IMG/VR virus record: IMGVR_UViG_3300011113_000757
Coordinates: 1 to 21,572 of that record
Length of the DNA stretch: 21,572 bases
Direction: 5' to 3' (one strand)
Origin: a virus
How positions within the stretch are numbered: the stretch's first letter is position 1; the number at the start of each line of letters is the position of its first letter. Of the stretch, positions 1-21,572 are shown in pieces. The notes under the pieces are model-generated. The model ran no database searches. It saw nothing but the letters and a program-made list of their open reading frames with translations, and was not told where the DNA came from. The translations under genes were made by a program, and so were the position numbers.

Positions 1-450
1 ATATTCGTATGGGTATACATGTCAGACAACGGTGTGATCGTCTCAGAACTTGGTCAAACTACGATAAATGCATCATGGCATGATTCACAAATTGAGAGAG
101 GTGCAGGAACGGTTAGGTTCTCTGTGTGGAGCAACGGAACGGGTTTCGCTTCTTCAATCGCAACCAGCACAAACACGTGGTATTATATTGGATTTACATA
201 CGACGGATCTACCTTGACTGGTTACGTCAACGGATCATCTGCGGGATCTGCTGCGTATTCAAGATCAACTCCATTCAATAATGGTTCAACAGCCTTACAC
301 TATGGATTAGCCAACAACGATAGCTCAAATCTCGGAGACGGAACTTATGCTAACTGTCGTCTCGGAGCATTTCACGTTTATAATACAGCGATATCTACTA
401 CACAAGTATTAAGTAATTTTAACGCTCAGAGAAGCAGATATGGAGTTTAA
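1..450 (+). CDS. LamG/concanavalin-like virion protein, 3' part
   Basis: The reading frame is open from the first base, so the gene begins left of the window; 149 residues are visible. The visible part resembles the C-terminal LamG (concanavalin A-like jelly-roll) domain of phage tail or capsid-decoration proteins. Its signs are the 'WYYIGFTYDGSTLTGYVNG' strand pair, a glycine/serine/asparagine-rich middle, 'GDGTYANCRLGAFHVYNTAIS' features, and an ending close to 'NFNAQRSRYGV', which is typical of the family. Such domains bind carbohydrate or decorate the virion surface. The gene precedes three paralogous fibre-like genes on the same strand, which supports a virion role. An internal ATG lies at 19, but no ribosome site marks it as a real start. 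The domain call is fairly sure; the ligand is unknown. Confidence 0.75.
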   Translation: MFVWVYMSDNGVIVSELGQTTINASWHDSQIERGAGTVRFSVWSNGTGFASSIATSTNTWYYIGFTYDGSTLTGYVNGSSAGSAAYSRSTPFNNGSTALHYGLANNDSSNLGDGTYANCRLGAFHVYNTAISTTQVLSNFNAQRSRYGV

Positions 451-533
451 TACATGAGTTATATTAGAATCCATTGAAACGTGTCTTCTTCATAACAACT
501 ACAAACGATGTTGCTTCACGCTCAGATTTGGTC

Positions 534-539
534 TATAAT
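534..539 (+). promoter_or_regulatory. TATAAT box before the fibre-like cluster
   Basis: A perfect TATAAT lies 17 bases before the ATG at 556, followed by 'AAAGAAAG', which can serve as ribosome site. No TTGACA-like element stands 16-18 bases upstream. It matches boxes at several other transcription-unit heads in the window. It is inferred to be a promoter -10 element; the expected leader would be only about 10 bases. Confidence 0.4.
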
Positions 540-555
540 AAAGAAAGAAATACAA

Positions 556-1242
556 ATGGCGGTTTTATCAAGGGTAAATTACGGTGCTATTGAACTTCTT
601 CAGGTTGATTCTGACCCAAATGGAACGTCTTCTCTGACGAATTCTCTTGCAATTTTAACTACTGATAATTCTGTTTATAAAAACGCAGGAGGCACAACGT
701 GGGTTCTGCTAGCTCAAAACTCAACTACAATAAATAATAAATCATTTGCAACTTCTACGTCAAAATTTTTAGGAAGTGCTTACGCAGAAACAGGCGCCAT
801 GGGCGGAGAATTTGGCGCTACCATAACTACTACAACCCCTATTGATGACACAATACCGCAGTACACAGAAGGAAAAGTAATTCTTACGTCTCCTGTTTAT
901 ACCGTGAAGAGCAATACAAGCAAAATTCTTGTTTCAGTCACAGTGAACGGTTCAACAAGCTCGATAGTATCCTATACAATTCATACGCATAGATCAGACA
1001 ATGGCGCAAGTTATACAGCAAATGCAGAAGCTTCTAGCTATATGGCTTGCATGGTAAACACATCTATTGTACCACATTCTTTAATATATAGTGTAAATTC
1101 ACCGGGCGCGAATACAACGATTCAATACGCAGTTGTGACGGGTCCATCTGCAGGAACATTGACGATAAATGGATTAAGTGGAGCAAGATATTTCGGTGGA
1201 AAATATTTATCAACAATTCTTGTGCAAGAGTTTGAGCAATAG
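556..1242 (+). CDS. fibre-like virion protein, paralogue 1
   Basis: This 228-aa protein is the first of three tandem paralogues. The frame is open from an ATG at 508, but ATG 556 is preferred because it gives the N-terminus 'MAVLSRVNYGAIELLQVD', matching 'MAVIARTSYGPAELLSVD' and 'MAVLSRNNFGDIELLSVD' in the next two genes. The protein has an N-terminal module ending near 'TTWVLL' and a C-terminal beta-rich module with 'GGEFG', 'DDTIPQ', 'EGKVILTSP' and an 'HTHRSDNG' stretch, ending in 'ARYFGGKYLSTILVQEFEQ'. The DDTIPQ/EG pattern occurs in phage tail-fibre or receptor-binding jelly-roll modules. No enzyme motif is seen. The role is inferred: outer virion or host-recognition protein. Confidence 0.65.
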   Translation: MAVLSRVNYGAIELLQVDSDPNGTSSLTNSLAILTTDNSVYKNAGGTTWVLLAQNSTTINNKSFATSTSKFLGSAYAETGAMGGEFGATITTTTPIDDTIPQYTEGKVILTSPVYTVKSNTSKILVSVTVNGSTSSIVSYTIHTHRSDNGASYTANAEASSYMACMVNTSIVPHSLIYSVNSPGANTTIQYAVVTGPSAGTLTINGLSGARYFGGKYLSTILVQEFEQ

Positions 1243-1245
1243 ACT

Positions 1246-1968
1246 ATGGCTGTTATAGCGAGAACATCTTACGGTCCGGCTGAGTTATTAAGTGTTGATG
1301 CTAATCCAAGCGGTAGCGTTACAGCATTAACGGGATCTTTGGCAGTGTTATATGATAATTCTGTCAATAACGGAAACATCTATACAAACACAGGTGGTTC
1401 CATGTGGGTGCTTTTGACTAGTCCCTCATCGACGGGTGTTCCTATAACAAACTTTGCTGCAAATCCCGTTTCAAACTATTCCTCAAAGACTCTTGGAAGC
1501 GTGTACGCAGAAATTAGCAGTCTAGGTGGAGAATTTGGATCTACCATAACAGGCTCAGTTCCAAATGATGACTCTATACCACAGTTTAACGAGGGTGCTG
1601 TGGTTCTCACATCACCTACATACACCGTCAAGAGCAGTACTAGTAATATCAGAGTTATGGCGACGTCGGGCGCAACAAATTCGACAGGAGGCTCATTGTT
1701 CTGTATCCACACTCATCGATCAGACAATGGAGGAAGCTATGCTTCTAACGCTGAGGGCGCATCATTTGCTTCAATACCGAATAATTCATTCGGTGCTCAA
1801 GTTAATCTCGCATATCAAGTAAGCTCCCCAGGTGCAGGAACCACGCTGACATATAAGCTCTGCGTTGGTCCATCTGCAGGAACTTTGACAGTCAATGGCG
1901 CACTTGGCGCCAGATATTTTGGCGGGAAATTCTTGACGACTATTCAAATTCAAGAGATCGAAAGTTAG
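1246..1968 (+). CDS. fibre-like virion protein, paralogue 2
   Basis: A 240-aa paralogue of the gene before it, starting only 3 bases after that stop codon, so almost certainly co-translated. It shares the opening 'MAVIARTSYGPAELLSVD', the 'GSMWVLL' end of the first module, 'GGEFGSTI', 'DDSIPQFNEG', 'HTHRSDNGGSYASNAEG' and the ending 'ARYFGGKFLTTIQIQEIES'. By eye this copy is closer to paralogue 1 than to paralogue 3. The histidine in 'HTHRSDNG' is kept in both and might be structural. Most likely a tail-fibre, tail-tip or decoration protein; the exact position in the virion cannot be told. Confidence 0.65.
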   Translation: MAVIARTSYGPAELLSVDANPSGSVTALTGSLAVLYDNSVNNGNIYTNTGGSMWVLLTSPSSTGVPITNFAANPVSNYSSKTLGSVYAEISSLGGEFGSTITGSVPNDDSIPQFNEGAVVLTSPTYTVKSSTSNIRVMATSGATNSTGGSLFCIHTHRSDNGGSYASNAEGASFASIPNNSFGAQVNLAYQVSSPGAGTTLTYKLCVGPSAGTLTVNGALGARYFGGKFLTTIQIQEIES

Positions 1969-1977
1969 AGACTTTGC

Positions 1978-2643
1978 ATGGCTGTGCTATCAAGAAATAA
2001 TTTTGGTGATATTGAACTCCTTAGTGTGGACACAATACCTGTGGGAGTTTCAGCATTGATAGGATCTCTAGCTGTGTTAAGCACAGATAGCAACACTGTC
2101 TATAGATACGATGGAACAAGCTGGAATTTGACTACTAACAAAGAAGCAAAGATAGTCAATTCGACCTATAAAGAAAATACAGCACTTGGCGGAGAATTTG
2201 GTGGAGTTGGCTACACAAGCGTGACTTGTCCATACGACGACACAATTCCTCAACTTTCAGAAGGCAGTGTGTGTCTAACTTCGACACCCTTGGTGACTGC
2301 TAGTGCTTCAAGTAAGATCAGAGTTACATTCAACGGCGTCTTTGCTGTTAACATAGCGGGAAGAGGCATTATTCATGTGCATAGAAATGATGCAGCAAAT
2401 GCAGAGTATGTTACCAGCATTACGGCAGGCGGATCGTCAATGCCTGGATCTTCTAGTCCACACACGGCCGTTTCTGTCTTTTTTTCTTATGAGACAAATT
2501 CACCAGGCGCAGGGCAGACATTGACTTACAAAGTTATTGCTTCAGCTGTAAGCACTGCTGTCACTACGATGAATGGACAAGCGGGTGTGCTCAGATATGG
2601 AGCAACTAGGCTTGCAATCATGGTTGATGAAGTCGTATATTAA
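1978..2643 (+). CDS. fibre-like virion protein, paralogue 3
   Basis: The third member of the tandem family (221 aa), 9 bases after paralogue 2. The N-terminal module is well kept ('MAVLSRNNFGDIELLSVD', 'GSLAVLSTDSNTVYRYDG'). The C-terminal module keeps 'GGEFGGVGY', 'DDTIPQLSEG' and 'IIHVHRNDA' but diverges afterwards and ends 'RYGATRLAIMVDEVVY'. The pattern of a conserved head and a more variable tail fits proteins that attach by the N-terminus and present a variable C-terminus, as receptor-binding proteins do. That role is inferred from family resemblance and context. Confidence 0.63.
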   Translation: MAVLSRNNFGDIELLSVDTIPVGVSALIGSLAVLSTDSNTVYRYDGTSWNLTTNKEAKIVNSTYKENTALGGEFGGVGYTSVTCPYDDTIPQLSEGSVCLTSTPLVTASASSKIRVTFNGVFAVNIAGRGIIHVHRNDAANAEYVTSITAGGSSMPGSSSPHTAVSVFFSYETNSPGAGQTLTYKVIASAVSTAVTTMNGQAGVLRYGATRLAIMVDEVVY

Positions 2644-2744
2644 TACATGTAATCTTCTCATTAAATAGAATCAATTTTTAGCTTATAGTTTACGACATTG
2701 CAGTTACATAAGACCATATATACTAGTGCGATCGAGATTAAAAT

Positions 2745-2999
2745 ATGCCGCTGAACATCACGCCAACAACAATAACTTTAGATAAAGTCAGAATCGAACA
2801 ATTCACTGTCTCGCCTCAGAACGGTGCTGTAATGATACGCTACTCAAAAGGGCATGAGGATTCTAATGGACAGTACACGCCTCAAGAGTACGATCACGTT
2901 AATTTTCTTGACGTCACGTTCGACCCAGATCTATACAAACAAGTCAAAGAGGCGCTGTATGCAATGCTAGATGCTCACTTGAATCCACAGCCCGAGTGA
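2745..2999 (+). CDS. small protein of unknown function, virion cluster
   Basis: An 84-aa protein opening 'MPLNITPTTITLDKVRIEQF' and running through 'VMIRYSKGHED' to an acidic and proline end. It has a mixed beta then helix pattern: two strands around residues 12-35, a helix around 65-78. No signal peptide, membrane segment or cysteine is present. It follows the fibre-like genes on the same strand after about 100 bases. A small virion or assembly protein is the simplest guess; nothing in the sequence gives a specific role. Confidence 0.5.
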   Translation: MPLNITPTTITLDKVRIEQFTVSPQNGAVMIRYSKGHEDSNGQYTPQEYDHVNFLDVTFDPDLYKQVKEALYAMLDAHLNPQPE

Positions 3000-3003
3000 A
3001 GAT

Positions 3004-3243
3004 TTAACTGACGCGTTCGATCTCTTCGTCCCACAGCCAAAAAGTGTGTCCGGTCTCGAACAATACGCTGTACTTAGACATCCAGCCGGATCTCTCGTGC
3101 GCTTCGAGCACGATTCCTATGCTACCCTTTTCTAGCTTTAGGATGTCAAGTTTTTGACCTTCAAGGCTAAATTGAGACATCGTGTTATTACCGCGTTCAA
3201 CGCCACGCTTCACAACTACAAGATCTCCCTTAGCTATGCGCAT
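3004..3243 (-). CDS. small SH3/KOW-like protein
   Basis: A 79-aa protein starting 'MRIAKGDLVVVKRG' and ending 'SVLFETGHTFWLWDEEIERV'. The N-terminal 'GDLV' turn, short alternating beta strands, a central 'KGSIGIVLEA' strand and a final 'tGhtfWLwdeei' strand resemble small SH3-barrel/KOW-like folds. Three other small proteins in this window (4970-5224, 16250-16423 and 18900-19196, all on this strand) show the same plan. A TACAAT box lies upstream on this strand (3270-3275). The molecular role is unknown; SH3-like barrels often mediate protein or RNA contacts. Confidence 0.6.
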   Translation of the reverse strand: MRIAKGDLVVVKRGVERGNNTMSQFSLEGQKLDILKLEKGSIGIVLEAHERSGWMSKYSVLFETGHTFWLWDEEIERVS

Positions 3244-3269
3244 GATTCTGCAACTCGTCGCATTAGTAC

Positions 3270-3275
3270 ATTGTA
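3270..3275 (-). promoter_or_regulatory. TACAAT box, leftward
   Basis: On the minus strand this reads TACAAT, about 26 bases before the ATG at 3243, and is preceded by TG-AAT. It lies back-to-back with a plus-strand TACAAT at 3287-3292, so the short gap may be a divergent promoter pair. No clear -35 element is seen. Confidence 0.33.
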
Positions 3276-3286
3276 ATTCACTTGAC

Positions 3287-3292
3287 TACAAT
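3287..3292 (+). promoter_or_regulatory. TACAAT box, rightward
   Basis: TACAAT preceded by TTGAC, only 8 bases before the GTG at 3300 that opens the truncated gene start. If used, the transcript would be nearly leaderless. No -35 element is seen at normal spacing. Confidence 0.3.
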
Positions 3293-3299
3293 AGAACAA

Positions 3300-3377
3300 G
3301 TGAATATATTTGTTCTCAATCTTGACCCTGTACTTGCGGCAAGAGACCACTGTGATAAACATGTCGTGAATGTATAA
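3300..3377 (+). pseudogene. truncated 5' end of the gene family found intact at 4037
   Basis: From GTG 3300 a 25-codon frame reads MNIFVL..DP..AA...CDKHVV.. and then stops at TAA 3375-3377. It matches the first 25 residues of the intact protein encoded at 4037 at 14 of 25 positions, with the same spacing of the shared MNIFVL, DP, AA, CD and HV residues. The match stops at the point where the intact protein continues 'KMILESGQ'. The homing-endonuclease gene begins just after. This looks like the remains of the original gene start left in front of the inserted endonuclease element. A short real peptide cannot be excluded but is less likely. Confidence 0.7.
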
Positions 3378-3386
3378 TTATAGAAC

Positions 3387-4059
3387 ATGCATTTATGTCA
3401 AATTTGTTCTAGAAAGTTTCAAAATCTTAACGGTTTGGGTAAACATATTCATGCAAAACATGAAATATCACGTAAACAATATTATGATGAATACATCAAA
3501 ATAGTTAATAGTAAATGCATCTGTGGTATAGAAAAAAAGTTCAGAAGTCTTGGTGAAGGTTATAGGCAGTACTGTAATCCAAAATGTTATTTTAAAAATG
3601 CCGAGATGAAAACGCCTTGGCTTGGTAAAAAACAACCGCAAGAAATGATTGATAAAAGACGAAAAACACAATTAGAAAGATACGGTGTTGCATGCGGATT
3701 TCTTGTTGGACATTGTAAGACAGAGAATTATAAAAAATGTGCTTTGTAGATCAAACTATGAAAAGAAATTTGTTGATTTTGCAGAAAAATTTAATTATAC
3801 ATTAATGATTCCACAAAAAATTTCATATGAACACGAAGGAAGAAGTCGGTTTTACTACCCAGATTTTTATCTTAAAGAGCTAAACTTAATTGTCGAGGTT
3901 AAAAGTAGCTGGACTTTTGAGCAGCATATGGAATTGAATATTTCAAAAATAACTTCTGCGCTTGATAAAGGTTACAGAATAATTATAATTGATGAAGAAG
4001 ACGGTTTGTTAGATCCAGAGAAATGGGAAGACTTGAATGAACATCTTTGTCTTGTCTGA
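3387..4059 (+). pseudogene. VSR-like homing endonuclease with zinc fingers, frameshifted
   Basis: Two overlapping frames form one protein. Frame A (from ATG 3387) encodes a C2H2-like finger ('CQIC...HIHAKH'), a second Cys cluster ('CICG', 'YCNPKC') and a NUMOD3-like DNA-binding stretch ('TPWLGKKQPQEMIDKRR', then 'ERYGV'). Frame B carries the nuclease: 'NYEKKFVDF', 'GRSRFYYPDFYL', 'LIVEVKSSWT', as in phage VSR-like (EDxHD/PD-ExK type) homing endonucleases. The frames join at an A6 run (3732-3737); removing one A gives 'NYKNVLCRSNYEKKF' and a 223-aa product. As written, frame A stops at 3747-3749. The domain call is solid. Whether the break is a sequence error, true decay or slippage is open. 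It is AT-rich and sits between a truncated and an intact copy of the same gene start, as expected for a mobile element. Confidence 0.8.
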
Positions 4060-4519
4060 AGACCCAATTGAAGCTGCTAGCATGATGTGTGATCGTCATG
4101 TTTTAAAAATGATTCTTGAAAGCGGACAAATGTTGTGTGCAGCACATCCGTCTGAGGTAGCACCGTGGAAGAGAACTCATTACAATCACCCGTGCACAGT
4201 GTGGACTCGAGCATCAAAAGAAAATTATAAATGGCTAGCTGCTCACGGTCTTGCTTTGTGTGAACAATATACTAAAAGGTATAGAAAGCGCCACAAATCA
4301 GAAGACGTTCTTTTATGGTGTGCAGAGAATATTCCAAAAAATCTACCGGATATTCCAATGACGCCTTTTGCGATAGCTATTAAAGACAAACAGTATCATA
4401 GAGGAGACCCTGTTTCATCTTACCGAGCCTACTACATCGGAGAGAAAGCACGATTTGCTCGATGGCGCTACAGACCCACACCCGACTGGTGGGTCACTTC
4501 CCAGACATCGACTGCTTGA
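4037..4519 (+). CDS. conserved phage protein, MNIFVL/CDxHV family
   Basis: A 160-aa protein with 'MNIFVL' start, 'CDRHVLKMILESGQML' (18-33), 'HYNHPCTVWTRASKENYKWL' (48-67), 'EQYTKRYRKRHKSED' and 'PMTPFAIAI', then 'DPVSSYRAYYIGEKARFARW'. I know this pattern from uncharacterised phage proteins but cannot give a function. Conserved His, Cys, Asp and Glu residues suggest an enzyme or metal-binding protein. Its first 23 bases overlap the end of the endonuclease frame, so translation may be coupled. A diverged copy of its first 25 codons lies upstream of the endonuclease (3300-3377). Its 3' end overlaps the convergent gene ending at 4494. Confidence 0.7.
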   Translation: MNIFVLSEDPIEAASMMCDRHVLKMILESGQMLCAAHPSEVAPWKRTHYNHPCTVWTRASKENYKWLAAHGLALCEQYTKRYRKRHKSEDVLLWCAENIPKNLPDIPMTPFAIAIKDKQYHRGDPVSSYRAYYIGEKARFARWRYRPTPDWWVTSQTSTA

Positions 4520-4940
4520 ACGCTGGACTGCCGATCACGTGATGTTTGCCTTCAATCTCGTAGAATAGGTTTACACCCTTGTCCAGACTCCACTGAATTA
4601 GCCAATTGAGCGTCTTCACGTCTAAATATCCGCCGCTCTCAGCAACCTCATAGTGAGTCAAGTCTGCTCGAGAAGGTAGAGTAATTTTGCTGATGATTAT
4701 ACCGGTTCTGTCGGGCCTCATCCACTCCGGAAAAGTTTCCGGCTCAGACTTCCATGCGCAATTATAGACTTTACACGTGTTGGGTCTCCCCTCATAGTCA
4801 GTGCACTTACCGTCAGCCAAGAAGAAGCAGGGTTTACCAGGGTGCATCTCGTGTCCCTTTATATTGGCCGACAGCCAGCCTTCACAACACTTCGTGCACG
4901 CGCCGCAGCTTCTCTCTTGGATGACTTCTAATTTTGTCAT
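4494..4940 (-). CDS. YkgJ-like Cys-cluster (Zn/Fe-binding) protein
   Basis: A 148-aa protein with an N-terminal 'CGACTKCCEGWL' cluster (Cys 12, 15, 18, 19), then 'GKPCFFL', 'CTDYEGRPNTCKVYNCAW'. This is the pattern of the YkgJ / CxxCxxCC family (putative zinc or iron chelating domain, PF03692). The function of that family is poorly known. The C-terminal half ('GYLDVKTLNWLIQW', 'GVNLFYEIEGKHHVIGSPAF') is a likely alpha/beta extension. A TATAAT box lies 17 bases before the start. The last 26 bases overlap the convergent gene ending at 4519. Confidence 0.72.
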   Translation of the reverse strand: MTKLEVIQERSCGACTKCCEGWLSANIKGHEMHPGKPCFFLADGKCTDYEGRPNTCKVYNCAWKSEPETFPEWMRPDRTGIIISKITLPSRADLTHYEVAESGGYLDVKTLNWLIQWSLDKGVNLFYEIEGKHHVIGSPAFKQSMSGK

Positions 4941-4957
4941 GATGTAATTGAAAACAA

Positions 4958-4963
4958 ATTATA
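4958..4963 (-). promoter_or_regulatory. TATAAT box, leftward
   Basis: Minus-strand TATAAT preceded by ATGGCC, 17 bases upstream of the ATG at 4940. It follows closely after the stop of the next upstream gene (4970) and overlaps no coding region. There is no -35-like match. Confidence 0.35.
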
Positions 4964-4969
4964 GGCCAT

Positions 4970-5224
4970 TCAAGCATGAATTAAACTATCTTCTTGGACA
5001 TAGCCCAATAACCCATTGTGTGTAAGGATAATAACGTAGTCATTAAAATAGCTACTTTGAGAGATGCACAAACACACATCCCCTGCTTCTAAGCTGTCTA
5101 CTACGTCGACTCCGACTTCAATATTGTCGGTCAAAGACCAGACTCTAGCATTTCGACCGTCAAAAGTTTTTACGACCATCAAATCGCCACGACTAAATCT
5201 AGTTTTTTGAATCTCGTGCTGCAC
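4970..5224 (-). CDS. small SH3-like protein
   Basis: An 84-aa protein with 'RFSRGDLMVVKTFD' near the N-terminus, 'VVDSLEAGDVCLCISQSSYFNDYVIILTHNGLLGYVQEDSL' features and no membrane segment. It has the same plan as 3004-3243 and 18900-19196: a GDL turn, a loop, a 'GD.c..i' strand, a '(Y)viil..G..Gyv.ed.L' end. The start written here is GTG; no good ribosome site is visible, and the true start might be elsewhere in the first dozen codons. Function unknown. Confidence 0.57.
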   Translation of the reverse strand: MQHEIQKTRFSRGDLMVVKTFDGRNARVWSLTDNIEVGVDVVDSLEAGDVCLCISQSSYFNDYVIILTHNGLLGYVQEDSLIHA

Positions 5225-5240
5225 AGTTTATGAAAACAAG

Positions 5241-5269
5241 TTCTAAAAAGAAAGCTGAAGCAGTATAAT
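5241..5269 (+). promoter_or_regulatory. possible promoter (TTCTAA-17-TATAAT)
   Basis: A perfect TATAAT at 5264-5269 stands 17 bases after TTCTAA (5241-5246), which matches TTGACA at only three of six positions. It is in the gap between the leftward gene starting at 5224 and the rightward gene starting at 5308, so it probably drives the latter. The leader before the ATG would be about 32 bases, with 'CAAGG' as a weak ribosome site. Confidence 0.42.
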
Positions 5270-5307
5270 TAGGACTAGACGAAAGTTTTTCTCTTCAAGG
5301 TTTTTAT

Positions 5308-5859
5308 ATGAGAATCACAGCAAAACAGTTAAGAAAGTTGCTAAGAGAAGCTTCGGCTTCTGGTCTTAGCGAGGATCATGATCATTACGACGAGCATGAG
5401 GACGAGGATGATTCTGAGTTTTTCCTGCATGGTTATGAAGATGGTCACGCGCAGGATGCTGAAGGTTCAATGGCAAAATCTCAGCTCCACAGAGTAAAAG
5501 AGATCTCCTGCATGCTCTGTGACATGCTAGAAGAAGACGATCAATTACCTGCTTGGGTCCAAGCACACATCACAACAGCATATGAAAATTTAAATCAAGT
5601 CTTATCGTACATGGAGCCGAAGATGCACATGCACGGTGATGACGAAGAATATGAAGAGTACGAAGATGAAGATGAGCTTGAGGATGACTTTGAAGAAGAC
5701 ATGGAAGACATGGTCGACTATGAAGGTGAAGAGGAGCTAGATGAAAGTCTTTGGGCAAACATACATGCTCGCCGCCGCGCAGGCAAACCTAGACTCAAAC
5801 CCGGTCAAAAGGGTTATCCAAAATCATTAAATGTCGCAAAGAAGAAAAAGAAGAAGTAA
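5308..5859 (+). CDS. acidic phage protein with capsid-targeting-like N-terminus
   Basis: A 183-aa protein in four parts. Residues 1-16 (MRITAKQLRKLLREAS) form a basic amphipathic helix followed by LRE|A, which fits the T4 prohead protease site (L/I)xE|(A/G/S). Residues 20-50 and 110-150 are very acidic and rich in His, Asp and Glu. Residues 55-105 form a helical domain with 'KEISCMLCDMLEEDDQLPAWVQAHIT', a pattern seen in many phage proteins of unknown role. The C-terminus has 'LWANIHARRRAGKPRLKPGQKGYPKSL' character and ends in six lysines. An internal head (scaffold or packaged) protein is a fair inference, not shown. Followed by a strong terminator. Confidence 0.65.
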   Translation: MRITAKQLRKLLREASASGLSEDHDHYDEHEDEDDSEFFLHGYEDGHAQDAEGSMAKSQLHRVKEISCMLCDMLEEDDQLPAWVQAHITTAYENLNQVLSYMEPKMHMHGDDEEYEEYEDEDELEDDFEEDMEDMVDYEGEEELDESLWANIHARRRAGKPRLKPGQKGYPKSLNVAKKKKKK

Positions 5860-5884
5860 GAAAAAATAGAATAAATATGAAGTT

Positions 5885-5915
5885 GGGCCCTGAGGATGTC
5901 TCAGGGCCCTTTTTT
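5885..5915 (+). terminator. strong Rho-independent terminator
   Basis: A 10-bp perfect stem (GGGCCCTGAG at 5885-5894 and CTCAGGGCCC at 5900-5909) with a 5-base loop GATGT, followed by six Ts (5910-5915). It ends the transcript of the gene at 5308-5859. The next rightward gene begins just 14 bases later. Confidence 0.92.
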
Positions 5916-5929
5916 ACTTTCTAAACCTA

Positions 5930-6340
5930 ATGAGTAAGTTAATGTTCATGAACAACGACCTGTATGGACAGTTCCTTGATAAGAAGAGTTCTCAGCTAAA
6001 TCATGCACTTGAAGACTTAAAAAAGCTTGAATCTTATGCGGTCTGTGCGAAAGACACAAATGTTTATTTTCAGAACTTTGTTGAATCACAGCTACGTGAA
6101 CTACAAAAACTACTTTCAGAAAAAAAGATTTCAAAAGAATCTTTTGATGTCTCAAGTGACATCCTTCGCAACACGCTTAATGCGTCAAAGTCCGTAGAAG
6201 ATGAAGCGCTGAAAAACTTTTACATGATGCTAGGTACTACTGAGTTTATTAAGAGAGAAATGACTGACCTTGTAAATGAACGTGCATTTCAAGCTGCAGC
6301 TCAAGAAGATGCACAAAAAGTTCAAGAAACAAATGAATAA
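5930..6340 (+). CDS. helical protein of unknown function
   Basis: A 136-aa protein, almost wholly alpha-helical by residue pattern, with likely coiled-coil segments around residues 15-40 ('KKSSQLNHALEDLKKLES') and 50-75 ('FVESQLRELQKLLSEKK'). No signal peptide, membrane segment or catalytic motif is seen. The start may be ATG 5930 or ATG 5942; neither has a clear ribosome site. It lies between two terminators (5885-5915 and 6340-6371), so it may be transcribed by read-through from the upstream gene. Function unknown. Confidence 0.55.
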   Translation: MSKLMFMNNDLYGQFLDKKSSQLNHALEDLKKLESYAVCAKDTNVYFQNFVESQLRELQKLLSEKKISKESFDVSSDILRNTLNASKSVEDEALKNFYMMLGTTEFIKREMTDLVNERAFQAAAQEDAQKVQETNE

Positions 6341-6371
6341 AAGGTGAGGTAAAAAACCTCACCTTTATTTT
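6340..6371 (+). terminator. Rho-independent terminator
   Basis: An 11-bp stem (AAAGGTGAGGT at 6340-6350 and ACCTCACCTTT at 6356-6366) with a five-A loop, followed by ATTTTT. It begins at the stop codon of the gene at 5930-6340. It may also help stop leftward transcripts from the convergent gene ending at 6397, though the T-run on that strand is weaker. Confidence 0.88.
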
Positions 6372-6396
6372 TCAGATTAATTCAGCGTCTACTGAA

Positions 6397-7704
6397 TCAA
6401 CGCCAAGCACCCTTCGTCTCAGCACCATCTTGCATCGAGATGGTTAACTCAGAAGTATTGAAGTGAAGCTTGCAGCCACGTCCAAGGACCCAACCGCGCT
6501 TAACACGTGAGGGACCAGGGGCGCTACACTCACCGTCAGTGAGAATGAGCATACCGTCCCAGCGGCCACGATTCTTAGGATCATTGACTACTACGGTGGG
6601 AGCGTTGAAGTCAGTACCACCGGCACGGATGCGCTGTGGTTGAACGTTGGCACCGCGGCGCCACTCGTAGACGTCGCGAACATCAGCTTCACAGTCAAAG
6701 GGAAGAACGTCGATAGTCACCTTCTTGGTGAGACTGCCGAGCTCAGCAAAGAACTCTGCAAGCATCTCATTGTGCACAGAACCGGACTGGTCGATAGCGA
6801 TGAGGAGCTTGGCCTCGTAGCCGCGCTTCGTACCCGGGTGGATGTAAGGATAACGCTTGTTGATGCGCTTCATCGTGTTGGTGCGACCACCGCGAACCAG
6901 CTGACCCACGAATTGTCGCAGAACTTTGCGCCAGTTGATGACATTGGCCACCGACTTACGGATGGAGTCGACCAAGTCTGAAGGGATACTACCCCAACCG
7001 TTGGCCTGAGAATCTGCGGTCTTGACCGCCTTCTCGACGATAGACTTGACTTTGCCTTCCACGTACTCCTTGATCTCGTCAGGCAGCTGATCCCAGCCGC
7101 CGTGGTCGTCGAGAGAACCGATGCTGTCCATGGCCGAGGCGAAGTCCGGATCGTCCTTGGTCTTCTCGTAGATCTTCTCGAAGTACCACTCCGAGGCTTG
7201 CATGGGAGGAAGCTCAGCAATGATCTGAGACAACTTCTGGGAAGCTTTTTCAGCCTCCGTCCACTCACGACCCTCGGGATGCTTAAGCTCCCTACCAGGA
7301 ACTAGTGCGAAGTCAGGCAGGAGTCGGTCGCCTTCCAGATGACTGTTGCCACCGCGGTTTGGGTCGAGGATGATGGAGTTGATGGCCAAGTCCGTGGCGA
7401 TGTTCCACAGCTGAGGAGGCGTACGCTTACGACCGTACAAGTGGCCGAACACGAGGTGGTAGAACTCGTGGATGAGAACCCCACGAATCTCACGGGGTGA
7501 GAGGCTCGCGAAGAACTGCGGATTCCAGTACAGCACGATGTCGTCGCGCTTCTGGTCGAAGACCACAGCTGCCGTGGGCATATCTTCCGTTGGGATCTTG
7601 GTGATATGCCTCGAGAGTTCCGCGAAGAACGGAGAGTCCTGCAGAAAAGACACCAAGTGACGGTCCAGATTGAAGTCGGTTTGGCAAGCCTTGAACATAT
7701 TCAT
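6397..7704 (-). CDS. VWA-like protein with putative metallopeptidase domain
   Basis: A 435-aa protein. The N-terminal half resembles the DUF2201-type putative metallopeptidase domain: 'GVLIHEFYHLVFGHL' carries HEFYH (HExxH, residues 79-83), followed by 'NIATDLAINSII' (101-112). The C-terminal part (about 298-435) is VWA-like with 'LLIAIDQSGSV', giving the MIDAS motif DxSxS (305-309), and 'MLILTDGEC'. This two-domain arrangement is common in large phages and in bacteria, where it is linked to AAA ATPases of the MoxR kind; none is seen nearby. The gene is GC-rich (38 of 60 bases in 6601-6660) compared with the AT-rich cluster upstream (21 of 60 in 10021-10080), so it may have a separate origin. 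Role in infection unknown. Confidence 0.82.
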   Translation of the reverse strand: MNMFKACQTDFNLDRHLVSFLQDSPFFAELSRHITKIPTEDMPTAAVVFDQKRDDIVLYWNPQFFASLSPREIRGVLIHEFYHLVFGHLYGRKRTPPQLWNIATDLAINSIILDPNRGGNSHLEGDRLLPDFALVPGRELKHPEGREWTEAEKASQKLSQIIAELPPMQASEWYFEKIYEKTKDDPDFASAMDSIGSLDDHGGWDQLPDEIKEYVEGKVKSIVEKAVKTADSQANGWGSIPSDLVDSIRKSVANVINWRKVLRQFVGQLVRGGRTNTMKRINKRYPYIHPGTKRGYEAKLLIAIDQSGSVHNEMLAEFFAELGSLTKKVTIDVLPFDCEADVRDVYEWRRGANVQPQRIRAGGTDFNAPTVVVNDPKNRGRWDGMLILTDGECSAPGPSRVKRGWVLGRGCKLHFNTSELTISMQDGAETKGAWR

Positions 7705-7792
7705 ATACTATCATGACCTCGCGCGCATTTGCATTTTTTATTTGCGCAACACCTGTATTGATTTTATTTCAATGCCTAGCTGACGTTAATGC

Positions 7793-8206
7793 TTACCCGT
7801 CAGACTCAACTTTCGTCCACGAAAAATCATTTTCTAACTTGTAACTTCCGATGTATGGGTGTGGTGCGACGCCCCACTCTTCAGGGGAAAGAAGGGAAAA
7901 ATAGTTATCGTCTGGTCCGGGGCCTCTGTGGTAGAGGTGGTAAATTTGTCCTGCCTTCTTTGAAAAAGCGCACGATGCCGTGTGTAATCGAACGTCTTCT
8001 TCAGCAGCTTCTATGATCTGTTGCGCTTCTTGTTGCAAGAACAAGATTTGCTTCTGAATAGTCACAAGTCGGGCGTGTGCAACAGTTCCTAAAATTTTGG
8101 CAGCCTCTTCTACAGCTGCTGTGTGATCAAGCGGGGCAAAAGGTGCTGAGAGACGACTCAGTGGGTATGGAGAAGAACGTTGTCTTTTTTGGATTGCCGA
8201 CATCAA
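7793..8206 (-). CDS. DUF2452 (C1orf50-like) protein
   Basis: A 137-aa protein with the order of DUF2452 family motifs: 'QKQILFLQQEAQQIIEAAEED' helix (about 55-75), 'RLHTASCAFSKKAGQIYHLYHR', 'NYFSLLSPEEWG' and the C-terminal 'YIGSYKLENDFSWTKV'. The family (PF10504) includes human C1orf50 and bacterial proteins; its function is unknown. The ATG overlaps the stop of the upstream DNA ligase by four bases (ATGA type), indicating translational coupling. The first 35 residues look disordered. The family call is confident; a role alongside DNA ligase is only suggested by position. Confidence 0.78.
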   Translation of the reverse strand: MMSAIQKRQRSSPYPLSRLSAPFAPLDHTAAVEEAAKILGTVAHARLVTIQKQILFLQQEAQQIIEAAEEDVRLHTASCAFSKKAGQIYHLYHRGPGPDDNYFSLLSPEEWGVAPHPYIGSYKLENDFSWTKVESDG

Positions 8207-9543
8207 TTACTCTTTTTCAGAAAACTTTCTGCGGTCTTTAGAAGCTTAGCATCGACATCTCGTGGATCTCGAAATCGAGTAAAAACTGGGAATCGAACCT
8301 TGCCGTCGCGCGTGAGACCGTCAGCAGTCATCGGATCAGGCTGTCCTTCAACTTCTACAATCTTACCGAGATACGAGTCAGGATCAATATCGATCTCTGC
8401 CTTGAGTGCATCCGTGTAACCTCCTCCCACACGAGTCACAACTCCGTTCGGCATAACCACATTGAAACCGCCCCACATGCCTTCGCGTTTGGAGCCGACA
8501 TTTCCCTCGTAGTGACCCACGATGACACCTTCGTAAGTCGTGACCGGTTTCATCTTGAGAACCGCCTTTGACCGTTTAAAGGCGTACTTGGAGTTCAGGT
8601 CTTTCAACATGATTCCCTCATAACCATCCTCCATGCAATCATTGTAAAATGTCAGAAGTTCTTTCATGTTGTTTACGGTCTTGCCGTCGACAGTGACGAC
8701 GGAAGTAGAATTTACTTTAGCAACCAGTTCCGATGCAAGATCGGTTCTATCAGACAAGTTTAATGTAGATTCTTGCTCACGCCAATCGTCAAAAGTCATC
8801 GCATCAAAGACGTGTAGGACCATGCCAGAATCATCCTTGCCCCGTTTGTAGGACATTGCGACAGAAGCAGTCTCGTTCCAGTCTGCTCCCATCACTTCTG
8901 CGTCAAGAACGAAGTTATCCCAAGTAGCATTTTCAAGGAGGCCCTTGATTCTAGGTAGCGTCTCTAGGACAGAACCACTACGCGTAAAGAGCGTGACTTC
9001 TCCGTTATTCTTTACTGCAATGCAGCGCAGCCCGTCTAGCTTTGGCTCAATGCGCACCGGATAAGAAATAGAATCTTCAATGATGATTCCTTTACCTGTT
9101 TCATGACGCGTCTTGAGCGTTTCAGCTAGTTGCACAGAGAAACCCACGATCGTCCCAGGCCAGATCTTATTAACTGTTGTCGTTGAAACACCGCAACGAA
9201 GATTCTTCAATAAGATACGCTGGCACCACTTCTGCTGCGGACCTGACATGTCTTTAAAAAGTTTGACTACAAGGTCCTTTGCAGCATTGCCTGTGACAGT
9301 TCTGGTGGATAGGCTTTTGTAAATTTCATCAAGAAACTGCTCTACTACCGTGTCGTCGTGGCCAATTCCAAGTGCCGGAGGCATCTTGAATTTGTTAACG
9401 TAGAAATTAGTGTAAGGATCACCCACTGCAACAAACACCCGCTTGAGCAAGTCGTTGTTGCAGTGATTATCTAATAGTTCTTCCTTGAAGAGACGTGAAT
9501 TATCTGATTCAAGACGTTCGAGAATGTCAATGATGGATGTCAT
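8203..9543 (-). CDS. ATP-dependent DNA ligase
   Basis: A 446-aa T4/T7-type DNA ligase. Motif I 'EPKLDG' puts the AMP-accepting lysine at about residue 168, preceded by an N-terminal domain with 'PQQKWCQRILLKNLRCGVS'. Motif III is seen in 'FVLDAEVMG', motif IV in 'DGYEGIMLKD', and motif V in 'AVLKMKP'. The C-terminal OB fold has 'GMWGGFNVVMPNGV' and 'VRFPVFTRFRDPRD'. The length is close to T4 gp30 (487 aa). It seals nicks in Okazaki fragments and repair intermediates during phage replication. All ligase motifs are intact. The stop overlaps the start of the DUF2452 gene. Confidence 0.95.
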   Translation of the reverse strand: MTSIIDILERLESDNSRLFKEELLDNHCNNDLLKRVFVAVGDPYTNFYVNKFKMPPALGIGHDDTVVEQFLDEIYKSLSTRTVTGNAAKDLVVKLFKDMSGPQQKWCQRILLKNLRCGVSTTTVNKIWPGTIVGFSVQLAETLKTRHETGKGIIIEDSISYPVRIEPKLDGLRCIAVKNNGEVTLFTRSGSVLETLPRIKGLLENATWDNFVLDAEVMGADWNETASVAMSYKRGKDDSGMVLHVFDAMTFDDWREQESTLNLSDRTDLASELVAKVNSTSVVTVDGKTVNNMKELLTFYNDCMEDGYEGIMLKDLNSKYAFKRSKAVLKMKPVTTYEGVIVGHYEGNVGSKREGMWGGFNVVMPNGVVTRVGGGYTDALKAEIDIDPDSYLGKIVEVEGQPDPMTADGLTRDGKVRFPVFTRFRDPRDVDAKLLKTAESFLKKSN

Positions 9544-9588
9544 ACAGAAACACTATAACTCTTCAAGTCGCTAAATTGCAAGCTGAAT

Positions 9589-9993
9589 TTAGCTCTTTTT
9601 CTTCTTCTTCTTCAATGCACTATCTTCAAACTCAGCCGAGGTTTCTTTAGGGGAATCTTCAAGAGATGCCTCAGGTGTATCGGCTGAGTCTACTTTGACG
9701 TCAGGAATTTCCTCTCGTTGACCAGTTAATTCATTAACAATCTTTGGAGGATTAAGAACAATTACACCTTCTGCCGGCGAAGATACTGTAGCAGTGCCTT
9801 TTGCTTCTGCGCCCGTTGCATCTAAAAATTCTTGTTCTTCAGGCGGGATAACGCCCATTGAATCGCAACGAGTAAGCAATAACTCGTACGTTACAATTCC
9901 AGTTTCTTCTAAAAATCTTTTTAGATTTGATTTTCTGCGCTTAAGAACATTAAGCAGTGTAACTTTTGAAATGCTTCTTTCATGAAGTCTCAT
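9589..9993 (-). CDS. unknown protein with helical head and poly-Lys tail
   Basis: A 134-aa protein. Residues 1-60 ('HERSISKVTLLNVLKRRKS', 'KRFLEETGIVTYELLLTRCD', 'GVIPPEEQEFLDA') look like a compact helical domain with a basic first helix, possibly DNA-binding. Residues 65-125 are low-complexity, rich in Glu, Ser, Thr and Pro, and the protein ends in a six-lysine stretch. The start overlaps the stop of the upstream HTH gene by four bases (ATGA type), so the two are likely made together. It precedes DNA ligase by 45 bases. Function unknown; a transcription-linked role is suggested by the coupling only. Confidence 0.58.
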   Translation of the reverse strand: MRLHERSISKVTLLNVLKRRKSNLKRFLEETGIVTYELLLTRCDSMGVIPPEEQEFLDATGAEAKGTATVSSPAEGVIVLNPPKIVNELTGQREEIPDVKVDSADTPEASLEDSPKETSAEFEDSALKKKKKKS

Positions 9994-10298
9994 TTAAATG
10001 TGATCCCTTCTTGTTGTAACTTTCTATAAGCTTCAATTTCTTGAAGAATATCACTGATGCCCTCTTGAAACTGTGGATCTTTAACGATCTGTTCAAGTTT
10101 ATCATCTGTAATATCAATGCTCCACTTTTTTGTGATTGCGTGAGCAAATTTCTTCATAACACGCAGCACATAGTTTCTTGCTGATGAATGATTCATCTTG
10201 TATCCAATCATAGTCATCATATCAGCAATCTCTCTGTAATTAGTTCCTTCTTCTGCAACTGTTGCGTATTGTGACTTATCTTTTTTACACTGTAACAT
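9990..10298 (-). CDS. small HTH protein resembling sigma region 4
   Basis: A 102-aa protein whose central part (about 18-55) 'GTNYREIADMMTMIGYKMNH' then 'SSARNYVLRVMKKFAHAI' has the form of a sigma-70 region 4.2-like helix-turn-helix: a '.YreIAd.l' first helix, a turn, and an 'S.arn.v.rvmkKfa' recognition helix. A second helical region (70-95) follows. It lies two genes downstream of a sigma factor that lacks this very region, in the same leftward cluster. A plain HTH regulator is the alternative. That it supplies region 4 function is inference. Confidence 0.6.
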   Translation of the reverse strand: MLQCKKDKSQYATVAEEGTNYREIADMMTMIGYKMNHSSARNYVLRVMKKFAHAITKKWSIDITDDKLEQIVKDPQFQEGISDILQEIEAYRKLQQEGITFK

Positions 10299-10306
10299 GT
10301 TTAAGT

Positions 10307-10546
10307 TTACTTTCTTAGTGTTTTATGTAGCGAAGAGAATCTTGCATTTTGCACTTCATCGAGTCGCGACATTAAAGCAGATCTATAGTCATTCTCTCGT
10401 TGCTGCAGTTTTTCCTCTACTTCTCTTGCTGCGTCTTGTTCTTCCATGTAGTCATTGAACTGCTTGTTCAACCTTAGCACTAAGATAATTGTGCTAAAAT
10501 CAATTAGCAGACCAAAAAGACAAATTACTGCGATTAAGCTCATCAC
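10307..10546 (-). CDS. small membrane-anchored coiled-coil protein
   Basis: A 79-aa protein. Residues 3-25 (LIAVICLFGLLIDFSTIILVL) are one strong hydrophobic segment, and residues 28-79 are a charged helix rich in Glu, Arg and Gln, likely coiled coil. No signal-peptidase site is evident, so it is probably a bitopic inner-membrane protein. Its ATG overlaps the stop of the sigma-factor gene (ATGA type), so it should be made with the sigma factor. Membrane tethering or regulation of that factor, or a lysis-related (spanin-like or holin-like) role, are both possible; neither is shown. Confidence 0.6.
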   Translation of the reverse strand: MMSLIAVICLFGLLIDFSTIILVLRLNKQFNDYMEEQDAAREVEEKLQQRENDYRSALMSRLDEVQNARFSSLHKTLRK

Positions 10547-11316
10547 GACCCTGTCATAAGAACTGACACATCACCCTCAGAGATTTTGTATTCTGAAACG
10601 TCCATGTCTTCGTCAAATAAGCCAAATCTAAGCCTGAGAATAGCAGATTCTTTTTCTGTGAGAGTTTGAAGTACATCTTGTACGATTCCAAGGAGTTCTT
10701 TAGAAGATGCTACGTGGAACGGATTGACATTCTCGTCTTCGTCTTCAATCTTCTCATCTAGTGAGCCTGAGTCAGGATCCGCAGATATCGTCTGATTAAG
10801 AGAAACAGTGTTTCGCCCCGAAGCAATAGTTGCTTTTACAACAGTTTCAGAAGCGTCAATTAATTCTAGCAATTCTTCATTTGACGGATCACATCCCATC
10901 ATTGCACGGTATTCATCAGCGGCTTGCACAATCTTCTTTTGAACAGAAGCAGCGTGCGCAGGTAGACGAATCATGCGTTTGCGTTTGAGAACATGCTGGC
11001 TGATAGCTTGCTTAATCCACCATGTCGCATAAGTTGAAAACTTAAATCCCCGCTTATAGTCAAATCGATCAATGGCCTTCAAGAGACCAAGATTTCCTTC
11101 TTGAATCAAGTCCTCAAGGGGAATATTGTGCCCCTTGTGCTTTTTTGCTATGGAAATGACTAAACGAAGATTACTCTCGACAAGCTTTTTCTTTGCTTTT
11201 TTCGCAGACTCTTCTGTACCTTCTGCATATTCCTTGAATAGGGATACTACTTCTGGGTGCTTTAAGAGTGAAAATGCTTTTAATTCTTTGAGATAGTCGT
11301 GAATGATGTCTTGCAT
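10543..11316 (-). CDS. sigma-70 family factor lacking region 4.2
   Basis: A 257-aa sigma-70 family protein. Region 1.2-like residues 1-40 are followed by region 2 (about 46-110): 'ESNLRLVISIAKKHKG', 'LEDLIQEGNLGLLKAIDRFDYKRGFKFSTYATWWIKQAISQH', which includes the core-binding and -10 melting residues. Region 3 covers about 112-175 ('RMIRLPAHAASVQKKI', 'TVSLNQTI'), and region 4.1 about 205-233 ('TEKESAILRLRFGL'). The expected region 4.2 HTH is missing: the protein ends after an unrelated acidic 24-residue tail. The downstream bases encode another protein, so this is not a simple frameshift. It should bind RNA polymerase core and the -10 element but not read a -35 element. T4 gp55, which works with gp33, is a known parallel. 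Confidence 0.9.
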   Translation of the reverse strand: MQDIIHDYLKELKAFSLLKHPEVVSLFKEYAEGTEESAKKAKKKLVESNLRLVISIAKKHKGHNIPLEDLIQEGNLGLLKAIDRFDYKRGFKFSTYATWWIKQAISQHVLKRKRMIRLPAHAASVQKKIVQAADEYRAMMGCDPSNEELLELIDASETVVKATIASGRNTVSLNQTISADPDSGSLDEKIEDEDENVNPFHVASSKELLGIVQDVLQTLTEKESAILRLRFGLFDEDMDVSEYKISEGDVSVLMTGS

Positions 11317-11328
11317 ATTACGCTTTCT

Positions 11329-11646
11329 TCAGTGCAGCATATCTCTATCTTGTGCTGCATTCTGATCAGTCTGTTGTTGAGCAGAAACTGTAAATCCAGT
11401 CGTCTTGATGTAATTCACGTGAGCCGAACGACGAACTTCTCGCACACTGATCTCTCGTTGAACGTAGCAGATTGACGTCTCAACGGCAGTTGAATCAAAT
11501 CCTTCGCGGACTGTCATGTCCCTCTCCTTGCGAAGTGAATCGTGCAAATTTCGTAGGTCGTCATCTGAAGTGTAAGCGAGGCTGTCGATTGTGAGTTGCA
11601 AGTCGTGGCTATAAAAGTTGTTCTTCTTCTGCTTCTTGTTAGACAT
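11329..11646 (-). CDS. small helical protein of unknown function
   Basis: A 105-aa protein starting 'MSNKKQKKNNFYSHDLQL'. The frame is open further upstream to 11736, but ATG 11646 is preferred: it has a purine-rich 'GAAAGAAAC' before it and avoids running deep into the gene above. The middle ('DDDLRNLHDSLRKERDMTVREGF') is an acidic/basic helix; the C-terminus is rich in Gln and Asp. No known domain is recognised. It lies just upstream of the sigma factor gene, 12 bases apart, in the same cluster. A GGGG/CCCC hairpin lies in its leader. Confidence 0.5.
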   Translation of the reverse strand: MSNKKQKKNNFYSHDLQLTIDSLAYTSDDDLRNLHDSLRKERDMTVREGFDSTAVETSICYVQREISVREVRRSAHVNYIKTTGFTVSAQQQTDQNAAQDRDMLH

Positions 11647-11681
11647 GTTTGTTTCTTTCGTTAATGTAATCACTGTTTCGT

Positions 11682-11695
11682 GGGGCGTGAACCCC
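11682..11695 (-). other. leader hairpin GGGG-N6-CCCC
   Basis: On the minus strand this reads GGGG TTCACG CCCC, 36-50 bases before the preferred start at 11646. There is no T-run. A similar hairpin stands before the gene starting at 14978. It may stabilise the mRNA 5' end or control translation. It overlaps the optional longer reading frame. Confidence 0.3.
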
Positions 11696-11722
11696 GATGT
11701 ATCTTTATAAACTAAGCACGCG

Positions 11723-11962
11723 TTAAGTTGCATCAACTACCATCTGCTCAAATCCTTTTGAAACATCAGACATGAACCTGACGGATTCAAAAAAATCTAA
11801 AAAGATGGGATCTTTGTGACCGTCTCTAAATGAGACTTTTAGAAATCCCCTTGATGAAACTGTCACCTGAAATTCACCGCGTGGTGACGTGTACACGTGT
11901 TGCCACCGTTCCAGTCTTTCACCGAGCGAGATTACTTTATTAGTTTTTTTATCTTTTGCCAT
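11723..11962 (-). CDS. small protein of unknown function
   Basis: A 79-aa protein with a basic start 'MAKDKKTNKVISLGERLERW', a probable beta-sheet middle ('GEFQVTVSSRGFLKVSFRDG') and a helical end ('ESVRFMSDVSKGFEQM'). No known domain is recognised. It is the first gene of the leftward cluster leading to the sigma factor, ligase and metallopeptidase genes. The small size and strand pattern suggest a phage accessory protein. Confidence 0.5.
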   Translation of the reverse strand: MAKDKKTNKVISLGERLERWQHVYTSPRGEFQVTVSSRGFLKVSFRDGHKDPIFLDFFESVRFMSDVSKGFEQMVVDAT

Positions 11963-12020
11963 CGTACATATCTCAAGTAATTTTTGTCAAACAGAGGAGT
12001 CGTCTCAAAGTCGTCATATT

Positions 12021-12386
12021 TTAGTCTCCCCTTAAATCCATTACACCCCACTCTTCTGGGCCCAACGTATATACCACGCGGGAGACACCAGCAATGCGAA
12101 GCTTATTTTGGCAACTTGTGCACGGTCGCGCCATTGCCCACTCACCATTTTTTCTAACTCGAGCGACCCACACTTCTGATTGCGGAGTAAGTTTCCTTGA
12201 TAGACGAGCCTCCGCATGATGACTGAGTGCAACGTCGCGAGACGCCACATTTCTAGAAGACACCAGAACTCCGTCGTTTCTTACGCCAACACTTCCAAGA
12301 AAGAAAGTTCGGATGTCAGTTCCCCGTTCAGTATTTTGCAGAGCGGCCGCCGCGGCGGCCTTCAGCATTTTCTTGTCAGTAGACAT
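12021..12386 (-). CDS. cytidine/dCMP deaminase-fold protein
   Basis: A 121-aa protein with the zinc motifs of the cytidine deaminase superfamily: 'HAEARL' (His57-Ala-Glu59) and 'ARPCTSCQNKLRIAGVSRVVYT' with PCxxC (Pro88, Cys89, Cys92). The His and two Cys bind zinc and the Glu shuttles protons. Substrate could be a pyrimidine nucleotide (dCMP or CMP), feeding dUMP/dTMP synthesis, or a nucleic acid; the short length and missing extra nucleotide-binding insertions do not decide. An alanine run near residues 10-15 comes from a GC-rich patch. The gene diverges from the endolysin gene. Confidence 0.78.
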   Translation of the reverse strand: MSTDKKMLKAAAAAALQNTERGTDIRTFFLGSVGVRNDGVLVSSRNVASRDVALSHHAEARLSRKLTPQSEVWVARVRKNGEWAMARPCTSCQNKLRIAGVSRVVYTLGPEEWGVMDLRGD

Positions 12387-12405
12387 ATAGCTTGCCTATT
12401 TAAAG

Positions 12406-12411
12406 TACAAT
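12406..12411 (+). promoter_or_regulatory. TACAAT box before the endolysin
   Basis: A TACAAT lies 32 bases before the ATG at 12444, in the gap between the divergent deaminase and endolysin genes. No -35-like element is seen. A promoter -10 role is inferred. Confidence 0.33.
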
Positions 12412-12443
12412 AACGACACGCAGTGTTGCAATACTTACTGTTT

Positions 12444-13139
12444 ATGAATGAACATTTAAAAGTTTCTGCTGAAGGACTAGAACACATTACAAAATGGGAA
12501 GGTCTGATGCTCAAGCGTTATATCTGTCCAGCCGGCAAACCCACGATCGGTGTGGGACACGTTATACTTCCCGGTGAAAATTATCAAGAGATCACCAAAG
12601 AACAGGCAATAGAAATCCTCGCAAAAGACGTGGAGAGATTTGAAAAAGCTGTCAAGAAACACATCACAGTATCTCTCAATCAGAACCAATTTGATGCTCT
12701 TGTTAGTTTTATCTTCAATACAGGTGAAGGAGGAATCATAAACACCGGAGTGCAAAAAGCAGTCAATTCAAGTGATTTCGCTAGTGTTCCTGCGAAGCTA
12801 GAAGAGTGGAGCAAGTTTCGCGTCAACGGCGTGATGAAAGTTAACAAGGGACTATTGAATCGAAGAAAATCAGAGGCTCAATTGTTCATAAAACCCATTG
12901 AAGCCGGCGCAGAAGTTCAGGATGACTCTGTTATATGGGATAAAAATACGCTTAAAGAAGCACAAACATATTTGTCAAAGATTTGCCTGTATGACAAGAG
13001 CATAGACGGATTATGGGGTCCGGGTACGTCTAGTGGATTGACACAGTTTGCAAGTCAAAACTGCGTTTCTTTGGGTGACGATCCCAAGACCAAGATTCCT
13101 CGGGCTGTGTTTGAACTATTAAAGCAAAAATCTTCTTAA
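12444..13139 (+). CDS. modular endolysin: GH24 lysozyme plus peptidoglycan-binding domain
   Basis: A 231-aa endolysin. The N-terminal two-thirds is a T4-type GH24 lysozyme: 'ITKWEGLMLKRY' carries the catalytic Glu (about 19), then 'CPAGKPTIGVGH' with the Thr (about 34) of the family triad; Cys28 stands where many members have Asp, a common variant. Later 'LNQNQFDALVSFIFNTGEG' and 'GLLNRRKSEAQLF' are typical. The C-terminal part (about 170-215) 'LKEAQTYLSKICLYDKSIDGLWGPGT' is a peptidoglycan-binding (PG_binding_1-like) module. It cleaves cell-wall glycan at lysis. ATG 12444 is chosen over GTG 12423, which gives an odd hydrophobic extension; neither has a good ribosome site. No signal or SAR segment is seen, so a holin would be expected. 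Confidence 0.92.
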   Translation: MNEHLKVSAEGLEHITKWEGLMLKRYICPAGKPTIGVGHVILPGENYQEITKEQAIEILAKDVERFEKAVKKHITVSLNQNQFDALVSFIFNTGEGGIINTGVQKAVNSSDFASVPAKLEEWSKFRVNGVMKVNKGLLNRRKSEAQLFIKPIEAGAEVQDDSVIWDKNTLKEAQTYLSKICLYDKSIDGLWGPGTSSGLTQFASQNCVSLGDDPKTKIPRAVFELLKQKSS

Positions 13140-13735
13140 AGGCCGAGTTCAAGATACTTCTTCTTGATAACTTTGTGCAAACCTGGATTAACTTTCAATG
13201 CTTCAGGTACGATTCGGTGTCTAATCAAGTTTCTCATGAACCTCACATCGCAGTTCGACTCATCTTCGATCCACGATAGTTTCTTCCTCTTGCACCATGA
13301 GATGAATTCTTTTTTCGGTGTGATTAAGAAAGGATGAACAACGTTTCCACTGGAATGAGGAATGAGTCGTGATTCACCGTGAAGAGACGTGAAGATCCAT
13401 GTCTCTATCGCATCGTCTAGATGATGGCCAGTGATCACCGGCGAATTAAAAGTCGAAAAGAACCAGTGCCGTTCATTCCGCCAGAATTCCTCAAGAGATT
13501 CTTCTTTGAGCCTGTCTCGTGACAACCTACCGATTCGAAGGTCCAATCCTCTTTCAGTAGCAAATTCTGTTACAAAGTTTAGTGCAGATGTTGATGTCTC
13601 TGTTCCATGATGAAAGAAAGCAAGATCTACTTCTTTCCTTCCATTCAAAAGGAAATCAACCACGGCAACGGAATCGACACCACCAGAAAAAGCTACCGTA
13701 CACTTGTTAGGGATTTTTCCGATAAAGCGAATCAT
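13136..13735 (-). CDS. tilS: TilS-type tRNA(Ile)-lysidine synthetase, catalytic domain
   Basis: A 199-aa PP-loop ATPase. It has 'SGGVDS' (17-22), 'GHHLDDAIETWIF' (103-115), 'VVHPFLITPKKEFISWC' and 'SWIEDESNCDVRFMRNLIRHRIVP', all in TilS order. Only the N-terminal catalytic domain is present; the C-terminal tRNA-binding domains of long TilS are absent, as in short forms. TilS turns C34 of tRNA-Ile(CAU) into lysidine, so that it reads AUA and takes Ile. The gene lies directly downstream of a CAU tRNA with a terminator between. ATG 13735 ('GATGAAGAA' before it) is preferred to an in-frame GTG at 13774. The stop overlaps the convergent endolysin gene by four bases. Confidence 0.88.
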   Translation of the reverse strand: MIRFIGKIPNKCTVAFSGGVDSVAVVDFLLNGRKEVDLAFFHHGTETSTSALNFVTEFATERGLDLRIGRLSRDRLKEESLEEFWRNERHWFFSTFNSPVITGHHLDDAIETWIFTSLHGESRLIPHSSGNVVHPFLITPKKEFISWCKRKKLSWIEDESNCDVRFMRNLIRHRIVPEALKVNPGLHKVIKKKYLELGL

Positions 13736-13784
13736 GATTTCTTCATCATAACATGCAAAAGAAAAATTTTGCACATTAACAAAT

Positions 13785-13823
13785 AAAAAAGGAACCTTTA
13801 GAGGATTAATCTAAAGGTTCCTT
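13785..13823 (-). terminator. Rho-independent terminator after the tRNA
   Basis: Read on the minus strand: a 14-bp perfect stem AAGGAACCTTTAGA / TCTAAAGGTTCCTT (13810-13823 with 13789-13802) with a 7-base loop, followed by a T-run (13790-13785). It begins 3 bases past the tRNA 3' end and stops the tRNA transcript before the tilS-like gene, which must then be reached by read-through or its own promoter. Confidence 0.9.
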
Positions 13824-13826
13824 CAG

Positions 13827-13911
13827 TGGAACGGGTGGGGCTCGAACCCACAAGGGGATTTCTCCTTCAATTTATGAGATTGATGTCTGCCACCGATACG
13901 ACTTCCGTTCC
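13827..13911 (-). tRNA. class II tRNA with CAU anticodon (Ile2, Leu-like or Met; identity open)
   Basis: An 85-base cloverleaf. The acceptor pairs GGAACGG with CCGTTCC, and the T arm is GTGGG-TTCGAGC-CCCAC. The anticodon stem is TCAAT/ATTGA with loop CTCATAA, so the anticodon is CAU. A 15-base variable region (AGGAGAAATCCCCTT) with its own short stem makes it class II, like Leu, Ser and Tyr tRNAs. The D stem GTC/GAC with G13-A22, A15-U48 and A73 is Leu-like. CCA is not encoded. Position 8 is A and 14 is T, the reverse of the usual U8-A14. The tilS-like neighbour suggests lysidine at C34 and reading of AUA. The amino acid cannot be fixed from sequence alone. A strong terminator follows. Confidence 0.8.
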
Positions 13912-13996
13912 GTATTTATCTTTTGGTTTGTTTCCTAACCACCAGATATTGTTTATCTTAGTCTAAGCCCTTAATAATTTACAATTTATTTTTTAT

Positions 13997-14191
13997 CTAT
14001 GATTTTGAAGATGAGTAGTTGTCAGCAGCCCAACCGGTACCCTTCAGGCTGAACGAAGTGCCCTTAGAGATGAGACGATTGTAAGAGAAAGTCTTGCAGT
14101 GAGGGCATTCTGCGCCCTTATCATCTTTGATAGATTGCTGAACTTCAAATTCTTTGTTGCAGACAGTGCAACCGTAATCGTATGTTGGCAT
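13997..14191 (-). CDS. FmdB-type zinc-ribbon protein
   Basis: A 64-aa protein with the FmdB/CxxC zinc ribbon: 'MPTYDYGCTVCNKEFEVQQS' gives CxxC (8, 11) and 'AECPHCKTF' gives the second CxxC (29, 32). The family binds one zinc and is often a putative regulatory or nucleic-acid-binding protein; its exact role is not known. The tail (35-64) is Ser/Gly-rich and probably disordered. It lies 7 bases after the stop of the 259-aa gene upstream and 85 bases before the tRNA, so all may be transcribed together. Confidence 0.8.
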   Translation of the reverse strand: MPTYDYGCTVCNKEFEVQQSIKDDKGAECPHCKTFSYNRLISKGTSFSLKGTGWAADNYSSSKS

Positions 14192-14198
14192 GATTCAC

Positions 14199-14978
14199 CT
14201 ATACAACAGGACAAGAAGAAGGAAGTCTAAAAGGCAGAGTAATCTTGCACCCTGTGTAGTCAGGAGAGCCAGGCTGTCTGTCAATCTTAAGAGATCCAGT
14301 GTGAGACACCAGCTTAGCTAGCTGTGGGTCTTTCACGACGTCAGAGAATCGATATTCGGCACCGTTGATCCAGCAGCGCTGAGCAACAAGCTGGCACACT
14401 TGAGAATAATCAGAGTGCAGCGCATCATGTGCAGTCGCATTAGGCTGGATCACGTTAACGCTCTTGCTGGCGATCGTCGATGCGGCGGGGTATCCCTTTA
14501 TGCCTTTGTAAGTGGGTCCCGTGAAGTGCCAGCCGTAGTTGCATGCTCGTTTTGGATTAAGCTCAATCTTCTTGTCCAAGATCCAATGCTTACCCGTAGT
14601 GGACACTAGACCCACCGCAGCTGTCAACTGTTTCGACACGGCGTTAGAGTGAGTCGTCATAGCACTCACGGTCGAAGAGATAGGCATGGGACATGGCCCA
14701 ATTTTTCTAACTGCAGAAACATACATCATGTCTGCGACCATCGCAGTTGGTAACGATGCATCGAATAGATCAGCGATCTTCTGCTCAAGATTTGCGGACA
14801 CATTGACTCTGACCCCTCCCACCAAAAGAGCGTCTTCCATCACGTGAAGCTTGACTTCTTTACCGTCGACGTAGTGCACAATTTCCGTCCACATTGCCTC
14901 AAAGTTACCTGCTAAGATCTGATCAAAGATGAAAATTTCTCTGCTGCTTAAATTTTCTGGGAATTGTGTCATTGTCAT
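14199..14978 (-). CDS. conserved-looking 259-aa protein, unknown function
   Basis: A soluble alpha/beta protein without signal peptide or membrane segment. It has a helical start, then 'KHWILDKKIELNPKRACNYGWHF' (130-152), then 'ATAHDALHSDYSQVCQLVAQRCWING' (181-206), in which His184, Asp185, His188, Asp190 and Tyr191 form a dense polar cluster. The C-terminus is a beta-rich 'GCKITLPFRLPSSCPV'. Such a His/Asp cluster could bind metal, suggesting an enzyme such as a hydrolase, but I cannot assign a family. The leader carries a GGGG hairpin and three overlapping TATAAT boxes. It heads the unit with the zinc ribbon and the tRNA. Confidence 0.6.
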   Translation of the reverse strand: MTMTQFPENLSSREIFIFDQILAGNFEAMWTEIVHYVDGKEVKLHVMEDALLVGGVRVNVSANLEQKIADLFDASLPTAMVADMMYVSAVRKIGPCPMPISSTVSAMTTHSNAVSKQLTAAVGLVSTTGKHWILDKKIELNPKRACNYGWHFTGPTYKGIKGYPAASTIASKSVNVIQPNATAHDALHSDYSQVCQLVAQRCWINGAEYRFSDVVKDPQLAKLVSHTGSLKIDRQPGSPDYTGCKITLPFRLPSSCPVV

Positions 14979-14999
14979 AGTAAAACATATTGGTTACTT

Positions 15000-15018
15000 C
15001 TGGGGGCTTCATCCCCAG
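15000..15018 (-). other. leader hairpin CTGGGG-N7-CCCCAG
   Basis: A perfect 6-bp stem (15000-15005 and 15013-15018) with 7-base loop, lying 22-40 bases before the ATG at 14978 on the minus strand and just after TATAAT boxes. It lacks a T-run, so it is not a normal terminator. A similar GGGG/CCCC hairpin stands before 11646. Function might be mRNA end protection or translation control. Confidence 0.4.
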
Positions 15019-15029
15019 TTTCACCTACG

Positions 15030-15045
15030 ATTATATTATATTATA
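15030..15045 (-). promoter_or_regulatory. three overlapping TATAAT boxes, leftward
   Basis: Read on the minus strand, TATAAT occurs three times in a 5-base phase (sharing end bases) upstream of the gene starting at 14978. Chance in an AT-rich repeat is possible. As -10 elements they would start a leader holding the GGGG hairpin. Confidence 0.35.
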
Positions 15046-15186
15046 TTAATTCAACGAATATGAAGCACTCGCTCGAGTCTCAATCTTCTTCTATCTTGCG
15101 TGTCGTATAAATAAACTGTACTACGCTTTCGTGAAAACTTGCAACAAAATTTGTCAATTAAAAATTCACAGAATAAATAAAGACAA

Positions 15187-15315
15187 ATGATTTTATCATT
15201 AGCATCAGGTTACTTCATTGTCGCAACAGCATTTTTTATCTTCATTGGTACGTTAAGCATTGATGGTTCCATAAAAAGTCTGAAAATAAGCCGTAAAAAA
15301 CCACATGCTAATTAA
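15187..15315 (+). CDS. small single-span membrane protein
   Basis: A 42-aa frame on the plus strand between leftward genes, 'MILSLASGYFIVATAFFIFI' followed by 'GTLSIDGSIK' and a basic end (KISRKKPH). One strong hydrophobic segment (residues 2-22) with a short positive tail suggests an inner-membrane peptide. The region 14979-15371 holds no other gene. It might be a small lysis-related or host-membrane-acting peptide; nothing proves expression, though 'AATAAAGAC' before the ATG is purine-rich. Confidence 0.4.
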   Translation: MILSLASGYFIVATAFFIFIGTLSIDGSIKSLKISRKKPHAN

Positions 15316-15371
15316 GAAAGTTTTATAAAGACAAACAGAAAAGATTCTGTCTATAATTCACATTAGAACTA

Positions 15372-15932
15372 TCAAGCGATCTCGTCAGCACATCCCCACT
15401 TAAGCGCGGCTTTCGCATCGATGTACCAATCCTGCTTTCTCTTGTAGACCTTTTCAAGCTTTTCTTTTGTGATCTTTGTGTTATCGAGTGTCATCTCTTC
15501 GATCTGTCTCTGGAGGCGTTTAGCTTCAACTAGATCTTCTTCCATCTCTGCAACTTTACCCCAAACTCCTGAGCTCACCTGGTGGTACATCATTGTACCG
15601 TACTTGTGGATCGATCGATGCGCACCGTGAATTGCGATCATGAATCCGCATGACATGGCACATCCCGTGACCACCGTGTTGACCGGCGTACCCTTTGACT
15701 TCATAATCGATAGCAAACCGAAGCACTGATAGACTGCGCCACCGTACGAATCGATGTGGATGACGATGGGTTTCGGTTTGTATTCCAAGTCGTGCAACTT
15801 GAAATATCCTTCAAGATACGCATCGTGTTCGCGAATCTCTAAGATCGACTTTGACAATGCGTTCATTGTGTCTTGGTCGACTTGTTGTGCTAGAAATAAA
15901 TTTCTGTTGAGAGGCTTCTCAAGGTTTGACAT
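15372..15932 (-). CDS. clpP: ClpP-like serine protease
   Basis: A 186-aa ClpP-family protein. The catalytic serine lies in 'TGCAMSCGFMIAIHG' (Ser94), the His in 'MMYHQVSSG' (His117), and the Asp in 'KRKQDWYIDAKAALKWGCADEI' (Asp168), all in the normal order and spacing. 'PIVIHIDSYGGAVYQCFGLL' (55-74) matches the oxyanion-strand region (canonical 'INSPGG', here 'IDSYGG'). ClpP forms a two-ring barrel that degrades unfolded proteins with a Clp ATPase, here perhaps the host ClpX/A. Phage ClpP-like proteins can also act in head maturation or host takeover. No neighbour decides between these. Confidence 0.9.
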   Translation of the reverse strand: MSNLEKPLNRNLFLAQQVDQDTMNALSKSILEIREHDAYLEGYFKLHDLEYKPKPIVIHIDSYGGAVYQCFGLLSIMKSKGTPVNTVVTGCAMSCGFMIAIHGAHRSIHKYGTMMYHQVSSGVWGKVAEMEEDLVEAKRLQRQIEEMTLDNTKITKEKLEKVYKRKQDWYIDAKAALKWGCADEIA

Positions 15933-15984
15933 AATAGTCTATTAAAGACTCGATGGAAACAAAAGTACATCTGTCAGAATTAAT

Positions 15985-16170
15985 TTAATCTTCAGCGTCT
16001 TCTGGTTCTTTTAAAGAATCTAGTTCAATGATCAAGTCTGTCATGAGATTCATGAGACGTGTCTTCTCTTTGGCAGATTTGCTGTTCTTTGAGGCAACTT
16101 TTCTCAATTGATTGATCTGAGCATTAATTGCCTCAAGCTGCTCAACAAGTTCTTCTTTTCGGGATGACAT
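15985..16170 (-). CDS. small coiled-coil protein
   Basis: A 61-aa protein, 'MSSRKEELVEQLEAINAQIN' with heptad-like Leu/Ile spacing up to about residue 55 and an acidic end (KEPEDAED). Entirely helical, no membrane segment. It lies 52 bases upstream of the ClpP gene on the same strand. An assembly, adaptor or scaffold role is possible; no family is recognised. Confidence 0.52.
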   Translation of the reverse strand: MSSRKEELVEQLEAINAQINQLRKVASKNSKSAKEKTRLMNLMTDLIIELDSLKEPEDAED

Positions 16171-16249
16171 ACGTCTTCCGAGCTTTAAGTATATTGAACA
16201 TGAAGAGAAATAGTTTTAAAAAACATTGAAGATTTTTAAGACTATGACT

Positions 16250-16423
16250 TTATTCAGAAATAAATTGTAAGCACCCTATCCAAATTTCTTTGAGCATCGT
16301 TCCATCACAATTCAGAAGATCACAAAGCTGATATGCGTCGTCAGATGTGACTTTGACAACAATCATGATGACTTGTTCGTTTAAATTTTTTGGATAAAGA
16401 ACTAAATCGCCGACGGCGAGCAT
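16250..16423 (-). CDS. small SH3-like protein (57 aa)
   Basis: A 57-aa frame starting 'MLAVGDLVLYPKNLNEQVIM', with 'VVKVTSDDAYQLCDLL' strands and the ending 'EIWIGCLQFISE'. It has the 'GDLV' turn near the N-terminus and a short final strand, matching the plan of 3004-3243, 4970-5224 and 18900-19196. Codon use is normal for the window. The ATG has no good ribosome site, so expression is likely but not certain. With the 39-aa plus-strand frame at 16446 it accounts for the stretch 16171-16554. Confidence 0.5.
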   Translation of the reverse strand: MLAVGDLVLYPKNLNEQVIMIVVKVTSDDAYQLCDLLNCDGTMLKEIWIGCLQFISE

Positions 16424-16445
16424 GTCTAGGCTATTAATTATTCAC

Positions 16446-16565
16446 ATGGACTTAGAACGAATATTTCAAAAATTGATAAATGCAATCCTAGAGTTATTTT
16501 TTAAAATTTCTCTTGGGTTAGCATTGTCATCAGCATTTATGCGATGGATCTACATCAGAGACTGA
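16446..16565 (+). CDS. possible small membrane protein
   Basis: A 39-aa plus-strand frame, 'MDLERIFQKLINAILELFFK', then 'ISLGLALSSAFMRWIYIRD'. The amphipathic first half and the hydrophobic stretch at residues 17-32 suggest a membrane-active peptide. It overlaps the end of the leftward lipoprotein gene by 11 bases. No ribosome site is obvious, so it may be chance. Confidence 0.28.
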   Translation: MDLERIFQKLINAILELFFKISLGLALSSAFMRWIYIRD

Positions 16566-16884
16566 TTGTCTCTGTGCTGTCGACCACATAGCTATCTGCG
16601 GGATTCTTGTGCGTAGGATCGCACACTGAGTCAATAGGCTCGTCTACGCATTCAAGTGGTATAATGATGACCGTCTTGGTCTTGTCGGGATTTTCAACAA
16701 CTATCTCTTGATAACCGCAGTCGTCAAAGCTTTGTTTGTCTTCGTGCACACCTGCACCAGGAGAAGATTTTTCTACTGACTTTTCTTCGCTGCTGTCTTG
16801 CATCGGTACAGAACCGAACTGCGTCATGCAAGCTGCTACAGTGACCACAAACGCTGCTGCTGATAATCCCTTTAAGAGTCTCAT
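16555..16884 (-). CDS. lipoprotein
   Basis: A 109-aa lipoprotein. ATG 16884 is preferred to an upstream ATG at 16932 because it places a signal peptide right at the N-terminus: 'MRLLKGLSAAAFVVTVAAC', with a basic start, a hydrophobic core and the lipobox VAAC. Signal peptidase II would cleave before the Cys, leaving a Ser/Glu-rich linker and a short acidic domain with three more Cys ('DDCGYQEIVVENPDKTKTVI', 'LECVDE', 'SVCDPTH'). It starts 4 bases after the stop of the isocitrate lyase gene, so the two are co-transcribed and perhaps coupled. Phage lipoproteins often act at the envelope, for example in superinfection exclusion; that role is a guess. Confidence 0.75.
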   Translation of the reverse strand: MRLLKGLSAAAFVVTVAACMTQFGSVPMQDSSEEKSVEKSSPGAGVHEDKQSFDDCGYQEIVVENPDKTKTVIIIPLECVDEPIDSVCDPTHKNPADSYVVDSTETISL

Positions 16885-16888
16885 ATTA

Positions 16889-18133
16889 TTACTTATTAAA
16901 CTGGTGTGATTCTGTGGATTCTTTGAGCGCAAGAGTTGAAGATTGTCCTCCGCTAATCACTTTGGAGACTTCGTCAAAGTATCCTGTTCCAACTTCTCTT
17001 TGATGCTTTGTTGCTGTGTATCCAAACTGTTCAGAGTCAAATTCTGCCTGTTGCAGTTCAGAATAAGCTGCCATTCCATGATCACGGTATTTTCTTGCCA
17101 ATTCAAACATTCCATGATTTAATGAATGGAATCCAGCAAGCGTGACGAACTGGAACTTATAACCCATCGCTCCAAGCTCACGTTGGAATTTTGCAATTGT
17201 TGCATCATCAAGCTTCTTCTTCCAGTTAAATGAAGGTGAACAGTTGTATGCAAGAGGCTTGCCGGGGAACTTTGCATGGATGCCTTCAGCAAATGTCTTT
17301 GCTTCTTCCAGATCTGGTGTTGATGTTTCCATCCATATCATGTCTGCATAAGGAGCATAAGCTAATCCACGAGCGATGCATCTTTCCATTGGAGAACCGC
17401 TAAGATAGTGGAATCCTTCGGGCGTACGCTTGTTTGGTTCAATAAACGACTGATCATATGGATCAACATCGCTAGTGATTAGATTTGCAGATTCAGCATC
17501 AGTACGAGCGATGATAATCGTAGGAACATCGCAAACATCAGCAGCAAGTCGTGCTGCGATTAATGTACGAATGAATTGTGACGTTGGTACGAGAACTTTT
17601 CCACCTAGGTGACCGCACTTCTTTTCAGAAGCAAGCTGATCTTCCCAGTGTACTGCTGCAGCGCCGGCTTCGATCATTGCTTTCATCAGCTCGTAGGCAT
17701 TGAGAGGACCGCCGAAGCCTGCTTCAGCGTCTGCGACGATGGGCGTCATCCAATGCTTATCGCTGTTTGGATTCTCCGCGTGGTCGATCTGCTCAGCTCG
17801 CAGAAGAGCGCTGTTGATTCGCTTGACGACGGCAGGCACGCTATTCGCTGGATAAAGACTCTGATCAGGGTAAGTGTTGCCTGATAAATTTGCATCAGCT
17901 GCCACCTGCCAACCAGAGAGGTAGATTGCCTCAAGTCCTGCCTTGACTTGCTGTACAGCCATTGCACCCGTTGAAGCACCAAGCGCATGCACGTAAGGCT
18001 TCTCATTAAACAACTTCCAAAGCCTCTCAGCTCCGATTTTTGCTAACGTGTGTTCTACTCGAGTCTTGCCGCGAAGACGAGCAACGTCCTCAGAACTATA
18101 TGCCCTTTTAATACCTTCAAATCTGTCTCTCAT
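16889..18133 (-). CDS. aceA: isocitrate lyase (glyoxylate bypass)
   Basis: A complete 414-aa isocitrate lyase. The catalytic loop 'KKCGHLGGK' (171-179, Cys173) and the metal site in '[12 protein letters not shown]' (131-142) are present, with 'NCSPSFNW', '[14 protein letters not shown]', 'EVGTGYFD' and the C-terminal '[10 protein letters not shown]' lid end. Length is close to the E. coli enzyme (434 aa). It splits isocitrate to glyoxylate and succinate; with malate synthase (not in this window) it bypasses the two decarboxylating steps of the citric acid cycle. The gene follows a virion gene on the same strand and precedes the lipoprotein by 4 bases. A TATAAT box lies 30 bases upstream. No frameshift or missing key residue is seen, so the enzyme is probably active. 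Likely acquired from a bacterium. Confidence 0.96.
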
Positions 18134-18163
18134 GTTGTTGAATACTATAGCATTAGTTTCAAA

Positions 18164-18169
18164 ATTATA
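18164..18169 (-). promoter_or_regulatory. extended -10 box before isocitrate lyase
   Basis: Minus-strand TG-T-TATAAT, 30 bases before the ATG at 18133. The base at the -35 position is AAAAAT, so there is no -35 element. It would separate the isocitrate lyase gene from the virion gene upstream and act as its own promoter. Confidence 0.45.
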
Positions 18170-18200
18170 ACATGATTAGAAAATAAATTTTTCTCGCAAT

Positions 18201-18599
18201 TCAACCAACGCCAGGATGTCCGTGTGATGCAGACAGTATCAAGAATTGTTTTTCTAGAATAGTAGTCAAACCGCAAAATAGTTGATAATCGACATTACTG
18301 CCAGCCGAACAAGAAATAAAAAGTAACGTGGTTCTAATTTCTTCACGAACAGACTCGCCTTTTCCAAGTGTAAAGTAATTACCAACATTAGACTTGAGAC
18401 CATTCTCTGTAAAAGAGATCGCTAGTTTATCTGTTACGTTAGTGCCTCGATTGACGATGCTTATGAATTTAGTCACGTATGGAAAACTGTAAGTATGCGT
18501 TTGACCTGCTGAAATGATGGATGAAGAAACATAAGGCAGCGCAGACAGCTGATATGCTGGCACTGAATATTCACCATTTGACGGCCAATGCAAAGACAT
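18201..18599 (-). CDS. virion structural protein
   Basis: A 132-aa beta-rich protein opening 'MSLHWPSNGEYSVPAYQLSA', with 'YSFPYVTKFISIVNRGTNV', 'FTENGLKSNVGNYFTLGKGE' and the ending 'LILSASHGHPGVG'. This beginning, middle and end resemble a family of small structural proteins I know from marine myoviruses. No signal or membrane segment is present. It is at the head of the leftward unit that contains isocitrate lyase. A capsid-decoration, tail or vertex role is likely; the exact place is not known. Confidence 0.68.
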   Translation of the reverse strand: MSLHWPSNGEYSVPAYQLSALPYVSSSIISAGQTHTYSFPYVTKFISIVNRGTNVTDKLAISFTENGLKSNVGNYFTLGKGESVREEIRTTLLFISCSAGSNVDYQLFCGLTTILEKQFLILSASHGHPGVG

Positions 18600-18697
18600 T
18601 CTAAAATACTCGAGGTTCAGAATAAGTATTAATACACTAACGGTTTGTGGTAAACTATGTCAGGATTTAATTCGCTAGATAAAGGTGGGCTTGGGGT

Positions 18698-18913
18698 TCA
18701 GTACAGATTCTGTGACACGACTTTTATGATCAAACCCGCACCGTTGTGCCAAGCATTCTGTGAAACTGTAGACCATTCTTGTCGAGTTCGCGTGGGCTCT
18801 TTTAGACAGCGTTCGATGGCTTTTTCTTCAGTTGAAAAGACACCCAAGAATTTCATGAGCTGATCTTGCTGATAAAGTAGCGAGACATAAATTATATTAT
18901 TATTTTGCATCAT
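18698..18913 (-). CDS. small protein of unknown function
   Basis: A 71-aa protein: 'IIYVSLLYQQDQLMKFLGVF' then 'STEEKAIERCLKE' and 'AGLIIKVVSQNLY'. The strand, 'gVFsteekA' helix, strand pattern resembles a small phage family that I cannot name with certainty. It overlaps the end of the gene upstream by 14 bases. Function unknown. Confidence 0.52.
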   Translation of the reverse strand: MMQNNNIIYVSLLYQQDQLMKFLGVFSTEEKAIERCLKEPTRTRQEWSTVSQNAWHNGAGLIIKVVSQNLY

Positions 18914-19196
18914 AGTCTATCTTGTTTAACCAAGTATTCGGTAACCAGCCTATCTCACCTGATTCTAACAATAACTTACAGAATCCCATTGAATAGAAAG
19001 ATTCAGGAGTTGAGATAACACCAATAACTAGACCGAGATCATTTTTATAAAATTTAGGTCCGTCTCCTTGAAGCTTACCTTGTTGCATTTCCGATGCCAT
19101 TGAGAAAGTCAAGATGAAACTATTATCAAAGTCGCCTTCAACCAAATCACCAATGTTAAATTGGTCATCCTTTAGATTTGTGTCTTCTTTCTTCAC
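18900..19196 (-). CDS. small SH3-like protein
   Basis: A 98-aa protein with 'DQFNIGDLVEGDFD' near the N-terminus, then 'YKNDLGLVIGVISTPESF' and the ending 'CKLLLESGEIGWLPNTWLNK'. It shares the GDLV turn and the '(l)lleSG.igWl....l' end with the other small SH3-like proteins of the window (3004, 4970, 16250). The start overlaps the stop of the upstream gene by four bases (ATGA type). Function unknown. Confidence 0.57.
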   Translation of the reverse strand: MKKEDTNLKDDQFNIGDLVEGDFDNSFILTFSMASEMQQGKLQGDGPKFYKNDLGLVIGVISTPESFYSMGFCKLLLESGEIGWLPNTWLNKIDYDAK

Positions 19197-19510
19197 CTGT
19201 CATCAAATTTGAGAATATCACAAAGATCGTTCATCACACTTCGATGAATCTCATCTATAATATGGTCCTTTGTGGGGTTATCAGTGTGCTTGAAAGCTCG
19301 AGAATAACCGTATCTGATTGCTCTCTCGATAGTATCATCTATGATACGATAAGCATCCAGTCTCACTGTAGCCCCTAGCTGCAACGACTTGTGCTGTTCT
19401 AAGTTGGGCGTTTCATCTTGAACCATGGTGCATTTTCCATCTACAAGTTTACACTTTCTACCAAGACGAGAACATCTATCACAAAATCCCCATCTATCGT
19501 GGGTTCGCAT
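19193..19510 (-). CDS. unknown protein with Cys cluster
   Basis: A 105-aa protein with 'CDRCSRLGRKCKLVDGKC' (Cys 10, 13, 20, 27), which could form a zinc-binding site, followed by a helical region ('RIIDDTIERAIRYGYSRAF', 'IIDEIHRSVMNDLCDILKF'). It lies 12 bases after the gene upstream and overlaps the SH3-like gene by four bases downstream. No family is recognised; a nucleic-acid-binding role is possible. Confidence 0.52.
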   Translation of the reverse strand: MRTHDRWGFCDRCSRLGRKCKLVDGKCTMVQDETPNLEQHKSLQLGATVRLDAYRIIDDTIERAIRYGYSRAFKHTDNPTKDHIIDEIHRSVMNDLCDILKFDDR

Positions 19511-19522
19511 GCCAGTATTGGG

Positions 19523-19771
19523 TCAAACTGTTTCTAGCTTGACTTCTTCTGAAGTGTCGTCAGTAACCTTGGGTGCAAATAGCTCCATCTTAGAGAGCTC
19601 TTCCCTAGCAAGGTTCATCATGTCCTCAAGAGAAGACTTTTCTTCTTCAACAAAGCGCCTAAATGCAGCGAGAAGAGAAAATTCTACATCGACGACTCTA
19701 CAAAGAAGATCTTGTCGTGTAGAAGAATTAACTTGTTGTTCTGTTTGTATTTGTGTTTGTTCAGTGCTCAT
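19523..19771 (-). CDS. small helical protein of unknown function
   Basis: An 82-aa protein opening with Gln/Thr-rich residues ('STEQTQIQTEQQVNSSTRQD') and continuing as one long helix ('FSLLAAFRRFVEEEKSSLED', 'LAREELSKMELF') with an acidic end. Coiled coil is likely. It heads the leftward run of three or four small genes. The start faces the rightward gene at 19816 across a 44-base gap. Confidence 0.5.
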   Translation of the reverse strand: MSTEQTQIQTEQQVNSSTRQDLLCRVVDVEFSLLAAFRRFVEEEKSSLEDMMNLAREELSKMELFAPKVTDDTSEEVKLETV

Positions 19772-19798
19772 TATTTGGTCCGATCTGAAGAATAATCT

Positions 19799-19804
19799 TA
19801 CAAT
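19799..19804 (+). promoter_or_regulatory. TACAAT box before the DUF5824-like gene
   Basis: TACAAT followed by AAAG, 11 bases before the ATG at 19816, giving a very short leader if used. It resembles the boxes at 534 and 3287 (TA[T/C]AATA[A/G]A). No -35 match. Confidence 0.3.
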
Positions 19805-19815
19805 AAAGTCCTATT

Positions 19816-20497
19816 ATGTTTATAAGAAGAATATTTAATGAGGACATGCACGATCTAGATCTCTTAGATTTAATAAACGAAATAATAGAAGAAGAATTGT
19901 CTCTCGATGAGATGGACCCGAATTACTTAAAGGGTCTTTCTGGCAAAGAGAGGGCTGCAAGAAGAAGAGAGATAGAATATCGAAAGAATAAGAGATCGAG
20001 TGATCCATCTGCTTATGGTCCTTTCAAAACTGACAAGACACCTTCAGGCAAACCCCGTGGTGGAAACAAAGAGTCAGTTTGGACTCGAAAGGCAAGAGAG
20101 ATGGGATTTGGACCTGATAAGCAAAAAAAAGAAGACAAAGAAGGAAGCCACGGAACACGACGAAGAATTCTTGCTGGAAGATTTTGATCTAGAAGTTTTA
20201 AGAGAATTTATTAATGAAGCTATTCTAGATGAAAAGAAAAAGCGCAAGGGCAACAACGTCACAAAGGCTTTAAAGAACAAAGCTGAAAAATCAGGGGCTC
20301 CCATGAGTGCTCTTCGCGCAATCTACAATAAGGGACTCGCAGCCTGGAGAACAGGTCACCGTCCAGGGGCTTCTCAACATGCATGGGCCATGGCAAGAGT
20401 CAATTCAGTTCTTGCAGGTGGCCCTGCACGTAAGGTCGATGCCGCACAATGGAAGCAGATACAAAAGCACCGCGGTAAGAAGCGTAAGAAGAAGTAA
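19816..20497 (+). pseudogene. DUF5824-like phage protein, frameshifted at an A8 run
   Basis: Two frames join into one protein of about 226 aa if one A is removed from the A8 run at 20123-20130. The first frame (from ATG 19816) has an acidic, Leu-rich start ('DLDLLDLINEIIEEELSLDE') and a basic middle ('LSGKERAARRREIEYRKN', 'GNKESVWTRKAREMGFGPD'). Its natural continuation after the run reads 'FDLEVLREFINEAILDEKKK', then the DUF5824-like domain 'GAPMSALRAIYNKGLAAWRT' and 'ASQHAWAMARVNSVLAGG', ending in a Lys-rich tail. As written, frame one stops at 20187. Sequence error, recent mutation or slippage on the A-run could each explain this. The family occurs in phages; its function is unknown. Confidence 0.7.
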
Positions 20498-20506
20498 TCA
20501 ATCTTT

Positions 20507-21572
20507 TTACTGTTCTTCGATACAAGTATAGCTAACTTCCCACTTTTCTAGGGTCGGGGTGTTCTTCTTGTCACCATCGACCTTGAAATTTGTCTCTAGC
20601 TCGAGGAACTTCTCCTGCGAGTCCATTTTACCGAGTAAGGCATAAAGGTCGATAGGACATGGAGCAGGACCTGCCATTGAACAATCTGGTTTCATGTCCG
20701 TCGACTTTGTGCTCACGGCCACCCAGGATGCACCGGTTAAATCGGCCTTAGTTTTGGCTGTACGAATTCTAAAGGATATTTCTGTGCCAACGGGAGTGGT
20801 TGCATCCCATGATAGGTAACCCCACTGAGGTGTTTGACCATCATCACACGTAGATTCGTATGGCTCAGATTTAACCGTGTCGACATAACCGCCGGGACAC
20901 TTCGGCGGATATCCACATATAGCGTCATAATAAAATCCCCAATTATCCCCTTTAAAACATTCTGCTTCATTATAATTAACATTTGATTTAGGGTTAATGA
21001 TAATTTCATCACCATTAATCACATTACAATTTTTAACATTACGACATTCTCCAGGAGGTATATCTTCATCAGTATAGCAATATTTAGCTCCTGGTAGTGA
21101 AGATGATTCTGTTCCAAAATATCCAGAACCTTTTGGCATAATTGCAATGGGAATTCCTTTTGGAGCTTCCTTAGAGCCCGTGTTACAGATAGGAATCACT
21201 GGAGTATTTCCACTTTTACAGGTTAATCCAACTCCAAGCTCAAAATCAGAACACTTAGCATCATAATTGGGTGCTTCCCACTCTACACATCCGCCGGCAC
21301 CCTTTTGTACACCATCACAGTAATCATGACATGTATCGTGAACAGCAACAATACAGGTAGCATCCCAATCACCGGTCCAACTTAGTGGACAAGCTCCAGG
21401 ATTATATTGTTTGTATTGATCTACACACTTTTGGGTCCACTCGCCATCGTAGCTCTTCTCACAATCATAGTAGATCCACCCGTACTCTGGTTCATCCCAA
21501 CAGTTTTGAACAAGTTCCCACCAGCATTCATAGCGTTCTTCCCACCAACACTCGTAAACATACTGAGTTTCC
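20507..21572 (-). CDS. Cys/Trp-rich secreted or surface protein, 3' part
   Basis: The frame is open to the window end, giving at least 354 residues; the start is not seen (a GTG at 21199 is internal). I count 23 cysteines in the visible part. The leftmost part has tandem 'YECWWE' units and 'DCEKSYDGEWTQKCVDQYK', 'DWDATCIVAVHDTCHDYCDG'. The C-terminal 150 residues have 'GYLSWDATTPVGTEISFRIR', 'ASWVAVSTK', 'PCPIDLYALLG' and 'FLELETNFKVDGDKKNTPTL', ending 'WEVSYTCIEEQ', a beta-sandwich pattern that recalls surface proteins of myxobacteria-like bacteria. Dense Cys pairs suggest disulfides outside the cytoplasm. Adhesin, fibre or exported host-acting protein are all possible. Confidence 0.65.
   Translation of the reverse strand, partial: ETQYVYECWWEERYECWWELVQNCWDEPEYGWIYYDCEKSYDGEWTQKCVDQYKQYNPGACPLSWTGDWDATCIVAVHDTCHDYCDGVQKGAGGCVEWEAPNYDAKCSDFELGVGLTCKSGNTPVIPICNTGSKEAPKGIPIAIMPKGSGYFGTESSSLPGAKYCYTDEDIPPGECRNVKNCNVINGDEIIINPKSNVNYNEAECFKGDNWGFYYDAICGYPPKCPGGYVDTVKSEPYESTCDDGQTPQWGYLSWDATTPVGTEISFRIRTAKTKADLTGASWVAVSTKSTDMKPDCSMAGPAPCPIDLYALLGKMDSQEKFLELETNFKVDGDKKNTPTLEKWEVSYTCIEEQ

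Follow-up and report, generated by a model that had tools for sequence, protein, structure and literature searches.

A conserved RpoD-like sigma factor that ends before region 4.2, and its helix-turn-helix neighbour, in uncultured jumbo phages

How a sigma factor that lacks the -35-reading half of domain 4 could work, and where that half might come from, is the question raised by this locus. The window, that is, the whole stretch of DNA analysed here, is a 21,572-base virus fragment from IMG/VR. It encodes an RpoD-like sigma factor of 257 aa, which the original prediction had described as possessing regions 2 and 3 and a 4.1-like part but no region 4.2. Pfam searches bear out this description, and the coordinates and reading frames on which it was based are correct. 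To our knowledge, sigma factors made of two parts are rare. The features of the sigma gene are as follows.

10543..11316, minus strand: RpoD-like sigma factor, 257 aa, without region 4.2 (Pfam, phrog_351, Foldseek)
10975..11184, minus strand: sigma region 2, residues 45-114 (PF04542, Sigma70_r2, E=1.6e-23)
10732..10938, minus strand: sigma region 3, residues 127-195 (PF04539, Sigma70_r3, E=2.3e-6)
10594..10674, minus strand: partial region 4, consisting of region 4.1 alone, residues 215-241 (PF04545, positions 1-24 of 50)
10546..10593, minus strand: short, semi-conserved C-terminal tail, residues 242-257, where region 4.2 is expected

Based on these matches, regions 2 and 3 are both those of the sigma-70 family (RpoD-like, groups 1/2), in which region 2 serves core binding and -10 recognition. 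The Sigma70_r4 profile is matched at E=0.0077 over its first 24 positions only, which correspond to 4.1 without 4.2, and the reading frame ends approximately 20 aa past the 4.1 helix. A complete region 4 with the 4.2 helix-turn-helix (HTH) in one chain was found neither in the window sigma nor in 58 distinct relatives. Moreover, the protein matches phrog_351 at E=1.4e-55 (phrog_351 positions 481-706), and its AF2 model, which is of moderate quality (pLDDT 74.6, pTM 0.45), matches solved primary sigma factors (Foldseek, E ~1e-12).

Relatives of the sigma were confirmed 120 times in IMG/VR; 80 of these 120 were fetched, and 58 distinct proteins were read. All 58 stop approximately 15-35 aa downstream of the LRFG that is conserved in 4.1, so the end of the window sigma is not a local truncation. 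A frameshift is likewise ruled out, as the relatives all end there and region 4.2 is present in no other frame. The C-terminal tail is semi-conserved among the relatives as Yx(I/V)(S/T)xxE. In an alignment of 51 sigma sequences, the 4.1 core residues L219, K222, E223, I226, L229, R230, F231, and G232 are invariant, as expected if 4.1 still packs against something even though 4.2 is absent in cis. The DNA-facing residues and those of region 3 are also strongly conserved, for example in the FSTYATWWIKQ and RLPAH stretches. Collectively, these results indicate that the truncation before 4.2 is real, conserved, and unusual, and that it is a family-wide feature of a large group of uncultured giant (jumbo) phages.

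The closest matches of the sigma in named phages include complete sigmas and bacterial rpoD genes on apparently mislabelled contigs. One such record, Acinetobacter phage MD-2021a, carries a bacterial rpoD together with lipB and has the appearance of bacterial DNA mislabelled as phage. Additional sigma-like genes with an abnormal region 4 occur on two large contigs among the relatives (G008, 133005-133583, minus strand; G040, 85196-85429, minus strand).

The sigma gene lies in a conserved cassette, in which the original prediction had pointed to a gene two positions downstream, in the same cluster, for an HTH protein of 102 aa. This placement holds in the window and in all relatives with the locus. 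The remaining features of the cassette are as follows.

11329..11646, minus strand: gene upstream of sigma, belonging to the same conserved cassette (present in 95 of 96 loci)
10307..10543, minus strand: small protein with one predicted N-terminal transmembrane (TM) segment and an LxxRLxxxQxxRFS motif; its ATG overlaps the sigma stop codon (TGATG)
9990..10298, minus strand: 102-aa HTH protein, obligate neighbour of the sigma (96 of 96 loci; 71 of 71 in the reverse search)
10125..10238, minus strand: the two HTH helices of this protein, residues 21-58, with the near-invariant NYREIA...GF.MNHSSARNYVLRVM.KF (alignment, AF2, ECF match)
9589..9993, minus strand: 134-aa protein with no function assigned, directly after the HTH gene and overlapping its frame (95 of 96 loci)

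An HMM of the HTH protein (E<=4.1e-37) located it two genes downstream of the truncated sigma in 96/96 loci. In the reverse search from the HTH side, the truncated sigma adjoined it in 71/71 cases (70 loci and the window). A full-length sigma beside the same HTH protein, which was looked for in the related phages, was found in none of the 96 sigma-side and 71 HTH-side loci, and neither was a fused one. The reading frames of the three genes are closely joined. Overlaps of 1-4 nt (usually 1 or 4) between the sigma stop and the start of the middle gene are the rule among relatives, and the end of the middle gene often overlaps the start of the HTH gene, so that overlaps along sigma, TM protein, and HTH protein are usual across distinct loci. 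In nearly all loci, a hydrophobic segment is present at the N-terminal end of the middle protein, whose C-terminal motif is conserved as LxxRLxxxQxx(R/K)(F/Y)S; a role for this protein as a regulator of the sigma is a guess. Furthermore, the flanks of the cassette are about as syntenic, with the upstream gene and the 134-aa protein each retained in 95/96 loci and a ligase in 84/96. Therefore, the linkage is not specific to the sigma and the HTH protein, and synteny alone is no proof of partnership.

Elsewhere, the window encodes a protein of the isocitrate lyase family (16889-18133, minus strand; PF00463, E=1e-99), an unusual metabolic gene for a phage fragment. It also encodes a PP-loop protein of the TilS kind (13136-13774), a ClpP-like protease (15372-15932), and a DUF2201 metallopeptidase/VWA-like protein (6397-7704), all on the minus strand.

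The 102-aa protein had been described as carrying an HTH similar to region 4.2, a description that tentatively fits ECF-type sigma factors but not RpoD. The near-invariant core of the family, from an alignment of 56 sequences, is NYREIA..M..GF.MNHSSARNYVLRVM.KF. Neither the window protein nor the family profile gave a convincing Pfam or PHROG family; with regard to gp33, a comparison by family name showed no match to any PHROG entry labelled as a late-transcription coactivator. Compared by hhalign with ECF-type sigma region 4, the family reached 75%, with a score of 30.7, whereas no column shuffle out of 150 scored above 17.6 (0/150), the reference being a small set of five ECF sequences (one bacterial MAG). 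The value was 7.5% for a LuxR/GerE control of eight sequences, six of them entered by hand, and 0.3% for canonical sigma-70 region 4, where 47/150 shuffles scored equally high. These three values therefore assign the HTH to the sigma4/LuxR superclass, and they are suggestive, not proof, of ECF region 4 as its nearest kin, with a longer turn. Direct homology to canonical sigma 4.2 gave no signal in the profile comparison, and direct homology to the distal Cys4 protein described below gave none either. At the sensitivity used, searches of 84,980 species genomes and 50,697 phage records yielded no copy of the HTH protein, which ties it to the sigma-bearing phage group.

In its AF2 model, the HTH protein has helices at residues 21-30 and 37-58 (block pLDDT ~88-97) and a C-terminal helical pair, with no significant structural match (Foldseek/VIA-align). 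The model contains no 4.1-like helix pair ahead of the two HTH helices. As modelled, the protein is thus complementary to the sigma, which retains the 4.1 helices without the remainder.

The most likely single explanation, to which we give somewhat less than an even chance on sequence grounds, is that the neighbouring HTH protein provides region 4.2 as a separate chain. The truncated sigma would bind host core RNA polymerase via regions 2, 3, and 4.1, with its RpoD-like region 2 opening the promoter. What the sigma chain has lost, the recognition half of domain 4, would be provided in trans by the co-encoded 102-aa protein, whose two HTH helices would pack on the 4.1 helices still present in the sigma and keep upstream promoter DNA in place at the beta flap. 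The membrane-anchored small protein from the gene in between may hold or release one of the pieces. Binding between the sigma and the HTH protein, the reading of DNA, polymerase binding, and the role of the membrane protein are what we infer here. The presence of the HTH protein at every sigma locus, and never apart from the sigma in 71 sequences, argues for this explanation. Similarity to canonical sigma-70 4.2 is absent, although the sigma is RpoD-like, and the same phages encode a second, clearer region 4.2 protein; both count against it. As regards the two-part sigma of the original prediction, the family-wide absence of 4.2, the obligate neighbour, the greater closeness of the HTH to ECF than to LuxR/GerE, and the lack of any full-length sigma alongside all stand in its favour, whereas the equally syntenic flanks and the better 4.2 match located distally weaken it.

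The missing region 4.2 has two candidates because larger relatives also encode this distal protein, which was out of sight of the original prediction since the window is a 21.6 kb fragment. It is a small protein of ~85-95 aa in which a C-x10-C-x4-C-x11-C (Cys4) motif, which probably binds metal, precedes a genuine sigma-70 region 4.2 HTH, and a small distal protein exceeds the Pfam region-4 cut-off in 7/10 of the larger relatives' contigs. If the Cys4 protein supplied the missing 4.2, the adjacent HTH protein would be a separate regulator. The fit to the sigma is close: the Cys4 proteins match PF04545 at positions 12/21-50 (E 7e-9 to 2e-8, over the cut-off), complementing positions 1-24 of the sigma; they match phrog_351 at 685-726, where the sigma covers 481-706; and hhalign gives 94% versus canonical sigma region 4 (0/60 shuffles). 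Moreover, the protein is present in 11/14 sigma-bearing contigs and in 8/9 of those >=187 kb. However, its gene is unlinked to the truncated sigma gene, lying roughly 40-100 kb away in the larger relatives, and among 43 medium-size contigs with the Cys4 protein, all of them fragments, the truncated sigma was present in 4 and seen in none of the other 39. The same genomes also encode a gp55-like late sigma (phrog_234), found in 31/43 of these Cys4 contigs, and gp55 may therefore be the Cys4 partner, although this bias is only a hint, given that these contigs are incomplete and that the distance from the Cys4 gene to gp55 is shorter than that to the truncated sigma. In the named phages that encode gp55-like proteins, neither a Cys4 protein nor a region 4 above the cut-off was present, which makes them uninformative on the Cys4 partner. 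Taken together, we regard completion by the Cys4 protein, the second of the trans models, as unlikely. An arrangement with two split sigmas per jumbo phage genome, namely, an RpoD-like sigma broken inside domain 4 with its ECF-like HTH operon partner, and a gp55-like late sigma with the distal Cys4 protein and its real -35-reading region 4.2, likewise seems unlikely.

Promoter motifs in the relatives bear on whether any 4.2 is needed. A single box, (A/C)TA(C/T/G)TTA, unaccompanied by a -35 element, lies ~20-35 nt upstream of the start codons of many long ORFs and recurs in relatives G001, G002, and G003 (12 vs 2, 9 vs 1, and 8 vs 1 ORFs, motif versus control interval); in G025, it precedes 3 vs 1 ORFs only. 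Such a box would suit a sigma that works without any 4.2 and reads a -10-type element alone, while the HTH protein would be an ordinary DNA-binding regulator placed in the same cassette by chance; the HTH family, which has no Pfam or PHROG family, could be generic, and the entire cassette is syntenic. However, the gp55-like late sigma of the same genomes explains the single box at least equally well, the 4.1 core is invariant despite the absence of 4.2 in cis, and the HTH protein is never apart from the truncated sigma; we regard this reading as unlikely, if slightly less so than completion by the Cys4 protein. It is highly improbable that the truncated sigma directs no phage promoters but occupies host core polymerase and shuts off host transcription, with the HTH and membrane proteins tuning it. 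Its incomplete domain 4 and conserved core-binding region 2 would agree with such a function, but strong conservation of DNA-facing residues and of region 3 would be superfluous in a mere blocker.

A two-box leaderless promoter, GTGNAA-N18-GGTANNNT-N6-ATG, precedes many small ORFs in G001, G002, and G025. The signal is pronounced among the GC-rich relatives (66 vs 3, 38 vs 0, and 18 vs 2) and not enriched in AT-rich G003 (5 vs 3), which has the same sigma and HTH pair. For this reason, we tentatively assign it to a host sigma, on which it probably depends. On sequence grounds, neither the single box nor the two-box class is attributed to the truncated sigma. Late promoters of the T4 type (TATAAATA) are not enriched.

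At least 166 relatives of the Cys4 protein were confirmed in IMG/VR, and none at E<=1e-3 in phage records. In many large phage contigs, a free-standing protein with Cys4 and region 4.2 is encoded near a PhoH-like gene, and two such genes lie side by side on a Halobacteriovorax MAG contig, probably phage DNA binned along. The gp55-like late sigma occurs in 39/53 large phage contigs and shows weak similarity to proteins from Flavobacterium phage immuto and Microcystis phage Mel-JY01.

If the HTH protein does complete the sigma, a widespread natural break inside domain 4 would mean that the half which reads the -35 element can exist as a subunit of its own, open to exchange. A sigma split at this point would be a natural AND-gate, and flap binding and -35 recognition could be pulled apart for testing. 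As reported for SigO-RsoA, the known bacterial two-part sigma, one sigma activity can arise from two polypeptides, both of which are required, with domain 2 on RsoA and domain 4 on SigO as separate chains (PMC10028694). Completion by the HTH protein would resemble this system in building sigma activity from two polypeptides. In contrast, the break in SigO-RsoA lies between domains, whereas in the window domains 2 and 4 are not divided between polypeptides; regions 2, 3, and 4.1 share one chain, which is broken off inside domain 4.

The parallel with T4 that accompanied the original prediction is loose. For gp55, a sigma without region 4, gp33 stands in for that region at the beta flap, together with the clamp gp45; gp33 does not bind DNA alone and is structurally unrelated to sigma region 4 (PMC7892883). 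The window sigma differs in being RpoD-like, with region 3 and 4.1, and it matches phrog_351 and not the gp55-type phrog_234; a gp55-like protein is encoded by a separate gene in the same genomes. Jumbo phages of the RaK2/121Q/GAP32 type also have an RpoD-like sigma, but that of Klebsiella phage K64-1 (300 aa) is a single chain whose region 4 is complete, though diverged, and matches canonical region 4 at 94.5%. The novelty is limited because a survey of jumbo phages already reports that those of 'group 2' have a minimal sigma with a single HTH as well as a fuller one of the RpoD type (Iyer et al. 2021, PMC7824862). The passages considered describe no RpoD-like sigma that stops after 4.1 beside an invariably present HTH gene. 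Relative to both SigO-RsoA and T4 gp55-gp33, a sigma broken inside domain 4 would be a new form within a known kind of system, the two-part sigma factor.

Follow-up and report, generated by a model that had tools for sequence, protein, structure and literature searches.

Does a phage that carries a tRNA with a CAU anticodon directly beside a gene for a tRNA(Ile) lysidine synthetase (TilS) bring along its own means of reading the codon AUA? Lysidine is known to block charging of such a tRNA by methionyl-tRNA synthetase (MetRS) and to enable its isoleucylation (PMC9976931). We analyzed this question in a 21,572-base IMG/VR virus record, which as a whole we call the window, and which contains phage genes for a sigma factor, a ClpP-like protease, a DNA ligase, and an endolysin. 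ARAGORN identified a single tRNA gene in the entire window, with anticodon CAU, and this gene lies 52–91 nt upstream of tilS (Table 1). Our proposal is that the tRNA and tilS together constitute a phage cassette that would read AUA as isoleucine. From the sequence evidence presented here we consider this the best explanation of the locus, with a probability of roughly 60%, for a pairing that is not obligatory.

Table 1. Position and basis of the features that make up the tRNA-tilS locus in the window.
Feature	Position	Strand	Basis
Class II tRNA gene, anticodon CAU	13826–13911	minus	ARAGORN; RF00005, 47.4 bits; cloverleaf covarying with relatives
tRNA leader with -10-like element TTAGACTAAGAT	13912–13975	minus	read by eye
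Terminator-like hairpin (15 pairs) with T-run, between tRNA and tilS	13788–13824	minus	
tilS, catalytic N-terminal domain of tRNA(Ile) lysidine synthetase	13136–13774	minus	PF01171; TIGR02432; AlphaFold2/Foldseek; alignment; length

A preliminary description of this DNA had placed a class II CAU tRNA just upstream of a TilS-type gene on the same strand and had suggested that the tRNA be checked with Infernal. ARAGORN, Infernal, and the TilS protein model TIGR02432 all agree with this arrangement. The fast filters of Rfam overlooked the tRNA when the whole window was searched; Infernal recovers it against RF00005 with a score well above the gathering score of 29 (47.4 bits, E = 1.4e-9). Single-sequence folding alone produced no cloverleaf for the class II forms, and the possibility that the tRNA is a structural artefact was rejected on the basis of the Infernal score and of covariation. 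With a variable region of 15 nt that includes a short stem, the window tRNA belongs to class II; its discriminator is A73, and the CCA end is not encoded in the gene. The anticodon loop of E. coli tRNA-Ile2 is CUCAUAA, and the window tRNA carries its CAU inside this same loop. Specifically, it resembles bacterial tRNA-Ile2 (CAU) in the loop, in A73, and in the acceptor-stem pair C5-G68, and departs from it in having a class II variable arm rather than a class I variable region, A4-U69 in place of C4-G69, and A8/U14 instead of U8/A14. The two acceptor-stem pairs C4-G69 and C5-G68 are the determinants for E. coli TilS, and TilS determinants vary among species (PMC12514573). Among nine aligned tilS-linked CAU tRNAs, C5-G68 is present in all nine and C4-G69 in one. 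A8 and U14 are also found in a relative of the window tRNA (L007), and the other aligned forms, L004 and L011 included, retain U8 and A14. As for the features of tRNA-Leu, the window tRNA has the long variable arm and A73 and lacks the combination of U8 with A14, which are determinants for leucyl-tRNA synthetase (LeuRS) (PMC9976931). The best single match to its body, by pairwise similarity to a small number of references, is a tRNA-Leu from a T4-type phage, which is only suggestive of a tRNA-Leu origin. The window tRNA is probably the proposed AUA-reading tRNA-Ile2, and a lysidine at C34 would make it an atypical tRNA-Ile2 in that it is of class II.

The neighboring open reading frame belongs to the TilS catalytic family, and its product is predicted to form lysidine. 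It opens with GTG; the conserved start is an ATG at position 13735, which gives a protein of 199 aa. This protein matches Pfam PF01171 (99 bits), with no other domain found, and NCBIfam TIGR02432 (lysidine_TilS_N; 102.4 bits, cut-off 93.6). AlphaFold2, supplied with 36 relatives from phages, models it with a mean pLDDT of 95, and the best matches that Foldseek finds for this model among solved structures are the TilS of Aquifex, followed by that of E. coli. In alignments of 25 and 36 phage members, the PP-loop SGGxDS, the motif HHLDD..ET, and the R of NER are invariant or near-invariant. When compared with the Aquifex structure (1wy5), invariant residues of the phage family line up with D137, E140, and R113, which have a role in lysine and ATP binding. 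In its PP-loop domain, SGGxDS motif, H/D/E/R active-site residues, and fold, the phage enzyme is thus like bacterial TilS of types I and II (E. coli, Geobacillus, and Aquifex). The difference lies in the C-terminal part: bacterial TilS has the C-terminal domain CTD1 in both types, with CTD2 present in type I and absent from type II (PMC12514573), whereas neither domain is found in the window protein or its phage family, which is therefore neither type I nor type II. This is also seen in protein length, as 97 distinct phage proteins have a median of 202 aa and a range of about 195–217 aa (two read-through starts give 263), and the bacterial relatives (n = 80) measure 279–500 aa. We found no separate gene for the missing C-terminal domain, since no neighbor recurs with tilS in the window clade beyond close kin. 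An enzyme of this kind, with neither CTD1 nor CTD2, would have to be active for the proposed cassette to work. At least 582 stretches in IMG/VR are candidates for encoding TilS relatives.

The preliminary description had suggested a search for the same gene pair in related phages, and had regarded random occurrence of one gene without the other as evidence against cooperation. We looked for tRNAs in every phage tilS locus that had been retrieved and, after merging near-identical TilS proteins at 98%, found that CAU is strongly over-represented close to the gene: it is the anticodon of 19 out of 35 tRNAs within 1.5 kb of tilS and of 5 out of 70 farther away (Fisher’s test, p = 1.7e-7). The same was found when TilS was clustered at 75% identity (12/26 near versus 4/64 far, p = 3e-5) and when only phages outside the window’s own clade were considered (7/18 near versus 4/69 far, p = 1e-3). 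Some of the loci had been retrieved with a tRNA pattern as the query, but searches with TilS only also recovered these contigs or close relatives of them. In several loci the gap between tRNA and tilS is as short as 16–22 bp (L006, L007 (seen as L112), L089, L127, L128, L153, and L194). This recurrent enrichment indicates that the neighborhood of the two genes is not a coincidence of the window contig.

Conversely, tilS without a CAU tRNA is common, including among sister phages of the window clade, in records that may be fragments. A phage whose TilS is 88% identical to that of the window (L003) has no tRNA at the corresponding place, and a permissive Infernal search revealed no missed tRNA upstream of tilS in this phage (L003/L130) or in L151, L165, L152, and L013. 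A 278-kb relative (G032) encodes TilS and 14 tRNAs, none of them with CAU; in another relative of 298 kb (G022), tilS stands next to a tRNA-Leu(CAA), and two CAU tRNAs belong to a cluster far from it; and tilS-bearing contigs of 263, 125, 100, and 88 kb had no detected tRNA. One gene is thus often seen without the other in related phages, as in L003 and G032, yet its occurrence is not random by position, and the pairing of CAU tRNA and tilS is conserved and recurrent, yet not obligatory. In a large clade (L015–L081 and related loci), a short tilS, mostly with no tRNA detected, lies near a gene for a small conserved protein (119 aa in one example) and one for a probable DNA polymerase of about 918 aa, and because of this position tilS looks like part of the replication region there. 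We also observed tmRNA genes in tilS-bearing phage contigs (L165, 9324–9699, and L152, 6973–7348; RF00023, 76 bits), as well as a tRNA with a CTA anticodon in another (L134, 9291–9365), which was called as tRNA-Pyl and is possibly an amber suppressor.

Because a hairpin and T-run stand between them, the tRNA and tilS of the window may not share one transcript, and the tRNA may end its own transcript at the hairpin. The terminator element of the window, GGAACCTTTAGA...TCTAAAGGTTCC, is also found 3' of the tRNA in L002, L004, L005, L010, and L011. On the other side of the tRNA, a partly self-complementary leader stretch, ATATCTGGTGG...AGAT, was recognized by eye as common to the window, L002, L004, and L007. 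A scan for sigma-70 promoters gave none upstream of the tRNA or of tilS, and no match within the leader itself.

The tRNAs adjacent to tilS have different bodies around the same anticodon loop. They are class I in L002, L006, L089, L127, L128, and L153. L007–L009 have class II bodies like that of the window, and the class II bodies of L004, L005, and L011 are Leu-like. In L010, a class I tRNA is split by a group I intron-like element (RF00028, 39.2 bits, E = 1.3e-8, which is below the gathering score of 50); at this place (L010, 225–530) splicing would yield a CAU anticodon only with a 3' exon that begins at CATGATCATA, and G37 would then remain. All forms without an interruption have the identical loop CUCAUAA, and they share most of the acceptor stem and T arm. 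In the set of nine tilS-linked CAU tRNAs, 99.4% of the cells in the four stems pair, and double changes occur at 13 out of 20 stem pairs, compared to 5.2 in shuffles (31 double-changed cells). When placed on the TilS tree, these tRNAs need three changes of class, and branches with strong support make at least two of them unavoidable: the window, with its class II tRNA, is the neighbor of L002, with a class I tRNA, at 92% identity in TilS, and L006, again with a class I tRNA, falls into a group with the class II loci L007 and L004. Since the same terminator stands 3' of quite different bodies, the bodies appear to have been replaced in place, and several such exchanges appear to have happened beside tilS. 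Swaps of the body around a constant loop are what we would expect if TilS reads the anticodon stem-loop and little else.

We then aligned the codons of phage open reading frames with their relatives and recorded the majority residue at each site. In contigs of the window type, the majority residue at AUA sites was isoleucine in 38 cases, valine in 31, and leucine in 15; in contigs with the Leu-like tRNA, it was isoleucine in 42, valine in 18, and leucine in 10. In the latter contigs, AUU and AUC sites behave like AUA, and leucine codons align with leucine in 65–76%. AUA thus aligns with isoleucine and valine rather than with leucine, which indicates that it means isoleucine in all groups, and the aligned codons show no recoding of AUA, even in contigs whose CAU tRNA has a Leu-like body. 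The observed/expected ratio of AUA, with the expectation taken from the share of A-ending codons, is 0.48 in the window, and the median in control phages is 0.54. AUA is therefore used no more than in control phages, and we rejected the idea that the pair is there because AUA is used heavily. Within the window, AUA codons cluster in plus-strand fibre-like genes (508–2643 and 19816–20187) and hardly occur in the long enzyme genes of the minus strand.

How might such a cassette work? We propose that the phage TilS would join lysine to C34 of the linked tRNA, and that lysidine at this position would stop charging by MetRS and let isoleucyl-tRNA synthetase charge the tRNA instead, so that the lysidine-bearing tRNA would read AUA. 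Having neither of the tRNA-contacting C-terminal domains, the phage enzyme probably recognizes mainly the anticodon stem-loop, and the body would thereby become exchangeable (class I, class II, or intron-bearing), provided that CUCAUAA is retained. Host tRNA-Ile2 is probably a further substrate, whose modification the phage enzyme would maintain during infection, and this would explain phages that have tilS without the tRNA. A supply late in infection, acting on the phage tRNA and probably on host tRNA-Ile2, would best fit the occurrence of tilS both with and without a tRNA. The AUA-decoding pair suggested in the preliminary description holds up in part: it is favored by the linkage of CAU tRNAs to tilS and by the meaning of AUA as isoleucine. 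Counting against the cassette, AUA is not enriched, tilS often occurs without a CAU tRNA, a hairpin splits the window pair, and the acceptor stem has only one of the two determinants for E. coli TilS (C5-G68, but A4-U69); moreover, the host's own tRNA-Ile2 and TilS could suffice for this task. A broader proposal, which we put forward tentatively and consider less likely than not, is that TilS exists in a third kind, common in phages, which consists of the bare catalytic domain and reads only the anticodon stem-loop. Such an enzyme would have freed the AUA-reading tRNA-Ile2 from a fixed body, and tRNAs that are class II, Leu-derived, or intron-bearing would repeatedly have taken over the decoding of AUA as isoleucine next to it.

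Other explanations account for part of these observations. The phage TilS might mainly serve the host tRNA-Ile2, keeping up its lysidine as host proteins vanish, and the linked tRNA would then be a separate supplement in the same cassette, for example a tRNA-Met. This would suit the tilS-bearing contigs of 88 to 263 kb in which no tRNA was detected, the clade that keeps tilS next to replication genes with no tRNA, and the hairpin that separates the window genes, as well as the finding that CAU tRNAs can be methionylated if unmodified (PMC12514573). We nevertheless consider it unlikely, because it leaves unexplained why CAU is so frequent among the tRNAs closest to tilS in several separate lineages. 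A further explanation makes the catalytic-domain-only TilS a host-takeover enzyme, which, lacking the domains that reject tRNA-Met, would also lysidinylate host tRNA-Met or initiator tRNA and so harm host translation, with the phage tRNA replacing the losses. In the type I enzymes studied, CTD2 touches the acceptor stem, whose nucleotides part tRNA-Ile2 from tRNA-Met (PMC12514573); the phage enzymes have neither C-terminal domain, and many of their carriers have no tRNA of their own. However, the translation of the phage itself would suffer too, the type II enzymes, which also lack CTD2, are ordinary enzymes of bacteria, and the idea has no direct support, so that we regard it as highly improbable.

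Alternatively, the class II CAU tRNA might be a tRNA-Leu body that is charged with leucine and, with lysidine, would recode AUA as leucine, or else would read AUG as leucine. The long variable arm, A73, and the similarity of the body to a T4-type phage tRNA-Leu point in this direction, as does the retention of U8 and A14 in the L004/L011 form. LeuRS can dispense with the anticodon arm in aminoacylation (PMC9976931), and a Leu-like CAU tRNA could thus in principle make AUA leucine. Yet it is in the very contigs with Leu-like bodies that AUA aligns with isoleucine and valine and behaves like AUU and AUC, and on this ground AUA-to-leucine recoding was rejected. The window form, moreover, has A8/U14 instead of the U8/A14 pair that LeuRS needs, and U8:A14 was found to be crucial for Aquifex LeuRS (PMC9976931). 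Charging with leucine therefore seems to us scarcely credible.

TilS has already been reported in phages MIJ3/PA5oct (PMC6892783) and RsoM2USA (PMC8504454), where it was not tied to a CAU tRNA or to the reading of AUA. The TilS of PA5oct is a short relative of the window TilS (40% identity), but the nearest annotated tRNA is more than 5 kb from tilS, in contrast to the adjoining CAU tRNA in the window. RsoM2USA TilS (ORF84) has 349 aa and is thus not the short form, and this phage is annotated without a tRNA-Ile. A precedent for an AUA-reading phage tRNA is the CAU tRNA of a T4-like Vibriophage, which carries k2C34; the review describing it suggests that host enzymes modify phage tRNAs (PMC13191261), and the k2C34 is possibly made by the host TilS. 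The Vibriophage tRNA and, as we propose, the window tRNA are both phage CAU tRNAs that read AUA; the window differs in having the gene for the enzyme next to that for the tRNA and in the class II form of the tRNA. In the literature searched, with subscription journals mostly outside it, we found no report of linkage between a phage CAU tRNA and tilS, of a TilS family that consists of the catalytic domain only, or of class II CAU tRNAs beside such a TilS, which is not proof of priority.

TilS sets whether a CAU tRNA means methionine or isoleucine, and the enzymes described in PMC12514573 are helped in this by C-terminal domains that touch the tRNA body. A widespread phage TilS without those domains, together with CAU tRNAs that change class, makes the problem of minimal recognition directly testable and raises the question of how far both the enzyme and its tRNA can be reduced with methionine and isoleucine still kept apart. 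A pair of enzyme and substrate would extend the tRNA cargo known from phages and might yield tools for engineering AUA-reading tRNAs.

Apart from this locus, the window encodes a full-length, phage-borne isocitrate lyase (16889–18133; NF011645, 738.7 bits, cut-off 562). Relatives of this protein are encoded on virus contigs of up to 337 kb, those of L339 and L340 with 89–90% identity, and one contig (L199/L357) carries both an isocitrate lyase relative and tilS.
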